Assembly: GCF_017795885.1 (NCBI RefSeq)
Contig: NZ_CP059297.1
Coordinates: 1,176,001-1,240,000, forward strand
From: Brevundimonas sp. AJA228-03
GTDB taxonomy: Bacteria; Pseudomonadota; Alphaproteobacteria; Caulobacterales; Caulobacteraceae
Length of the DNA: 64,000 nt
Direction: 5' to 3'
The translations under genes were made by a program, and so were the position numbers. The notes below the pieces were generated by a model, which saw nothing but the letters and a program-made list of their open reading frames with translations, was not told where the DNA came from and did no database searches. Of the stretch, positions 1-64,000 are shown piece after piece (positions within the stretch are counted from its first letter, which is position 1; each line of letters begins with the position of its first letter).

Positions 1-1
1 G

Positions 2-1981
2 ATCCTGCCGGTGCCGAAGTTCTTGCTCGATCTGTTGCTGGCCATCAGCCTTGTCTCGTCGGTGCTGATCCTGATGACGGCGCTGATGATGAAGCGGCCG
101 CTGGACTTCGCCATCTTCCCGACGGTGCTGCTGATCTCGACCCTGTTCCGTCTGGGCTTGAACCTGGCCTCGACCCGGCTGGTCCTGACCCACGGTCACG
201 AGGGTCACGATGCGGCCGGTGAGGTCATCAAGGCCTTCGGGGCGTTGATGATGGGCGGGGATTTCATCATCGGCATCATCATCTTCGCGATCATCCTGGT
301 GGTGAACTTCGTGGTCATCACCAAGGGCTCGACCCGCATCGCCGAGGTCAGCGCCCGCTTCACCCTCGACTCGATGCCGGGCAAGCAGATGGCCATCGAC
401 GCCGACCTGTCGTCCGGCCTCATCACTGAGGAACAGGCCAAGCTGCGCCGCAAGGAACTGGAGCAGGAATCGACCTTCTTCGGGGCCATGGACGGCGCGT
501 CCAAGTTCGTGCGCGGCGATGCTGTGGCAGGCCTGATTATCGTCTTCATCAACGCCATCGGCGGCATCCTGATCGGCACCGTCCAGCATGGCCTGCCGAT
601 CGGCGAGGCGGCCAACACCTATATCCAGCTCACCATCGGCGACGGTCTGGTCACCCAGGTCCCGGCTATCATCATCTCGATCGCAGCGGGCTTCCTGGTG
701 TCAAAGGCGGGTGTCGAGGGCTCCGCCGACAAGGCCCTGGTCGCCCAGCTGGCCACCAACCCCGTCAGCCTCGGCGTGGTGTCGGCCGCCGCCGGTCTGC
801 TCGCCCTGATCCCCGGCATGCCGATCATTCCGTTCTCGGCCCTGGCCATCGGCGCGGGCTTCATGGCCTGGCGTCTTGGCCGGGCGAAGCTGAAGCCCCC
901 GCTCGTCGAGAGCGACGCCGTCAACGCCAAGCCCAAGGAAGACGTCGAGGAGCCCATTGGCACCGCCCTGACCATCGACGAGGTCAAGATCGAGCTGGGC
1001 TATTCCCTGCTGACGCTGATCAACGACCTGGAGGGCCGTCGCCTGACCGATCAGGTCCGGGCCCTGCGCCGCGCCCTGGCCCAGGAATACGGCTTCATCA
1101 TGCCTTCGGTGCGTATCCTCGACAACATGCGCCTGCCAAGCCAGGGCTATGCCATCCGCATCAAGGAGATGGAGGCGGGTCAGGGCGAGGTGCGTCTGGG
1201 CTCGCTGATGGCCATGGACCCGGCGGGGAGTCAGGTCGAACTGCCCGGCGAACACACCAAGGAACCCGCCTTCGGCCTGCCGGCCACCTGGATCGATGAG
1301 AGCCTGCGCGAAGAGGCCACGTTCCGCGGCTACACCATCGTCGATCCCTCGACCGTGCTGACCACCCATCTGACCGAAATCCTCAAGGAGAACATGGCCG
1401 AACTGCTCAGCTATGCCGAGGTGCAGAAGCTGATCAAGGAACTGGGCGTCGAGGAAAAGAAGCTGGTCGACGAACTGGTGCCGTCGGTCGTCACCGTCAC
1501 CACCCTGCAGCGCGTGCTGCAGGCCCTGCTGCGTGAGAAGGTGTCGATCCGCGATCTCGGAGCCATCCTCGAAGGTCTGGCCGAAGCCGCGCCGCATTCC
1601 TCGTCCGTCACCACCCTGGTCGAGCACGTCCGAACCCGCCTGGCCCGGCAACTGTGCTGGCAGTACAAGGGCGAGGACGGGGCCCTGCCGATCATCACCC
1701 TGTCGCCCGAATGGGAAAGCGCCTTTGCCGAGGCCCTGGTCGGCGGCGGCGAGGACAAGCAGCTGGCCATGGCCCCGTCACGGCTTCAGGATTTCATCCG
1801 CGCGGTCCGCGACGTGTTCGAACGCGCCGCCATGTCTGGCGAAAGCGCCGTCCTGCTGACCGGCCCGCAGATCCGTCCCTATGTTCGCTCGATCATCGAA
1901 CGCTTCCGGGGCCAGACCGTGGTCATGAGTCAGAACGAGGTTCACCCCAGGGCGCGGCTGCGAACCCTGGGCAGTGTCTAG
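2..1981 (+). CDS. flhA: Flagellar biosynthesis protein FlhA (5' truncated by window)
   Basis: FlhA is the large inner-membrane subunit of the flagellar type III export gate; its cytoplasmic domain docks chaperone-substrate complexes. The reading frame is open from base 2, so the start lies outside the window; about 35-40 residues are missing compared with a ~700-residue FlhA. Visible are several hydrophobic segments in the first ~300 residues, the FHIPEP-type signature region containing RFTLDSMPGKQMAID, then the soluble C-terminal domain. The GTG at 11 is internal, because FlhA-like residues (ILPVPKFLLD) precede it. The stop overlaps by four bases the stop of the convergent gene on the minus strand. 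Confidence 0.96.
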   Translation: MLPVPKFLLDLLLAISLVSSVLILMTALMMKRPLDFAIFPTVLLISTLFRLGLNLASTRLVLTHGHEGHDAAGEVIKAFGALMMGGDFIIGIIIFAIILVVNFVVITKGSTRIAEVSARFTLDSMPGKQMAIDADLSSGLITEEQAKLRRKELEQESTFFGAMDGASKFVRGDAVAGLIIVFINAIGGILIGTVQHGLPIGEAANTYIQLTIGDGLVTQVPAIIISIAAGFLVSKAGVEGSADKALVAQLATNPVSLGVVSAAAGLLALIPGMPIIPFSALAIGAGFMAWRLGRAKLKPPLVESDAVNAKPKEDVEEPIGTALTIDEVKIELGYSLLTLINDLEGRRLTDQVRALRRALAQEYGFIMPSVRILDNMRLPSQGYAIRIKEMEAGQGEVRLGSLMAMDPAGSQVELPGEHTKEPAFGLPATWIDESLREEATFRGYTIVDPSTVLTTHLTEILKENMAELLSYAEVQKLIKELGVEEKKLVDELVPSVVTVTTLQRVLQALLREKVSIRDLGAILEGLAEAAPHSSSVTTLVEHVRTRLARQLCWQYKGEDGALPIITLSPEWESAFAEALVGGGEDKQLAMAPSRLQDFIRAVRDVFERAAMSGESAVLLTGPQIRPYVRSIIERFRGQTVVMSQNEVHPRARLRTLGSV

Positions 1982-2694
1982 TCTACCCGCACGAACCCTC
2001 CCGCCGACGCCGCTCGCGCAGCGTCATTGGTGGGCCGGGCGACCAGGCCGGACTGGGTGATCCAGACCTCATAGGTGCCGCCATTCGCCATCGGCATATA
2101 GGCGGCCGAGCCGTACAGGGTGTCGACCGCGTTGACGTAGCGACGAGACCTGCGTGCCATGTCCCAGGCGCTCAGCGACCACGGCGTCTGGACGCCCGCT
2201 ATCGTCCCGGGCTCCTCGACATGGAGGGCATGCACGCTGCGCGCGCCGGTGCGTTCCTGGTCGATGTCCTGATAACGGCCCGACAGCCGGTCCAGCCGGT
2301 ACTGCGAGTCCAGACCCATCACATTGGCCCACGGCTTCCACTTCAGCACCTGCGCCTCCATCCGCCATTCATCGCCGTTGACGGGGTAGACCGCCGTGCG
2401 CGCGGGCAGGTCGTCCGTCGCGGGCTGGGCAACCGTAACCTCGAAATACCGGGGCGCCAGCTGCCGGACCGACAGGCTGGCGACCGGCCGCTCATAGCTC
2501 AGACGTGAATAGGTCTGGACGTTCTGGCCAAGCAGGGCCGCACCCAGCGCCGCCCCCAGCAGGACGCCGCCGGCCAGGGTGCCGAACAGTCCCCCGAAGA
2601 AGCGACGTTTGAAAAGACCGGCCAGGCCGCTGATCAGGATCAAGGCTCCGACGACGGCGACAGCCGTCGGGATGAACCACCACCACGACACCAT
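1978..2694 (-). CDS. Conserved hypothetical membrane-anchored protein
   Basis: A 238-residue protein of unrecognised function. It begins with two close hydrophobic segments (about residues 3-24 and 32-55, the second Gly/Ala-rich) and continues as a ~180-residue soluble domain, probably periplasmic, with a mixed Trp/Tyr-rich beta-type composition. The start at 2694 is preferred because a good purine-rich site (AGGGAG) lies just upstream and the upstream extension is antisense to the kinase leader. It is convergent with flhA and divergent from the histidine kinase gene. Similar proteins may carry an efflux-pump name in databases, but nothing here looks like a transporter. Confidence 0.7.
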   Translation of the reverse strand: MVSWWWFIPTAVAVVGALILISGLAGLFKRRFFGGLFGTLAGGVLLGAALGAALLGQNVQTYSRLSYERPVASLSVRQLAPRYFEVTVAQPATDDLPARTAVYPVNGDEWRMEAQVLKWKPWANVMGLDSQYRLDRLSGRYQDIDQERTGARSVHALHVEEPGTIAGVQTPWSLSAWDMARRSRRYVNAVDTLYGSAAYMPMANGGTYEVWITQSGLVARPTNDAARAASAGGFVRVD

Positions 2695-2809
2695 GAAATC
2701 GAACTCCCTGAACGGCACAGCTTCTTGTCCCAATGCTCTAGCCTTGCAGATGTTACGCCACGAACGACTTCTCTGGACAGGCGATACCGCTCCGCTAAAG
2801 CACCGGGTT

Positions 2810-4339
2810 ATGGTTTCGTTCTCGGACATCGTCTCGAACGTCGGCGCGCTTCTGCGGCAGCGCACGCTGGGACGCTCGATCGTCCTGCTGCTGTCAGTGG
2901 CGATCCTGCTTCTGCTGATCGTCAACGCCACCACCTTCGTGATGATCCAGCGTACGGCCGCGTTCAACGACCAGGTCGAGGCGGCCTGGCAGGCCCGACG
3001 CTCTGGCCGGCTCCTGCTGCTCAATCTCAAGGATGCGGAGACGGCCCAGCGCGGCTACGTCCTGACGGGACTGTACAGCTTTCGCATGGAGTATGACCGG
3101 GCGGTCCAGGCTAATGCCTATCTGGTCGACACTCTGGCCGAGCGGCTGGGAAACGATCCGGTCGATGTCTCGACGGTCGAAGCCGTGACACGCCTGTCGC
3201 GAGACAAGATTCTCGAAATGGGAGCGGTCATCGCTCTAAGTCAAACTGGGCAGGGCCAGCAGGCGACCCGGCGGATCGCGCAGGGGGGCGGCAAGGCCCT
3301 GATGGAGCAGTTGGAGTCCGAACTCGGCGATCTTGACCGCCGGATGGGCACCCGCCTTGCCCAGGGGCGGGCGCAGTCCGAGGGCTCGGCCACCTTCACG
3401 GCCGTCGTCAATGGAATCGCCGGTGTTCTGATCCTGCTGCTGGGAGCGGTCGTCTTCCTGCTGGTGTGGCGCTATCTGGCTGAACTCAAGGATGCTCAGG
3501 CTACGGTCGACCGTGTGAATGCGGGACTTGAGGAAACGGTGAAGGCTCGAACGGCCGCCCTTGTCCGCTCGAACGAAGAGGTGCAGCGCTTTGCCTATAT
3601 CGTGAGTCACGACCTGCGGTCCCCTTTGGTCAATGTGATGGGTTACACGGCCGAGCTGGAGCAGGCCGGCAGGACCATCGATCTTCAGATGACCAAGGTC
3701 GAGACGGTCGCACCCGAGCTGCTGGAACGGGATGCGCTGACCGCCGCGCGAGAGGACATTCCCGAGGCGGTCGGATTCATCCGTGCCTCCACGGAGAAGA
3801 TGGACCGGCTGATCAATTCCATCCTGAAGCTGTCGCGTGAGGGTCGGCGCAATCTGGTGCCGGAAACACTCGACATCGGCGGCATGACAGAGCGGATCGC
3901 TGACACCGTGCGCCACCAGCTTGAGGCTACCGAAACGGAGGTGGTCGTCGGCGAAATGGTGCCGATCGAGAGCGATCGCCTTTCGATGGAACAGATCCTG
4001 GGCAATCTGATCGACAATGCGGTGAAATACCTGCAGCCCGGTCGACCCGGGCGCATCGAGGTCAACGGCCGCGATCTGCCCGGCGGCTGGGTCGAATACG
4101 CGATCGCCGACAATGGTCGCGGTATCGCTGAAAAAGACCATGAACGGGTCTTCGAGCTGTTCCGTCGCGCGGGCCGCCAGGACCAGAAGGGCGAGGGCCT
4201 TGGCCTGGCCTTCGTCCGCAACAGCGTTCGCCGTCTGGGCGGTGAGGTCACGGTCGAGTCGGTTCCGGGCGAAGGCTCGACATTCAGACTGAAATTCCCC
4301 AGACGCCTCATCCTCGACGAGGCCGGAGACGCCCTTTGA
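2810..4339 (+). CDS. CHASE3-type sensor histidine kinase
   Basis: A membrane sensor kinase of 509 residues. Two transmembrane helices (about 23-45 and 200-222) bracket an extracytoplasmic helical region with the CHASE3-like motif AQRGYVLTG. A coiled linker follows, then a HisKA domain whose phospho-acceptor is about His267 (VSHDLRSPL), and an ATPase domain with N-box (NLIDNAVKYL), G1 (DNGRGI) and G2 (GEGLGLAFV). The ATG at 2810 was chosen because the longer frame upstream is antisense to the neighbouring gene and has no protein character. The stop overlaps the TTG start of the next receiver gene, so kinase and receiver are probably coupled. Confidence 0.93.
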   Translation: MVSFSDIVSNVGALLRQRTLGRSIVLLLSVAILLLLIVNATTFVMIQRTAAFNDQVEAAWQARRSGRLLLLNLKDAETAQRGYVLTGLYSFRMEYDRAVQANAYLVDTLAERLGNDPVDVSTVEAVTRLSRDKILEMGAVIALSQTGQGQQATRRIAQGGGKALMEQLESELGDLDRRMGTRLAQGRAQSEGSATFTAVVNGIAGVLILLLGAVVFLLVWRYLAELKDAQATVDRVNAGLEETVKARTAALVRSNEEVQRFAYIVSHDLRSPLVNVMGYTAELEQAGRTIDLQMTKVETVAPELLERDALTAAREDIPEAVGFIRASTEKMDRLINSILKLSREGRRNLVPETLDIGGMTERIADTVRHQLEATETEVVVGEMVPIESDRLSMEQILGNLIDNAVKYLQPGRPGRIEVNGRDLPGGWVEYAIADNGRGIAEKDHERVFELFRRAGRQDQKGEGLGLAFVRNSVRRLGGEVTVESVPGEGSTFRLKFPRRLILDEAGDAL

Positions 4340-4767
4340 CCAACAAAAATCCTGGCAAGATCGTGATGGTCGAGGATGATCATGGTCAAGCCAAACTGAT
4401 CGAGAAGAATATCCGCAGGGCCAACATCTCCAACGAGATCATCCATTTCGATCACGGCCAGCCGGCGCTCGATTATCTGTTCAGCGACGAGGTCCGCGCC
4501 AACGGTCCCATGATGATCCTGCTGGACCTGAACCTGCCGGATATGAGCGGCACCGACATCCTGGCCGAGGTGAAGAAGGACGATCGCCTGAAGAGCGCGC
4601 CGGTCGTCGTCCTGACCACCACCGATGACAAGACCGAGATCCAGCGCTGCTACGACCTGGGCTGCAGTGTCCACATCACCAAGCCGATCAACCATGAAAG
4701 CTTTGCGGGGGCCATCCGGCAGCTGGGCCTGTTCCTGTCGGTCATGCAGGCCCCGGACATCCAATGA
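4336..4767 (+). CDS. Single-domain response regulator (CheY/Rcp1-like)
   Basis: A stand-alone receiver of 143 residues, presumably phosphorylated by the kinase encoded just upstream. The acidic pocket (VEDD), phospho-acceptor about Asp64 ([11 protein letters not shown]), switch threonine (LTTTDD) and conserved lysine (HITKPIN) are all present, and there is no output domain. The arrangement resembles the Rcp1 class of receivers that pair with phytochrome-like kinases. Translation starts at a TTG sharing bases with the kinase stop (TTGA); the gene's own stop overlaps the ATG of the following gene (ATGA). The precise target is unknown. Confidence 0.93.
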
Positions 4768-5804
4768 CCCCTGACAAGCCGTCCATCCGGCTGCTCTACA
4801 TAGACGACGACCGTGGTTTGTCGCGGCTCGTTCAGAAGGAACTCGGCCGCCACGGCTTTGAGGTGACCCTCGCCGCCGATGGCGATGCGGGCGTCGCAGC
4901 GCTGGATGCCGACAACTATGACGTCTGCGCGCTGGACCACTACATGCCCGGCCGCGACGGGCTGGACGTCCTGCCGGAGTTGCTGCACCGCCCGGCACCG
5001 CCACCGGTCGTTTACGTCACCGGGGCCCAGGAAGGCCGGATCGCGGTCGCCGCCCTGCGGGCTGGGGCGGCCGACTATGTCATCAAGGACGTATCCGAGG
5101 ATTTCACCGCCCTGCTGCGTTCGGCGCTGGAGGCTGCGCTGCTGCGTCGTCGCCTGGAGCGCGAGAACGAGGAGGCCCAGGAACTGGTACGCCTGGCCCG
5201 CGATCGCGCCGAAGCCATGCTGCGCGAGGTCAATCACCGGGTCGGCAACTCGCTGCAACTGGTCTCGACCTTCATGTCCCTGCAACTGCGTCACCTCGCT
5301 GACGAGGGAGCCCGCAATGCCCTGAGGGAGGCACAGGCGCGCATCGAGGCCGTCGCCCATGTGCACCGGCGTCTCTACACCTCCGGCGACATGGAGACGG
5401 TGGACATGCAGGCCTATCTGGAAGGCCTGGTCGACGAACTGTCCAAGTCCCTGGGTCCCGATGACTGTTCGCCCGTCATCATCCTGGAGGCCAGCGCCAT
5501 GAGGGTCACGATCGATCAGGCCGTGTCGCTGGGGGTCGTGGTGACCGAGCTTGTCACCAATGCGGTCAAATACGCCTATGCGCCGGGTCAGACCGGCGAA
5601 ATCCGGGTGATCCTGGAACCTGACTCAGCCGGGCGCGCCATCCTGACGGTCGAGGACGATGGTCCGGGTCTCGGCGACGGCAAGCCGAAGGGAACCGGTC
5701 TGGGCGGCAAGATCATCACCGCCATGGCCTCGGGCCTGCGTTCGTCGGTGGAAATCGACGGGGCGCACAAGGGCGTCCGCGCGCGTCTGGCCTTCGAACT
5801 TTGA
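4764..5804 (+). CDS. Receiver-histidine kinase hybrid (HisKA_2/HWE-type)
   Basis: A soluble 346-residue protein with an N-terminal receiver (acidic residues in YIDDDRG, phospho-acceptor about Asp58 in [11 protein letters not shown], lysine in VIKDVSE) followed by a coiled linker and a short-form kinase. The His box is [12 protein letters not shown] (about His158), typical of the HisKA_2/HWE class, followed by an ATPase domain with N-box [11 protein letters not shown] and G-box DDGPGLGDG. No membrane segment is visible, so input comes through the receiver, plausibly as the second step of a relay from the CHASE3 kinase. Start and stop overlap both neighbours by four bases. Confidence 0.92.
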
Positions 5805-6244
5805 CACCCGCGTTGCAGTTCGGCGAGGCTGAGGCGGGGGCGACCTATCTGCTCCGTCCAGCCGTCTTTGGACTGGTCTTCCACGACGAAAAGGTCGCCT
5901 GTGTCCGCGTCACGCGCGACACGCCCTATCTCGACCTGCCCGGCGGTGCCGTCGATGGCGAAGAGACAGAACAAGAGGCCCTGACCCGTGAGTTCGTCGA
6001 AGAGACCGGGATGGCGGTCCGGCCGCTGGAACGCATCGCCAGGGCGGGTCAGTTCTTTCGCAAGTCCGACGGTGCCCCCGTCAACAATGTCGGCGGGTTC
6101 TGGATCGCTGAAATGCTCGCGCTCGATCCGGCCCGAAAGGTCGAGGCGGACCACGAACTGGTCTGGCTGCATCCTCGAACCGCCCTGGCCGAGCTTCGCC
6201 ACGATGCCCACGCCTGGGCGGTGGCGAAATGGCTCAGGCGCTAA
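5801..6244 (+). CDS. Nudix hydrolase
   Basis: A 147-residue Nudix protein, expected to hydrolyse a nucleoside diphosphate linked to another moiety; the substrate cannot be read from sequence. The Nudix box is intact: a Gly-x5-Glu stretch in [13 protein letters not shown] followed by [11 protein letters not shown]. The start is a TTG sharing TTGA with the stop of the upstream receiver-kinase, so it is the fourth member of a chain of overlapping genes. Its place in a signalling operon is unusual and may reflect co-expression only. Confidence 0.9.
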
Positions 6245-6335
6245 GCTCCAGCATACGGAACGCCTTTCCGGATCGTTCGCTCTGTCTGCTGAAGCGTCGC
6301 CGCTGTGGCCGACGCCGAACGACAGGAGCCTCCCC

Positions 6336-6524
6336 ATGGCCGATCATGATCGCGTTGAAGGCGCCGCCAGGAACATCGGTGGCAAGATCAAGGAGGGCTT
6401 CGGCAATCTCACGGGTGACGAGAAGCTGAAAGCCGAAGGCAAGGCCGAGCAGGTCGCGGGCAAGGTCCAGAATACCATCGGTGGCCTCAAGGACAGCCTT
6501 CACGAAAACCACAAGCGAAACTAG
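6336..6524 (+). CDS. CsbD family stress-response protein
   Basis: A small, highly charged protein of 62 residues with the CsbD signature (NIGGKIKEGFGNLTGDEKLKAEGK), rich in Lys, Glu and Gly and predicted to be soluble and flexible. CsbD-like proteins accumulate under general stress in many bacteria, with unclear molecular function. The ATG at 6336 has a good ribosome-binding site (GACAGGAG) nine bases upstream; the longer open frame upstream is the shadow of the Nudix gene. An intrinsic terminator follows the stop, so it is a monocistronic unit or the end of the upstream operon. Confidence 0.93.
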   Translation: MADHDRVEGAARNIGGKIKEGFGNLTGDEKLKAEGKAEQVAGKVQNTIGGLKDSLHENHKRN

Positions 6525-6551
6525 GGCTTCCGTTCTCCGCATGAACGAAAG

Positions 6552-6578
6552 GGCCGCTCCTGTCGGAGCGGCCTTTTT
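6552..6578 (+). terminator. Intrinsic terminator after csbD-like gene
   Basis: A perfect 9-bp stem (GGCCGCTCC / GGAGCGGCC) with a TGTC loop is followed directly by five T residues. It lies 28 bases after the CsbD stop codon and before the convergent hypothetical gene. Confidence 0.9.
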
Positions 6579-6588
6579 GCGTTCCGGC

Positions 6589-7080
6589 TCAATCGCGGTC
6601 GCCAAGCCGGAAGGTCAGACCGCGGGTCTCTCCCGCCTCCGGCTCGCATTCGGTCACGAAGGCGACCGATCCGCCTTGCCGCGTGGGACGCGAACGGCAG
6701 TCGGCGATGCGGGGCGTCACGGTCTGTGCCGTGCGCCGCTCCGGCAGTCCGCATTGAAGCGGATAGGCACCTGTATCGTCCGGGGTGGCCAGACACGGCA
6801 CCGGTTCGCCCGGTGGCTGAAGGCCCGCCGGCAGGCGATCCCCCAGGGCGGCCGACAATTCGCCCCGCACACGCGCCTGGCAGATCTCCAGGGACGCGTC
6901 CTTCCTGAGAAGCGGACTGCACTGCGACCGCTCCCAGCCGAACGGATCGGCGAGGGCCCATGCGGGCAGGTGCACGGCGGGTGCGACGGCCTCGGTGACG
7001 ACCGGAGGTTCCGCCTGCGACGTGTCCCATACGGGCACCGTCTGTTGCAGTATCGTTGCCATCATCAGGGCGGTCAGCAT
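6589..7080 (-). CDS. Hypothetical secreted protein
   Basis: A 163-residue protein of unknown function. The N terminus MLTALMMATILQ is hydrophobic and could be a short signal peptide. The rest is polar, Pro-rich and contains about seven cysteines (for example SQCSPL, EICQAR, VPCLAT, LQCGL, IADCRS, ECEPE), which suggests a disulfide-bonded periplasmic protein. The ATG at 7080 is preferred over an in-frame ATG at 7137 because it places the hydrophobic segment at the N terminus. It is convergent with the CsbD gene; the VWA gene lies upstream on the same strand. Confidence 0.6.
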   Translation of the reverse strand: MLTALMMATILQQTVPVWDTSQAEPPVVTEAVAPAVHLPAWALADPFGWERSQCSPLLRKDASLEICQARVRGELSAALGDRLPAGLQPPGEPVPCLATPDDTGAYPLQCGLPERRTAQTVTPRIADCRSRPTRQGGSVAFVTECEPEAGETRGLTFRLGDRD

Positions 7081-7156
7081 CGGTGGCCTCCAGATCGTCG
7101 CGGACAGTGACACGGACGGCCGAGCACCGCATCTCACCTCTGCGTCACCGCACAGG

Positions 7157-8335
7157 CTAGCGCGTCAGGACCCGCATCGCCCGGTCCAGCCCGTCCAGTG
7201 TCAGCGGATACATCCGCTCGTCCATGACCTCGCTGAGCAGTTTCACGGAAGCCGTGTAGCTCCAGTACCGCTCGGCCACCGGGTTCAGCCACACCGACTT
7301 GTCCCATTGCAACCGCGCGCGCCGCATCCAGATCGCCCCGGCTTCCTCGTTCCAGTGCTCGACCGATCCGCCGGGCATGGTGACCTCGTACGGGCTCATG
7401 GTGGCGTCGCCGACGAAGATCGCCCGCCAGTCGCCATTGTAGCGATTGAGCAGGTCCCAGGTCGGGATTTTCTCGGAATGCCGACGGCGGTTGTCCTTCC
7501 AGACACCCTCGTAGAGGCAGTTGTGAAAGTAGAAGAATTCGAGGTTCTTGAACTCGGTCCGGGCTGCCGAGAACAGCTCCTCGCATAGTTTGATGTGGCC
7601 ATCCATCGACCCGCCGACGTCCAGGAACAGCAGCACCTTGATCGTATTGCGCCGCTCCGGGCGCATCCGGATGTCGAGCCAGCCCTGCCGCGCCGTCCCG
7701 TCGATCGTGCCGTCGATATCCAGCTCCTCGGCCGCGCCTTCGCGCGCGAACCGGCGCAGGCGGCGCAGGGCCACCTTGATGTTGCGCGTCCCCAGCTCGA
7801 CGGTGTCGTCCAGGTTCCGGTATTCGCGTTTCTCCCAGACCTTGGCGGCGCGTCCGTGTTTCGCCGGCCCGCCGATACGCACGCCCTCGGGATTGTAGCC
7901 GCCGTGGCCGAAGGGGCTGGTCCCGCCGGTGCCGATCCATCTGGACCCGCCCTCGTGGCGCTCCTTCTGCTCCTCCAAGCGCTGCCTGAGTGTTTCCATC
8001 AGCTTTTCGAAGCCGCCCAGCGCCTCGATCTCCGCCTTCTCCTCGTCGGTCAGGAATTTCTGATTGAGCAGCTTCAGCCAGTCCTCGGGCACGTCCAGCG
8101 TCGGCTCGTCGCCAGCGCCGATCGTCTCGATTCCTTTGAACACGGTCCCGAACACCTGGTCGAACCGGTCGTAGTGTTTCTCGTCCTTGACCAGGACCGC
8201 GCGCGACAGGTGATAGAAGTCCTCGACCCGCCCCCCGGCCACGTCCTTGTCCATGGCCTCCATCAGGTGAAGCCATTCCTTGGTCGAGACCGGCACTTTT
8301 GCCTGTCGCAGGGCGGTGAAGAAGGGGAGGAGCAT
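7157..8335 (-). CDS. VWA domain-containing CoxE-like protein
   Basis: A 392-residue protein of the CoxE-like von Willebrand A family. The N-terminal half is charged and helical (for example LMETLRQRLEEQKERHEGG); the C-terminal half carries a VWA-type metal site, seen as LFLDVGGSMDGH, which is a D-x-G-x-S MIDAS variant. Members usually act with a MoxR-type AAA ATPase to assemble metal or cofactor enzymes; no MoxR gene is adjacent here. The start at 8335 follows a GNAT gene by 20 bases on the same strand, so the two may be co-transcribed. A 117-residue upstream extension was rejected as the shadow of that gene. Confidence 0.88.
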   Translation of the reverse strand: MLLPFFTALRQAKVPVSTKEWLHLMEAMDKDVAGGRVEDFYHLSRAVLVKDEKHYDRFDQVFGTVFKGIETIGAGDEPTLDVPEDWLKLLNQKFLTDEEKAEIEALGGFEKLMETLRQRLEEQKERHEGGSRWIGTGGTSPFGHGGYNPEGVRIGGPAKHGRAAKVWEKREYRNLDDTVELGTRNIKVALRRLRRFAREGAAEELDIDGTIDGTARQGWLDIRMRPERRNTIKVLLFLDVGGSMDGHIKLCEELFSAARTEFKNLEFFYFHNCLYEGVWKDNRRRHSEKIPTWDLLNRYNGDWRAIFVGDATMSPYEVTMPGGSVEHWNEEAGAIWMRRARLQWDKSVWLNPVAERYWSYTASVKLLSEVMDERMYPLTLDGLDRAMRVLTR

Positions 8336-8355
8336 GATCCGAACCTGAGCCTCGA

Positions 8356-8883
8356 TCAGCCGCGCCGCAAGATGAACTCGTCGTCCAGCCATTTGCCGAC
8401 CGGATACTGATATTCGCCCGCCTTCCCGAAACCATGGGCAGTGTAGAGTTTTTGTGCCTTTTCGTTGCCGCTCCAGACACCGATCCAGAGCGGGCCGTCG
8501 GTGTTGGCTTCCATCCAGTCCAGCGAGACCTCCAGCAGTCGCGTCCCCAGACCCAGTCCCTGGGCACCCCGGCCGACATACAGTCGCCGCAGCTCCATAT
8601 GGCTCGACTGAGCCTCCGGGTGGGGCAGGGTGTTCGGCCCGGCGTTGGCGAAGGCCAGCAAGGCCCCCTCTCGCTCCGCCACCCACCAGGCCGCCCCCGG
8701 CTCTGCCAGTTTCGCGGCGATGGTCGCTTCGGCGAAGCTGGCGTCGAGGAAGGCCGTCAGGTCGGCCTCCGGATAGGGAATCGCAAAGCCGGTCACGAAT
8801 GTATCGATAAAGGTCTGGCGGCCCAGCACGCCGAGGGCTGCGGCATCGTCGGGGCGGGCAGGGCGGATCCGGGCGTCTGTCAT
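8356..8883 (-). CDS. GNAT family N-acetyltransferase
   Basis: A 175-residue acetyltransferase with the GNAT acetyl-CoA site, seen as [20 protein letters not shown] (a beta4 strand plus the Q/R-x-x-G-x-G/A loop), and the C-terminal [19 protein letters not shown] motif of N-acetyltransferases of the small-molecule/protein type. Its acceptor is not predictable. ATG at 8883 is preferred over 8925, because homology-like sequence starts at [11 protein letters not shown]. It is divergent from the deacetylase-like gene starting 77 bases away. Confidence 0.88.
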
Positions 8884-8960
8884 TCCGTCCCTGTGGAATG
8901 GGATGCGGACGACCTCAACCCCCATGTTGTTTTCGCGATGTCGCGGATAGTCTGCCGTCG

Positions 8961-9881
8961 ATGTCCGTCGCCCTGTTCACCCACCCCGACATGATCGCCC
9001 ATGTGCCCGGTGCAGGTCACCCCGAGCGCCCCGAGCGACTGGCTGCCGTACTGGCGGCGCTGGACGATTCGGACCTGTCGCTCGAACGTCGCGCCGCCAC
9101 CGAGGCCGCTGTCGCCGATCTGGAGCGGATTCATCCGGCCGCCTATGTCACCCGCATGATCGAGGCCTCTCCCGCGCGGGGACTGGCCCAGCTCGACGCC
9201 GACACCGTCCTTTCCCCCGGAAGCGTCCGCGCCGCCCGTCTTGCGGCCGGGGCGGTCATCGATGCCGTCCGCGCAGTGGCGGAGGGTCAGACCGCCCGGG
9301 CGTTCGCCGCTGTCCGCCCGCCCGGCCACCACGCAGAACCGAACCAGAGCATGGGCTTCTGCCTGTTCTCCAGCGTCGCCGTCGCAGCCCGCGTGGCCCA
9401 GTCGGAGGGCATGGCCCGCGTCGCCGTGGTCGATTTCGATGTCCACCACGGCAATGGAACACAGGCGGCGTTCGAGGCGGACGACAGCCTGTTCCTGGTC
9501 TCCATCCACCAGATGCCGCTGTATCCCGGCACCGGTGCCCCGTCGGAGATCGGGGTCGGCAACATCGTCAATGTCGCCGTCGAGCCCCATGCCGCGCGCG
9601 AATCATGGCGCGCCCGTTTTGCCGGTGGCCTGATGCCGGCGCTCGACGATTTCGCGCCGGACCTGATCCTGATCTCCGCCGGGTTCGACGCCCACCGTCG
9701 CGATCCGCTGGCCCACCAGTCGCTGGAGGCCGATGATTTCGCCTGGGCGACCCGTGCGGTTCTGGAGGTCGCGCGCCATCGATGCGGCGGCAAGGTTGTC
9801 TCCTCGCTCGAGGGCGGTTACGACCTTGAGGGACTGGGCCGCTCGGCCCTCGCTCATGTCCGGGCATTGGGGGAGGCGTAA
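8961..9881 (+). CDS. Histone deacetylase family protein (acetylpolyamine amidohydrolase-like)
   Basis: A 306-residue zinc amidohydrolase of the HDAC/AcuC/ApaH fold. Diagnostic motifs are the tandem active-site histidines in RPPGHHAE, the metal-binding stretch [12 protein letters not shown], the distal metal ligand in [12 protein letters not shown] and the closing EGGYDLEGL. Substrates in bacteria include acetylated polyamines and acetyl-lysine proteins; this member cannot be assigned further. The ATG at 8961 follows the pattern of family N termini ([11 protein letters not shown]). It is divergent from an acetyltransferase gene, an acetylation/deacetylation pairing that may be functional or coincidental. 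Confidence 0.93.
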
Positions 9882-9927
9882 CGAAGAGGTCCAGGCGGTT
9901 GCGCCGCCCGTATCTTCCGCCCTCACC

Positions 9928-10578
9928 ATGATGCCAGACACCCTCGATCATCCTCCGGCCGACTCGCGAACGCACGCCACGGCGGCTTCGCGGGTGGTGG
10001 CGACCCGGACCGGTTCCATCACCCTGGCCCGCCATGGCGAGCCCGCCCTGTCGCGCAAATGCCTGCTGACGTCGGACCAGTACCGCGACTGGTGGGCGAA
10101 ATATGAGCTGGGCGGATTGCTGGCCGGTCAGACCCCGCCGCGCGACCTGATCGAGACCGCCCAGGGGGTCGGCGTCATCTTCGCCTCCACCCGCCAGCGC
10201 GCCCAGGAGACCGCTGTCGCCATCTCGGCCGGGCGCGAGATCACCTCGGACGTCATGTTTATCGAAGCCCCCCTGCCGCCGCCGCATTTCCCATCGTGGT
10301 TCAAGCTGCCGCCCAAATACTGGGGAGCCGTCGCCCGCTTCTGGTGGCACGCCTTCGATCATCACGATGGCCAGGAAACGCGGGCCGAGGCCGAGGCCCG
10401 CGCCGAACGCGCCGCGCAAAAGCTGATCGCCCGCGCCGAGGCCGGGGAGGATGTGCTTGTCCTGGCGCACGGCTATTTCAACCACATGGTCGGCGGCCGG
10501 TTGAAGGCCGACGGCTGGAAGCTGGTTCACAACCAGGGCTTCAGATACTGGTCCCAGCGCCGTTACGAACGGGTCTGA
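9928..10578 (+). CDS. Histidine phosphatase family protein
   Basis: A 216-residue protein of the histidine phosphatase (phosphoglycerate-mutase-like) superfamily. The catalytic RHG triad is present in TLARHGEPAL, a phosphate-pocket arginine lies in FASTRQRAQET, and the second catalytic histidine is in VLVLAHGYFNHM. The two consecutive ATGs at 9928 and 9931 leave the exact start uncertain by one residue. The physiological substrate is unknown. It is convergent with the toxin-antitoxin pair, whose toxin stop is only three bases away. Confidence 0.88.
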   Translation: MMPDTLDHPPADSRTHATAASRVVATRTGSITLARHGEPALSRKCLLTSDQYRDWWAKYELGGLLAGQTPPRDLIETAQGVGVIFASTRQRAQETAVAISAGREITSDVMFIEAPLPPPHFPSWFKLPPKYWGAVARFWWHAFDHHDGQETRAEAEARAERAAQKLIARAEAGEDVLVLAHGYFNHMVGGRLKADGWKLVHNQGFRYWSQRRYERV

Positions 10579-10581
10579 TCA

Positions 10582-10917
10582 TCAGATCACGCCGATGATC
10601 GCGTTTCTGACGCGCAGCATCATTTCCATCTCTATTCGACCAACGGGCTCGGCCGCCGAGGCGTCGATTGTCGCGATCTTTGCCGTTCGAACGACGGAAG
10701 GGGCTGGCAGACCGGCGGTTTCATAACCGTCGCCGAACGAAACGTCCCTTGGCCAGGGCCGATTGTCCGCGCTCGTGATCATCAACACCCACAGGAACGC
10801 GCCCTGATCTCCGACCCCGCCGTTCGACACGACGAGCGCCGGCCGACGCTGGCGGGTGCTGCGATCAGTGTAGGGAAACGGAACGCGCACGACGTCCCCC
10901 TGCCTAAAAATCGGCAT
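10582..10917 (-). CDS. Type II toxin, PemK/MazF family
   Basis: A 111-residue MazF/PemK-type endoribonuclease toxin. The N-terminal RQGDVVRVPFPYTD followed by RRPALVVSN is the family signature, and PWPRDVSF is the second conserved strand. Such toxins cut mRNA at short sequences until bound by the cognate antitoxin. The ATG at 10917 lies inside the 3' end of the antitoxin gene (14-base overlap), typical of coupled antitoxin-first modules. Confidence 0.88.
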   Translation of the reverse strand: MPIFRQGDVVRVPFPYTDRSTRQRRPALVVSNGGVGDQGAFLWVLMITSADNRPWPRDVSFGDGYETAGLPAPSVVRTAKIATIDASAAEPVGRIEMEMMLRVRNAIIGVI

Positions 10918-11119
10918 AGGCCTTGCGATCTGCGTCTCCATCCCATTCGTGGAAGGTCGCAAAGGGGTCGTCGCCGACCGGCCGTCGCACTTTTTTCAGG
11001 ACCACGCTGTCTCCATCGATCTCGTACAGCAGTTCGTCGCCCTCGCTGAGACCGAGAGCGGCGCGCACGGCCTGGGGCACGGTGGTCTGTGCCTTGGATG
11101 TCAATTTGCTCGTGACCAT
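10904..11119 (-). CDS. Antitoxin, AbrB/SpoVT (MazE-like) family
   Basis: A 71-residue antitoxin. The N-terminal swapped-hairpin DNA-binding domain is visible as SKLTSKAQTTVPQAVRAALGL followed by GDELLYEIDGDSVVLKK; the C-terminal part (FATFHEWDGDADRKAYADF) is acidic and would wrap the toxin. It is the first gene of the module and most likely autorepresses through the palindrome located 21 bases upstream of its start. Confidence 0.9.
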   Translation of the reverse strand: MVTSKLTSKAQTTVPQAVRAALGLSEGDELLYEIDGDSVVLKKVRRPVGDDPFATFHEWDGDADRKAYADF

Positions 11120-11136
11120 GAGACCTCCACGGCGAC

Positions 11137-11165
11137 AGTGTAAGGAATTTCCTTACCTCCTGCAA
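11137..11165 (-). promoter_or_regulatory. Toxin-antitoxin promoter with palindromic operator
   Basis: Reading the minus strand, a TTGCAG element (11160-11165) and a TACACT element (11137-11142) are separated by exactly 17 bases. The 17-base palindrome GTAAGGAATTTCCTTAC (11140-11156, perfect 8-bp arms around one central base) fills the spacer and part of the -10. This is the expected layout for an AbrB-type antitoxin repressing its own operon; binding itself is inferred. Confidence 0.7.
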
Positions 11166-11229
11166 TCGCCCCATCCTGTATTCGCTTCCCCGTTGAAGCG
11201 AGCGCATAGCCCCTCTAGGGTCGAGAGCG

Positions 11230-11481
11230 ATGTCAGACGCAACGCCTTCCGTACCCGCCGATCTCAGCTTCGAGGACGCCCTGTCGCGGCTCGAGACCAT
11301 CGTCTCGCGCCTGGAATCGGGTCAGGCCCCGCTTGAGGAATCCATCACCCTCTACGAAGAGGGCGCGCGGCTGAAGGTGCACTGCGAGAACCGTCTGAAG
11401 GCCGCCCAACTGCGCGTCGAGAAGATCGTCGTGGGGGCCGACGGCTCCGCGCGCGGCGTCGAACCGGCCGAGTTCAGCTGA
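11230..11481 (+). CDS. xseB: Exodeoxyribonuclease VII small subunit
   Basis: XseB binds XseA to form exonuclease VII, which degrades single-stranded DNA to oligonucleotides. The 83-residue protein has the family core (SFEDALSRLETIVSRLESG followed by LEESITLYEEGARLK), forming a helical hairpin. Its stop shares one base with the ATG of csaA (TGATG), and xseB-ispA-dxs neighbourhoods are common in proteobacteria, supporting the call. Confidence 0.96.
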   Translation: MSDATPSVPADLSFEDALSRLETIVSRLESGQAPLEESITLYEEGARLKVHCENRLKAAQLRVEKIVVGADGSARGVEPAEFS

Positions 11482-11834
11482 TGGAGACGGCGCTCGCAGA
11501 CCGCATCGACCATGACGTCTTCACTGCCGTCGACATCCGCGTCGGTCAGGTCGTCCGCGCCGAGGCCTTCCCCGAGGCGCGGAAGCCCGCCTACAGGCTG
11601 ACCATCGATTTCGGAGCCGACATCGGCGTCAAACGCTCCTCGGCCCAGATTACGCATCACTACACGCCCGAACAGCTGGCAGGCCGGAAGGTCGCTGCCG
11701 TCGTCAACTTCGCCCCGCGCCAGATCGGCCCCTTCATGTCCGAAGTCCTGACCCTGGGCTTTCCGGACGCGGAGGGCGAGGTCGTGCTGGTTGGCGTGGA
11801 TCGCGACGTGCCGCTGGGGGGAAGGCTGTTCTGA
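11481..11834 (+). CDS. csaA: CsaA-like tRNA-binding domain protein
   Basis: A 117-residue stand-alone OB-fold tRNA-binding domain of the CsaA type, with the characteristic stretches [35 protein letters not shown] and [17 protein letters not shown]. In Bacillus CsaA has chaperone-like and export-related activity; the role here is inferred only from family. It is overlapped by one base at both ends (TGATG at 11479-11483 and at the ispA start), so it is embedded in the xseB-ispA operon. Confidence 0.93.
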
Positions 11835-12739
11835 TGCGCCTGGCCGCCAATGCCCCCGTCCAGAGCGTCGCCGACCGTGTGGCCGAGGTCGCCGATCTGG
11901 TCACCGTGGCGCTCGATGAGCTCCTGCCGCGTGCCGACGGGCCAGAGTCTCGCCTGACCGAGGCCATGCGCTATGCGGCGCTGGGTCCCGGCAAGCGCCT
12001 GCGACCCTATTTTGCCATGGAAGCGTCGCGGCTGTTCGACATCGAGGAGCGGCCGGTGCTGCGTGCCGCCTGTGCGCTGGAATGCGTGCACGCCTACAGC
12101 CTGGTGCATGACGACCTGCCCTGCATGGACGACGACGACATGCGTCGCGGCCGGCCCACGCTTCATCGCGCCTATGACGAAGCCACCGCCGTCCTGGCCG
12201 GGGACGCGCTGCAGACCGCCGCCTTCGACATCATCCTGCACGAGGATACCCACGAGGACGCCAACATCCGGTGCGCCCTCGCGGCCCGCCTGTCGCTGGC
12301 CTCGGGCGCGCGGGGCATGGCGGGGGGGCAGATGGTCGATCTGCTGGGCGTCCGCGACGATCTGGAAGGCGTCGCCCGGATGCAGCGGCTCAAGACCGGT
12401 GCCCTGTTCACCTATGCGTTCGAGATCCCGCTGATCGTCGCCCGGGCCAATGAGCGGCACTGTCAGGCCCTTACCGACTTCGCCCACGACATCGGTCTGG
12501 CCTATCAGATCGTCGACGACCTGCTGGATTTCGACGGGGACGAGGCGGTGCTGGGCAAGGCGGCCCAGAAGGACGCGGCCCAGGGCAAGACCAACTTTGT
12601 AACCCTGCTGGGCGTCGATCAGGCGCGTCGTCGGGTCGCGCAGCTGGCCGATCAGACCCGCGGACACCTCGACGTGTTCGGCCCCGACGCCGAAAACCTC
12701 AAGGCCACCGTGGACTTCGTGCTAAATCGAAGGTCGTAG
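11834..12739 (+). CDS. ispA: Polyprenyl diphosphate synthase (farnesyl diphosphate synthase)
   Basis: A short-chain trans-prenyl transferase of 301 residues that condenses IPP with DMAPP/GPP, giving farnesyl diphosphate for undecaprenyl phosphate and quinones. The first Asp-rich motif is [14 protein letters not shown] and the second DDLLDFDGD; the GKRLRP motif binds IPP. The neighbouring dxs supplies the precursor pathway. Confidence 0.95.
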
Positions 12740-12803
12740 TGAGGAAACGTCCGGCGTCAGACCGGCCGACAAACAGTCAATAAAGCCAAGGTTTGCGCGT
12801 TCG

Positions 12804-14714
12804 ATGCCCGACACTCCGCTTCTCGACAAGGTTCACGTCCCCGGCGACATGCGCGGGTTCGATGTCGCCCAGCTAAGGCAGCTCGCCGACGAGTTGCGGG
12901 CCGAGACGATCGATGCGGTCTCCACCACCGGCGGGCACCTGGGCGCTGGCCTCGGCGTGGTCGAGCTGACCGTCGCCCTGCACCATGTCTACAACACGCC
13001 GGACGACATTCTGATCTGGGACGTCGGCCACCAGTGCTATCCGCACAAGATCCTGACCGGGCGTCGCGATCGCATCCGCACCCTGCGCATGGGCGGCGGG
13101 CTGTCGGGCTTCACCAAGCGGTCCGAGAGCGAATACGACCCGTTCGGCGCGGCTCACGCCTCGACCTCGATCAGCGCGGCGCTCGGGTTCGCGGCCGCCC
13201 GCGACCAGCAAGGCAAGAAGAACAAGGTCGTCGCCGTCATCGGCGACGGCTCCATGTCCGCCGGCATGGCCTATGAGGCGATGAACAACGCGGCCGAGAC
13301 GACCGGCCAGCTGACGGTCATCCTCAATGACAACGACATGTCGATCGCCCCTCCGGTCGGCGGCATGAGCGCCTATCTGGCCAAACAGGTCTCGGGCGGT
13401 GCCTATCAGAATTTCCGCAAGTTCGGCCGCGAGGTCGTCCAGCACATGCCACGCCCGTTCCGTGAGGCTGCGCGCAAGGCCGAGGAATACGCGCGCGGCA
13501 TGATTGTCGGCGGCACCTTCTTCGAGGAGCTGGGCTTCTATTACATCGGGCCCGTCGACGGGCACGACATGGACAACCTCGTTCCCATCCTGAAGAACGC
13601 CGCCGCCATCACCGACCGTCCGGTGGTGGTCCACGTCGTGACGCAGAAGGGCAAGGGCTATGCCCCCGCCGAGACCAGCGCTGACAAGCTGCATGCGGTG
13701 GTCAAGTTCGACGTCGTCTCGGGCAAGCAGTCGAAATCGGTCTCCAACGCGCCCAGCTACACCAAGGTCTTCGGCACCGAACTGATCAAGCGCGCCGCGA
13801 TCGACCCGTCCATCGTCGCGATCACCGCCGCCATGCCGTCCGGCACCGGCCTCGACCTGTTCGGCCAGGCCTTTCCCAAGCGCACCTATGACGTCGGCAT
13901 CGCCGAGCAGCATGCCGTGACCTTCGCCGCCGGTCTGGCCGCCGACGGCATGAAGCCGTTCTGCGCCATCTATTCGACCTTCCTGCAGCGGGGCTACGAC
14001 CAGGTCGTCCACGACGTGGCGATCCAGAAGCTGCCGGTCCGGTTCGCCATGGATCGCGCCGGCCTGGTCGGGGCCGACGGCTCGACCCACGCGGGGTCGT
14101 TCGACATCGGCTATATGGGCGCGCTGCCGGGCATGGTCCTGATGGCGGCGGCCGACGAGGCTGATCTGGCCGCCATGATCGCCACCGCCTGCGAGATCGA
14201 CGACCGACCCTCCGCCTTCCGCTATCCGCGCGGCGACGGCGTGGGCGTGGAGATCCCCGAGCTGGCCGACCCGCTGGAGATCGGCAAGGGGCGGATCGTG
14301 CGCGAGGGGACCGCCGTGGCCATCCTGTCGTTCGGCACCCGGCTGCAGGAATCGCTCAGGGCGGCGGACCTGCTGGCCGCCCACGGCATCTCCGCCACCG
14401 TCGCCGACGCACGCTTCGCCAAGCCGCTGGACCAGGACCTGATCACCCGCCTGGCGCGGGAGCATGAGGCGCTGATCACGGTGGAGGAGGGGGCCATGGG
14501 CGGCTTCGGCGCCTTCGTGCTCCAGTTCCTGGCGTCGGAAGGCGCGCTGGATGCCGGCTTGAAGATCCGCACCCTGCACCTGCCCGACGTCTTCCAGGAC
14601 CAGGACAGCCCCGCCGCCCAATACGTCACGGCTGGCCTTGATGCCGACCATATCGCCGCCGCCGCGCTGAAGGCGCTGGGGGTCGAGGCGGCTCGCGGGG
14701 CGGTCAGGGCGTAA
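12804..14714 (+). CDS. dxs: 1-deoxy-D-xylulose-5-phosphate synthase
   Basis: Dxs catalyses the thiamine-diphosphate-dependent condensation of pyruvate and glyceraldehyde 3-phosphate, the first step of the MEP pathway. The 636-residue protein has the usual length, with the substrate/ThDP motifs [14 protein letters not shown] and [15 protein letters not shown], the ThDP-Mg motif [16 protein letters not shown] and the transketolase-like pyrimidine domain ([15 protein letters not shown]). It follows ispA by 64 bases and is probably expressed with it. Confidence 0.98.
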
Positions 14715-14745
14715 TCACTCCCCCGGTGGGGAGAGGGCGAACAAT

Positions 14746-15102
14746 TCAGGCCGCTTTCTTCACCGCATTGCCGTCGTCCAGCAGCACGACCGTCGGCGAC
14801 CACTGGCGCGCCTCCTCGACCGGCAGCTGGCCATAGGTGACCACGATCACCTTGTCGTTCTTTTGCACCAGCCGCGCAGCCGCGCCGTTCACGCCGATCA
14901 CTTTCGACCCGCGTGGGGCCTCGATCGCATAGGTGGTGAAGCGCGCGCCATTGGTGATGTTCAGCACATCGACCTGCTCGTTGGGGAAGATCCCGGCCGC
15001 ATCCAGCAGATCGCCGTCGATGGCGATGGAGCCTTCATAATCCAGGTCGGCCTGCGTCACCGTCGCGCGGTGCAGCTTGGCCTTCATCATGGTGACCAGC
15101 AT
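14746..15102 (-). CDS. panD: Aspartate 1-decarboxylase (pyruvoyl enzyme)
   Basis: PanD makes beta-alanine for pantothenate and CoA. The 118-residue proenzyme keeps the self-cleavage site Gly-Ser in [11 protein letters not shown], the [12 protein letters not shown] start and the conserved [10 protein letters not shown] and VNGAAARL stretches. The ATG at 15102 gives [12 protein letters not shown], matching the family's MxxTM start; the ORF extends further upstream without family-like sequence. It lies just downstream of ftsW on the same strand, where many alphaproteobacteria have murG instead. Confidence 0.95.
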
Positions 15103-15202
15103 GGGGAGTGCGGTCCGATCGTGACGCGGGGCGATAAGCCCCCGCTCGCAGGCAGCCCATATAGGGATTTTGCAGTGCGGCATCAATCGCGATGCCGATC
15201 CG

Positions 15203-16393
15203 TTACGACATCAGAAGGCGACGCGGCCGGGCCAGGCTGGCTCCCGGCTCGTAGGCTCCCGGGCGACGCCGCGTCAGGGCCAGGGCGAAGCCCATGGTCA
15301 CGCCCATGGCCAGCATGGAGGAGCCGCCATAGCTGATGAAGGGCAGGGTCATCCCCTTCGTCGGGATCAGGTTCAGGTTCACAGCGATGTTGATCGAGGC
15401 TTGAAGCCCGATCAGCATGAACAGGCCGGCCGCCGCCGTCTGCTCGAACGGATCGTTCAGCTTCATCGCTCTCCGCATGCCCCGGATGACGATGAAGGCG
15501 TAGAGCGCGATCATCGTCAGGCTGAGCACCAGGCCAAACTCCTCGGCCCCGACCGAATAGATGAAATCGGTATGCAGGTCAGGCACCGAGCGCTTCATGA
15601 CCCCCTCGCCGATGCCACGCCCGACCAGGCCGCCGGCGCGGATGGCCTCGGAGGCGCGGTCGATCTGGTGGGTGTCCTCGATGCCGGGCGAGAGGAATTT
15701 GGCAATCCGCGCCTGGACGTGGGGGAAGAGCAGATAGATGGCGCTCATGCCGGCCGTGAATACGCCCATCAGCACCGCGACCCAGCGCAGCGGTACGCCC
15801 GCCATGAAGAAGACGGCCATGAAGGTGGTGGTGATCAGCAAGGTCTGGCCGATGTCGGGCTGGATCAACAGCAGGGCGACCACGACCGTGTAGAAACCGA
15901 AGGCGATGGAGACGCCCGGCACGCCCTGGCCCTTTTTCCCCTCCGCAAACATCCAGGCCGCGAAGACGATCAAACCGGGCTTGGCGAACTCACTGGGCTG
16001 CAGGCTGAACGGACCCAGATTCACCCAGCGGGCGGCCCCCTTCACCGTGTCGCCGATGAAGGGCAGCATGGCCATGACGATGATCGCTCCCAGCAGGGTC
16101 AGGACCGCGATCCGGCGGACGCCGCGGGGGCTGAGCAGCGAAAGAGCCAGCATGCCGCCGATCCCGCAGGTCGCGAAGACGATCATCCGCCAGGAATAGT
16201 GGAACTGGTCGGTGATGGACTCGTCGGCCAGGATGGCGGCGGGCGAGGAGGCGAAGCTGAGCGCCACGCCAAGGCCGATCAGCGTCAGGGCGGCACCCAG
16301 CAGCGCCCGGTCGACCGTCCAGAACCACTGCGCAATCGGACTGGGGTCGTTGCGCGAGAACGGATGGCTATAGGGGGCGGTCGCGTCGGTCAT
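15203..16393 (-). CDS. ftsW: Lipid II polymerase FtsW (SEDS family)
   Basis: FtsW is the septal peptidoglycan glycosyltransferase working with FtsI. The 396-residue protein is strongly hydrophobic with about ten membrane segments and SEDS signatures such as [38 protein letters not shown] and [12 protein letters not shown]. It is the last gene of the minus-strand division/cell-wall cluster, starting seven bases after murD ends. Confidence 0.97.
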
Positions 16394-16399
16394 GGTTTC

Positions 16400-17878
16400 T
16401 CAACCATGAACCGAAGGGGTAGCTCCGAGGTTAAGAACGGCGGCCCGAAACGCCTCTCCCCGCACCTCGAAGTCCGGAAACTGGTCGAAGCTGGCGCAGG
16501 CAGGGCTGAGCAGCACGACCTGGTCGCCACCGGCGGCCCGGGCATCGGCGGCGGCGAGGGCGACGGCGGTGGCCATGTCCCCGGCGATGACATGGGGCGT
16601 GTCGCCCAGCGTGCGGGCGAAATCGGCAGCGGCCTCGCCGATCAGATAGGCCTTCGCGATGCGGGGAAAGAGATCGCGCAGGTCCTGGATCCCGCCGTCC
16701 TTGGCCCGGCCTCCGGCGATCCAGAAACTGGTCGGATACGACATCAGCGCCTGGCGGGCGGCGTCGGCATTGGTAGCCTTGGAGTCGTTGACGAACCGCA
16801 CGGGACCGAGGCGGCCGACGGTCTCCATCCGGTGGGCCAGGCCGGGGAAGGTCATCAGGCCCTCGACCGCGGCCTCGTTCGACACACCCAGCGCGCGGGC
16901 GGCGGCATAGGCGAAGGCGGCGTTCTGGGCATTGTGTCGGCCGGGGAGAGAGCGGGCGGTGGCCAGGTCGGCGACAAGGACAGAATCAGCTGTCAGCTCG
17001 CCGGCCGTCGCGTCCAACTCCATGAACCGGCCTTCCGCGAACGCCTTCCCCCGGGCGGGATTTAGCCCGTCCAAAGCGGTCGGAGAGAACCCTCCGCGTC
17101 TGTCGCTCCCCACAATAACCGTCTGGGTCGTGACGGTCGTGTAGCGCACGGTTCGGCCACTGAGCGCCGTCAGCATGGCCCTGCCCCAACGATCATCGAT
17201 GCCGACGACCGCCAGCTGGCCTTGCCCCATCTGCTGAAACAGCCGCGCCTTCGCCGCGACATAGCCTTCCATGCCGCCATGGCGGTCGAGGTGGTCGGGG
17301 CTGATGTTGGTCAGGATGGCGACGTCGGGCGCGAAGGTGGTGGTCAGGTCCAGCTGATAGCTGGAGACCTCGATCACATAGACGGCGTCCGGGGTCGGGG
17401 CCGGCAGGGCCAGCACGCCGATGCCGATGTTGCCGCCGATGTGGACGGTCAGCCCCGCCTGTTTCAGCACCCAGCCGATCAGGGCCGTGGTGGTGGACTT
17501 GCCGTTGGTGCCGGTGATGGCGACGACGCGGGGACGCTGCGCCTCGGGGAGGGTGGCGAGCGCCCGAGCGAACAGTTCGATGTCGCCGATCACGGGGACG
17601 GCGGCGGCGCGGGCCTTGTCGACGGTCCAGTGCGGCTTGGGGTGCGTCAGGGGCGCGCCGGGCGACAGGACCAGGGCGGCGAACCGCGACCAGTCGGCGG
17701 TGGTCAGGTCCTCGATCGTAAACCCCTCGGCCTCCGCCTGCATCCGGCCGGAGACGCCGTCGTCCCACAGGATGGGCAGGGCTCCACCGGCCTTCAGCGC
17801 GCGCGCCGCCGTGATGCCCGACCGGCCGAGGCCGAAGACGGCGACGCGGCGGCCCTCATAACCGGGGACGGGGATCAT
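16400..17878 (-). CDS. murD: UDP-N-acetylmuramoyl-L-alanine--D-glutamate ligase
   Basis: MurD adds D-glutamate to UDP-MurNAc-L-Ala in the cytoplasm. In its 492 residues the Rossmann start VAVFGLGRSGITAARAL, the ATP loop VVAITGTNGKSTTTALIGWV, the Mur-ligase NISPDHLDRH motif and the C-terminal NDSKATNADA segment are evident. It lies between mraY and ftsW with four- and six-base gaps. It is somewhat longer than the E. coli enzyme owing to loops around the middle domain. Confidence 0.97.
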   Translation of the reverse strand: MIPVPGYEGRRVAVFGLGRSGITAARALKAGGALPILWDDGVSGRMQAEAEGFTIEDLTTADWSRFAALVLSPGAPLTHPKPHWTVDKARAAAVPVIGDIELFARALATLPEAQRPRVVAITGTNGKSTTTALIGWVLKQAGLTVHIGGNIGIGVLALPAPTPDAVYVIEVSSYQLDLTTTFAPDVAILTNISPDHLDRHGGMEGYVAAKARLFQQMGQGQLAVVGIDDRWGRAMLTALSGRTVRYTTVTTQTVIVGSDRRGGFSPTALDGLNPARGKAFAEGRFMELDATAGELTADSVLVADLATARSLPGRHNAQNAAFAYAAARALGVSNEAAVEGLMTFPGLAHRMETVGRLGPVRFVNDSKATNADAARQALMSYPTSFWIAGGRAKDGGIQDLRDLFPRIAKAYLIGEAAADFARTLGDTPHVIAGDMATAVALAAADARAAGGDQVVLLSPACASFDQFPDFEVRGEAFRAAVLNLGATPSVHG

Positions 17879-17882
17879 CGGC

Positions 17883-18992
17883 CTAGCGGAGCTTCAGCGT
17901 CGACAGCCCGACCAGGGCCAGCATGGCGGCCACGATCCAGAAGCGGATGACCACCGTCGATTCCGGCCAGCCCAGCTTCTCGAAATGGTGGTGGATGGGG
18001 GCCATCAGGAAGATGCGCTTCTTTGTGGCCTTGAACCAGGCGACCTGGATCATGACCGAGGCGGCCTCGATGACGAACAGGCCGCCGACGATGCCCAGCA
18101 CCAACTCGTGCTTGGTGGCCACGGCGATGGAACCGAGCGCGCCACCGAGCGCCAGGGATCCGGTGTCGCCCATGAAGATCTTGGCCGGCGGCGCGTTGTA
18201 CCAGAGGAAGCCGGTCCCCCCGCCGATGATGGCGGCGCAGAAGATGGCCAGCTCGCCCGCTCCCGGGACATGGTGGACGCCCAGATAGTCCGAGAAGATG
18301 AAGTTGCCGACCAGATAGGCAATGATTCCGAAGGCGGCCGCTGCCATCATCACCGGGACGATGGCCAGCCCGTCCAGCCCGTCCGTCAGGTTCACGGCGT
18401 TGGAAAACCCGACCATCGTGAAGGCGGCAAAGGCGACGTAGAACCAGCCGAGGTTCAGCAGGACGTTCTTGAAGAACGGAAAGGCGATCGACATCTCAAG
18501 CCCGGGGGACGTCGGTGAGCGGGTCGTCCAGAGCACGAACAGGACACCGGCGATGACCGAGACGATGACCTGGGCCACCAGCTTCTGTTTCGAAGTCAGG
18601 CCGGCCGAGGTCTGTTTCGTCACCTTGGCATAGTCGTCCACGAAGCCGAGCACGGCGAAGGCGGCCGTCACGCCCGACACGATCCAGATGTAGGGGTTGG
18701 TCAGGTCGCCCCACAGCAGCACCGACACGGCGATGCCTGCCAGGATCATCAGCCCGCCCATCGTTGGCGTGCCGACCTTGGACAGGTGGCTGACGGGGCC
18801 GTCGGCGCGGATCGGCTGACCCTTGCCCTGCTTGACCCGCATATAGGCGATGAAGCGACTGCCCATCATGACCGCGACGATCATGGCGGTTGCCATGGCC
18901 AGGGCGACGCGCACCGTCTGGTACTGGACCAGGTTCAGCAGCGGGTAATCCTTCGCCGCGTCGCCGAAATAGAGATAGAGCAGGTAGAACAT
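17883..18992 (-). CDS. mraY: Phospho-N-acetylmuramoyl-pentapeptide-transferase
   Basis: MraY transfers phospho-MurNAc-pentapeptide to undecaprenyl phosphate, producing lipid I in the inner membrane. The 369-residue protein has about ten membrane segments and the motifs [17 protein letters not shown] (catalytic Asp pair), [13 protein letters not shown] and the metal/His site MAPIHHHFE. The ATG at 18992 gives [11 protein letters not shown] as N terminus; a 15-residue extension to 19037 is less likely. Confidence 0.97.
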
Positions 18993-19055
18993 CAGACGGA
19001 CCCCAGATTCCTGGCCCTCACGGGGCGTGCGCGGCACGACCCTGTTTGAGGGCGG

Positions 19056-20462
19056 CTATGCATCCGCCCGCTCTAGCCGGGCCAGCGCCGCCGCTACAAG
19101 GGAGGCTTTGGACCCGTTCGAGCCCTTGACCATGACGATATCTTTCGGACCGGCCAGATCGGCGGCCTGCTCCGCCAGCGCCGTCGCGGTCTCGGCCCAC
19201 ACGCCCCGGCGTTCGGGTGTCACCGCGTCATAGAGGTGGCGCATCTGGGGGCCTGCCGCATGGACCACGTCGATGGCGGCGGCTTCGATGGCGGAGGCCA
19301 GGCCCGCGTGCAGGGCCACGGACTGGTCGCCCAGTTCCAGCATGTCGGTCAGGACCACGACGCGGCGACCGCCCCGCTCGACCGGCTTTGCGCCCAGGCT
19401 GAGGAAGCCCGCCTTCATCGACAGCGGATTGGCGTTGTAGCTCTCGTCGATCAGGGTGAAGGCCCCTTTCGGCAGATGCACCAGCCGCGTCTCGCCTCTC
19501 CCCTTCAGTGGCTCGAAATGGGCCAGGGCCTCCAGCGCCGTCTCGACCGGCACGTCCAGGGCATCCAGCATCAGGATGACGGCCAGGCTGTTCAGGCCCC
19601 AGTGGAAGCCGGACTGGCGAAGCGGGAAGACATGCGTCCGCCCATAGACCTCGGCCGTCACGCGAGCGCCTTCGGAGCCTGGCATGAAGTCGATCAGGCG
19701 CGCATCGTGCGCGGGCTCGGAGCCGAAGGTCGCGACGCGGGCCCCGACGCGAAGCGCGGCCTGATGCAGCATCTCGACCCATGGATTGTCGCCGTTGATG
19801 ACCGCCAGGCCGCCAGGGCCGAGGCCCTGGAAGATGGCTGCCTTTTCGCGCGCGACCCCCGCCTCCCCATCGACGAAGGCCTCGATGTGCACCGGGCCGA
19901 CCGTGGTGACGCAGGCGGCGTGGGGCTGGACCATCCTGGCCAGCGGGCCGATCTCTCCCGGCGCGTTCATTCCGATCTCGAACACCGCGCGTTCGGCCGA
20001 CGGGTGCATGCGAGCCAGCGTCAGGGGCACGCCGATGTGGTTGTTGTAGCTCTTGATCGAGGCGTGTGCCGGGCCGGCGAGGTCAAGGCCGGCCTTGATC
20101 GCCTGGGTGACGCTGGTCTTGCCGACGCTGCCGGTGACGGCACCGCGCCGGACGTGGGGCGCGCGGTCGCGGGCGGCGGCTCCGAGGGCCTCCAGGGCGT
20201 GGAGCGTGTCGGGCACAACGATGCAGGGGCCGCCGTCGACCGGGCGTTCGACCAGCGCACCTGCGGCTCCGGCGGCGAAGGCGCCGGAGGCGAAGTCATG
20301 ACCGTCGCGCGCACCCTTGAGCGCCAGGAACAGGTCGCCCGGCTCGATCTCGCGGCTGTTGTAGGTCAGGCCACTCGCGTCGAAGACCCCGCCCTCGATC
20401 CGCCCGCCGGTCGCGACGGCTATGTCTTGCGCCGTCCAGAGAGGCGGTGTCGGTTCAGGCAT
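19056..20462 (-). CDS. murF: UDP-N-acetylmuramoyl-tripeptide--D-alanyl-D-alanine ligase
   Basis: MurF attaches D-Ala-D-Ala to complete the UDP-MurNAc-pentapeptide. The 468-residue protein shows the ATP-binding AVTGSVGKTSVTQAIKAGL, the Mur-ligase signature NNHIGVPLTLARM, and LIDESYNANPLSMKAGF, which is diagnostic of MurF. Its start overlaps the end of murE by eight bases. Confidence 0.97.
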   Translation of the reverse strand: MPEPTPPLWTAQDIAVATGGRIEGGVFDASGLTYNSREIEPGDLFLALKGARDGHDFASGAFAAGAAGALVERPVDGGPCIVVPDTLHALEALGAAARDRAPHVRRGAVTGSVGKTSVTQAIKAGLDLAGPAHASIKSYNNHIGVPLTLARMHPSAERAVFEIGMNAPGEIGPLARMVQPHAACVTTVGPVHIEAFVDGEAGVAREKAAIFQGLGPGGLAVINGDNPWVEMLHQAALRVGARVATFGSEPAHDARLIDFMPGSEGARVTAEVYGRTHVFPLRQSGFHWGLNSLAVILMLDALDVPVETALEALAHFEPLKGRGETRLVHLPKGAFTLIDESYNANPLSMKAGFLSLGAKPVERGGRRVVVLTDMLELGDQSVALHAGLASAIEAAAIDVVHAAGPQMRHLYDAVTPERRGVWAETATALAEQAADLAGPKDIVMVKGSNGSKASLVAAALARLERADA

Positions 20463-21906
20463 CTACGCGCAAGGCCTCGGCGAGTTCGGTGGCGTCGTCG
20501 AAGGGATGAGTCGTCCCGCCCACGATCTGACCCTGTTCATGCCCTTTTCCGGCGACGACCACCACATCCCCGTCGCGCATCATGCCGACAGCCTCGCGGA
20601 TGGCGGCGCGACGATCGCCGATTTCGAGCGCGAAAGGGCACCCCGTGCGAACCTGGGCGCGGATGGCCTTGGGGTCTTCCGAGCGGGGGTTGTCGTCGGT
20701 GACGATGGCGATGTCGGCCAGACGACCCGCGATCTCGCCCATCAGGGGACGCTTGCCCTTGTCGCGGTCGCCGCCGGCCCCAAACACCACGATGAGACGG
20801 CCGGAGGCGTGGGGGCGAAGGGCCTTCAGCACGGTCTCGAGCCCGTCGGGGGTGTGGGCGTAGTCGACATAGGCCTCACCCCGGCCACCGGACACGCGTT
20901 GCAAGCGGCCGGCGGCGCCGGTGATCTTTTCGAGGGCGTGGAGGACCCTGGCCGCATCCTCGCCGGCGGCGATGCACAGGCCCGCTGCGACGAGGGCGTT
21001 GGAGGCCTGGAAGGCACCGGCGAGCGGCAGCAACACATCGTGGCGATCACCGCGTACGTCGAGGATCAGGCGCTGACCCTCCGGCACGGCGCGGCGTTCG
21101 ACCAGCGACAGGTCCCGGCCCCGCTCGCCCACGCCCATGATGCCAAGCCCCGACATGATCGAGGCCGCGGCGAAGTCATTATAGGCCTCGCTGTCTGCGT
21201 TCAGCACGGCGGTCCTGCCGCGCGGCAGCAGGGTCTCGAACAGGCGCAGCTTGGCGGCCCGGTAGGCCTGCATGTCGCCGTGATAGTCGAGGTGATCCTG
21301 GGTCAGGTTGGTGAAGGCGGCGGCTTTCAGCGTCACGCCGTCCAGGCGGCGCTGATCGATGCCGTGGGACGAGGCTTCGAGCGCCAGATGGGTCACGCCG
21401 CCCTCGGCCAGGGTGGCCAGCAAACGCGCCGCGTCACCGGCGTCGGGGCTGGTCAGGCCGGGCGGGGTCAGGCTTTCGGTGATCGCGCCCGACTGGGCGA
21501 CGATGCCCAGAGTGCCCATGCTGGCGGCCTTGATGCCGAGTGCCGCCCAGATCTGGCGGCAGAAGGCCGCGACCGAGGTTTTTCCGTTGGTGCCGGTGAC
21601 GGCGACGCAGGTGGCGGGCTGGGCACCATAGAAACCCCGCGCGGCCAGGGCATAGGCGCGGCGGACATCGCCGGACCGGACCAGCAGGGGCGCAGCTCCG
21701 TCAGGTGTGTCCTGAGGGGCGAGCACAGCCGCAGCCCCCTGCGACAGGGCCTGGGGGATGAAGGCACGGCCGTCGGCGGCGGTGCCGGGCAGGGCGACGA
21801 ACAGGGATCCGGTGGTGACCTTTCGGCTGTCGGCCGTGACGCCGGTGATCATCGGGTCGGCGGCCACGTCGCGGCGCAGGAGGTCGGACAGGCGGATCGT
21901 GCTCAT
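20455..21906 (-). CDS. murE: UDP-MurNAc-tripeptide synthetase (meso-diaminopimelate-adding)
   Basis: MurE adds the third stem residue. The 483-residue protein starts MSTIRLSDLLRRD and has the ATP loop CVAVTGTNGKTSVAAFCRQI, the FTNLTQDHLDYHGD segment and, near the C terminus, TDDNPRSEDP; the DNPR motif indicates meso-diaminopimelate rather than lysine. Its ATG overlaps the ftsI stop (ATGA). An open frame upstream to 22497 is the shadow of ftsI and was not included. Confidence 0.97.
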   Translation of the reverse strand: MSTIRLSDLLRRDVAADPMITGVTADSRKVTTGSLFVALPGTAADGRAFIPQALSQGAAAVLAPQDTPDGAAPLLVRSGDVRRAYALAARGFYGAQPATCVAVTGTNGKTSVAAFCRQIWAALGIKAASMGTLGIVAQSGAITESLTPPGLTSPDAGDAARLLATLAEGGVTHLALEASSHGIDQRRLDGVTLKAAAFTNLTQDHLDYHGDMQAYRAAKLRLFETLLPRGRTAVLNADSEAYNDFAAASIMSGLGIMGVGERGRDLSLVERRAVPEGQRLILDVRGDRHDVLLPLAGAFQASNALVAAGLCIAAGEDAARVLHALEKITGAAGRLQRVSGGRGEAYVDYAHTPDGLETVLKALRPHASGRLIVVFGAGGDRDKGKRPLMGEIAGRLADIAIVTDDNPRSEDPKAIRAQVRTGCPFALEIGDRRAAIREAVGMMRDGDVVVVAGKGHEQGQIVGGTTHPFDDATELAEALRVDA

Positions 21907-23651
21907 TGCGCAGCCACCGTCGTGGCCGGCGGATCGAAGCGGCGGGCCAGACCGAGGAAGGGTGCGATGCGGTCGGCGACGCGGCCGACGACGGGGGCCG
22001 CGATGGCTCCGCCCAGGCGCGAGCCCTGGCTGGGCTCGTCGATCAGGACGAAGACGACATACCGCTGGGTGTCTGTCGGCCCGTCCGAGGGAAAGACGGC
22101 GGCGAAGGAGGCGAGCCCGTAGCTGGGGTCGTAATGGCCGTTGACCAGCTTGTTGGCCGAGCCGGTCTTTCCGCCGACGTGCAGGCCCGGCGCATCGGCC
22201 TGCTTGCCCGAGCTGTGCAGGACGTTGGCGCGCATCAGCTGGCGGATCTCGGCCGAGGTCTCGGGGCGGATGACGCGGCGACCCTCGACGCCAGCGCCGC
22301 CACGGCGCAGGGACAGGGGGCGATAGAGACCCCCGTTGACCAGGGCCACGGTCGCGGCCGTCATCTGCAACGGCGTGATCATGATGCCGTAGCCGAAGGA
22401 CAGGGAGGCGCGGGTGGAGTCCGACCAATCGCGCGGCGTACGCGGCCGGGCGCTTTCCTTCAGCTCGATCGGAGCCGCATCCAGCAGGCCGAGGCACCGG
22501 AAATAGTCGCGCATGGTCTGGGGAGTCATTTCGACGGCCAGACGCGACGTGCCGATGTTGGAGGAGTGCAGATAAACTTCTTCCAGCGACAGAACCTTGT
22601 TGGCGGCGTGGAAGTCGTTGATGGGGCGGCTACCGATCATATAGGTTTGAGACGCATCCAGCATGGTGTTCATGTCGGCTTGGCCGGTATCCAGGGCGGC
22701 TGCGATGGTGATGGTCTTGAACACCGACCCCATCTCGTAATGGCCAGAGGTCACGCGGTTCAGGGCCTGGTCGTCGGTCGCGGCCCCGCGCCGGTTGGCG
22801 TCGTAGGTCGGCCAGGACGCCATGCCGAGAATTTCGCCCGTTCTCGCATCGGCGACGACGCCGACCGCGCCTTTGGCCCCGACGGCCGAGGCGACGGCAT
22901 TGAGTTCGTTCTCCAGCACGCCCTGGACCCGCAGGTCGATCGACAGGGCAAAATCCTGGCCTCGCTGACCGGCGGCGCGGATGTCGTCGTTGAAGGCCAG
23001 TTCCGCCCCGGACACACCCTGTCCGCCCGTGTCCGCCACGCCGATCAGATGCGCGGCCGACGCGTTCAGCGGATAGACGCGACGGTCCTCGGGTTCGAAC
23101 GAGATGCCACCGAGCGCCAGGGCGTGAACCGCCTGTCGCTCCGCAGGCGTCAGCCCCGGCTGGACGATCTGGCGACGGTCTCCGTCCAGGGCGTGGCGCA
23201 GTTTTGACGCCGGGACCCGGGGCAGGGCGCGGCGGATTTCGGTGAAGGCTGCCTCGCGGTCCCAGACCTCGGAGGGGTCGATATAGAGGCCGTAGTGGAC
23301 GACGTTGGTGGCGAGCAGGGCACCATTGCGGTCGGTCAGGTCGCCTCGCGTCAGCGCCCCGGCCGCGGCGGTGGACCCGCCGCCGTTCCTCGGCGTGAAC
23401 AGGGCGGAATATGCAGCGCCGATCGCAAGCCCACTGAACACGATCGCGAAAACGATCTGAATGACGAAGATGCGGACGCGGGTGTCTTCTTCCGGACGCG
23501 CGTCGGCATGGGCGCGCTCGAAGGCGTGTTCGACGAACCAGACGGCCTCCGACGCCCAGCGCAGCCAGGGCGAGACGGTCGAGGTGATGGGGCGGCCCTG
23601 GCGAACGGAGGACGGCGGCGGCCGATAGAAGCGGTGGTCCTGAACGCTCAT
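21903..23651 (-). CDS. ftsI: Septal transpeptidase FtsI (penicillin-binding protein 3)
   Basis: A class B penicillin-binding protein of 582 residues that crosslinks septal peptidoglycan. One membrane anchor lies near residues 55-78 (FVIQIVFAIVFSGLAIGAAY). The active-site motifs are the SxxK serine in MGSVFKTIT, the SxN motif in LHSSNIGTS and KTG in GGKTGSANK. The N-terminal cytoplasmic stretch of ~50 residues is longer than usual. It sits between ftsL and murE with overlapping start and stop codons. Confidence 0.97.
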   Translation of the reverse strand: MSVQDHRFYRPPPSSVRQGRPITSTVSPWLRWASEAVWFVEHAFERAHADARPEEDTRVRIFVIQIVFAIVFSGLAIGAAYSALFTPRNGGGSTAAAGALTRGDLTDRNGALLATNVVHYGLYIDPSEVWDREAAFTEIRRALPRVPASKLRHALDGDRRQIVQPGLTPAERQAVHALALGGISFEPEDRRVYPLNASAAHLIGVADTGGQGVSGAELAFNDDIRAAGQRGQDFALSIDLRVQGVLENELNAVASAVGAKGAVGVVADARTGEILGMASWPTYDANRRGAATDDQALNRVTSGHYEMGSVFKTITIAAALDTGQADMNTMLDASQTYMIGSRPINDFHAANKVLSLEEVYLHSSNIGTSRLAVEMTPQTMRDYFRCLGLLDAAPIELKESARPRTPRDWSDSTRASLSFGYGIMITPLQMTAATVALVNGGLYRPLSLRRGGAGVEGRRVIRPETSAEIRQLMRANVLHSSGKQADAPGLHVGGKTGSANKLVNGHYDPSYGLASFAAVFPSDGPTDTQRYVVFVLIDEPSQGSRLGGAIAAPVVGRVADRIAPFLGLARRFDPPATTVAAQ

Positions 23652-24055
23652 CGCGGCTCCCCCGGTACGGATGGGGCCGCGGGGTCCGCAGCGGGGGCCG
23701 TGGCGGGGGCTGCGGTCGCCGTTACGACGGGCGCGGCCTTGAGTTCGGCCAGCCGGGCTTCGTCGGCCTGGCGCGTGGCGGGGACGGGGGCCAGGCCCGC
23801 GCCGCGCGACAGGGCCTCAAGCCGACCGGGCTGTTCCAGGCGGGCGGCCTCGGCGCGCAACAGACGGACGCGCTGGCGGGTCTCGGCGATGTCGTGTTCC
23901 AGTCGGCTGATCTCGGCGCTCTCGCGGGCCGCGGCGGCCTTGGCAATGTAGACGGAGAAGACCAGGGCACCGACGACGACGAAGCCGATGATCTCGATCC
24001 AGCGGATGCCGCGGACCTTCCAGTCGAACAGGGCCTGGACCGGATTGGGCGTCAT
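23648..24055 (-). CDS. ftsL: Cell division protein FtsL-like
   Basis: A small bitopic protein of 135 residues: a ~20-residue cytoplasmic start, a membrane segment ([20 protein letters not shown]), a periplasmic coiled coil ([25 protein letters not shown]), and a Pro/Ala-rich tail that is probably disordered. Position between rsmH and ftsI, size and topology all match FtsL, which recruits FtsB and FtsQ and activates FtsWI; primary sequence conservation of FtsL is always weak, so the call rests on context. Confidence 0.88.
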
Positions 24056-25005
24056 GCGGCCATCCTCCAGGCCGGAGCGTCGGTGCGGACGGCGGCCCGA
24101 AGCTTGGCCGAACGGGCGCGGGGATTGTCGGCCAGCTCCACCTCTCCCGCCTCGCGCGCGCCCTTGAACTGCAGAGTGAAGCTGGGCTTGCGGGTCTCGA
24201 CCGCCATCGGCGCATGACGGGAGCCGCCGGGCGCATTGCCGGTCCGCTCGGTCAGGAAGGCCTTCACGATCCGGTCTTCCAGCGAATGAAAGGTGACGAC
24301 AGCCAGGCGTCCGCCCGGCGAAAGGGTAGCCTCGGCCGCTTCCAGCCCGGCCGTCAGCTCGCCCAGCTCGTCGTTCACGGCGATGCGCAGGGCCTGAAAG
24401 GTGCGCGTGGCGGGATGGGTCGGGGCCCCGCGACGGCCGCCGAGGGCGCGTTCCACGACGTCGGCCAGATCCAGTGTGCGCGTGAAGGGCCGGGCCGTCC
24501 GGCGGCGCAGGATGGCCGTGGCGATCCGGCCCGACTGACGCTCGTCGCCATATTGCTTCAGGATGTGGGCCAGGGGGCCGTGGTCCCAGGTGTTCACGAT
24601 GTCGGCGGCGCTGTCGCCGTCACGCGACATCCGCATGTCCAGCGGACCATCGCGCATGAAGGAGAAACCGCGTTCGGCCTCGTCCAGCTGCATCGACGAA
24701 ACGCCGATGTCGAAGACGACGCCGTCGAGGCGGTCCGCGCCGCTGTCGGCGAAGGCCTCGGCCAGCCCCGAGAAGGCGGAGCGGACCAGGGTGAACCGGC
24801 CGGGGTGGTCATTGGCGACAGCGTCGGCATGCGGCTGTACCGTCGGGTCCCGGTCCAGGGCGATGACGGTGGCCCCGGTTGCCAGGATCGCGCGCGTGTA
24901 GCTGCCCGCGCCGAAGGTGGCGTCGATGATCACATCGCCCGCCGCGGGCGAAAGGGCCTCGATGACCTCGGACAGCAGGACGGGGGCGTGGGGGGCGGCG
25001 CTCAT
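24052..25005 (-). CDS. rsmH: 16S rRNA (cytosine1402-N4)-methyltransferase
   Basis: RsmH (MraW) N4-methylates C1402 of 16S rRNA. The 317-residue protein begins [13 protein letters not shown], with an AdoMet-binding loop [14 protein letters not shown], the [15 protein letters not shown] segment and, near the C terminus, [16 protein letters not shown], all typical. It is the second gene of the cluster and its start overlaps the mraZ stop. Confidence 0.97.
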
Positions 25006-25469
25006 TGATCGTTACCCGGCATGCGGCGGCGGGCGGTGTCGCCGCGTTCGCGCATGGCCTTTCTGGCCAGGACGCGGCGGTCGTCCTTGCGGTCGTTCCA
25101 GCGGGCGCGGTCCCAGATCTGGAAGCGGGGCCCCATGCCGACGATGACCACGTCTTCGCCCAAGCCCGCTTCCTGGCACAGGCTTTCGGGCAGGGTGATG
25201 CGCCCGCCGCCGTCATAGGCCAGCTGTTTCTGGCCGCCATAGACGGTCTCTTCCAGGGCGGTGCGCCAGTCGTCACCGAAGGGCAGGGCCTCGATCATGG
25301 CGACGTATTCGTCCATCAGCCTGTCGCCGCCGGCCTCCAGGCAATCGGACTCGACCGAGAAGAAGCAGAAGACGCCGTGCTCGGCCCCATTGGCAGCCGT
25401 GCGGAATTCCTGAGGGATCAGGAGACGGCGCTTGCCGTCCAGCTGCTTCTCACTGGTTCCGAGAAACAC
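25002..25469 (-). CDS. mraZ: Transcriptional regulator MraZ
   Basis: MraZ is the DNA-binding repressor of the division/cell-wall operon in E. coli. The 155-residue protein has two AbrB-like repeats: the first around [14 protein letters not shown], the second around [13 protein letters not shown]. It is the promoter-proximal gene of the minus-strand cluster, and four TGGG(A/T) boxes with 10-bp spacing overlap the putative promoter, consistent with autoregulation. Confidence 0.96.
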
Positions 25470-25555
25470 GCCTGCCTATCGGGCCCACCTGGACCCGCTC
25501 CCCGATCATCCCCGCGCCTGAAGTGCCGACGCCGCCCATCCCCAAATCAGGAAAT

Positions 25556-25590
25556 TGGGATAGCATGGGACTAGTTGGGTCTCAATGGGA
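25556..25590 (-). promoter_or_regulatory. mraZ operon promoter overlapped by four MraZ-type boxes
   Basis: On the plus strand four 5-mers, TGGGA, TGGGA, TGGGT and TGGGA, start at 25556, 25566, 25576 and 25586, exactly one helical turn apart. E. coli MraZ recognises TGGGN repeats separated by five bases, the same spacing. On the minus strand TTGAGAC (25579-25585) and GCTATC (25559-25564) fit the Caulobacter housekeeping promoter pattern (TTGAC, 10-14 bases, GCTANA) and lie within the boxes. The start site would be ~80 bases upstream of mraZ. The function is inferred from motif and position. Confidence 0.75.
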
Positions 25591-25875
25591 TCATGAAGGT
25601 ATTTTTAACCACGATCGGCCTGTTGTTGGTCGGCTACACTGACTGAAACAGAACATACATAGAACACGGCAAGTATTAACAGCCTGTGGGCAGTGTGCGC
25701 CGCGTTTCGGCCCAGGGGGTTAATGAGGATGAGGCTTCAGGAACCCGTCCGTCACCACGCGAATCTGGGCTGACCCGCCCGCAGCCCCGTTGTCTTCGGT
25801 GCCGGGCAAGGAGGCCGCGGACACGGGCCTTGTGGCCCGGCGAGCCGGACGGTCGTCCGCTCATCCTGAAGAAAA
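25591..25875. other. Intergenic region upstream of the division/cell-wall promoter
   Basis: About 285 bases between the mraZ promoter and the 3' end of RNase P RNA. No convincing gene is seen; the short open frames are GC-rich noise. An AT-richer patch occurs at 25600-25680 (ATTTTTAACC, AGTATTAACAG), which could hold further regulator sites, but no complete TTAA-N7-TTAA motif is present. Confidence 0.6.
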
Positions 25876-25876
25876 A

Positions 25877-26262
25877 GTGCCAGACGGCCTGTAAGCCGGG
25901 TTCTGTCCCGCACCGGGGTGCGGTGACGATCATTCCTCTGGACCACCCGTCGCCGGATGGTTCTCGCGACCTACCCGGACGCCTCGGGCGGTGAACCCTG
26001 CGGACCGAAATCCGCGCGACGTCCCTATTCGGTCTTGCTCCAGGCGGGGCTTGCCATGCCGTCGCTGTTGCCAGCCACGCGGTGGGCTCTTACCCCACCC
26101 TTTCACCCTGACCCCGGAACAAGTCCGGGGCGGTTTGCTTTCTGTGGCGCTATCCCTCGGGTCACCCCGGGCGGGCGTTACCCGCCGCCTTTTCACCGTG
26201 GAGCCCGGACTTTCCTCGACGAAGCGAACCCCGCCGCGACCGCCCGGCCGTCTGACCGGGGC
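25877..26262 (-). ncRNA. rnpB: RNase P RNA (bacterial class A)
   Basis: The catalytic RNA of RNase P, which matures tRNA 5' ends. On the minus strand the 5' conserved block GAGGAAAGTCCGGGCTCC lies at about 26201-26218, followed by an alphaproteobacterial-type CACGGTGAAAAGGC and GATAGCGCCACAGAAAGC, and the 3' conserved AGAACCCGGCTTACAGGC lies near 25890. The ends (GTCAGACGGCC and GGCCGTCTGGC) pair as helix P1, which sets the boundaries to within a few bases; a T-run (ACTTTTTC) follows. It lies downstream of the amidase gene on the same strand. Confidence 0.95.
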
Positions 26263-26287
26263 TAGGTGGACGCTTTGGGACGGCAGG

Positions 26288-27082
26288 TCAATTCAGGACG
26301 CCGGTCATGCTTTCCGCAGTGGCAAGCTGCAGCACACCCATGAGCGTCGCGCGTGTCTCGCCGTCGGCGATACCGTCGACCCTGGCCGGCCGCCAATGAC
26401 GCTGGAAGGCCTCGACCGTGATGCGGGTAACGTCGGTGTATTTCCCGTCCGGCAGGGGTTCATAGCCCAGCCGATGCAGTCCCGCCTGCAGGACGTGGAC
26501 GCCCAGACCCTCGTCACCGACCGTCAGGGGTGGGCCCAGGGCGGCGATGCGTTCGGCGGCGGGTTCGAACCACAGGCCCTGGCGATGCCCGGCCAGGCGC
26601 TTCCACGGAAAGAGTTCGCCGGGATCCTGTTTGCGGGTCGGAGCGACGTCGGAATGGCCCAGGATGCGGGCGTCCTCGACGGACCAGCGGGTGCGGATGT
26701 CGTCGATCAGGGCGATGACGGCTTCGATCTGTGCGTCCGGGAACAGGCGATAGCCGAATTCATGGCCCGGATTGACGATCTCGATGCCGATGGAGACAGC
26801 GTTGATGTCGGTCTCACCCCGCCACCACGACTTACCTGCATGCCAGGCGCGCCGTGCTTCATCGACCAGTCGGAGGATCGATCCGTCCTCATGGACGACA
26901 TAGTGGGCCGAGACCTTCGCCTCGGGGTCGCGCAGGCGTGCAATGGCGGCCTCGGCCGTCTCCATGCCGGTGTAGTGAAGCAGGATCATATCCGGCGGTA
27001 CGCGCCGCTGGTCGAAGTTCGGAGACGTAGCCTCGGTAATCGAACGCACTGCCGTCTTATCGGCCCTGACGTTCCCAGCCAT
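26288..27082 (-). CDS. N-acetylmuramoyl-L-alanine amidase, AmpD/AmiD type with peptidoglycan-binding domain
   Basis: A zinc amidase that cleaves the MurNAc-L-Ala bond, of 264 residues. The Amidase_2 domain spans about residues 30-180, with zinc ligands in ILLHYTGM (His) and ILGHSDVAP (His, with Asp following) and the conserved SAHYVV and GIEIVNPG segments. A C-terminal PG_binding_1 helical domain (GVHVLQAGLHRLGYEPLPDG onward) follows. No signal peptide is evident, favouring a cytoplasmic recycling role (AmpD) or export by another route. Its start overlaps the upstream small membrane-protein gene by 26 bases. Confidence 0.9.
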   Translation of the reverse strand: MAGNVRADKTAVRSITEATSPNFDQRRVPPDMILLHYTGMETAEAAIARLRDPEAKVSAHYVVHEDGSILRLVDEARRAWHAGKSWWRGETDINAVSIGIEIVNPGHEFGYRLFPDAQIEAVIALIDDIRTRWSVEDARILGHSDVAPTRKQDPGELFPWKRLAGHRQGLWFEPAAERIAALGPPLTVGDEGLGVHVLQAGLHRLGYEPLPDGKYTDVTRITVEAFQRHWRPARVDGIADGETRATLMGVLQLATAESMTGVLN

Positions 27083-27371
27083 AGGTCACCCAGGTGTCGC
27101 CGACCTTGGTGGCTTCGATCACATCATCCGAGCGACGGGCGTGGATCGTGACCTTGCGACGCGCCCGCACGGCCAGGCCGGCGAAGAAGACCAGCACGCT
27201 GGCGAACAGGGCGATCACGGCGACGGCGGCGGCGGTGAAGACCGCCAGGATCGCGCCGACCGTCAGGGCCGCCACAGCCGCGATCAGGCCCCCCAGCCAC
27301 ATGATCGGAGCCATAAGCCCGGTCTTGCGACGGTTCTGAAACCCGAGGGAGGCGTAGCGGTCCTGCGTCAT
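27057..27371 (-). CDS. Small membrane protein of unknown function
   Basis: A 104-residue protein with a soluble start (MTQDRYASLGFQNRRKTG), a long hydrophobic stretch of about 55 residues that would form two membrane helices (residues 24-74), and a short basic C terminus (RKVTIHARRSDDVIEATK). No family was recognised. The ATG at 27371 is preferred, because the upstream extension to 27455 is antisense-like. It precedes the amidase gene with overlapping ends, so the two are probably translated together. Confidence 0.65.
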   Translation of the reverse strand: MTQDRYASLGFQNRRKTGLMAPIMWLGGLIAAVAALTVGAILAVFTAAAVAVIALFASVLVFFAGLAVRARRKVTIHARRSDDVIEATKVGDTWVTYGWERQGR

Positions 27372-27491
27372 CACTGGTCCTTGGTCGAGCGCGCCCGGAG
27401 GAGGTCGAAGGGAACGCCTGAATCGCAATGTCGGTCCACAGAGATGAACCGTCAATGACCGACTGCTTCAAAGGCGAGTGTGTCGCGGCCT

Positions 27492-29267
27492 TCAGAGGGG
27501 TTGGTCGGCCAGAACCGAGGCTCCGCTGCTGCGCATCCGGTCCATCTCAACGCGATTGAGCACGGCGCGGGTCTGGGGGTCGGACATGACGCCGCCCAGC
27601 GTGACCAGCGCCTGCGCGGCCTCGGACTGCACGCCGAAGGCCGACGACAGGGCTTCCCACGGCGACTGGGGCGTCGGAAATCGCTTGAAGCGGACCGAGG
27701 TGTCGGACGGGATGTTGGCGAGCTCCCGGGCCTTGCCGATCGCCTCGGTCAGGCCGCCGAGTTGATCGACCAGACCCAGGGTCTTGCCCTGCGCGCCCGT
27801 CCACACGCGGCCACGCGCGATCTCGCGAACGCGGGCGATGGGCAGGCGACGACCGGTCGAGACCCGCTGGACGAACTCCTCATAGGTCCGGTCCATCGAG
27901 GCAGAGAAGGCGGCCCGCTGGCTTTCGGTGAAGCTCCGGCTCGGCGCAAAGGCATCGGCATAGTCGCCGCCGACCGACAGGCCGCGCAGATCGACGCCGA
28001 ACCGACCGAGCGCCTCGGACACTACGAACTTGCCGCCGAACACGCCGATGGAGCCCGTCAGGGTCGAGGGTTGGGCCACGATCCAATTGGCTTCCGAGCT
28101 GATCCAGTATCCGCCCGACGCGGCATAGTCGCCCATGGAGACCACGACCGGTTTGCCCGCCGCCTTCGCCGCACGCACGGCGGCAAGAATCTGTTCGGAT
28201 GCCTCGGGCGATCCGCCGGGCGAGGACACCCGGAAGACGATGGCCTTGACCGACTTGTCCTCGATGGCGTCGTATATGGCCTCGGCCGTATCGTCGGAGT
28301 GGATCGAGGATCCGCCACCGAAGCCTCCCCCGCCCCCCGTGCCGGTGACGATGGCCCCTTCGCCGCCCACGATCGCGATGGCGTCGCGACCCGAGCCGGT
28401 GCGCTCGCCCTTGGACGAGGCGTAGTCATCGAACTCCAGGATGTCGGACCCACGTCCGGCCCGACGCCGGGCTTCGGCCTCGGCCTCCTCGACCTGACCG
28501 ATCCTGTCGATCAGCTTGGCCGACAGGGCCTGGGGCGCGGAATAGGGGCCAGCCTCGATCGTGGTCTTCAGCGCGTCCGCCGTCATCTTCCTGTCGAAGG
28601 CGGCATTGGCGATGGCGCTGTCATAGATGGACGTCATCCAGGCCGTCATCGCCTCGCGGTGCGGGCCGGTGTAGTCGGACTGGGTGTATTCGTTGACGGC
28701 GTTCTTGTACTCATAGCGCTGCTCGAACTCGGCGCGGACTCCATATTTGTCGAAGGCGCGGCCCAGAAACACGGAGTCGGCCGAGAAACCCGTGGCCTGG
28801 AAGTTGGCCGTATTCTGCATCCAGAGCTCGGACGCCGAGGCTCCGACCATATAGCTGGAGATCACGGTGCCGACCGGCTGGAAGCCCTGCGAATGGGCGA
28901 TGACCGGCTTGCCCGAGGCGCGGAAGCGGCGGACGGCCTGACGGATCTCGTCGGCGGAGGCGGGACTGATCCCGGCCTCCGGCAGGCGGATCAGAAGGAC
29001 TTTGACATGATTGTCCTTCTCGGCCTGGGCCAGGGTGTCGACGATCTGCATCACCGACAGACCGCCGCCGCCGAAGGCCGCGAACGGATTGGTCGAAGCC
29101 TGATCGGTCAGGCCTTCACGCAGGTCCAGTTCCAGCACGGCATTGACCGGCGTCACCGGCTCCTTGGCCGATGCGGCGGCACCGACGATCAGAACGATCG
29201 GCAGGACGACGACGAACAGGATCAGGCCGGTAAAGACACCGAGCACGGTCAGGAAGAACTGCTTCAT
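27492..29267 (-). CDS. sppA: Signal peptide peptidase SppA (67K type)
   Basis: SppA is a membrane-bound serine protease that degrades cleaved signal peptides. The 591-residue protein has an N-terminal anchor (FFLTVLGVFTGLILFVVVLP) and a duplicated S49 domain. The catalytic lysine lies in QRYEYKNAVNEYTQ of the first half and the nucleophilic serine in GDYAASGGYWISS of the second half, the dyad arrangement of the long SppA form. The ATG at 29267 fits the anchor. It is divergent from murG. Confidence 0.95.
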   Translation of the reverse strand: MKQFFLTVLGVFTGLILFVVVLPIVLIVGAAASAKEPVTPVNAVLELDLREGLTDQASTNPFAAFGGGGLSVMQIVDTLAQAEKDNHVKVLLIRLPEAGISPASADEIRQAVRRFRASGKPVIAHSQGFQPVGTVISSYMVGASASELWMQNTANFQATGFSADSVFLGRAFDKYGVRAEFEQRYEYKNAVNEYTQSDYTGPHREAMTAWMTSIYDSAIANAAFDRKMTADALKTTIEAGPYSAPQALSAKLIDRIGQVEEAEAEARRRAGRGSDILEFDDYASSKGERTGSGRDAIAIVGGEGAIVTGTGGGGGFGGGSSIHSDDTAEAIYDAIEDKSVKAIVFRVSSPGGSPEASEQILAAVRAAKAAGKPVVVSMGDYAASGGYWISSEANWIVAQPSTLTGSIGVFGGKFVVSEALGRFGVDLRGLSVGGDYADAFAPSRSFTESQRAAFSASMDRTYEEFVQRVSTGRRLPIARVREIARGRVWTGAQGKTLGLVDQLGGLTEAIGKARELANIPSDTSVRFKRFPTPQSPWEALSSAFGVQSEAAQALVTLGGVMSDPQTRAVLNRVEMDRMRSSGASVLADQPL

Positions 29268-29425
29268 GGGGAGGCGGCGGTCCGATCGAGCGGCCACGTC
29301 GGCCACGCCTGACCATAGAGGGCGGTGCGTTGCGGTCAAATGAACGTGGCGTAACGGGACATCGTGGCGCAGAACTTCCGCCGGGCAGGATGACGCAGGC
29401 AGAGGGGTCGGCTAACACCTCGATC

Positions 29426-30535
29426 ATGAGCAGACTCTGTGTCGTCGCCGCCGGGGGTACCGGGGGCCACATGTTCCCGGCCGAGGCCCTGGCCCGCGAG
29501 ATGGCAGGGCGCGGCTGGCGCGTGGTGCTGGCCACCGACCATCGGGGCGAGCAGTACGCCCATGCCTTTCCGGCCGAGGAACGGCTGGCGCTGGATGCCG
29601 CCACCGGCTCTGGCCCGGTGGCCCTGGCCAGGGCGGGTGTCGCCATCGTGCGTGGGGTGCAGCAGGCCCGCTCGGCCTTCACCCGTCTGAACGCCGATGT
29701 CGTAGTCGGCTTCGGCGGCTATCCGTCGGCTCCGGCCCTGCTGGCGGCGATCCTGCAGAAGCGCCCGACCCTGATCCACGAACAGAACGCCGTTCTGGGC
29801 CGCACCAACCGCATCCTGGCCCCCCATGTGCGCAACGTGGCCTCGTCCTTTCCGACGCTGGAACGGGCCAGCCCTGCCGTGAAGGCCCGCAGCCACGTCG
29901 TCGGTGCCCCCGTCCGCGCCGACATCCGCGCTCTCTACGACCGTGCCTACGCCCCGCCCGTCGATGGTCCTATCCGCATCCTGGTCACCGGCGGCAGCCA
30001 GGGCGCGCGAATCCTGTCGGAAACCACCCCCCGCGCGCTCGCGGCCCTGCCGGACGCCATCCGTCGTCGCCTGAAGGTCCAGCAGCAGTCGCGCCCCGAG
30101 ACCCTCGAAGCCGCTCGCCAGATCTACCTCGAGGCCGGGATCGAAGCCGAGGTCGCGCCCTTCTTCCGCGACATGGCCGGTCGTCTGTCGCAGGCCCATC
30201 TGGTCATCGGCCGGGCAGGGGCCTCGACCTGCGCCGAGCTGGCGGTGGCCGCCATGCCGTCGATCCTGATCCCGCTGAAGATTGCCACCGACGATCACCA
30301 GCGCCTCAATGCGAAACTGCTGACAGACGTCCACGCCGCCGGGATGATCCTGGAGGACGATGTGACGGTGCCGTCCATGACCGATGCTGTCGCGGCCGTC
30401 CTGGCCGACCCGGCGCGCCTGCCGTCCATGAGCGCCGCCGCCCGCTCCGTCGCCATCCCCGACGCCGCCCGGCGGCTCGCCGACCTGGCCGAGGCAACGG
30501 CGCTTTCTTCCCTCTCCCGGAGGGAGAGGGCTTGA
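29426..30535 (+). CDS. murG: UDP-GlcNAc--undecaprenyl-PP-MurNAc-pentapeptide GlcNAc transferase
   Basis: MurG converts lipid I to lipid II at the inner face of the membrane. The 369-residue GT-B enzyme has the GGTGGH donor loop near residue 11, the conserved GFGGYPSAPALLAA, HEQNAVLGRTNR and VTGGSQGARIL segments, and the UDP-GlcNAc site in VIGRAGASTCAELA. It is separated from ftsW and the rest of the cluster by about 10 kb and is on the opposite strand. The last residues (SLSRRERA) are encoded by an intergenic palindromic repeat into which the frame runs, so the natural C terminus has been lengthened or replaced. Confidence 0.96.
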   Translation: MSRLCVVAAGGTGGHMFPAEALAREMAGRGWRVVLATDHRGEQYAHAFPAEERLALDAATGSGPVALARAGVAIVRGVQQARSAFTRLNADVVVGFGGYPSAPALLAAILQKRPTLIHEQNAVLGRTNRILAPHVRNVASSFPTLERASPAVKARSHVVGAPVRADIRALYDRAYAPPVDGPIRILVTGGSQGARILSETTPRALAALPDAIRRRLKVQQQSRPETLEAARQIYLEAGIEAEVAPFFRDMAGRLSQAHLVIGRAGASTCAELAVAAMPSILIPLKIATDDHQRLNAKLLTDVHAAGMILEDDVTVPSMTDAVAAVLADPARLPSMSAAARSVAIPDAARRLADLAEATALSSLSRRERA

Positions 30536-30682
30536 GCGCCCGGGAGCCGTCAGGCGATCGGTCTTGCGCGAAAGGGTGAGGGGTTACGGTACGAACCGGT
30601 GAGGTCTCACCCCCTCACCCTTTCGGCTTGGCGCATCGCTTCCCCCCAACCTGATCGGGGGCTCAAGCCCTCTCCCTCCGGG
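30510..30682. repeat. Palindromic intergenic repeat, split by an IS1595-type element
   Basis: An inverted-repeat element with outer arms CCCTCTCCCGGAGGGAGAGG (from 30510) and CCCTCTCCCTCCGGG (30668-30682), the second arm being completed after the insertion at 32739-32744 (AGAGGG). Inside are secondary arms GAAAGGGTGAGGGG and CCCCTCACCCTTTCG. A second, uninterrupted copy lies at 38818-38984. The first outer arm lies within the 3' end of murG. Confidence 0.85.
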
Positions 30683-30744
30683 GGTGATTATATACGTGAC
30701 AAAGCAGGATTGATCTTGTAGGGTTTTCTCACTGGAGAGACTCG

Positions 30745-31683
30745 ATGAACCTGACCGATCCGATCTTCACCGACGCTGACAAAGCCCGCGCCCATCTGGA
30801 GAAGACCCGCTGGCCCCACGGCCCGGTCTGCCCTCATTGCGGCGTCGTGAACGAAGCTACGTCCATCAAGGGCAGGAGCGCCCGCGCTGGCCTGTATCAG
30901 TGCAATGCCTGCCGTGAGCAGTTCACCATCACGGTCGGCACCGTCTTTGAGCGTTCCAAGGTTCCGCTGAACAAATGGCTTCTGGCGACCTACCTCATGT
31001 CGTTCAGCAAGAAAGGCATCAGCGCCCATCAGATCGGCCGCACCCTGGGTGTGACCTACAAAACCGCGTGGTTCATGTGCCACCGCATCCGCGAGGCTAT
31101 GGCAGAGAACAACCCGGCTCCTCTGGGCGGTGAAGGCAAAATCGTAGAAGCCGACGAAACCGTGGTCGGCGGCAAGGAACGCAACAAGCGCCTGTCCAAG
31201 CGCAACCCGAAGAACATCGGCGCGGTCGGTAAGCAGGTCGCCTTCACACTGGTCGAGCGCAACGGTCGCGCCCGCTCGTTTCACGTCGCCAACGTCACCG
31301 GCAAAACACTGCGCCCGATCATGGTCGCCAATGTGGACCGCAAGTCAGCCCTGATGACCGACGACGCGGGCCAATACCGCCCGATCGGCAAAGAGTTCGC
31401 CAGCCACGAATCCGTCAATCACGGGATCGAGGAATACGTTCGCGGCGCGGCTCATTCCAATACCGTTGAAGGCTTCTTCTCGCTCCTCAAGCGCGGGATC
31501 ATCGGCACCTTCCACCACGTCTCGGAAGCCCACCTGAAGCGCTACCTAGCCGAGTTCGACTTCCGCTATTCGCACCGCGTCGGTCTGGGCATCAATGACA
31601 CGATGCGCACCGACGAAGCCCTTCGCGGCATTGGTGGCAAGCGCCTGATGTATCGGCGGGCTGACAAAGCCTGTTACGCTTAA
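30745..31683 (+). CDS. IS1595-family transposase
   Basis: A 312-residue ISXO2-like transposase. The N terminus has a zinc ribbon (CPHCGVVN ... CNACREQF), then a helix-turn-helix region (ISAHQIGRTLGVTYKTAWFM) and the DDE-like catalytic core with VEADETVVGG, MTDDAGQY and AHSNTVEGFFSLLKRG, where Asn-Thr-Val-Glu is the ISXO2 hallmark. The frame is intact, and a good ribosome-binding site (GGAGAGA) precedes the ATG, so the element may still be active. Confidence 0.95.
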   Translation: MNLTDPIFTDADKARAHLEKTRWPHGPVCPHCGVVNEATSIKGRSARAGLYQCNACREQFTITVGTVFERSKVPLNKWLLATYLMSFSKKGISAHQIGRTLGVTYKTAWFMCHRIREAMAENNPAPLGGEGKIVEADETVVGGKERNKRLSKRNPKNIGAVGKQVAFTLVERNGRARSFHVANVTGKTLRPIMVANVDRKSALMTDDAGQYRPIGKEFASHESVNHGIEEYVRGAAHSNTVEGFFSLLKRGIIGTFHHVSEAHLKRYLAEFDFRYSHRVGLGINDTMRTDEALRGIGGKRLMYRRADKACYA

Positions 31684-31728
31684 GCAGAAGGCGCGACGCT
31701 TTTTCCAAAAGCGCGCCAAGGGGCAGAC

Positions 31729-31947
31729 ATGACCGACCTCAAAAGCAATGAGATTGCCCTGCTGCGCATCGTGGCGGACTTGGCGAACGATCACGGGCTC
31801 GCGTTAGTCAGCAAGATCATCGACACTTATGGGACCGGCTATGTGAGCCTTGCTCCTGACCTGAAGACGCGAGGCTATCTCGTCCGGGGTGGCGAGATAA
31901 ACTTCCTTGCCCTTACGGAACGGGGCCGCCGGGCCATCGGTCAATAG
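31729..31947 (+). CDS. Passenger ORF: small winged-helix-like protein
   Basis: A 72-residue ORF starting 45 bases after the transposase stop, with AAGGGGCAG upstream of its ATG. The sequence (NEIALLRIVADLANDHG..., then SLAPDLKTRGYLVRGGEINFLALTERGRRAI) looks like a minimal winged helix with a beta-hairpin, a fold seen in DNA-binding adaptors. It overlaps, on the opposite strand, the 3' half of a 138-codon ORF; the protein-like composition is why both are listed. The function is unknown; a regulator or accessory factor for the element is a guess. Confidence 0.5.
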   Translation: MTDLKSNEIALLRIVADLANDHGLALVSKIIDTYGTGYVSLAPDLKTRGYLVRGGEINFLALTERGRRAIGQ

Positions 31948-32220
31948 GGGTAGCGCCTCAACTGACGGTGTCGGATTTATCTCCACCGCCAGAGGGCAGT
32001 CCAAGATCAGTGCGAGACGCGGACTTCCATGCACGCCGTTTTCCATCAGAACCTTGACGCCCGTAACCGCAAACTGGCTTGAAAAGCTCTCGCCAGTCGT
32101 AAGGTCAAAGAGTTCGCACATCTCGCCGCCATAACCGACGAGCTTGAGCGTGTGGAGGCGCCGACCAGAAGCATCCATCGTCACGCCTCCAGCGAAACAA
32201 GTTATCTCAGTCAGACCCAT
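31804..32220 (-). CDS. Passenger ORF: hypothetical protein antisense to the winged-helix ORF
   Basis: A 138-residue ORF on the minus strand. The first ~75 residues (for example LHTLKLVGYGGEMCELFDL) have a plausible beta-rich protein composition; the last third lies opposite the 72-codon plus-strand ORF and may be non-native. Its ATG overlaps the end of the 56-codon ORF upstream, suggesting a two-gene minus-strand unit. No family was recognised. Confidence 0.4.
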   Translation of the reverse strand: MGLTEITCFAGGVTMDASGRRLHTLKLVGYGGEMCELFDLTTGESFSSQFAVTGVKVLMENGVHGSPRLALILDCPLAVEINPTPSVEALPLLTDGPAAPFRKGKEVYLATPDEIASRLQVRSKAHIAGPISVDDLAD

Positions 32221-32377
32221 CGGTCGGGGCAGCTTTGCCCGGCGGGGACTTGGCGGGCGCGTGCGGCTTGTGCGGTGTGTTCACGAGATTGCGCAGCACA
32301 CGCTCGAATTCAGCATCCGCCGCCCGATCCATCGCCTCATCCTCCGAATCGCGCTCGTTTTTCGGTGATTCGTCCAT
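32207..32377 (-). CDS. Passenger ORF: small charged hypothetical protein
   Basis: A 56-residue ORF with an acidic start (MDESPKNERDSEDEAMDRA), a central helix (DAEFERVLRNLVNTP) and a Lys/Pro-rich tail. The pattern FERVLRNLVNTP-HKPH resembles small accessory proteins often found as companions in proteobacterial toxin-antitoxin or mobile elements, but no assignment is possible. Its stop overlaps the start of the 138-codon ORF by 14 bases. Confidence 0.45.
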   Translation of the reverse strand: MDESPKNERDSEDEAMDRAADAEFERVLRNLVNTPHKPHAPAKSPPGKAAPTDGSD

Positions 32378-32729
32378 ATCAAGCCCCGAAATTTGATTCG
32401 GGCGACTCGACTCCGAACCCGAAACACTCCGAATTGCTCATGTGCTGTTGGCAGAGCGATTCGGGCGGACCACTTGTGGCCCGCCCGGTCGCTGAACCTC
32501 TTGCAGGAGGTTTTCAGCACTGGCGCACCCGGCGACCACCGGTGCCTTTGAGGGCCACTGACAGGCCCTCATTGCCCGCCGTAACCCGTCATGACGACGA
32601 TACGCTGCGAAACGCGAGTCGTCATCAAAATGTTCTCAGCCCGCGAAGGGCTCTCTTAGTTTCAAAGCACCGGCCTGTCGGGCGGAATCATAGTCTGATC
32701 CGGTTTGCTTTGTCACGTATATCATTGCC
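32378..32729. other. Noncoding right end of the IS1595-type element
   Basis: About 350 bases without a convincing gene. Three hairpins stand out: TGAGGGCC/GGCCCTCA near 32545-32570, TGACGAC/GTCGTCA near 32590-32628, and GCCCGCGAAGGGC near 32639. The segment ends with the right terminal inverted repeat. A structured RNA or recombination-related DNA are both possible. Confidence 0.4.
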
Positions 32730-32793
32730 CCCTCCGGGAGAGGGAGACATCACAGCAAGCCCCTTGCGGACGGGCCACAAACTCGCGACGTTC

Positions 32794-34620
32794 ATGTCCA
32801 TGCGCATCCTCCTCGTTTCGGCCTCCCTCATCGCCCTTGCCAGTGCTGGAGCCGCCGCCGCCCAGGATGCGCCGCCCGTATCCGACCCGGCCCCGCGCCG
32901 ACCGAACATTGTCGTCGTTCCCGAGCCCTCGCCCCCCCTGATCGTGGATGGGGCAAACGCGGCCCCTCCGTCAGCCCCGACCATCGAGGCCATCCCCCGC
33001 GTCTGGTCGCCCGCCCCGCGCGACGGTCAGGGCCGCAGCGCCTATGGCCTCTATCTGTCGGGCCGGTCCGCCCTGAGTTCGGGCGAGTCCGCCGAAGGGG
33101 CCGATCTGATGGCCCGGGTCGAGAGCCTGACCCCCGAACAGCCCATCGTGCGCGAACAGGCCTTCACCTCCGCGCTGCTGGCTGGCGATCTGAACCTGGC
33201 CGCGCGCATTTCGCCGGATGCAGGCGTCTCGCCGGTGATCTCGGAGGCCGGGGTCCTGGTCTCGGTGGTGCAGCAGCTGGGTGCCGGTCAGGCGCGCGAG
33301 GCGAACGCCGCGCTGAAGGCTCATCCCATCGGCGCACCCCATGCGCGCGCCGGCGCCCTGATCGCGCCCTGGGTCGCCGCCGCCGCAGGGGACTGGGAAA
33401 CGGCGCTGGCCGAGCCCAATCCCACGGCCGATCGTCTGATCGTCTTTCTGGGCCGCTACGACCGCGCGCGCCTGCTGGAAATTCGCCGACGCCATGACGA
33501 GGCGGACGTCGTCCTGAAGGCTCTGGCGCAGGACGCCCGCACCGGCGCGCTGTTCCGCCTCGCCTACGGCAACTTCCTGGAGCGACGGGGTCGTCGTGAA
33601 GAGGCCCTGGCGGTCTATGATGCCGGTCTGGCGGCCGGAGCGACGGATCCCGCCCTGACCGTCGCCCGCGCCCGCGCCGCCGCTGGCGGCCGGCCGCCCG
33701 AACTCCCCAGCCTTCGCGAAGGCGCGGCCGAGGCCCTGACCATCGCCGCCCAGCAGGCCTCGGACGAGGGAGCCCATGAGTTTGCAGTCGTCTATCTGCG
33801 TCTGTCGCTGAATCTCGATCGCCATCCGGCCTCGCTCTTTCGCCTGGGCTCGACGCTCTCCCAGGCCAATCTGGAAGGCCCGGCGCAGGCGACGCTGCAG
33901 GCGGTGCCGGACGACGATCCGGTCGTCTATGCCGCAGCCCGCGTCGCTCTGGGGCTGACGCTCGACAAGGCCGACAAGCCGGAGGAGGCCCTCGCCGCCT
34001 TACGTCAGGCCGAGGGGGCGACGCCCTCCGATTCCCGTATCGCCGGCCTGATCGCCAGCCAGCTGATGAAGCTGGAACGCTGGGAAGAGGCGCTGACGGT
34101 GCTGAACGGCCCGCTGCTGAACACCGCCGACCAATCGGCCAATGTCCGTTTCCTGCGTGGCGTCGCCTATGAATCGCTGGACCGTGTGCCCGAGGCCGAA
34201 GGCGAACTCTGGGCTGCGCTGCAGGCCGAGCCGAACGAACCCTCGTTCCTGAACTATCTGGGCTATCTCTGGGTCGACAAGGGCACCCGCGTCGCCGAGG
34301 GGGCCGCCATGATCCAGCGCGCCCACGCTGCGGACCCCGAGGACGGCAATATCCAGGACAGTCTGGGCTGGGCCCAGTATCGCCAGGGCCAGTATGAAAC
34401 GGCCGTCGACACCCTGGAACAGGCCGTCGCCAAGGAGCCCGCCAATGCCGAGATCAACGACCATCTGGGCGACGCCTACTGGCAGGTCGGCCGTCGGCGC
34501 GAGGCCGGCTTCCAGTGGAACCGTGTCCTGACGCTCGACCCCGACGCCGAACGCAGGGCCGAAGTGGAAAGGAAGCTGGAACAGGGCCTGACCGACGTCG
34601 CCCCGCCGACCGGGGGCTGA
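32794..34620 (+). CDS. Secreted tetratricopeptide repeat protein
   Basis: A 608-residue protein with a signal peptide (MSMRILLVSASLIALASAGAA, cleavage probably after AAAAQ), a Pro-rich linker, then an all-helical repeat region. TPR-like units are clear in the last 300 residues, for example EEALAALRQAEGATPSDSR, NYLGYLWVDKG and QDSLGWAQYRQGQYETAVDTL. It should be a periplasmic or outer-membrane scaffold; the precise role is unknown. The frame is open upstream through the mobile element, but signal-peptide position and codon usage place the start at 32794 or 32800. It overlaps neither neighbour and precedes ispE by one base. Confidence 0.88.
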   Translation: MSMRILLVSASLIALASAGAAAAQDAPPVSDPAPRRPNIVVVPEPSPPLIVDGANAAPPSAPTIEAIPRVWSPAPRDGQGRSAYGLYLSGRSALSSGESAEGADLMARVESLTPEQPIVREQAFTSALLAGDLNLAARISPDAGVSPVISEAGVLVSVVQQLGAGQAREANAALKAHPIGAPHARAGALIAPWVAAAAGDWETALAEPNPTADRLIVFLGRYDRARLLEIRRRHDEADVVLKALAQDARTGALFRLAYGNFLERRGRREEALAVYDAGLAAGATDPALTVARARAAAGGRPPELPSLREGAAEALTIAAQQASDEGAHEFAVVYLRLSLNLDRHPASLFRLGSTLSQANLEGPAQATLQAVPDDDPVVYAAARVALGLTLDKADKPEEALAALRQAEGATPSDSRIAGLIASQLMKLERWEEALTVLNGPLLNTADQSANVRFLRGVAYESLDRVPEAEGELWAALQAEPNEPSFLNYLGYLWVDKGTRVAEGAAMIQRAHAADPEDGNIQDSLGWAQYRQGQYETAVDTLEQAVAKEPANAEINDHLGDAYWQVGRRREAGFQWNRVLTLDPDAERRAEVERKLEQGLTDVAPPTGG

Positions 34621-34621
34621 T

Positions 34622-35500
34622 CTGGCGATCCTGACGCGGCTGGCCCCGGCCAAGGTCAATCTGTTCCTGCACGTCGGGGCGGTGCAGCCGGACGGCTATC
34701 ATCCTCTTTCCAGCCTGGTGGCCTTCGCCGACGTCGGCGACATCGTCTCGGTCGAGCCGGCCGATCGGCTGTCCCTGACCGTGACCGGTCCCTTCGCAGG
34801 GGGGCTGGAGGGGCAGGGAGACAATCTGATCCTCAAGGCCTTGCGGGCCCTGGCCGCCGATCGGGGCATGGCCGACCTGCCGCTGCATGTCACCCTGGAC
34901 AAGCGTCTGCCCATTGCGGCCGGCCTGGGCGGCGGCTCGTCCGATGCGGGCGCGGCGCTCCATCTGGCCAATCAGGCGCTCGGCCTCGGCCTGTTGGAGT
35001 CCGCGCTCGAAGACCTGTCCCGGGTCGTCGGGGCCGACGGCCCCATGTGTCTGCGCGCGCGCCCGGCCTGGGCGGAGGGGATCGGCGAACGCCTGACCGA
35101 GGTTCCCGATCTACCGTCCCTGCACGCGGTTCTCTACAATCCGGGTCGCCCGTCGCCGACCGGTGCCGTCTATCGCGCCTACGATGCCGACCCGTCGGGC
35201 GAACCCGTGCGTCCCCATCCGCCGTCCGACTGGAGTCCGGACACGGTCATCGCCTGGCTGGCCCGGACGCGCAACGATCTGGAAGCTCCTGCCGCCCGGC
35301 TCGAGCCGGCTATCGCGATCGCCTTGCAGGACCTGGCCGCCCAGCCGGGTGCGCGGTTGGTCCGGATGTCCGGATCCGGCGCGACCGTCTTCGGCCTGTT
35401 CGACAGTGCGGCCGAGGCGCGACAGGCCGCCGGGAAGCTTGACCGCAATCATGGTCCCGGTTGGGCCGTTGCCGCACGTCTGGGCGGTAACGCGCCCTAA
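34622..35500 (+). CDS. ispE: 4-diphosphocytidyl-2-C-methyl-D-erythritol kinase (probable CTG start)
   Basis: IspE phosphorylates CDP-ME in the MEP isoprenoid pathway. About 292 residues: the conserved N-terminal LAPAKVNLFLHVGAVQPDGYH, the GHMP kinase ATP motif PIAAGLGGGSSDAGAAL and the C-terminal RMSGSGATVFGLF are all present. No ATG, GTG or TTG exists in frame between the stop at 34589 and the PAKVNLFL motif, so the start must be a CTG (34622 or 34631). The GTG at 34682 would remove the PAKVNLFL motif. The tight junction with the TPR gene suggests translational coupling. Confidence 0.9.
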   Translation: MAILTRLAPAKVNLFLHVGAVQPDGYHPLSSLVAFADVGDIVSVEPADRLSLTVTGPFAGGLEGQGDNLILKALRALAADRGMADLPLHVTLDKRLPIAAGLGGGSSDAGAALHLANQALGLGLLESALEDLSRVVGADGPMCLRARPAWAEGIGERLTEVPDLPSLHAVLYNPGRPSPTGAVYRAYDADPSGEPVRPHPPSDWSPDTVIAWLARTRNDLEAPAARLEPAIAIALQDLAAQPGARLVRMSGSGATVFGLFDSAAEARQAAGKLDRNHGPGWAVAARLGGNAP

Positions 35501-35512
35501 GGGGAAACCGAC

Positions 35513-35632
35513 ATGCTTCGCCCCCGCCTTCCGGGTGCCACCGCAGCCATCGCCCTGTTCGGTGCCGGCCCGACCTTCGCCCGGGACGCCACCCCAGACC
35601 GCAGTCGTAATCTCACCTTCGCAGTGAGTTGA
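35513..35632 (+). CDS. Small putative secreted peptide
   Basis: A 39-codon ORF 12 bases after ispE, with AAGGGGAAA in front of its ATG. The sequence has an Ala/Gly-rich hydrophobic core (GATAAIALFGAGPTFA) followed by a polar tail, like a signal peptide with a very short mature part. It could be the remnant of a longer gene. A hairpin follows directly. Confidence 0.3.
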   Translation: MLRPRLPGATAAIALFGAGPTFARDATPDRSRNLTFAVS

Positions 35633-35637
35633 GTTGG

Positions 35638-35667
35638 AAGGCGGTGGGCCCTAGGGTCCGCCGCCTT
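35638..35667 (+). terminator. Hairpin between ispE region and glyQ
   Basis: Stem AAGGCGG (35638-35644) pairs with CCGCCTT (35661-35667), followed by TCTCCTT rather than a strong T-run. A weak intrinsic terminator or attenuator is likely. Confidence 0.5.
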
Positions 35668-35689
35668 TCTCCTTGCCTGAAGACTCCCC

Positions 35690-36583
35690 GTGGCCGCACA
35701 GACCGAACCGCTCTCCTTTCAGGATCTGATCCTCACGCTCCAGCGCTACTGGGGCGATCAGGGCTGCGCGATCCTGCAGCCCTATGACATCGAGGTGGGG
35801 GCGGGGACCCTGCATCCGGCGACGGTGCTGCGGGCGCTCGGCCCCCGGCCGTGGAAGGCCGCCTATGTCCAGCCCAGCCGCCGGCCCGGCGACGGCCGCT
35901 ATGGCGAGAACCCCAACCGCCTTCAGCACTACTACCAGTTCCAGGTCATTCTGAAGCCGAATCCCGACAACCTGCAGGAGCTGTATCTCGGCTCGCTCCG
36001 CGCCATCGGCATCGATCCGGCCCTGCATGACATCCGCTTTGTCGAGGACGATTGGGAGAATCCGACCGTCGGGGCCTGGGGCCTTGGCTGGGAAGTCTGG
36101 TGCGACGGCATGGAGGTGACCCAGTTCACCTATTTCCAGGGCGTCGGCGGGCTGGAGGTCGACGTCGTCTCGGGTGAGCTGACCTATGGGCTGGAGCGTC
36201 TGGCCATGTACGTCCAGGGCGTCGACAACGTCTACGATCTGAAGTTCACCCGGGACGGCACGACCTATGGCGAGGTCTTCCTCGAGAACGAGCGCCAGCA
36301 GTCTCAGGCCAATTTCCACGGCTATGACGTCGAGGGCCTGAAGCGCCGGTTCGAGGACATGGAGGCGGAGTCGTCGCGGCTGCTGGCCATGACCGGGCCG
36401 CAGGGTCAGCCACTGGTCCTGCCGGCCTACGACCAGGTCCTGAAGGCGTCGCACCTGTTCAACCTGATGGACGCGAGGGGGGCCATCGCGGTGGCCGAAC
36501 GCCAGAGCTACATCGGCCGCATCCGCGACCTGTGTAAGGCCTGTGCCCTGGCCTATGTCGAGCAAGAGCGGGGAGCCGCCTGA
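35690..36583 (+). CDS. glyQ: Glycyl-tRNA synthetase alpha subunit
   Basis: GlyQ carries the catalytic core of the alpha2beta2 glycyl-tRNA synthetase. The 297-residue protein has the typical start [20 protein letters not shown], the [18 protein letters not shown] motif and [24 protein letters not shown] start at 35690 fits the family N terminus. Its stop shares a base with the glyS ATG. Confidence 0.97.
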
Positions 36584-38817
36584 TGCCCCAACTCCTACTC
36601 GAACTCTTTTCCGAAGAAATCCCCGCCCGCATGCAGGCGGGGGCCGCGCGTGATCTCGAACGCATGGCGAGCGAACGGCTGAAGGCCGCCGGCCTGAGCT
36701 GGGATACCCTGACCACCTACGCCGGCCCGCGGCGGTTGACGCTCGTGATCGAGGGCCTGCCCGCCGCCACGCCGGATCGCTCGGAAGAGCTGAAGGGCCC
36801 CCGCGCCAACGCCCCGGAACAGGCGCTGGAGGGGTTCCTGCGCAAGACCGGCCTGACGCGCGACCAGCTGACCGAGCGCGACGGCGTCCTGTTCGCCGTG
36901 ATCGAGGAGGCGGGTCGCCCGACGACCGCCGTGATCGCCGAGACGGTGGACCAGATCGTCCGGGCCTTCCCCTGGCCCAAGTCGATGCGCTGGGGCTCCG
37001 GCACCCTGCGCTGGGTGCGCCCGCTGAAGCGGATCGTGGCCCTGTTCGACGGGGCCGTGGTGCCGTTCGAGATCGACGGCATCCGATCTGGTGACGTGAC
37101 CGAGGGCCACCGCTTCATGGGGTCGGGCCAGCCGTTTGCCGTGAAGGATTTCGCCGACTATCGGGCGAAGCTGGAACAGCATTTCGTCCTGCTGGATGCC
37201 GCCGACCGCAAGCTGAAGATCCTCGAGGCCGCCCGTGCCGCCTGCCAAACGCAAGGGCTGGAGCTGGTCGACGACGACGGCCTGCTGGAAGAGGTCGCCG
37301 GCCTCGCCGAATGGCCGACGCCGATCCTGGGCGACATGGACCCGCAGTTCCTCGACCTGCCGCCCGAGGTGGTCCGTTTGTCCATGAAGGTGCACCAGAA
37401 ATATTTCGCGGTGCGACGGCCCCCCTCGAGCCCTGAGCCATCTCCCCCCTCCGGGGGGAGTACCCGCGAAGCGGGGGAGGGGGGCCTGGCCCCCAACTTC
37501 ATCGTCGTCGCCAATGTCGAGGCCTCCGACGGCGGTGTGGCCCTGGCCGCCGGCAACAGTCGCGTCCTGTCGGCCCGCCTGAACGACGCCCGCTTCTTCT
37601 GGGACGAGGACCGCAAGACCGGCTTCGACGTCTGGAACGAGAAACTGAAGGGCGTCACCTTCCACGCCAGACTGGGCACGATGGCCGAGCGCGTCGACCG
37701 CATCGCCGCCCTCGCGCGCGAGATCGCCCCCCTCGTCGGCGCCGACCCCGATCAGGCTGAAACCGCCGCCCGCCTCGCCAAGGCCGACCTGGCCTCGGGC
37801 ATGGTCGGCGAGTTCCCCGAGCTGCAGGGGATCATGGGCGGCTACTACGCGAGAGCCTTGCCCCCCTCGAACCCTGCTCTGCAGGCTTCGGTCCCCCCGG
37901 AGGGGGGACATTTGCCCAGCCAATCTCCCCCCTCCGGGGGGAGTACCCGCGAAGCGGGGGAGGGGGGTTGTTCCAATGCCATCGCCGACGCCATCCGCGA
38001 CCACTACAAGCCGCAAGGCCCGGCGGACTCGGTCCCGACCGCGCCCCTGACGGTCGCTGTCGCCCTTGCCGACAAGCTCGACACCCTCGTCGGCTTCTTC
38101 GCCATCGACGAAAAGCCCACGGGGTCGAAGGATCCGTTCGCGCTGCGGCGGGCGGCGCTGGGGGTGATCCGGTTGATCGAAGCAGGGAATGTACCGATCG
38201 AACTGAGGGGCAACGATCTGCTCTTCAACCATATCAAGCGAATGCCAAACATGGCTGACGCCGTCTATTTGCAGGTGGCACCGATTCTCGATGCAATCAC
38301 GTTCGACTTCCTCAGCGATCGATTGGAGGTCTTTCTCCGAGACCGAGGCACCAATATCGAAACCGTTCGTGCTGCTTTTGGGCGGACCTTAAGTGGCTTC
38401 AAACCTGTCGATCTCATCGCGAGCGTCGAGGCGCTCGACGCCTTCCTCGCCACCGACGACGGGGCCAATCTGCTGGCCGGCTACAAGCGCGCCTCCAATA
38501 TCCTGAAGGCTGAGGAGAAGAAGGGGCCCGTCCCGACCGGCGAACCGGGTGTCCCCGACGGCATCCCCGCACAGGAGGCGACCCTGATCTTTGCGGTCAA
38601 GGGCGCGGCATATGAGGTCGCCAAAGCCCTCGAGGCCGAGGATTTTGCCGAGGCCATGCGCCAGCTGGCCCTGCTCCGCGCGCCCGTGGACGCCTTCTTC
38701 ACCGACGTCATGGTCAACTCCGACGTCCCCGAAGAGCGGGAGAACCGCCTGAAACTGTTGGGTCAGGTGCGCGACGTCATGGGCCGGGTGGCCGACTTCG
38801 GGCAGGTTTCCGGCTGA
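36583..38817 (+). CDS. glyS: Glycyl-tRNA synthetase beta subunit with two palindromic-element insertions
   Basis: GlyS binds tRNA-Gly and is required for charging. The 744-residue protein starts PQLLLELFSEEIPARM as expected; family length is about 690-700. The excess comes from two in-frame insertions of palindromic DNA, encoding the peptide PPSGGSTREAGEGG (37441-37484) and, in a longer insert (about 37857-37970), the same peptide again. Both lie in loops flanking conserved regions (MKVHQKYFAV before the first, MGGYYAR before the second), suggesting the enzyme tolerates them. The C-terminal anticodon-binding region is intact. Confidence 0.96.
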   Translation: MPQLLLELFSEEIPARMQAGAARDLERMASERLKAAGLSWDTLTTYAGPRRLTLVIEGLPAATPDRSEELKGPRANAPEQALEGFLRKTGLTRDQLTERDGVLFAVIEEAGRPTTAVIAETVDQIVRAFPWPKSMRWGSGTLRWVRPLKRIVALFDGAVVPFEIDGIRSGDVTEGHRFMGSGQPFAVKDFADYRAKLEQHFVLLDAADRKLKILEAARAACQTQGLELVDDDGLLEEVAGLAEWPTPILGDMDPQFLDLPPEVVRLSMKVHQKYFAVRRPPSSPEPSPPSGGSTREAGEGGLAPNFIVVANVEASDGGVALAAGNSRVLSARLNDARFFWDEDRKTGFDVWNEKLKGVTFHARLGTMAERVDRIAALAREIAPLVGADPDQAETAARLAKADLASGMVGEFPELQGIMGGYYARALPPSNPALQASVPPEGGHLPSQSPPSGGSTREAGEGGCSNAIADAIRDHYKPQGPADSVPTAPLTVAVALADKLDTLVGFFAIDEKPTGSKDPFALRRAALGVIRLIEAGNVPIELRGNDLLFNHIKRMPNMADAVYLQVAPILDAITFDFLSDRLEVFLRDRGTNIETVRAAFGRTLSGFKPVDLIASVEALDAFLATDDGANLLAGYKRASNILKAEEKKGPVPTGEPGVPDGIPAQEATLIFAVKGAAYEVAKALEAEDFAEAMRQLALLRAPVDAFFTDVMVNSDVPEERENRLKLLGQVRDVMGRVADFGQVSG
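37441..37484 (+). repeat. Coding palindromic element, copy 1 in glyS
   Basis: A 44-bp sequence identical to the copy at 37924-37967: it starts TCTCCCCCCTCCGGGGGGAG, has the inner hairpin TACCCGCGAAGCGGG, and ends GAGGGGGG, so the whole folds as nested hairpins. It is read in frame as SPPSGGSTREAGEGG. It is preceded by a CCCCCCTCGA motif also found in copy 2. Confidence 0.9.
37924..37967 (+). repeat. Coding palindromic element, copy 2 in glyS
   Basis: An exact duplicate of the 44-bp element at 37441. Here it forms the right part of a longer ~115-bp insert whose left part contains another inverted repeat (TCCCCCCGGAGGGGGGA, about 37890-37906). Read in the same frame as copy 1, it adds about 40 residues. 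Confidence 0.9.
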
Positions 38818-38984
38818 CCCTCTCCCGGCGGGAGAGGGCTTGAGGCTCGCAGAGCGCAGCGATGCGCCAGCCGAAAGGGTGAGGGGTTAAGGTGCGAAAG
38901 GGTGAGGGCATGACCCCTCACCCTTTCGCGCAAGGATGATCGCTGCGCGCTCATGCGCTCAAGCCCTCTCCCTCTGGGAGAGGG
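38818..38984. repeat. Palindromic intergenic repeat (full copy) downstream of glyS
   Basis: Begins directly after the glyS stop with CCCTCTCCCGGCGGGAGAGG and ends with CCCTCTCCCTCTGGGAGAGG at 38964-38984; the flanks CTTGAG/CTCAAG extend the outer arms. Inner arms are repeated GAAAGGGTGAGGG and CCCTCACCCTTTCG. Same family as the copy after murG. The remaining ~130 bases before ppdK contain no gene that can be supported. Confidence 0.85.
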
Positions 38985-39117
38985 TTCAGGACGGAACCAA
39001 CCCCTCCTCATCACCCTTTGTTACATCCCGGTCTCGCCTTCGCGCGCCGGGCGCGTTAGTCAGGCCGACCGAGCGGGGCCTACCCGCCGATCTCGACGCG
39101 ACCTCAGGGGACTATGG

Positions 39118-41796
39118 ATGACACAGTGGGTGTACGGCTTCGGCGGCGGGTCCGCCGATGGCGATGCGTCGATGAAGAACCTGCTGGGGGGCAAGGGTGC
39201 CAATCTGGCGGAGATGTCGTCCCTGGGGCTGCCCGTTCCTCCGGGCTTCACCATCACCACCGAGGCGTGCGTCCACTACTATTCCAACGGCCAGAACTAC
39301 CCCGACGGCCTGCACGGCCAGGTCGCTGAAGGATTGGCCAAGGTTGAGGCCGTCGTCGGCAAGACCTTCGGCGATGCGTCCAACCCGCTGCTGGTCTCCG
39401 TCCGCTCCGGCGCTCGCGCCTCCATGCCCGGCATGATGGACACGGTGCTGAACCTCGGCCTCAACGACGAGACGGTCGAGGGGCTGGCGAAACTGTCGGG
39501 CGACCGCCGCTTCGCCTTCGACAGCTATCGCCGCTTCATCACCATGTATTCGAACGTCGTGCTGGGCCTGAGCCACGACGATTTCGAGGAGGTCCTGGAC
39601 GACCACAAGGACCGCCTCGGCGTCACCGTCGACACCGACCTGTCGGCCTCGGACTGGGAAAAGGTCGTCGCCGAATACAAGACGGTGGTCGAGCGCGAGC
39701 TGGGTCAGCCCTTCCCCCAGGATCCGCATGAACAGCTGTGGGGGGCGGTCTCGGCCGTATTCGCCAGCTGGATGAACGACCGGGCGAAATTCTATCGCCG
39801 CATGCACGACATCCCCGAAAGCTGGGGTACGGCCGTCAACGTCCAGTCGATGGTGTTCGGCAACATGGGCGAGACCTCGGCGACCGGCGTGGCTTTCACC
39901 CGCAACCCCTCGACCGGCGAGGCACGACTGTACGGCGAGTTCCTGATCAACGCCCAGGGCGAGGACGTCGTCGCAGGCATTCGCACGCCCCAGTCCCTGA
40001 CCCGGATCGGCCGCGAGGAGATGGGTGAGACCGCGCCGTCCATGGAAGAGGCCATGCCCACGGTCTTCGCCCAGTTCGTCGATGTCGTCGGCAAGCTGGA
40101 AACCCACTACCGCGATATGCAGGATATCGAGTTCACGGTCGAACAGGGCCGACTGTGGATGCTGCAGACCCGCAACGGCAAGCGCACCGCCAAGTCGGCG
40201 CTGAAGATCGCCGTCGACCTCGCGGCAGAGGGCGTGATCTCGCAGGAGGAAGCCATCAGTCGGGTCGAGCCGTCGGCGCTGGACCAGCTGCTGCACCCGA
40301 CTCTCGATCCGGACGCGACCCGCTCCGTGATCGCCACCGGCCTGCCCGCCAGCCCCGGCGCCGCGACCGGCAGGATCGTGTTCGACGCCAATGAGGCCGA
40401 GCGGCTGGGTCAGCTGGGCGACGCCGTCATCCTGGTCCGCGAGGAAACCAGCCCCGAAGACATCCACGGCATGCACGCGGCGCGCGGCATCGTCACGGCG
40501 CGCGGCGGCATGACCAGCCACGCGGCCGTGGTCGCGCGCGGCATGGGTCGGCCCTGCGTTTGCGGGATCAACGCCCTGTCGATCAACGAGCATGCCGGAA
40601 CCTTCACCGCCCACGGCCGCACCTTCAAGGCGGGCGAGATCATCACCATCGACGGCTCGAAGGGCGAGGTGCTCGAAGGGTCTGTCGCGATGATCGAGCC
40701 GGAGCTGACAGGCGATTTCCAGACCCTGATGGCCTGGGCCGACAAGGTTCGTCGCCTGAAGGTCCGCGCCAATGCGGAGACCCCGCAGGACGCCAGGACC
40801 GCGCGCGGCTTCGGGGCCGAGGGCATCGGCCTTTGCCGCACCGAGCACATGTTCTTCGACGAGGCCCGGATCGCCGCCGTGCGCGAGATGATCCTGGCCG
40901 ATGACGAGGCCGGCCGTCGCACGGCGCTGGCCAAGATCGAGCCGTTCCAGAAGTCGGACTTCGTGGAGCTGTTCACCATCATGGCCGGCCTGCCCGTCAC
41001 GGTGCGGCTGCTGGATCCGCCGCTGCACGAATTCATTCCCCACACCGACGAGGACATCGACGCGCTGGCGGCGGCCTCCGGCATCGACGCCGCCAAGCTG
41101 AAACGCCGGGCCCGCGAGCTGCATGAGACCAACCCCATGCTCGGCCACCGCGGCTGCCGTCTCGGGGTCGCCTATCCGGAAATCTACGAGATGCAGGTGC
41201 GCGCGATCCTGGAGGCCGCGCTGGAGGTGAAGAAGACGGCCGCCGAGGCCCCGATCCCCGAGATCATGCACCCGCTGGTCGCCATGGGTCTGGAGATGAA
41301 ATATCTGCGTGAGCTGACCGATCGCACGGCGAGGGACGTGTTCGACAAGGCCGGCGACACGGTTGAATACCTGGTCGGCACCATGATCGAACTGCCGCGC
41401 GCCGCCCTGCGCGCCGGCGACCTGGCCGAATACGCCGAATTCTTCTCCTTCGGCACCAACGACCTGACCCAGACGACCTTCGGCATCAGCCGGGACGACT
41501 CCGGCCGCTTCCTGCAGGCCTATATGGACAAGGGCATCTTCGAGACCGACCCCTTCGTCCGTCTGGACCAGGAGGGCGTAGGCGACCTGATCCGCATCGC
41601 GGCCGAACGGGGCGGGGCGGTCCGTCCGGACATCAAGATGGGCATCTGCGGCGAGCACGGCGGGGACCCGGCCTCGATCGCCTTCTGCGAACAGGTCGGC
41701 CTCGCCTACGTCAGCTGCAGCCCCTACCGCGTGCCGATCGCACGGCTGGCGGCGGCCCAGGCGGCGCTGAACGTGGAGCGCGAGAAGGATCGTTGA
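39118..41796 (+). CDS. ppdK: Pyruvate, phosphate dikinase
   Basis: PPDK interconverts pyruvate + ATP + Pi and phosphoenolpyruvate + AMP + PPi. In 892 residues the nucleotide-binding N-domain (LLGGKGANLAEMSSLGLPVP, SVRSGARASMPGMMDTVLNLG), the phospho-histidine domain (ARGGMTSHAAVVARGMGRP) and the PEP/pyruvate TIM barrel (GFGAEGIGLCRTEHMFFD, and GTNDLTQTTFGISRDD) are complete. The ATG at 39118 gives MTQWVYGFGGGSADG, the family start. It provides gluconeogenic PEP or runs with glycolysis. Confidence 0.97.
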   Translation: MTQWVYGFGGGSADGDASMKNLLGGKGANLAEMSSLGLPVPPGFTITTEACVHYYSNGQNYPDGLHGQVAEGLAKVEAVVGKTFGDASNPLLVSVRSGARASMPGMMDTVLNLGLNDETVEGLAKLSGDRRFAFDSYRRFITMYSNVVLGLSHDDFEEVLDDHKDRLGVTVDTDLSASDWEKVVAEYKTVVERELGQPFPQDPHEQLWGAVSAVFASWMNDRAKFYRRMHDIPESWGTAVNVQSMVFGNMGETSATGVAFTRNPSTGEARLYGEFLINAQGEDVVAGIRTPQSLTRIGREEMGETAPSMEEAMPTVFAQFVDVVGKLETHYRDMQDIEFTVEQGRLWMLQTRNGKRTAKSALKIAVDLAAEGVISQEEAISRVEPSALDQLLHPTLDPDATRSVIATGLPASPGAATGRIVFDANEAERLGQLGDAVILVREETSPEDIHGMHAARGIVTARGGMTSHAAVVARGMGRPCVCGINALSINEHAGTFTAHGRTFKAGEIITIDGSKGEVLEGSVAMIEPELTGDFQTLMAWADKVRRLKVRANAETPQDARTARGFGAEGIGLCRTEHMFFDEARIAAVREMILADDEAGRRTALAKIEPFQKSDFVELFTIMAGLPVTVRLLDPPLHEFIPHTDEDIDALAAASGIDAAKLKRRARELHETNPMLGHRGCRLGVAYPEIYEMQVRAILEAALEVKKTAAEAPIPEIMHPLVAMGLEMKYLRELTDRTARDVFDKAGDTVEYLVGTMIELPRAALRAGDLAEYAEFFSFGTNDLTQTTFGISRDDSGRFLQAYMDKGIFETDPFVRLDQEGVGDLIRIAAERGGAVRPDIKMGICGEHGGDPASIAFCEQVGLAYVSCSPYRVPIARLAAAQAALNVEREKDR

Positions 41797-41830
41797 TCGC
41801 CTTCCCTTCTCCCTTGAGGGGCGAAGAGCC

Positions 41831-42223
41831 ATGAAGATCGCCGTGGTCGGTCCCGGTGCCATCGGCGCGACGGTCGCGGCGCACCTGTCGCATAACCTCG
41901 ATGACCTGACGGTCTGCGTTCGAACCGTGTTTGATCATTTGGTCGTCGATACACCAGCCGGCCGCATCGAGGCGCTGCCGCACATCTTGACCCGCCCGGA
42001 TCCGGCGCAGTCAGTCGAATGGGTGCAGGTGGCAACCAAGGCCTATGACGTTGAGGCGACCGCTCTCTGGCTGGCCAGGCTGGTGGGACGCCCGATGGAG
42101 TGGGATGCCCGGAAGGCGACATCGCCCGCCTCGGCACCCGACACGGGATTTCCACGCCGCTGAACCGGATGGTCGCAACCCCGCTGTCGGCGATGAAAAG
42201 GGCTAGGCTGGAGCACCCGGCTG
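41831..42223 (+). pseudogene. panE: 2-dehydropantoate 2-reductase remnant (internal deletion and frameshift)
   Basis: The first ~84 codons encode a good ketopantoate reductase N terminus (MKIAVVGPGAIGATVAAHL, TKAYDVEATA). At about 42080 the sequence jumps to a C-terminal motif (GRPMEWDAR) and after a one-base shift continues in another frame as GDIARLGTRHGISTPLNRM. About 170 central residues, with the substrate and catalytic lysine region, are missing. The gene is therefore a relic; the pantoate pathway must rely on another enzyme. Confidence 0.82.
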
Positions 42224-42475
42224 TAGCGCCCATCGCATCGACCCCTCGCCGAACGGGCGCGAGAACCACTGCGAATAGCGATCAAAGGCCTCGACGACGG
42301 CCTCGCGAAGGTCCTGGGTCACCGGCTCGCCTCGGGTGCGCTTCAGCGCTGCCACGCAGTCGATGACGGTATTCTGGTGCGCAGATCCGCCCAGTGATCT
42401 CAGCACTGTCGCCACATCGCGGGCGAGGGCTTCCAGGAAGCCGGGCTGTTTGGGGCCGGCGGGCGCGTCGGACAA
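42203..42475 (-). CDS. Conserved hypothetical protein
   Basis: A 90-residue protein with a helical N-terminal segment (FLEALARDVATVLRSLGGSAHQNTVIDCVAALKR) that resembles a small helix-rich/winged-helix fold, followed by VVEAFDRYSQWFSRPFGEG. It starts at a TTG with GGAGAG upstream. The 3' end runs into the panE relic. No function can be named. Confidence 0.55.
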   Translation of the reverse strand: MSDAPAGPKQPGFLEALARDVATVLRSLGGSAHQNTVIDCVAALKRTRGEPVTQDLREAVVEAFDRYSQWFSRPFGEGSMRWALQPGAPA

Positions 42476-42619
42476 TCCGGACTCTCCGTGATCGGCGGTG
42501 TCAGGCTGGCGAACGTCATTCCAGACTCATCCGTCGCGTGCAAGCCATGTCGGTGTTCGTCGGGTCATCAGTTCGTGATCGGACTGATACGGCTGCTGCA
42601 CGCATCCACGGCGCGCCCG

Positions 42620-43030
42620 TCAGGCCGGTCTGCAGATCCGCGCGCGGGCATTGCTCCAGCACCGCCCCGACAGGGTCACGGCCCCCAGCGGGGCCTGGGC
42701 GTGGGACGCCCCCTCGCCGCCGTTCCAGGAGGCCTCGGTCACGCCCTCAAAGGTGTTGAGATAGACGAACACCTTCGGCGGGGAGATCGTGCCGGTGTTC
42801 AAGGTGATCGTGGTCGGATCGCTGTCGTCGACCGGGCAGGGCGCGTCGAGATAGACCTTTTCGTCCACGGCGATAAGACAATGGGTTGGGTCCGGTTCGG
42901 ACACCGCTTTGGCGGCCTGCACCGTGACCGGAGCCTCGGTCGCGTTGCCGGTCCGGGGCTCTGTCGTGGTCCTGCCGCAGGCCCCGAGAGCGAACACCGC
43001 CAGTGCGACCGCGATTGATCCATCCCTCAT
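42620..43030 (-). CDS. Putative lipoprotein
   Basis: A 136-residue protein with a lipoprotein signal peptide (SIAVALAVFALGACGRT, lipobox LGAC). The mature part is acidic and beta-type with a few cysteines (HCLIAV, APCPVD, GRCWS, RICRPA). Function unknown. The ATG at 43030 is preferred over the in-frame start at 43099, which lies inside the FabH-like gene. It is 19 bases downstream of the FabH-like gene stop and could be co-transcribed. Confidence 0.7.
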   Translation of the reverse strand: MRDGSIAVALAVFALGACGRTTTEPRTGNATEAPVTVQAAKAVSEPDPTHCLIAVDEKVYLDAPCPVDDSDPTTITLNTGTISPPKVFVYLNTFEGVTEASWNGGEGASHAQAPLGAVTLSGRCWSNARARICRPA

Positions 43031-43049
43031 CACCAACCCCTCCCTGTTT

Positions 43050-44201
43050 TCAGCCCCGTTGTCGCACGAACACCGTTCCGGCAGAATAGCCTGCGCCAAA
43101 GCTGCAGATCAGCCCCGTTTCGCCCGCTTCGAACCCGTCGTTGTGCAGGTGGAAGGCGATGATGGAGCCGGCCGACGAGGTGTTGGCGTACTCGTCCAGG
43201 ATGATCACATTCTCGGCTTCGGTCGGGTCGCGGCCCAGGACCTTGCGGCCGATCATCGAGTTCATGTTGATGTTGGCCTGATGGAGCCACAGGCGCTTCA
43301 GGGCCGTGGGGTCGAGACCAAGATCACCCGCATGGTCGATGATCATGTCCGACACCATCGGCACGACGTCCTTGAAGACCTTGCGACCCTGCTGGATGAA
43401 CAGCTTGTCGTCCTGCTGGCCGGCGGGGCGGTCCGATCCGGCGGCCGCGCCCGTCTCCCCGGCCCAGCGGTTCAGGAAGCCGAAGTTGTTGCGGATATTG
43501 TTGGAGAACACCGTCTTCAGCCGGGTCCCCAGGATGTCCCAGCCGCCCGGACCGGCCGTCTCCGACGACTCCACGATCACAGCGGTGCAGACGTCGCCGA
43601 AGATGAAGTGGCTGTCGCGATCGGTGAAGTTCAGGTGCGCCGAACAGACCTCCGGGTTGACCATCAGCACGGCCCTGGTCGGGTCGTTGGCGAGGAAGTC
43701 GGCCGCCGTCTTGATGCCGAAGGTCGCCGAGGAACAGGCCACGTTCATGTCGAAGCCGAAGCCCTCGATGCCCAGCGCCTGCTGGATCTCGATCGCCAGG
43801 GCCGGATAGGGGCGGGGCATGTTGGAGGCCGCGCACAGGACCGCACCGATCCCGCTGACCGGCTTGCCCCAGGCTTCGATGGCCTGCTGCGCCGCCTTGA
43901 CGGCCATTTCGGCCATGATCGACAGTTCGTCGTTGGACCGTTCGGCGAGGTACGGAGCCATCCGCCCGGGATCCAGGATGCCCGCCTTGTCGAGGACGAA
44001 CCGGCTCTTGATGCCCGACGCCTTCTCGATGAAGGCCTCGGACGACGGCGTCAGGGCTGCGACATCGCCCTCGGCGATCTGGCCCGCGTGGGCAGCGTTC
44101 CATCGCTCGGCCCAGGCATTGTAGGCCTCCACCAGTTCTGCGTTGGAAATGGACTGTTCGGGGGTGAACAGTCCGGTGGCGGCGATAACAGCGTGTGGCA
44201 A
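43050..44201 (-). CDS. Beta-ketoacyl-ACP synthase III-like protein
   Basis: A 383-residue thiolase-fold enzyme related to FabH. The nucleophilic cysteine is in MNVACSSATFG, the catalytic histidine in LWLHQANINMN and the asparagine in EYANTSSAGS. It is longer than FabH (~320) because of an N-terminal insertion around EAYNAWAERWNAAH. It may start fatty acid synthesis or make a specialised acyl product. The start codon is TTG (44201), with AGGGA nine bases upstream. Confidence 0.9.
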   Translation of the reverse strand: MPHAVIAATGLFTPEQSISNAELVEAYNAWAERWNAAHAGQIAEGDVAALTPSSEAFIEKASGIKSRFVLDKAGILDPGRMAPYLAERSNDELSIMAEMAVKAAQQAIEAWGKPVSGIGAVLCAASNMPRPYPALAIEIQQALGIEGFGFDMNVACSSATFGIKTAADFLANDPTRAVLMVNPEVCSAHLNFTDRDSHFIFGDVCTAVIVESSETAGPGGWDILGTRLKTVFSNNIRNNFGFLNRWAGETGAAAGSDRPAGQQDDKLFIQQGRKVFKDVVPMVSDMIIDHAGDLGLDPTALKRLWLHQANINMNSMIGRKVLGRDPTEAENVIILDEYANTSSAGSIIAFHLHNDGFEAGETGLICSFGAGYSAGTVFVRQRG

Positions 44202-44208
44202 GTGGTTG

Positions 44209-44250
44209 TCCCTAACGCTCGCCTCGCTGAGGCTCGCTACTTGAGGGACG
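44209..44250. repeat. Inverted repeat between KpsC-like and FabH-like genes
   Basis: GTCCCT (44209) and AGGGAC (to 44250) bracket an inner hairpin of GAGCGAGGCGAGC type with CTCGCTGAGGCTCGC. It lies in the FabH-like gene leader (minus strand). It may be another dispersed intergenic element or a processing signal. Confidence 0.5.
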
Positions 44251-44282
44251 TTTGGCGTCCGCTCGGGTCGATCTGATGTGCT

Positions 44283-46340
44283 TCAATAGGCCGGTGGCGG
44301 TCGCTGGTCGAGACTGGCCTTGATGCCCTTCCACCAACGGGCGATCTGGTTCGAGGGTGCGGCCGGGGGCGGATCGTTCCGGGCCGCGATCAGCGCCTCG
44401 ACCAGATCCTCCGCCTCGCAGGGCCAGCCCTCCGGCGTGACGTAGATCGGGTATTCGACCAGGGCCGCGGCGACCAGCGCGTCAAGACTCGCGCGCCGCG
44501 TCCGCCGCTCAAAGGTCATGGCGTCGGTCGTCAGACCCCAGCCGCCATAGAAGGGCCTACCATAGGTCGCCACCGTCTTGCCGCGCAGCAGGGCCTCGAA
44601 CCCGGACAGGGAGGTCAGCGTCGCCAGCACGTCGCAGGCGTCCAGGCACTGGACGATATCCAGCCCGTCCGCCGTCGCATCGACCGCCTGGATGGCCGAG
44701 GCATCCAGCCTCCCCGGCCGGTTGCCATTCATCACGTCGGGGTGGTTGCGATAGATCAGGAAGGCATCGGGAAAGTCCGCCCGCGCCGCTGCCACCAGGC
44801 CCGAGTTGGTGCGGATGTCGCCGCAGCCTTTCAGGATCGACTTGTCGTTCTCGACCTGACCCACGACCAGCACCTTGCGGCGGTCCGCAGGCCAGTCCGG
44901 TCGCACTGCGGCACCCGCGAGATTGTATTTCGAAAGCCCCGCCTCGACGACCCGCGCCCTCAGCCGCGCCGCCCGGGCCAGCAGGTCAGACGACTGTCCG
45001 CCGCCCTCGATCAGGGTCTCCAGCCGCGACGGGCCGGTCGGGTCGTAATAGACGCCCTGGTCGTCCAGGGCGACGCTCAGCGCACCGAAGAAGTCGGAAC
45101 CCAGTCCCCGGGAGCGGATGAAGCCATCTTCCATCCGCACGACGGGCACGGACGTCGCCGCCGCCACCGCGGCGATTTCCGGCGTCTCCTTGCCGGCCCA
45201 GTAGATCAGCCGCCCCGACCGGGCCTGTGCGTTCTGCCGGGCCTTAACGGGATTGCCAAAGTAGCGCAGCCGCGTGCGCGGGCCGTTCAGCAAGCGGCGG
45301 ACAGGTGGCCGCTTGGCGGGAGAGAACCCGACCCCGGCCCAGTATCCAGAAAGGCGCTCGGCCCGGCCGCGCAGGGAGACCAGCCGCTCCAGTGCCGTCT
45401 CGACCTCGCATCGGCGGCCGGTGACCGGATCGACGTAACGGGCATACCGGATCATCGCCGCCGCCACGACGGTCTCGATGTCGCGCGCCGCGCCCCGCCG
45501 TCCGGTCGTGACTTCGTCGGTGGTCAGGCCCCAGCCCGAGTAGAAGGCGGCCCCGAAACACCGGACCGGCAGGCCGCGCATCAGGGCCTCGAACCCCAGG
45601 GCCGAGGTCACACACCAGACCTGATCGACCTCGCCCAGCAGCTCGGCCGGGCGCACATCGGCGTCAAGGACCGTGGTGCCCTCCAGGTCCGCCTCGACAA
45701 TGCATCCCTTCTTCTTGCCCGCGGCCACCGCCGGATGCCGTTTCACGATCAGCTGGGCATTCGGGTGCTCGGCCCTTGCCGTCCGCACCATGGCCGCGAA
45801 GCTCTCCGGCCCGGCCAGACCGCAGGCGATGGAGGCATCGCCCGCAGTCTGATCGACCAGCAGGATGCGCGGCCGGTCTTGCAGGATCGACCGGTCCAGC
45901 GGCCCGCCCATGTTGGTCTTGGAAATTCCCGTCTCGACGATCCGGTCGATCAGCGCCCGCGCCCGCGTCCGCATGGCGTCGTCGCACCAGTCGTCCGCCG
46001 TTTCGATCCACCGCTCCAGCCGCGAGGGCCGCGTCGCATCGTAATAGATACCCAGGTCATCGACGACCAGACTGACCGATGCCGCGCCGGTCTCGCCAAG
46101 GCCGATGGAGCGTAGAAACCCGTCCTCCAGCGCCAGATAGGGCAGTCCTGTCCGTGTCGCGCGCCGGCGCCCGCTCCGGGACGACGGCTTCAGACCCCAG
46201 CCGACGATGGCTTCGATCGGAGCAAGCGGGCTCGCCCGCAGCGACAGGTCGTCGAGGAAGGTCCCCAGGAACCGGACGTCCCATATGCCGGGCGAGCAGA
46301 CCCAGGCGCGGCGAAGGGGGGGTGTTTGCAACTCAGGCAC
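44283..46340 (-). CDS. Capsular polysaccharide synthesis/export protein KpsC-like
   Basis: A cytoplasmic, duplicated protein of 685 residues of the KpsC/LipB family. KpsC adds Kdo residues forming the linker that primes group 2 capsules. The two halves repeat the same landmarks: FGWGLKPSSR/YWAGKETPEI starts, then EDGFLRSIGLG and EDGFIRSRGLGSDFF, then DDLGIYYDATRPSRLE and DDQGVYYDPTGPSRLE, with FYSGWGLTTDEVT and FYGGWGLTTDAMT at the ends. No other capsule genes are nearby. Confidence 0.92.
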   Translation of the reverse strand: MPELQTPPLRRAWVCSPGIWDVRFLGTFLDDLSLRASPLAPIEAIVGWGLKPSSRSGRRRATRTGLPYLALEDGFLRSIGLGETGAASVSLVVDDLGIYYDATRPSRLERWIETADDWCDDAMRTRARALIDRIVETGISKTNMGGPLDRSILQDRPRILLVDQTAGDASIACGLAGPESFAAMVRTARAEHPNAQLIVKRHPAVAAGKKKGCIVEADLEGTTVLDADVRPAELLGEVDQVWCVTSALGFEALMRGLPVRCFGAAFYSGWGLTTDEVTTGRRGAARDIETVVAAAMIRYARYVDPVTGRRCEVETALERLVSLRGRAERLSGYWAGVGFSPAKRPPVRRLLNGPRTRLRYFGNPVKARQNAQARSGRLIYWAGKETPEIAAVAAATSVPVVRMEDGFIRSRGLGSDFFGALSVALDDQGVYYDPTGPSRLETLIEGGGQSSDLLARAARLRARVVEAGLSKYNLAGAAVRPDWPADRRKVLVVGQVENDKSILKGCGDIRTNSGLVAAARADFPDAFLIYRNHPDVMNGNRPGRLDASAIQAVDATADGLDIVQCLDACDVLATLTSLSGFEALLRGKTVATYGRPFYGGWGLTTDAMTFERRTRRASLDALVAAALVEYPIYVTPEGWPCEAEDLVEALIAARNDPPPAAPSNQIARWWKGIKASLDQRPPPAY

Positions 46341-46392
46341 TTTCGACGGCTGGCCCGTTCATCGGCCGCGACACGCAAGCGAAGGCGCGTTC

Positions 46393-47232
46393 CTACCCAC
46401 ACGCTGCCGCGCGGTCCAGCAACGCCTGCGCCTGGACCAGATGCAGCCGCTCCGCCATCGCGCCATTGACGCGGATCGCGCCCTTGCCTTCGGCCTCGGG
46501 GGTGGCGAAAGCCGCGACGACGGCCCGGGCCTCCGCCACCTCGGCCGGGGTGGGTGAGAAGGCCGAGTGGGCCGCCTCGATCTGGCTCGGATGGATCAGG
46601 CTTTTGCCGTCGAAGCCAAACAGACGCCCCTGGGCGCACTCGGCCGCCAGACCCCCTGCGTCGTCCAGCCGGTTGAAGACCCCGTCGATGGCCAGCAACC
46701 CGTGCGCCTTCGCAGCCGCCACCGTCGCCGCCAGGCAGGGCTTCAGAGGCTCCCGGTCCTGTGACTGGCCGGTTCCCAGCGCCTTGGCCAGATCGTTGAC
46801 GCCCAGCATCAAGGCCCCCAGCGGCCCGCCCGCCGCCCCGATCCGGGGCAGGTCCAGCAGGGCGCGGGGCGTCTCGATCATGGCGCACAGGCGCACGCCC
46901 TCGGCCATCCGCGCCTCATAGGCATCGACGGTCCCGGCCTCCTCGACCTTGGGGGCCACGATCCAGTCCAGGGTGACGCCCGTCAGCGCCGCAAGATCGG
47001 CCTCGCCCCACGCGGTGCCGAGCGCATTGACCCGCACCCCGATCTGGCCGCGAAATCCGCCTGCCCGGACGGCATCGATCGCCGCCGCGCGGGCCTCGGC
47101 CTTCATCTCAGGTGCGACGGCGTCCTCCAGATCCAGCACGGCCAGGTCACAGTCCAGCCCGCGCGCCTTTTCGATCGCCCGGGGGTTTGATGCCGGCAGA
47201 AACAGGACACTGCGGACCAGCGAGGCCTTCAT
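46393..47232 (-). CDS. HpcH/HpaI-family CoA ester lyase (CitE-like)
   Basis: A 279-residue TIM-barrel lyase related to citrate lyase beta / malyl-CoA lyase. Typical motifs are RSVLFLPASNPRAIEKA, DLAVLDLEDAVAPEMK, the metal-binding ALMLGVNDLAKALG and GFDGKSLIHPSQI. A stand-alone member, without citrate lyase alpha and gamma subunits nearby, usually cleaves a (3S)-hydroxyacyl-CoA. The start at 47232 overlaps the end of the upstream methionine sulfoxide reductase gene by four bases. Confidence 0.92.
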   Translation of the reverse strand: MKASLVRSVLFLPASNPRAIEKARGLDCDLAVLDLEDAVAPEMKAEARAAAIDAVRAGGFRGQIGVRVNALGTAWGEADLAALTGVTLDWIVAPKVEEAGTVDAYEARMAEGVRLCAMIETPRALLDLPRIGAAGGPLGALMLGVNDLAKALGTGQSQDREPLKPCLAATVAAAKAHGLLAIDGVFNRLDDAGGLAAECAQGRLFGFDGKSLIHPSQIEAAHSAFSPTPAEVAEARAVVAAFATPEAEGKGAIRVNGAMAERLHLVQAQALLDRAAACG

Positions 47233-47729
47233 GCGTCTGCTCCGAAAACCCTGGCCATCAGACGCTCCAGCGCCCGGGCATCGACCGTATCGAAGGCGGC
47301 CCTTGTCGTTGCGTCCACATCGAACACGGCGATCAATGCGCCGCCGGCATCGAACACCGGGACCACAATCTCGCTCTCCGAACGCCCGTCGCAGGCGATA
47401 TGGCCCGGAAAGGCATGGACGTCCTGGACGATCTGGGTCTGTCGGGTCTCGGCTGCCGTTCCGCACACCCCGCGCCCGAAAGCGATCCGCAGACAGCCCA
47501 GCGTCCCCTGATAGGGCCCGACCACCAGTTCGCGGTCCCGGGCCGGATCGACGACGTAGAAGCCGGTCCAGAAATAGTCGCCGAAGGCGTCTGCCAGCAT
47601 CGCGGCGACCGTCGCCATGCGGGCCACCCGATCCGTCTCGCCCTCCAGCACTGCAAGAATCTCCGATTCGACCTCAAGATAGGCCTCGGCCTTGTCGACT
47701 GGGCGGTCGTCGCGGGGGATGTAACTCAT
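47229..47729 (-). CDS. Free methionine-(R)-sulfoxide reductase (GAF domain)
   Basis: A 166-residue single GAF-domain enzyme of the fRMsr (YebR/MsrC) type that reduces free L-methionine-R-sulfoxide. The three conserved cysteines are in LGCLRIAF, GRGVCGTAAE and GHIACDGRSESEIVVPV, and VDVDATTRAAFDTVD is the C-terminal strand. The ATG at 47729 is preferred over the longer frame to 47903. It is translated together with the CitE-like gene. Confidence 0.93.
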   Translation of the reverse strand: MSYIPRDDRPVDKAEAYLEVESEILAVLEGETDRVARMATVAAMLADAFGDYFWTGFYVVDPARDRELVVGPYQGTLGCLRIAFGRGVCGTAAETRQTQIVQDVHAFPGHIACDGRSESEIVVPVFDAGGALIAVFDVDATTRAAFDTVDARALERLMARVFGADA

Positions 47730-47895
47730 CTGGTCGGGTCCATCTGATGTCAGGATCGTGACGCTATAGGTCGACGATGTCACGACCGCGAGCCACAGGT
47801 CCGCGTGGCCTGAGTAAGCCACTGTTTTCTGTGGCCGAAGCCAGGCCGCGCCATATTTCCGCCAGCCTTCGGCAACGCTATAGCGACGAATGCCG

Positions 47896-47949
47896 TTAAC
47901 CATATCCGGAACTTCACTGGACCGGAGCGCCGGTTTCGGAAATGGTTAA
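47896..47949. promoter_or_regulatory. Divergently oriented pair of TTAACCAT motifs (CtrA-like)
   Basis: TTAACCAT at 47896-47903 on the plus strand and its complement ATGGTTAA at 47942-47949 form a 54-base inverted pair in the intergenic region between the fRMsr gene and the Sel1 lipoprotein gene. TTAACCAT is reported as a CtrA-associated half motif in Caulobacter. Regulation is inferred. Confidence 0.5.
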
Positions 47950-47994
47950 CGCGGGCGGATTGTGGATCCGCTGTCTGGGAACGGGATGAGGGGA

Positions 47995-49455
47995 ATGCGC
48001 GATCGCGACGCCAGCCGTGACGAACGCCCGCGACGTCGCCTCGGTGGTCAGGTCGCTGTCGTGTCGGCCGTGGCCCTGCTGGCCCTGACCGCCGGTGCCC
48101 TGGCCAGTTGCGGCGACAACGGTGCGGCCTTCTGGCGGCGCGCCGATAACGCCGCCGCCAATCAATGTCCCCGGCCGCAGTCGATCACGGGCCCGGAGTT
48201 CAACGCACAGGAAGCCGGCCTCCGCCTGCTGCGGCGCGAAGCGTTCCGGGGTGATTTCTTCGCACAGCTTGAACTCGGATCGCGCTATGCGGCCAGCCGC
48301 GCCACCGACAAGAATATCGAGGATCCGATCGAGAGCGCGGTCTGGACCGGCCTGGCGCTGGCAAATGACGAGGGCTATGCGCCCATCAATCGCGTCAATC
48401 GCCGGGGGTGGGACGGGTTCCGCTCAGGCTCGCGTTATGACGACTGCCGGGCCTGGGAGCGCCACGTCGCCTATCAGCGGCTGAACCGCCAACTGGGCCA
48501 GATGACGATCAACGAACAGGCCGCCGTCCGCGATCGCATGATCTACGTGCTGTCCACCCAGGACGCCGAGGGGTTCCGCACCCTGGCCCGTCTGCATGAC
48601 GCCCTCTATGGCCCCTTTGGCGAGCCCTCCGACAACCGCGAAGCCCGCGAGGCGATCGGACGCAATGCCAGTGGCGGGCAGGGCCGGGGCGGCTTCTATT
48701 CGGCGGCGTCCCTGTTCCCCCGCAACGATGTCGACGCCTACCTTTACAACTACCTGGCGACCCAGACGGGCGACGTCGGATCCTATGTCCTGCTGAAGGA
48801 CTTCGAGCGGTCCTCGCCCGGCCGGTCGCAATACGGGTCCTTCGTCGAGGCCAAGGCGCGCCAGTGGGTGCCGCCGTTCGAATTCTATCCGAACGACGCC
48901 CCGGCGTCGGGTGTGCCCTTCTCGGACGAGAGCCGCCCGCGCGGTGACGCCTACGAATATGCGCTGGGCCGCATGACCGAGTTGCCCTTCGTCCATGTCG
49001 GGCGTGCCCTGCGCTACCTCGGCGTCACCGAGACGGTCGTCAGCCGGCCGGCCGACCTCAGCGCCCGACAGATCCAGACGCTGGAGGCCATGCTGGGCCA
49101 CGACATGGACTCGCGCCTGTCCTGGCTGGAGATGGTCCGCGCCATCCAGCTTGCTGCCGTCAATGGCTCGTCCGAGGCCCAGCTGGTTCTTGCCGTCATG
49201 TATTCCGAGGGCATCGGGGTCCCCACCGACTATGCCCGCGCCTTCCACTGGTATTCCCAGGCCGACAAACAGGGGTCGCCAGAGGCCAAATTCGCCGTAT
49301 CGACCTATTTCGCGCTCGGCGTCGCCGGGGTCGCGGATCAGGACAAGGCCGAGGCAGTCGCCTCCCGTATCGATTCGGCGCTCGCGGGCTTCGGTCCTTC
49401 CGCCTCGCGGCTGCAGGCTGTCCTGTCGCAAGTTTCCCGCTCGCAGCGCCGTTAG
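47995..49455 (+). CDS. Sel1-repeat putative lipoprotein
   Basis: A 486-residue envelope protein. After a basic start, the signal segment VAVVSAVALLALTAGALASCG ends in a lipobox (LASC). Single Sel1/TPR-like units appear near the N terminus (FFAQLELGSRYAA) and clearly near the C terminus (AQLVLAVMYSEGIGVPTDY followed by FHWYSQADKQGSPEAKFAV). Such repeats scaffold cell-envelope complexes. The ATG at 47995 has GAGGGG directly upstream. The following beta-helix gene starts 14 bases downstream. Confidence 0.85.
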   Translation: MRDRDASRDERPRRRLGGQVAVVSAVALLALTAGALASCGDNGAAFWRRADNAAANQCPRPQSITGPEFNAQEAGLRLLRREAFRGDFFAQLELGSRYAASRATDKNIEDPIESAVWTGLALANDEGYAPINRVNRRGWDGFRSGSRYDDCRAWERHVAYQRLNRQLGQMTINEQAAVRDRMIYVLSTQDAEGFRTLARLHDALYGPFGEPSDNREAREAIGRNASGGQGRGGFYSAASLFPRNDVDAYLYNYLATQTGDVGSYVLLKDFERSSPGRSQYGSFVEAKARQWVPPFEFYPNDAPASGVPFSDESRPRGDAYEYALGRMTELPFVHVGRALRYLGVTETVVSRPADLSARQIQTLEAMLGHDMDSRLSWLEMVRAIQLAAVNGSSEAQLVLAVMYSEGIGVPTDYARAFHWYSQADKQGSPEAKFAVSTYFALGVAGVADQDKAEAVASRIDSALAGFGPSASRLQAVLSQVSRSQRR

Positions 49456-49469
49456 GAGGGGCTGACCAC

Positions 49470-50924
49470 ATGAAGACGCTGATCCTCGCCGCCTCCGCCC
49501 TGGCCGTCACACTGGGGTCGGCACCCGAAGCGTTTGCCCAGACCGCCGCCCGCGTCGAAAGCCAGACCCGACCCAACTTTGGCCTGCTGCTGGATCCCCC
49601 TGCCAGCCAGCGCAGCCGTTCGGGTGCCCATCGGCGCTGGTCCTATGGCAATCACTATCCCGGCTGGAACGGCGCGCCGCCGCCGATCCACCAGCCCGGC
49701 GGCTCCGAAGAGATCGTCCTGGTTGATTGCGGCGGCAATCCCGGCACCGGGGCTGTCGAGGCGGCGGTCCAGCGCGTGCGCCCCGGCGGGACCCTGGTCA
49801 TTCGCGCCCGCGGCGGGGCCTGTGTCGGCTGGCTGAACATCGACAAACCCCTGACCCTCATCGGCGAGGGCGGGTTCGACCCGCGACGCTGGAACGAAAA
49901 CCCGTCCGCCAGCCTGCAGGCTCCCGACGGCCTGCCCTGCATCACCGTGGCCTCGGGCGTACGGCTCGAGGTCCGCGACCTGGTCCTGTCGTCTCCCCAC
50001 GGCGGCGATGCGGCCTGTATCGTCAACTACGGCGGTCAGGTCATCATGAGCCGGTCGGGCATCCGACACTCCGGGGACGAGGCGGCTATCCTGTCGGACG
50101 GTGGTCTGGTCGACCTGCGCGATGTGGTGATCGACGCCCGGACCATAGCGCCGGCCATCGTCGCCGACGGCGCGACCCTGACGACATGGGAGACGGTGGT
50201 CACCGGCGCCCAGTCCGGCATCGAACTGACGCCGGGTGCCGGCGATCCCTCGCGCATCGACTCGACCACCCTGGTCGGGGTTGAGAGTCCCAACAACTAT
50301 GGTCCCCGCTCGATCGGCATCTCGGTCCGCTCGCGCCGCGACTATGGCCGGGTCGAGGTGTCGAACACCAAGGTTTGCGGTTATGTCGAGGGCGTGGCCA
50401 TCGAGGGGGCGTCAGTCACGATCGACGGCTCGAAGATCTGCCAGTCCGACAAGGGTTTGGTGCTGTACAATGGCGAGCTCAGCCTGACCAACAGCCGCAT
50501 CAGCGCCGACACCGTCGGCGTCGGTCTCGCCTCCGGGCGGGCGGTGGTCACCGACAATATCTTCGTCGCCGTTGCCGCGGTATTCCAGCAGGAATACCGC
50601 GCCCAGCTGACCGCCAGCGGCAACCGCGTCTGGTCCGACAGCCTGTGTCGACCATCCTATCGCCCGGTCTATCAGGACCGCTACGCCCCCTACTGGGATC
50701 AGGGCGGCCAGGGCTACCAGTGCCAGCGTTCAGCCTATCCGCGCGACTGGTGGGACGAGATGGACGGTGCCTACGGCGATCCCTACGACGACTATACCTA
50801 TAGCCCGACCGGCTATGACCGGTTCCAGCAAGGCTATGGCTGGTACAACGGCCAGGGACAGTATGTGGACCAGCCGACGCCCCGCGGAGAGGACCGCTGG
50901 CGCGACGGACGCCGCCGTCGATAA
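49470..50924 (+). CDS. Secreted right-handed beta-helix protein
   Basis: A 484-residue exported protein with a clear signal peptide (MKTLILAASALAVTLGSAPEA, then FAQ). The middle (residues ~85-390) is a series of short strands with PbH1-like repeats, e.g. VASGVRLEVRDLVLSSP, GGQVIMSRSGIRHSGDEAAIL, GASVTIDGSKICQ and GELSLTNSRISADTVG, which indicates a parallel beta-helix as in polysaccharide-modifying or adhesive proteins. The tail is Tyr/Gly/Gln-rich (YDDYTYSPTGYDRFQQGYG). The enzyme or binding function is not known. Confidence 0.85.
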   Translation: MKTLILAASALAVTLGSAPEAFAQTAARVESQTRPNFGLLLDPPASQRSRSGAHRRWSYGNHYPGWNGAPPPIHQPGGSEEIVLVDCGGNPGTGAVEAAVQRVRPGGTLVIRARGGACVGWLNIDKPLTLIGEGGFDPRRWNENPSASLQAPDGLPCITVASGVRLEVRDLVLSSPHGGDAACIVNYGGQVIMSRSGIRHSGDEAAILSDGGLVDLRDVVIDARTIAPAIVADGATLTTWETVVTGAQSGIELTPGAGDPSRIDSTTLVGVESPNNYGPRSIGISVRSRRDYGRVEVSNTKVCGYVEGVAIEGASVTIDGSKICQSDKGLVLYNGELSLTNSRISADTVGVGLASGRAVVTDNIFVAVAAVFQQEYRAQLTASGNRVWSDSLCRPSYRPVYQDRYAPYWDQGGQGYQCQRSAYPRDWWDEMDGAYGDPYDDYTYSPTGYDRFQQGYGWYNGQGQYVDQPTPRGEDRWRDGRRRR

Positions 50925-50926
50925 GG

Positions 50927-51002
50927 TGGTAGGCGCGGAGGGACTCGAACCCCCAACCAGACCGTTATGAGCGGTCGGCTCTAACCATTGAGCTACGCGC
51001 CC
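50927..51002 (-). tRNA. tRNA with CAU anticodon, probably tRNA-Ile2
   Basis: A 76-nt cloverleaf on the minus strand: acceptor GGGCGCG/CGCGCCT, D arm GCTCAATGGTTAGAGC, anticodon stem GACCG/CGGTC around loop CTCATAA, T arm GGGGGTTCGAGTCCC and encoded CCA. The anticodon is CAU. The D-loop (AATGGTTA) and the TTGGT variable-loop region look more like lysidine-modified tRNA-Ile2 than elongator tRNA-Met, but this is a similarity judgement. Confidence 0.9.
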
Positions 51003-51179
51003 GCCGAACGGCATCGCCTAGCAGGGGTGGCGCGGAGGGGAAAGTCCGCTTCCTGTCGTCCATGTCATGCACATGAACGGTTTCTGCGGATGCGACCTGC
51101 TCCCTGTTCAGGCGTTCAGGGCCAGGGTTCCACCACGGTCCTCGCGGAGAACTGGGGGCCGTCCCAGGAATCGTTCTCG

Positions 51180-51926
51180 ATGAGGCTATCCATGACCCGC
51201 ACCCTTCCCGCCCTCATGCTGGGCGCCGCCCTCGTCGGCCTGTCCGCGCCTGCGGCTCTGGCACAATCGGCTCCGATGGAGATGCACGCCATGACTGCAG
51301 CGCCGGCGCTGAATCTGTCCGCCTATGGCGAGGTCAAGATCGCGCCGGACATGGCCACCATCACCTTCGGCGTCACGACCGAGGCCGCGACAGCCCAGGC
51401 CGCCCTGGCCGACAACGCCCGCCGCATGCAGGCGGTTTTCGCCGCCCTGGGCCGCGCGGGAATCGCCGATCGCGACATCCAGACCTCGGGTCTGAACCTG
51501 TCGGCTCAGTACGACTACATCCAGAACGAGCCGCCCAGGCTGCGCGGCTATCAGGCGTCGAACCGGGTGACCGTCAACATCATGGACCTGACGAAGGTCG
51601 GCACGACGGCCGACGCGGTGGTCTCGGCCGGTGTCAACCAGATCGACGGCATTTCCTTCGGCCTGAAGGATCCCAAGGCCGCTGAAGACGAGGCCCGCGT
51701 GCTGGCCGTGCGCGCGCTGCAGGACAAGGCGCGCCTGTATGCCCGGGCGCTGGGTGTCGAGCTGGGGTCCATTCGCACCCTGAGCGAGGGCGGCGGCTAT
51801 CAGGCCCCACAGCCCATGCCCATGATGGCACGCATGGCCATGGCCGACAGCGCATCAACGCCCGTCGCCGCCGGTGAGCTGGCCGTCCGCATCGACATCT
51901 CCGGCACCTACGACCTGGGTCGGTGA
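51180..51926 (+). CDS. SIMPL domain (DUF541) periplasmic protein
   Basis: A 248-residue exported protein with signal peptide ([18 protein letters not shown]) and a SIMPL domain: [20 protein letters not shown] at its start and [21 protein letters not shown] in the middle. Related proteins are periplasmic, oligomeric and linked to envelope stress and oxidative damage. The ATG at 51180 is weakly preceded by AGGAA; an alternative ATG lies at 51192. The gene ends convergently over the carbonic-anhydrase tail. Confidence 0.9.
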
Positions 51927-52478
51927 CGGCACCTGGCCCTCTCCCTCTGCGGGAGAGGGCATCAGGGTCTGCGCATACCGCTTCCAGTTCTGTACGTAGT
52001 GGTGTGCCGAGGCCGTCAGGGCGGCGATCTGGGCCTCGTCCAGCTGCCGCACCACCTTGCCGGGCTGTCCCATGACCAGCGAGCCGTCCGGGATGACCTT
52101 GCCCTCCGTGATCAGGGCGTTCGCGCCGATCAGGCAGTTCTTCCCGATCACGGCGCGCCCCAGGACCACCGCGCCGATGCCGATCAGGGTGTTGTCGCCG
52201 ATCGTGCAGCTGTGGAGCATGGCCATGTGCCCGACGGTGACATTGTCCCCTATCGTGAGCGGCTCGCCCGGATCGGAATGCAGGACGCTGCCGTCCTGGA
52301 TGTTGGTGTTCGCTCCGATGACGATCGGATCGTTGTCGCCGCGCACCGTGACGCCGAACCAGACGCTGGCCCCGGACTTCAGCGTCACATCGCCGACCAC
52401 GACCGCATTGTCGGCGATCCAGTATTCACCCTTTGGCGGCAGTCGCGGTTTCTTGTCCGCAAGCGAATAGATCGTCAT
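51855..52478 (-). CDS. Gamma-carbonic-anhydrase family hexapeptide protein with repeat-derived tail
   Basis: A left-handed beta-helix protein of 207 residues of the YrdA/PaaY gamma-class carbonic anhydrase-like family. Hexapeptide repeats ([52 protein letters not shown]) and histidines [16 protein letters not shown] mark the trimer and metal site. The family usually ends near NWKRYAQ; here ~35 further residues starting [15 protein letters not shown] come from a palindromic repeat plus antisense of the SIMPL gene, so the frame runs through 72 bases of the neighbour. Confidence 0.93.
51937..51959. repeat. Short palindromic repeat (single-arm copy)
   Basis: CCCTCTCCCTCTGCGGGAGA plus GGG (23 bases), a single hairpin of the same type as the outer arms of the repeats at 30510 and 38818. 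It lies at the convergent end of the SIMPL and carbonic-anhydrase genes and is translated in the latter. Confidence 0.75.
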
Positions 52479-52733
52479 GAAACCCTCATCTGCACTGAAC
52501 GCATTAGGCTCTTTAAGCCTTTGGAAACCACGCTAGCATCAAAGTGTTGCTGCGATTCGAGGCCTTCATTTCGGCCCCGGATCAGAAGCCGGATCAACCC
52601 CGGTCCGGCCAGAACCCAGGAGAGCGTGCGTGACGCGTTCGGGTATGCGGCGGGTCTTCCCGCTGGATGTGGGATACATCTCCGACCCCGGACAGCCTGT
52701 CGGCACCTTCTTTTCCCTCCCCACTCTCGATCG
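52479..52733 (+). other. Possible leader or small-RNA region before phoH
   Basis: About 255 bases with no convincing coding frame. A GCTAGC -10-like element (about 52531) lies near its start, and its right end runs into a strong terminator at 52734. A transcript of ~200 nt that ends just before phoH could be a small RNA or an attenuating leader. This is an inference from layout. Confidence 0.4.
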
Positions 52734-52763
52734 AGGCGATGCCATTCCGGCGTCGCCTTTTTT
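52734..52763 (+). terminator. Intrinsic terminator just upstream of phoH
   Basis: Stem AGGCGATGCC pairs with GGCGTCGCCT (one G-U wobble) around ATTCC, followed by six T residues at 52758-52763. It ends only 18 bases before the phoH ATG. Confidence 0.85.
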
Positions 52764-52781
52764 CATGTCTCGGAGCCTGCC

Positions 52782-53558
52782 ATGACCAAGCGCGCCGCCC
52801 TGAAGCGTCAATCCCGTGAAGGTGGAGCCTTCGATGGCCCCGACTATGGCCAGGACGCCAAGGTCCGCCGGTTGCCCGTTGCACAGAGCCGGGGGGCCTG
52901 GTCGCCGCATCCGTCGAACGACGACCGCGAGCAGGGATATCTGAAGACGCTGAAGCCCAAGTCCGAGGGGCAGGCGGCGCTGCTGAACGCGATCGACACC
53001 TCCAACCTGACTCTCGCGTTGGGCCCCGCAGGCACCGGCAAGACCTATCTGGCCGTCGCCAAGGCGGTCGAGGCACTGGAGGCCGGCAAGGTCGGGCGCA
53101 TCGTGCTGAGCCGCCCCGCCGTCGAGGCCGGCGAATCGATCGGCTTTCTGCCCGGTGCCATGGAGGACAAGCTGGCCCCCTATCTGCGTCCGCTCTATGA
53201 CGCCCTGTCGGACCGGCTGTCGATGAAACGGGTGGGGGCCCTGATGGCCGAGGGCCTGATCGAGATCGCGCCGGTCGGATACATGCGCGGGCGCACCCTG
53301 AACAACGCCTTCATCGTCATCGACGAGGCCCAGAACTGCACCTATGTGCAGCTGAAGATGCTGCTGACACGGCTGGGCTGGCACTCCAACATGGTGGTGA
53401 CGGGCGATCCGGGCCAGACGGACTTGCTGCCGTCGCTGTCCGGACTTGCTGATATCGCCACGCGCCTGGAGGCCGTACCGGAGATTTCGGTCGTGCGCCT
53501 GGCTGAGGGCGACATTGTCCGTCACCCCCTGGTCGCCAGCATGATCGGGGTTCTCTAG
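52782..53558 (+). CDS. PhoH family ATPase
   Basis: A 258-residue P-loop protein of the PhoH-like type: Walker A GPAGTGKTYLAVAKAVEAL, the LSRPAVEAGESIGFLPG segment, Walker B FIVIDEAQNCT and the sensor VVTGDPGQTDLL. The N-terminal ~55 residues are basic and disordered. The gene lacks the N-terminal KH-like region of the ybeZ-linked PhoH and is not next to ybeY, so it is a stand-alone PhoH2/short form. It may act in RNA metabolism. It starts 18 bases after a terminator. Confidence 0.93.
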   Translation: MTKRAALKRQSREGGAFDGPDYGQDAKVRRLPVAQSRGAWSPHPSNDDREQGYLKTLKPKSEGQAALLNAIDTSNLTLALGPAGTGKTYLAVAKAVEALEAGKVGRIVLSRPAVEAGESIGFLPGAMEDKLAPYLRPLYDALSDRLSMKRVGALMAEGLIEIAPVGYMRGRTLNNAFIVIDEAQNCTYVQLKMLLTRLGWHSNMVVTGDPGQTDLLPSLSGLADIATRLEAVPEISVVRLAEGDIVRHPLVASMIGVL

Positions 53559-53612
53559 CGAGCACCGAGGGTCTCCCTACCACCCCGCCGGGGGGGAGAC
53601 CGCGACGGCGAC

Positions 53613-54311
53613 CTAGGCTGCGTCGACCAGGACGATCTCGGCATCGTTGACAGCGGTCACGGTCAGGGTGTCCTCGCCGATGATGGCGGCACCATCGCGG
53701 GCGTTCAGATGGACGCCGTTGACCTCGACCTCGCCGCTGGCGGGCACCAGATAGCCACGGCGGGTCGCGCCCAGCGGATAGGTCGCGCTTTCGCCCGCCT
53801 TCAGCGTCGCGCCCACGATGCGGGCGTCGGTGCGGATCGGCAGGGCATCGCTATCCCCCTCGAAGCCCGAGGCCAGGACCACGAACTGACCGGCGCGGTC
53901 GCTTTTGGGGAACGGCCTGGCCCCCCAGGCGGGCTTTTCGCCGCGACGGGTCGGCTCGATCCAGATCTGGAAGATGCGGGTCAGCACCGGTTCGGCATTG
54001 TACTCGGCGTGCCGGATACCGGTACCGGCGCTCATCACCTGGACGTCGCCGGCCTCGGTGCGGCCCTTGTTGCCCAGGCTGTCCTCATGGGTGATCGCGC
54101 CTTCGCGCACATAGGTGATGATCTCCATGTCCGAGTGGGGGTGGGGCGGAAAGCCGGAGCCCGCCGCGATCTCGTCGTCGTTCCAGACGCGCAGATTGCC
54201 CCAGCTCATGCGGGCCGGATCGTAGTAGCCGGCGAAGGAGAAATGGTGTCTGGCGTTCAGCCATCCGTGGTTGGCACCACCCAGGCTGTCGAACGGTCTG
54301 CGCTCGATCAT
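53613..54311 (-). CDS. Pirin family protein
   Basis: A 232-residue bicupin pirin (YhhW/quercetinase-like). The metal-site motif GFPPHPHSDMEIITYV and GTGIRHAEYN place the N-terminal cupin; RIFQIWIEP follows. Some members have quercetin 2,3-dioxygenase activity. The ATG at 54311 is preferred; the frame is open to 54389 without family-like sequence. The upstream region contains a 20-bp palindrome. Confidence 0.93.
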   Translation of the reverse strand: MIERRPFDSLGGANHGWLNARHHFSFAGYYDPARMSWGNLRVWNDDEIAAGSGFPPHPHSDMEIITYVREGAITHEDSLGNKGRTEAGDVQVMSAGTGIRHAEYNAEPVLTRIFQIWIEPTRRGEKPAWGARPFPKSDRAGQFVVLASGFEGDSDALPIRTDARIVGATLKAGESATYPLGATRRGYLVPASGEVEVNGVHLNARDGAAIIGEDTLTVTAVNDAEIVLVDAA

Positions 54312-54324
54312 CGAAGTCTCTCCG

Positions 54325-54344
54325 GCTGCGGGACGTCCCGCAGC
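54325..54344. promoter_or_regulatory. 20-bp perfect palindrome upstream of the pirin gene
   Basis: GCTGCGGGACGTCCCGCAGC is fully self-complementary and lies 14 bases upstream of the pirin start. It could be an operator or an RNA hairpin at the ribosome-binding site; nothing in the sequence decides. Confidence 0.5.
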
Positions 54345-54458
54345 GCTGTTGCGAAGACGGTAACATAGGCAGACCGACAAGAACTGCAACAGTCCTGGTA
54401 TTTATTGCAAGGTGAACCCGTTGCTGCGGGACAGGGCCTGGCGCGAACGATCGTTCCT

Positions 54459-54986
54459 TCAGGCGATCCGTCGCCCGTCGACGGCGGCCAGGGTCAGCGG
54501 CGGTCGTCCGGTCACGCCGACGCCGACCGAAAGCCGCGCGGTCAGCGGGCCGACCGCCTCGCGACGCCGTTCCTGATCCAGAGTCGGCTGATAGAGACCC
54601 AGCAACCGATTGGCCTCGCCGTCCGGGCCGCGCATGGGCGCGATGACGATTTCCAGCACGCCACGCAGGCGCGTCGCCTCGGCCACCATCACGACCGGAC
54701 GGGCCTCGCGGAAGGTCTGGACGACGGCCGCGGCGATCAGGGTCCGGCTCTCGGGAGCCCACAGGTCCAGCCAGCCGACGCCACGCATGGGCCGGCCGTG
54801 CAGGGTCTCGATCCAGGCACCCGCAAGCCGGAAGGTCGCGCCGTCAGCGCTGCGGTCAGCCGTGAACAGCTGGGGCACCAGCCGACCCAGCCGCATCGGC
54901 TCGAGCCCGGCGCGTGGAGGGATAGGGCCGGGACAGGGCAGTGCAGCCCAGTGATCGATCAGGGTCTGTGTGCCGGGATGGAACAT
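54459..54986 (-). CDS. PAS-domain protein (PAS_5/DUF1438 type)
   Basis: A 175-residue soluble protein containing a single PAS-like domain: LIDHWAALPCPGPIPPRAGLEP at the N terminus, then RLAGAWIETLHGRPMRGVGWLDLW and LRGVLEIVIAPMRGPDGEANRLLGLYQ. In alphaproteobacteria such proteins act as small signalling adaptors (for example MopJ in Caulobacter), but no specific role can be read here. The ATG at 54986 is preferred over the longer frame to 55322, whose poly-Gly start is the antisense of the poly-Pro stretch in the next gene. Confidence 0.82.
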   Translation of the reverse strand: MFHPGTQTLIDHWAALPCPGPIPPRAGLEPMRLGRLVPQLFTADRSADGATFRLAGAWIETLHGRPMRGVGWLDLWAPESRTLIAAAVVQTFREARPVVMVAEATRLRGVLEIVIAPMRGPDGEANRLLGLYQPTLDQERRREAVGPLTARLSVGVGVTGRPPLTLAAVDGRRIA

Positions 54987-55128
54987 GCGTCTCGCTTTCG
55001 GGGCGAGCGGCGCAAGGGCGGTGCCATTCTCCTGGCAACGGAAACGCAAGGGTTTTGCCCGCAGATGCCCAATGGGCCGACCTGCGTCTCGTTGGGGGTC
55101 GGCGATCGATTCTTCAGGAGCCTGACCC

Positions 55129-56049
55129 ATGCGGGTGGCGATCAAGATCTGGCTGCCGGCGGTGGCAGGTGCCTTTGCGGGTGCCATGGCCCTGCTCAGC
55201 CTGGCCGGACCGGCCTCGGCCCAGTGCCACGCGGGCTGCACGCCGCCGCCGCCTCCGCCGTGCGGATCGTGCGAGCCGCCACCGCCCCCGCCCCCTCCGC
55301 CTCCGCCGCCGGATTGCTGCACCCAGCCCCCGCCGCCGAGCTATCCACCGGGGGGTGGTGACATCAATGTGAACGTCAACATCAATGCGAACGCCAATGC
55401 GGACGGCAATGCCGGGGTCACGGCAAGGGCCCGCGCCCTGCTCAATGCCCGCGTCAGCGGCTATGGCAACGTGCGGGGCGGCGGTGGCGGCGGTGCCTAC
55501 TTCAGCGTCGAGCAGCCCTATCCGACCGTGATCCAGGGCCTGAACGTCGAGGCCGGGGCTGTGTCCCAGGTCGTCCACGTGCCGTACGAGTCCCGTCGCC
55601 GCTGGGAAAAGCGCGTCGTCATCCAGGCCTTCTGTATCGACGATCGTGACATCCCGCATCCGGCGTCCCAGGTGACGCCCGACCGCGACATCCATGACGG
55701 CTATGAGGGCGAACTGTATCGCTGCATCGCCGGGACGCGGCTGCAGGTGACCTGGTCGGAATGGACCGGTCAGGTCAGCTTCGAGGGCGGACAGACCTTC
55801 GCCTGCCAGAAGGGCGAGGCGCTGTGGCGCGATCGTACCGGCGACCTGCGGTGCAAGATCCAGTTGGTGGCGCGCGACTGCAACGAGCGCTCGCTGCTTC
55901 GCCGCTATGGCGCGGGCGTCAAGGTGCTCGTCTGGGTCAAGGAAGAAATCTACACCGAATACCGCGAAGAGGTCGTCCAGGCGCAGGGTGCCGCGATCAT
56001 CGGGGCCTCGATCATGCTGGACGGCGGCGTCGGCGGGCGGGTGTTCTAG
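55129..56049 (+). CDS. Secreted protein with polyproline tract and Asn/Val repeat
   Basis: A 306-residue exported protein. The signal segment (GAFAGAMALLSLAGPASAQ) is followed by Cys-rich proline tracts, including 12 successive Pro before DCC, and an alternating stretch NVNVNINANANADGNAG. The C-terminal ~170 residues look globular and contain paired cysteines (FCIDD, YRCIA, FACQKG, LRCKI, DCNER). No family was recognised. Polyproline runs of this kind require EF-P for translation. The stop codon TAG is part of the CTAG target duplicated by the IS5 element. Confidence 0.82.
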   Translation: MRVAIKIWLPAVAGAFAGAMALLSLAGPASAQCHAGCTPPPPPPCGSCEPPPPPPPPPPPPDCCTQPPPPSYPPGGGDINVNVNINANANADGNAGVTARARALLNARVSGYGNVRGGGGGGAYFSVEQPYPTVIQGLNVEAGAVSQVVHVPYESRRRWEKRVVIQAFCIDDRDIPHPASQVTPDRDIHDGYEGELYRCIAGTRLQVTWSEWTGQVSFEGGQTFACQKGEALWRDRTGDLRCKIQLVARDCNERSLLRRYGAGVKVLVWVKEEIYTEYREEVVQAQGAAIIGASIMLDGGVGGRVF

Positions 56050-56058
56050 GGTCCGGAC

Positions 56059-56495
56059 TCATTTGGCCCAGAGTGTGATGGCGGCGACGATGCAGAGGCC
56101 TGCGAGGTAGTTCCTGGCGGTCTTGTCGTATCGGGTGGCGATGGCGCGGAAGTCCTTGAGGCGGCAGAAGGCGCGTTCGACGGCGTTTCTGAGCCTGTAG
56201 GCTGTGGCGTCGAACGGGTGTCGGTTCACGCGATTGATCTTGTTCGGGATCACGGGTGTCGTGCCGCGTTCGATCAGCATTCGACGCAGGGCGTCGCCGT
56301 CGTAGGCCCTGTCTGCGAGCAGGTGCAGGCTGGGTCGGCTGGCGACGATCAGGTCGTGGGCGGCCACGATGTCGGAGGCCTGGCCGGGCGAGAGTTGAAC
56401 GACGCGAGGCCTGCCCGTCTCGTCCACCAGCATGTGGACCTTGGTCGTCCGACCGCCGCGCGACCGGCCTATGGCGTGAGCTGAGCCCCCCCTTT
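56059..56495 (-). CDS. IS5-family transposase, frame B (read by frameshift)
   Basis: The second frame carries the rest of the DDE domain: AIGRSRGGRTTKVHMLVDE, LLADRAYDGDALR (second Asp), and the closing AVERAFCRLKDFRAIATRYDK (catalytic Glu). Expression is expected as a fusion with frame A through the A4G7 slippery site, a standard arrangement in this IS group. No independent start is evident. Confidence 0.88.
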
Positions 56496-56816
56496 TGCGC
56501 CCGCCGCCGAGCGGTGCGCCTTGACCGAGGTCGAGTCGATCATGGCCGTCACCGGCGGGTCGGCCGCCTCGCCGAGCGACGCCAGGATCCGCTGCCACAG
56601 ACCTCGCTTGCTCCAGCGATTGTAACGGTTGAACACCGTCGTATAGGGCCCATAGACGTCCGGAAGAGCGCGCCAGCGACACCCCTCGCGCAGCCGATGA
56701 ACGATACCCGAGATCACCCGGCGATCATCCACCCGCCGCTTGCCCGTATAGACCTTGGGGATGTGCGGCTCGATCACAGCCCACTGCGCGTCCGACAACC
56801 AGAAATGATCCGCCAT
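56469..56816 (-). CDS. IS5-family transposase, frame A
   Basis: The upstream frame (115 residues) encodes the N-terminal DUF4096-like domain: FWLSDAQWAVIEPHIPK, RRVDDRRVISGIVHRLREG, and the first Asp of the catalytic triad in VTAMIDSTSVKAHR. It ends shortly after the slippery run AAAAGGGGGGG (minus strand, 56496-56486), where a -1 shift would join frame B to give a fusion of about 252 residues. Confidence 0.9.
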   Translation of the reverse strand: MADHFWLSDAQWAVIEPHIPKVYTGKRRVDDRRVISGIVHRLREGCRWRALPDVYGPYTTVFNRYNRWSKRGLWQRILASLGEAADPPVTAMIDSTSVKAHRSAAGAKGGAQLTP

Positions 56817-56929
56817 GATTCAAGCCTCCTCAGAAGCTTGAATCACAACAGCCAGATCAACTCAATTGGGTACAGACCCTAGGCTCCAGACCCATTCCTG
56901 GCCGGCAGGTGACGAGGAATGCGACGGCG

Positions 56930-57128
56930 ACGCCCGTTGCAGGCCGTCGTGGACGGGCTGTACCCGGCGTCGCAATCCGGCCATCGGACAACCTGTCCCG
57001 AGCAGATGGATGATGCCCGGGATCACTCGCCGGTCATCGACCCGCCGAGCACCGGCCTGGTTCCCGGCCAGATGCGGCTCTACGGCTGCCCATGGATTAT
57101 CTGACAGCCAGACCAGCTTGCTCTTCAC
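56930..57128 (-). pseudogene. IS5-type transposase remnant
   Basis: The N-terminal fragment of another IS5-family transposase: LVWLSDNPWAAVEPHLAGNQAGARRVDDRR aligns by eye with the intact copy at 56469, followed by GIIHLLGTGC. After about 66 codons the similarity ends in degraded sequence with altered frames (RRRVQPVHDGLQRA). No catalytic residues remain. Confidence 0.75.
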
Positions 57129-57256
57129 CGACTGCGACGTGACCAGAGCGCATCGGAACTACGATTTGTGGCCGGGCTCCAAGTGAACGATCGGGTGTGG
57201 ACGCGTGGAAAAATGGTTTGGAAATGGCGCTGAAGCAAATATTTCCTGCTTTTCGA

Positions 57257-57751
57257 TCAGGTCGTCTCCCCGATAAGCAGTTTCCTAGCCCTGGACGCAG
57301 CCCGGCGCGCCAGGTGGTAGACTCTCGCTGCCCCTTCATCATAGCGAACAGTGATTTTGCATTGTTCGCCATAGGTGTCTTTGAGAAAGTTTCGAATCAG
57401 TTCTTCTGCTTTCTCGCGGGGGCTTAGGAGCTGGGCAGTCAAAGGACATCCGGTGCGGCTGTGATAGGTCGCATAAACCTCCCCATCCCCTTCAAACACA
57501 TTTCCCATCGTATAGGGATAAAGATCACAGTCCATGGGCCTGCGCCCATAGACTTGGCACTGTTGGTCCCAATTAGGACATGGAAATTCACCAAGAGCCG
57601 ATATCTCAAAGATTTTACCTTTTCGAGAAACGGTTAGGTGTTCTCTTTTGTCCTCGAAAAGCCGAGTGTACTCTGCTTCATTAACCTTCAGGCCGCGAAG
57701 GTCACGACAGCAGCTTTGATCTGTTGGACATTTCAGGCAGGGATTTGACAA
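57257..57751 (-). CDS. YkgJ family cysteine-cluster protein
   Basis: A 164-residue protein with an N-terminal CxxC...CC cluster (PCLKCPTDQSCCRDL) and further cysteines (FPCPNW, CQVYGRRPMDCDLYP, TGCPL), the pattern of the YkgJ/UPF0153 zinc- or iron-chelating family. Start at a TTG (57751) with an ideal AGGAGGT upstream. The base composition is visibly more AT-rich than neighbouring genes, pointing to recent acquisition. A CtrA-type box lies 44 bases upstream. Confidence 0.85.
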   Translation of the reverse strand: MSNPCLKCPTDQSCCRDLRGLKVNEAEYTRLFEDKREHLTVSRKGKIFEISALGEFPCPNWDQQCQVYGRRPMDCDLYPYTMGNVFEGDGEVYATYHSRTGCPLTAQLLSPREKAEELIRNFLKDTYGEQCKITVRYDEGAARVYHLARRAASRARKLLIGETT

Positions 57752-57794
57752 ATTACCTCCTAGGACAGCGCAGTACGACTTAAACTAGAAGTTG

Positions 57795-57809
57795 TTAACT
57801 GGCCGTTAA
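57795..57809 (-). promoter_or_regulatory. Putative CtrA binding site (TTAA-N7-TTAA)
   Basis: TTAACTGGCCGTTAA is a perfect match to the CtrA consensus. It lies 44 bases upstream of the YkgJ-family start, where it could overlap a promoter. In a GC-rich genome the full motif is uncommon by chance; the surrounding stretch is AT-richer, so chance cannot be excluded. Confidence 0.55.
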
Positions 57810-57825
57810 GTGAATGAACTGCAGC

Positions 57826-57903
57826 ATCATCCGCCACCATCCGGACCGCTTGCTTGCGAACCTCGGGTGAGACCTTGTTCGTCGTCTTGCTTTCTCTCAG
57901 GCG
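57826..57903 (-). pseudogene. IS3-type OrfA transposase remnant
   Basis: About 25 codons resembling the first helix of an IS3-family OrfA: RESKTTNKVSPEVRKQAVRM, then VADD. Sequence on both sides shows no transposase similarity and no inverted repeats were found. It marks an old insertion. Confidence 0.55.
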
Positions 57904-58117
57904 TTGAGGCCTCCGGCAAACCGGGGGCGGTTCAGATCGTTTGAGGCGGGCTCCCTTCGCGGGTCCAACCGAAAGCGTGACCCATGCTCCCACTCCTGTC
58001 AGGAGCCGATCAGCCCCGAGGCTGAATGGCTGACAACGGCCCGTTCAGCCTGTGCGAATGGCGGGTGGGGTAGACATCGATGGTCGGGTTCATCGCCGAC
58101 GATCCTGAGAAGACTGA

Positions 58118-58152
58118 AGGCCCCGGAGCGAAAACCCCGGGGCCTCTTTTTT
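58118..58152 (+). terminator. Strong intrinsic terminator, plus strand
   Basis: A perfect 9-bp stem (AGGCCCCGG / CCGGGGCCT) with a 10-base loop is followed by CTTTTTT. It lies between the accessory island and the stop of the minus-strand M16 gene. No plus-strand gene ends here; on the minus strand the T-run would lie on the wrong side. Confidence 0.8.
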
Positions 58153-58155
58153 GGT

Positions 58156-61020
58156 CTATTGCGCCGGTGCGTTGGCAGAGATCACCGAAGCGCGCCAGGC
58201 CCTGTCTGGCATCAGATATTTCCGGGCCGCCGCCTGGATGTCGGCGGGCGTGACCGCTTCGCGATCGCTGATCTCGGTCGCGATCTGCTCGATATCGCCA
58301 GGCCTGGTCGCCACGTGGGCCAAGGCCCCCAGCCAGTATTCATTGCCGGCCTGCGCGCGACGAAGACGTTCTACATTGGGCGCGCGCGCCCGGTTCAACT
58401 CATCCTCTGTGATCGGCGTGTCGCGCAGGGAAGCAGCGATCGCGTCGACGGCGGCGAACAACGCAGGCTGGTTCTGAGGCGTCGTCTGGGCCGTGACAGC
58501 GATCGAGCCGTAGTCCCGATAGACGTCCGACGCCGAGGCCTCGACTTTAGGCGAATAGGCCAGGGCCTGGTTTTCCCTGATCTCGTCCAGCACGCGCAGC
58601 TCCAGGACGGCCGCCAAAAGGTCTGCGACGCGCGCGTCCGTTCGGTCGCCGACAACATCGGTGGTGGGCCATGCCACATAACCCAGCGCCTGTTCGGCAG
58701 GCCCGGTGTGCGTCAGTCGCACCGGTTCCGTCGTTCCAGCCGGGAAACGCCGGACGTCGGCACCGGCAGGTACCGTCGGTTCTGCCGATCGGGCGGGCAG
58801 GGCGGCGAGGGTCGAGCCGACAGCGGCGATCGCATCCTCCACGGTCACATCGCCGACAATCACGACGTTGATGGGCCCCTGGGCCAGACCTGCGGTCACG
58901 CTCGCCTTGAACTGGTCATTTGTCCAGCTCGCGACCGTCTCGGGCGAGGGGAAGGTCTGGCGCGCATCGCCGGACGCCAGCAGACCGCTCGACTGGATTC
59001 CAAACGCCCCTTCGGGGGTCGCCATGCTCTGGGCGACGATCTGGGGCCAGAACCCCTTGAACTGTTCGAAGGGGGCCGGGCGCACGCCCGGGTCGGTCAG
59101 ATAGGCAGCCAGAACCTGCATCTGCAGACCGAGGTCCTCAGGCCGGGTGGTGCCCGTCAGCTCATAGGCGTCGCCATCGATGGCAAAGCCGGCATTGTAG
59201 ATCTTGCCGCTCAAGGCGCGGGTCAGTTCATCGGCTGTCAGCTTGCCCAGACCGCCAGCCGTGAAGACGAAGGGGGCCAGGGTCTGGGGGTCGGCCCGGT
59301 CCGTCGGAAGGCCGAGCTCGCCGAGCCCGGCGCGGACGCTGATCAGGATCTGGTCGTCGCGGAAGGTGGTCGGCTTGACCGTCAGCCGCGTGCCGTTGGC
59401 GAAGGTGACGACCGTGGCACCGACCGAAGCGATCTCCTGTTGCCGGGCGGGCCGGGCGGGCGTGCCGAACGTGGCATAGGGCCATTCCAGCGCAGCCTGG
59501 GCGGCCGGAGGCGTGACCGGGACGGCCGTCGAAGCTTCCAGCAGAGCCGTAACCGCCGCCTCGCCGCCTTCGATGGGTTCCGGAGTCGCCACAAGCGCCA
59601 GTGGGCCCTGACCGGCGAACAAGGTCGCGACCGCTTCATTCACAGCCCGGGGCGTCAGGCCGTCGACCGCCGCGTTGAACAGCGCGAGGTTCGTCGCGGG
59701 CGTGCTGAACACCCGCTGGTCGTTGGTCGCATTCAGGAGCCCGCCCGCGAGGGCCGGGGTCGTGCGGGTGGCCGCAGTCGCAACCGCATTCTCGAGCGCG
59801 GCCCGCGTGTCGGTGATCTCGCGATTCAGTTCGGTCTCGGTGACGCCGAACTGAACCAGGCGGCGCTTCTCCTGTTCGATGGTCTGCAGCGCGCGGGGCA
59901 GGCCACCCGGATTGAAGGCGGCACCGACGGTCGCGATCTGCAGGCTGTCGAACAAGGTATCGGTCACGCCCCCGGCACCCAGGAACGGCGGGTTGTCGGC
60001 GCGGGCGAGCTCGCCCAGGCGACGGTTGAGGACCGCCAGGCCGAGATTCTGCAGAAGTGAAGAACGACGTTCGGCGACGGTGTCAGGGTCGTTATCGGGC
60101 GGCGATACCCAGTTCAGCTGGATCGAGGACTGTACGCCCGGCTCGACCAGGATCCGGCTGTCGGCACCACGCGGCGCGATCTGTCCGAGGTCGGGTTCAG
60201 GGCCGTCGGCCGCCCTGGGCTGCCAGCTTTCGAAGGCCCCGCGGATCTTCGCCTCCATCTGATCGACGTCGAAGTCCCCGACCGCCAAAAGAGTCGCGCG
60301 CGAAGGCCTGTAGTAGGCGTTGTAGAAATCAACGAAGCGCTCGCGTGGCGCCGTACGGATGATGTTGAGGTCGCCCATGGGCAGACGATCTGCGATCCGC
60401 TGGCCCGGTGCCAACAGCGCAAGCTGCGCCTTCAATGATCGTTGAGCCGGCGTATTGCGGGTCCGCTCCTCGCCTTCAATCACGCCGCGCTCGGCGTCGA
60501 TGTCGTCTGCGTTCATGAGAGCTTCGGAGACCTGCTCGCGCAGGATGCGGAGGGCAGTGTCGACGGTCTCGTCGTTGGTGCGGGGGAGTTCCAGAACATA
60601 GGCGGTCTGGTCGAAAGAGGTGAAGGCGTTGGTGTCGGCGCCAAAGGCCAGGCCCAGGCGCTCCAGGATTCGCAGCAGCTCATTCTCCGGGATATTGGTC
60701 GTGCCGTTGAAGGCCATATGCTCCATGAAGTGGGCCAGCCCCTTCTGGTCGTCCGTTTCCATCAGCGAGCCGGCGTCGAGCCGCAGCCGCAATGAGGCCT
60801 GTCCGGGCGGGGTCGCGTTTCTCAGGATCGCATAGCGCATGCCGTTGGGCAGCTGCCCGAACCGGACGGCCGGATCGGCGGGAATGTCGCTGGCGGCCTG
60901 CGCCCAGGGGTCCGAGGGCTGCACAGCGGTCGCCGTCTGGGCCATTGCGGCACCGGACAGGGGGCAAGTCAGCAGGGCGAGGCCGGACACGGCGGCGAGC
61001 AGAAGACGGCGAGGGGTCAT
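58156..61020 (-). CDS. M16 family zinc metallopeptidase (insulinase-like)
   Basis: A 954-residue exported protease. The signal peptide (LLLAAVSGLALLTCPLSGAA, then MAQ) is followed by the catalytic M16 domain with the inverted zinc motif HFMEHMAFNGT and downstream glutamate in ERGVIEGEERTRN. The second M16 half (PLEAFKVSVTAGLAQGPINVVIVGD-type region) lacks the zinc motif, as usual. The full length corresponds to a four-domain PqqL-like protease. It is preceded by a 16-bp palindrome. Confidence 0.93.
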   Translation of the reverse strand: MTPRRLLLAAVSGLALLTCPLSGAAMAQTATAVQPSDPWAQAASDIPADPAVRFGQLPNGMRYAILRNATPPGQASLRLRLDAGSLMETDDQKGLAHFMEHMAFNGTTNIPENELLRILERLGLAFGADTNAFTSFDQTAYVLELPRTNDETVDTALRILREQVSEALMNADDIDAERGVIEGEERTRNTPAQRSLKAQLALLAPGQRIADRLPMGDLNIIRTAPRERFVDFYNAYYRPSRATLLAVGDFDVDQMEAKIRGAFESWQPRAADGPEPDLGQIAPRGADSRILVEPGVQSSIQLNWVSPPDNDPDTVAERRSSLLQNLGLAVLNRRLGELARADNPPFLGAGGVTDTLFDSLQIATVGAAFNPGGLPRALQTIEQEKRRLVQFGVTETELNREITDTRAALENAVATAATRTTPALAGGLLNATNDQRVFSTPATNLALFNAAVDGLTPRAVNEAVATLFAGQGPLALVATPEPIEGGEAAVTALLEASTAVPVTPPAAQAALEWPYATFGTPARPARQQEIASVGATVVTFANGTRLTVKPTTFRDDQILISVRAGLGELGLPTDRADPQTLAPFVFTAGGLGKLTADELTRALSGKIYNAGFAIDGDAYELTGTTRPEDLGLQMQVLAAYLTDPGVRPAPFEQFKGFWPQIVAQSMATPEGAFGIQSSGLLASGDARQTFPSPETVASWTNDQFKASVTAGLAQGPINVVIVGDVTVEDAIAAVGSTLAALPARSAEPTVPAGADVRRFPAGTTEPVRLTHTGPAEQALGYVAWPTTDVVGDRTDARVADLLAAVLELRVLDEIRENQALAYSPKVEASASDVYRDYGSIAVTAQTTPQNQPALFAAVDAIAASLRDTPITEDELNRARAPNVERLRRAQAGNEYWLGALAHVATRPGDIEQIATEISDREAVTPADIQAAARKYLMPDRAWRASVISANAPAQ

Positions 61021-61124
61021 GAAGGCTCCAGGCGAAGTCGGGGCCGCCGCGCAGGCACTCCCGGATGTGGTCGGAAAGGGGCCTTGCTTGCCCCAACACC
61101 AGCCTTCCTCAATCTCTGGTAGCC

Positions 61125-61140
61125 GTAAAGTGAACTTTAC
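61125..61140. promoter_or_regulatory. Palindromic operator candidate before the M16 gene
   Basis: GTAAAGTGAACTTTAC has perfect 7-bp arms around GA. It lies ~105 bases upstream of the M16 start and 25 bases downstream of the hfaD stop, in an otherwise featureless 144-base gap. A dimeric repressor or activator site is likely. Confidence 0.55.
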
Positions 61141-61164
61141 GTTAGGCGGACATCAGGGCGCAGA

Positions 61165-62415
61165 TCACGAACCCGGCCGCGAGACGTAGAAGGTCGCGGT
61201 ATTGCCGACGGCGCTTGCGCTCGACGCGATCGCGCGGCCCGTGCCGCTGACGGTCGTCGTCGCCGTAGCCGAGACAGGGCCAGAGTTGGTCTGGGCATTG
61301 GTGGCAATCAGATTGCCCTGGCAGGTCGCGCAGACATAGCCGGTGACCGAATTGCCGATCGCGTCCGCCGAGACATAGGCGTCATAGCCATTGGTTCCCG
61401 CGAAATCGGCGCTGACCTCGACCCCACCGGAGTTCACCTGGCTGCTGTCGATCTCCAGATAGACATCGTTGTTGCCGGCGACGACCTCGTTGCCGGTTCC
61501 GGCCGCGACGGCAGCGGCTGCGCCCCAGTCGTAGCTGGTGACGGTGGCCGAGGCGCGGACCTGGGACAGGTTGGACTGGTCCGTCGTCGCCACGACCGAG
61601 CCGCCGTCGTTGTAGAGCAGGGTCTGGTTGGCGGTGGCGCGGGCGCGTCCGGCCAGATCCCAGGCGTTGGCGGCATTGGCGCTGGTCGATGCGGTGACGG
61701 CATCGCCGGCCGAGCGCTGGCGAATGGTCAGGTCCTGACTGGAGGCGAGACCGGAGTTCAGGGCCGTGGTGTTGGCGACCGACTGGCTGATAAACTCGGC
61801 GGTCGCGGGGATGTAGCGTGTTTCTGCGAAGTTTTCGGCCCGGACGCCGGCCTCGGAACGCTGGATCACGATGCCGGACACGTGTGAGGCGCTGGCGGCC
61901 ATGGAGGTGGTGTTGGCGATGGCGGTGACACCGACCGAGGCACCGCCGAGCATCCGGACGGAAGGGCCGTTCAGGCTCGAGGCGGCGGTGACTTCCGTCG
62001 GGCCGACCTCCTGGGTCGCCTCGATGGCGATATCGCCGCCATAGGATGCGGCGGCCAGATAATTGCCGCGCGACTGGGTGGTGGCGTTGACCGGGCCTTC
62101 CAGGTCGCCGTCCAGGTTCAGGGTGGTGGTCGAGCGGACGTCACCGCTGGACGTCTGGGTCGAGGTCAGCTGGAGGTCGCGGTCCTGGGCCGTGCCGGAG
62201 AGGCTGTTGCCCTGGGCCGCCGTGTCGGCACCCACCTCGTCCGAGGCCCCTTCGACGTTCAGGGTCTGGCCGGCGATGACGTCGCCCAGTTGCAGCTGGT
62301 TGTTCAGGACGATGACGCCATCCCGGGTCTGACCGAAAGCGCTAGTAGCGGCTGCCACGTACAGCGCCGTCGCGGCGATCGTTCCAGCGGTCCGGATCGG
62401 CGCGGGTCTGGCCAT
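61165..62415 (-). CDS. hfaD: Holdfast anchor protein HfaD
   Basis: HfaD is one of the outer-surface proteins that fasten the polysaccharide holdfast to the cell. The 416-residue protein has a signal peptide (TIAATALYVAAATSAFGQ) and a mature part rich in Thr, Ser, Ala, Asn and Gly, with repetitive beta-type stretches (VNATTQSRGNYLAAASYGG, AIANTTSMAASASHVSG). It has few charged residues and two Cys (ICATCQ-like YVCATCQG). The call rests on composition and position after hfaA and hfaB. It overlaps the 3' end of hfaB by 74 bases. Confidence 0.85.
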   Translation of the reverse strand: MARPAPIRTAGTIAATALYVAAATSAFGQTRDGVIVLNNQLQLGDVIAGQTLNVEGASDEVGADTAAQGNSLSGTAQDRDLQLTSTQTSSGDVRSTTTLNLDGDLEGPVNATTQSRGNYLAAASYGGDIAIEATQEVGPTEVTAASSLNGPSVRMLGGASVGVTAIANTTSMAASASHVSGIVIQRSEAGVRAENFAETRYIPATAEFISQSVANTTALNSGLASSQDLTIRQRSAGDAVTASTSANAANAWDLAGRARATANQTLLYNDGGSVVATTDQSNLSQVRASATVTSYDWGAAAAVAAGTGNEVVAGNNDVYLEIDSSQVNSGGVEVSADFAGTNGYDAYVSADAIGNSVTGYVCATCQGNLIATNAQTNSGPVSATATTTVSGTGRAIASSASAVGNTATFYVSRPGS

Positions 62416-63352
62416 TGTTCGTTCCCGTGTTGTCGTAGGCGGGGTAGTAGCCCCCGGTCGCGCCCACCGTGTTGAGCGGGTCGTTGGAGGCGTCCAGGCA
62501 GACTTCGGGACCCGGCGCGCCATACAGGTTGGCCATGAACTCGACCGTCGCCCGCTCGATCACGGCGCGGACGGCCAGCTGCACCGGCTCCATCCCGCCG
62601 GTTCCGGCGGAGATGTCCAGGACGTTGCCATCCAGGAAGTCAAACACCCCGGCGGAGATTTCGCGGCCGATGATCTGCTTCTGGTAGGAGACGACGTCGA
62701 CGACCTCGAGCGTGGTGGTCTGGACCAGGCGCAGGTCGATGGCGATGTTCATGACGAACACCTTGCTCTGGACGATGGTGGAGCCCGGCCGGGCGCTTTC
62801 GGTCTCGGCCTGCCCGGCGTCGAAGCCGGCCGAGCGGATATTGTAGTTCACCTCGGTGATGCCGCCGACCAGGTAGAAGTCCGAACCCGGCACCTGGCCC
62901 GCCAGGATGCGGCGATAGTTGGGATCCTCGACCGTGCCGCCCTGGTCGCCGATCAGCCGGTTGTTGGCGTAGCGCAACTCCATTTCGGAAATGGAGGTGT
63001 CGTAGCGCTCGACCATCTGCGCCCCGGCCTTGGCGAGGGCGCTGAAGGCCATCAGCGAGGCTCCACCCGTGACCTGGCGTCCCCCGTCGGACGAGACCGT
63101 GCCGGTGTAGTCGCTGATCCGGCCCACGGCCATGCGCGGCGAGGGCAGGTTGTAGCGGCGGGCGTAGTCGGCCAAGCAGTACAGGGCCCTGGAATAGGGC
63201 GTCGGGTTCGATGTCACCGGCGCATTGCCGATCGGCGTCGCATACATGCCGTTCGGCCCGGCCGCCGGGCTGACGCAGGCGCCGAGCATGGCCGTGACGG
63301 CCAGGGCGACGCCGCCGACCTTCAGCCGACGGGTGAGGGCGGTGGTCATCAT
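62342..63352 (-). CDS. hfaB: Holdfast anchoring protein HfaB (CsgG-like lipoprotein)
   Basis: HfaB is an outer-membrane lipoprotein of the CsgG family required for secretion and anchoring of HfaA and HfaD. The 336-residue protein has a lipobox (LGAC, in AVTAMLGACVSP) and CsgG-like features: MAVGRISDYTGTVSSDGGRQ, YLVGGITEVNYNIRSAGFDAG and MNIAIDLRLVQTTTLEVVDVV. The ATG shares its first base with the hfaA stop. The last ~25 codons lie in the overlap with hfaD and are Asp/Arg-rich. Confidence 0.93.
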   Translation of the reverse strand: MMTTALTRRLKVGGVALAVTAMLGACVSPAAGPNGMYATPIGNAPVTSNPTPYSRALYCLADYARRYNLPSPRMAVGRISDYTGTVSSDGGRQVTGGASLMAFSALAKAGAQMVERYDTSISEMELRYANNRLIGDQGGTVEDPNYRRILAGQVPGSDFYLVGGITEVNYNIRSAGFDAGQAETESARPGSTIVQSKVFVMNIAIDLRLVQTTTLEVVDVVSYQKQIIGREISAGVFDFLDGNVLDISAGTGGMEPVQLAVRAVIERATVEFMANLYGAPGPEVCLDASNDPLNTVGATGGYYPAYDNTGTNNGQTRADPDRWNDRRDGAVRGSRY

Positions 63353-63786
63353 CAGAAGCCTGTCAGGGTGCCGGTCAGATCCGTCCGGGCGGACACATTC
63401 CCCGTATTGGTCTGACGCGAGTTGACGATGACCGTGTTGTGGCTGCCCTGGACCACCACGTTCAGATTGTTGCCGATGGCCGTCGAGCCGCCGATGGCCG
63501 AGCCGCCGCCGCTGCTGCCTGAGCCCGAGTAGGTCTGCGACACGCCGCCGGATTGGGCGGAATAGGCGGAGGCCCCGGCCTGGATGATGCCGTCGACGAT
63601 CAGGCGATTGCCGTTCTGGTCCCGGGTCGAGCCTGTCTGGGCCGTCGTGACCGACTGGCGCGCACCGCCATAGCCGTTCTGAAACGACGACAGCCCGCCG
63701 GACCCTGCGGTCTGGGCGGCGGCGGGCAGGCCGGCAGCGACGATTCCGAGGGGAACGAGCGCAGCGAGCATCCTTTTCCGGGTCAT
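63352..63786 (-). CDS. hfaA: Holdfast anchor protein HfaA (curlin-like)
   Basis: HfaA is a curlin-like, amyloid-forming adhesin that attaches the holdfast. The 144-residue protein has a signal peptide (LAALVPLGIVAAGLPAAAQ), then Gly/Ser/Gln/Asn-rich sequence with alternating patterns (SGSGSSGGGSAIGGS, NLNVVVQGSHNTVIVNSRQ), typical of curlin repeats. The ATG at 63786 is the first gene of the hfaA-hfaB-hfaD operon. Confidence 0.88.
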   Translation of the reverse strand: MTRKRMLAALVPLGIVAAGLPAAAQTAGSGGLSSFQNGYGGARQSVTTAQTGSTRDQNGNRLIVDGIIQAGASAYSAQSGGVSQTYSGSGSSGGGSAIGGSTAIGNNLNVVVQGSHNTVIVNSRQTNTGNVSARTDLTGTLTGF

Positions 63787-63836
63787 TTCTGCAGATCCCA
63801 CGCGAACGAAACTGCGGGTCGCCAAGCGCGAGCCGG

Positions 63837-63869
63837 GTCCCAAAGTGGGACGTGGTTATTAAGAACCAC
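63837..63869. promoter_or_regulatory. Two adjacent palindromes in the hfaA/rhomboid divergent region
   Basis: GTCCCAAAGTGGGAC (63837-63851) and GTGGTTATTAAGAACCAC (63852-63869) are consecutive inverted repeats in the 118-base gap between divergent hfaA and the rhomboid-like gene. Both are well placed to control the hfa promoter. Confidence 0.55.
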
Positions 63870-63904
63870 TTGAGATCGGGGGCGACGCCGCGCATTTGAT
63901 CCGG

Positions 63905-64000
63905 ATGGAGCCGCCCCTCGGCCGATTCGACGGCCCAACCCCGAAAGAACCCGTCTTCAAGGCGCCGCTGCTGGCCGTGCTGCTGGCTGCATCCATGCCC
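63905..64000 (+). CDS. Probable rhomboid-family protease, N terminus (truncated by window)
   Basis: Only 32 codons are visible, beginning MEPPLGRFDGPTPKEPVFKA and turning hydrophobic (PLLAVLLAASMP), the pattern of the start of alphaproteobacterial rhomboid proteins (PVFxAP before the first helix). The catalytic region is outside the window, so this is tentative. Confidence 0.4.
   Translation, partial: MEPPLGRFDGPTPKEPVFKAPLLAVLLAASMP

Follow-up and report, generated by a model that had tools for sequence, protein, structure and literature searches.

The window analysed here is the whole stretch of 64,000 nucleotides, positions 1176001–1240000 of a Brevundimonas genome that consists of a single contig of 3.04 Mb. 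Within it lies glyS, whose product carries the Pfam domains tRNA_synt_2f (E 1.3e-174) and DALR_1; the named GlyS relatives nearest to this protein are from Brevundimonas. Two elements sit in frame in the gene (Table 1), one between YFAVR and LAPNF (site 1) and one after GGYYARA (site 2). The initial annotation had reported an identical 44-bp palindromic sequence twice in glyS, with the same orientation, frame and translation. Comparison confirmed this for a repeated unit (unit B) one base longer than reported, both copies being in phase with the glyS ATG and both reading the same peptide. The reported rise in protein length from about 700 to 744 residues also agrees with the 698 aa of GlyS in the nearest relative on the gene tree (L046, 93% identity over core columns).

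Table 1. Coordinates of glyS and of the two inserted elements with their parts, given as positions of the window
Feature	Coordinates	Strand	Basis
glyS, glycyl-tRNA synthetase beta subunit, 744 aa	36583..38817	+	ORF; ATG at 36583; Pfam PF02092, PF05746
Site 1 element, 67 bp, closed by a 9-bp outer stem	37419..37485	+	Fold and allele comparison
Unit B copy 1 (reported core), read SPPSGGSTREAGEGG	37440..37484	+	Sequence comparison
Site 2 element, 107 bp, inverted doublet: unit A reversed, spacer, unit B	37861..37967	+	Fold and alleles
Unit A, inverted relative of unit B, + strand reading PPSNPALQASVPPEGG	37861..37909	-	Sequence; relation to unit B by eye
Unit B copy 2 (reported core)	37923..37967	+	Identical to copy 1 over 45 bp

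Unit B is laid out as a hairpin, a second small hairpin and a tail. On direct reading all six of its frames are open, so the frame in use is not forced by stop codons. With up to 3 mismatches allowed, the hairpin CTCCCCCCTCCGGGGGGAG matched 5 times, at 3 places of the window that all lie in glyS; shuffled sequence gave 0.10 matches on average, and chance was rejected as the origin of the repeats. The reported core is not itself the element, as outer stems at both sites delimit a larger inverted doublet; by itself the 44-bp core folded no better than shuffles (z -1.09, 24/200 as good). The site 2 element folds end to end as a closed cloverleaf with an 8-bp outer stem (CCCCCCTC/GAGGGGGG), a long central stem and two arms (z -5.95, with 0/200 shuffles folding as well), and the hairpin of unit A lies at 37891–37909. 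At site 1 the outer stem is kept and the inner part is short (z -2.06, 6/200 shuffles as good). Two inverted units folding as one, a feature of REPINs, were thus found at site 2 and in shortened form at site 1. The relative L050 carries a full doublet at site 1 with junctions like those of the window, which suggests that the window's site 1 element is a deletion derivative of such a doublet.

The ends and surroundings of the elements were also inspected. No GTAG or CGTC tag was found at the element ends at site 2, and one GACG (CGTC on the other strand) lies at 37415, just outside site 1, where it is absent in L050. No target duplication was visible at the insert edges when alleles were compared by eye. 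The window's own genome has 2 exact occurrences of ACTTGCCCCCCTC and 2 with 1 mismatch, one of these in glyS, and a genome search with the 13-bp end alone showed no clear excess (83 matches vs 72 in the control). In a predicted GlyS model, weak as a whole (mean pLDDT 62) and used for disorder at the two inserts only, both inserts were coil with pLDDT <50, that of site 1 placed between two strands and that of site 2 between two helices.

We compared 90 glyS loci, made up of the 30 best matches and 60 picked among the 128 genus genomes with a match; L163 was left out of the gene tree (missing motif), which therefore has 89 rows. Because the loci were partly hand-picked, the following fractions of filled and empty alleles are not population frequencies. 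Site 1 was empty in 74 of the 89 genes, held a palindrome-type insert in 14 and had a short indel in one (L028). These inserts comprised 10 of unit B type, 3 copies of an ADLQVR element and one other inverted repeat (L143, by eye; z -1.84); the tree label 'other' at this site gathers L051 and L114 (both unit B type), L143 and L028. Site 2 was empty in 64 genes and filled in 25 under six labels: PSPLEGEG (9), PPLDGEG (6), SPLGGEG (4), the window's type (3), short PLEGEG (2) and SPARGRD (1). In L033 short PLEGEG has the same flanks as the PSPLEGEG type, of which it is probably a remnant; this would leave five families at site 2. The labels rest on peptide motifs, and the kinds were compared by eye rather than by formal clustering, and most site 2 inserts appeared by eye as inverted doublets with variable spacers.

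The folds of these inserts were scored against shuffles. At site 2, all 23 inserts of at least 60 nt folded below z -2 (median -6.03), the statistic omitting the 2 of 25 that are shorter. At site 1, 6/14 inserts folded below z -2 (median -1.83) and 8/14 no better than that. Controls below z -2 numbered 5/77 for a third variable GlyS region and 6/90 for core windows. Two places in GlyS are empty in most of the genes read and hold palindromes of several kinds in different species of the genus; the site is as remarkable as the element. On the tree, the parsimony minimum was 13 filled/empty changes at site 1 (the short indel of L028 counted as filled) and 18 at site 2, with 15 and 21 changes of label; this is a quick gene tree (32/86 inner branches at 95 or more, 32 open) on which gain and loss are not separable, and import of alleles by recombination could inflate these counts.

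Alignment of the alleles shows both of the window's inserts to be lineage-specific. In L046, site 1 is empty (DPATGK) and site 2 holds a single, different short PLEGEG palindrome, and both sites are empty in the glyS of L048. Filled and empty alleles together point to insertion at both sites. The initial annotation had expected an alignment to show clean insertions; empty alleles do exist in relatives, but at site 1 the insert replaces the six residues DPATGK, standing in place of 18 bp of the empty allele, and so is not a clean insertion. An ancestral origin of the segments, which the initial annotation had named as refuting its reading, was rejected both by the empty alleles in the genus and by the solved GlyS beta chain 7yse_C, which has few residues at both places and which we take to be that of E. 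coli. Outside the genus, 20 glyS loci from other genera of the family were read: site 1 was empty in 16 read by regular expression and in 3 read raw, and 1 had no open frame. At site 2, 8 of 15 loci read by regular expression were short and 7 long. Three of the long stretches folded below z -2 (L232, L237, L238), L231 reached -1.7, and L233, L234 and L236 did not fold in this way, so not every long stretch is a palindrome. An assembly artefact was rejected as well, as like inserts lie at like places in many other genomes and protein records.

The same alleles bear on whether there was any recent movement at all. A similar picture would result if each site had received one insertion in the genus ancestor and the inserts had since diverged by descent and been lost repeatedly, with alleles exchanged by recombination, and some clades do have a single type by vertical inheritance (at site 2, PPLDGEG in L034, L035, L036 and L038). 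Exchange would also fit the stretch upstream of site 2, where the window's gene is nearer to L026 than to its sister L046 (59/60 and 58/60 vs 55/60 and 54/60 in overlapping stretches). By eye, however, the cores and arms of the site 2 types are unlike one another, so that the replacements, at least, appear to have been separate events. An identical 39-bp core is moreover present in G120, whose GlyS is 85% identical over residues 1–426, which argues against great age, and we consider a single old insertion per site unlikely.

A second possibility is copying within the gene, with the unit at site 2 serving as the source of the one at site 1 through template switching or gene conversion between palindromes. 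In its favour, the two glyS units match at all 45 positions, while the copy that this genome carries in its two-lipoyl E2 gene differs at 2/39 positions, and in P0003 site 2 is filled while site 1 is empty. Against this, L050 (G120) has a full doublet with the same 39-mer at site 1 and an empty site 2, which shows that filling of site 1 does not depend on site 2; we rate such copying as improbable, to about the same degree as one old insertion. Import of site 1 from an L050-like donor was rejected, since only the nearest bases are closer to L050 than to L046 and no long block is shared.

The initial annotation had proposed a tally of the core across genomes. We searched 131 genus genomes with a 39-bp core at up to 3 mismatches (0 control matches) and found 24 copies in 16 genomes, with 0–4 per genome. 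All 24 lie in genes, where REPINs would have many, mainly extragenic copies, and 23 share frame +0, the remaining one (L062) being on the other strand. The tally thus agrees with in-frame copies in genes, but the copies are not scattered: as far as a search with one 39-bp consensus in one genus goes, which could miss diverged copies, they are confined to glyS (9) and three 2-oxoacid dehydrogenase subunits, namely a two-lipoyl E2 (8), a one-lipoyl E2 (5) and a lipoyl-bearing E1beta (2). The glyS copies were assigned by coordinates and 14 of the 15 others by Pfam, L075 by peptide alone; L067 was counted as one-lipoyl E2, its lipoyl part being beyond the contig end.

In the window's own genome the hairpin, again at up to 3 mismatches, occurred at 14 places. 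Nine were in the same four genes (glyS 3, and 2 each in the two-lipoyl E2, E1beta and one-lipoyl E2), and at the remaining five the coding frame was unclear or borderline. The linkers of the lipoyl-bearing E2 and E1beta of this genome hold several in-frame palindromes (L018, about 890–1450; L019, about 710–825 and 2137–2250), which in the two-lipoyl E2 linkers are of two kinds.

Since 23 of the 24 genus copies use one frame and the peptides are linker-like, flexible Pro/Gly linkers could have evolved under selection on the protein alone, with palindromes as a by-product of GC-rich codon use. Three observations make this very unlikely. First, L062, L099 and L104 read the same DNA on the opposite strand and in a different frame: the two-lipoyl E2 carries it one way in L003, the opposite way in L062 and L104, and both ways in L099. 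Both frames in use give Pro/Gly/Ser-rich peptides, a pair that the inverted doublet offers in either orientation. Second, the inner 5-bp stem of unit B at site 1 exists in two main versions (CCCGC/GCGGG and CCGCC/GGCGG) and two single variants; over the 10 site 1 copies, tallied without a minimum-pair filter, 48/50 pairs were Watson-Crick, with 1 G-T and 1 mismatch. These compensated changes show that pairing is kept while the peptide changes (STREAGE, STAEGGE). Third, the other variable region of GlyS, used above as a fold control, is not palindromic.

Copies of this and of other palindromes were examined with a coding test whose codon model was trained on the window's genome. This test found a frame for 28/52 distinct copies, missed L067 (an E2 by Pfam) and the E1beta copy at the edge of L074, and scored 235/400 random positions as coding, so that a single negative result carries little weight. 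In a 464-kb sample, none of the 24 places examined for four other palindrome families showed a coding frame, L182 15923 being borderline. For PLEGEG-type palindromes in relatives, no coding frame was found at 13/16 loci tested (one of these, L266, is inside glyS), so that the families entering glyS do not all live in genes. In the relative G046 (L261, L256), PLEGEG-type palindromes lie not only within the glyS match but also upstream of it, at distances of 16 bp and about 0.5 kb, suggesting local spread. The window also holds intergenic inverted palindromes, CCCTCTCCC...GGGAGAGGGCTTGAG, at 38818–38984 and at about 30510–30680, one pair following directly on the glyS stop; these are a separate REPIN-like family.

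Against the possibility that the core occurs nowhere else, copies were found in other genomes of the genus and outside it. A scan of the collection with a 30-bp degenerate core matched 37 stretches, from Caulobacteraceae and from MAGs of other groups (Phycisphaerae, Acidimicrobiales, Acidobacteria, Ignavibacteria and others). The suggestion of a Caulobacterales family able to enter reading frames is therefore borne out as regards reading frames, but the sequence is not purely Caulobacterales. One Caulobacteraceae MAG had 1 of its 3 copies in another gene (L078, VWA_CoxE) and no coding frame at the other two (L079, L087), and no coding frame was found in MAGs of other Proteobacteria (L086, L103). 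Apart from L101, a copy in a MAG named simply bacterium for which a frame was seen, the examined copies outside Proteobacteria gave no coding frame in a test that was not trained for them and whose codon model is unsuited to MAGs of other phyla. Several contigs of one Phycisphaerae MAG (L077, L090, L095, L100, L105, L109) and of one Acidimicrobiales MAG (L085, L088, L089, L096, L097) carry the 30-bp core. Its presence in other phyla may reflect convergent sequence, transfer or binning error.

Taken with the allele comparisons, the folds and the intragenic copies, we think it probable that the glyS segments are copies of a REPIN-like, non-autonomous palindromic element that entered in frame and was kept in flexible loops. 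Such an element would measure about 105 bp and be built as an inverted doublet whose inverted ends are close to TTGCCCCCCTC; it would have entered glyS in frame in this lineage. Insertions may occur widely, with selection retaining only those that are in phase, rich in Pro/Gly/Ser and placed in surface loops or linkers tolerating some 15–60 extra residues; the reading frame would then protect genic copies from random deletion. In this lineage site 1 may have been filled later than site 2 and have lost its inner hairpin. As to the mover, a Y1/RAYT transposase (PF01797) was found in 4/131 genus genomes and had 0 matches in the window's own, so a RAYT-driven REPIN in the present genome is unsupported. 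Either the mover acted in the past, or it acts in trans, or copies move by recombination or template switching between palindromes. A wider proposal, which we offer tentatively and regard as somewhat doubtful, is that in Brevundimonas the element family persists essentially inside proteins, in flexible parts of GlyS and of the three dehydrogenase subunits only, that its movement needs no Y1 transposase, and that it shares its docking at GlyS site 2 with other families in the genus and in other genera of the family.

The initial annotation had likened the repeats to the coding palindromic elements of Rickettsia, and the two in-frame insertions support that likeness. Rickettsia palindromic elements are described as 105–146 bp long and as lying in phase within 19 reading frames, a good many of which encode conserved proteins, and the gmk product with such an element is described as translated and active (PMC2229807). 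The two systems share in-frame palindromic elements in conserved proteins, with empty orthologues found here for the filled glyS, a gene recognized in this genome from its intact frame and domains. They differ in that the genus holds near-identical copies in four genes only and the GlyS places hold several kinds; the likeness is one of description. Intragenic REPs with GTAG or CGTC tags, single or dimeric, are described in ORFs of several species, including tRNA synthetase genes, as are double REP insertions in one gene and differing REPs at about the same recB site in two Xanthomonas species (Di Nocera et al. 2013, PMC3733652). CGTC REPs are there mostly alphaproteobacterial and without a dedicated transposase; the words Caulobacter and Brevundimonas are absent from the main text of that article. 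The glyS element differs from these REPs in having no such tag and in the shared site, filled and empty many times across the genus.

REPINs are described as inverted doublets of palindromic units that form one hairpin or clover, with solitary remnants, and the REPs there as extragenic and associated with a RAYT gene (PMC3116915). In contrast, glyS-type copies are intragenic and no RAYT was found in the window's own genome. Because defining features of tagged REPs and of REPINs were not found for it, the element is not assigned to either. From the same bacterial order, the Caulobacter CerM-associated intergenic repeats (CIR) are described as having stops in all six frames and as never lying inside genes (PMC2229807), unlike the glyS element, which sits inside genes. 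With intragenic REPs and Rickettsia coding palindromes in print, the kind is already known; literature searches gave no report of such insertions in Brevundimonas among the matches listed. What is new is the recurrent docking of several families across a genus; differing REPs at about one site have one precedent, recB in Xanthomonas.

The glyS gene offers a natural series, with two places found empty, with a single unit, with a full doublet, with an apparent collapsed remnant and with other families. In a genus with many sequenced members, this makes it testable by what route elements of this sort get into genes, what peptides the host protein tolerates and whether movement occurs without a RAYT; peptides spanning PPSGGSTREAGEGG are what translation of the inserts would yield. 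The series also suggests how small repeats may survive, by turning into protein parts, and it is a warning for annotation that repeats can be the source of stretches typical of GlyS in Brevundimonas and of linkers in dehydrogenases. The third variable region, at 38176–38307 of the window between LGVIRL and FLSDRL of GlyS, is hypervariable across the genus, ranging from 19 to 148 residues and being very different even in close relatives, with two downstream sequence kinds distinguished by eye.
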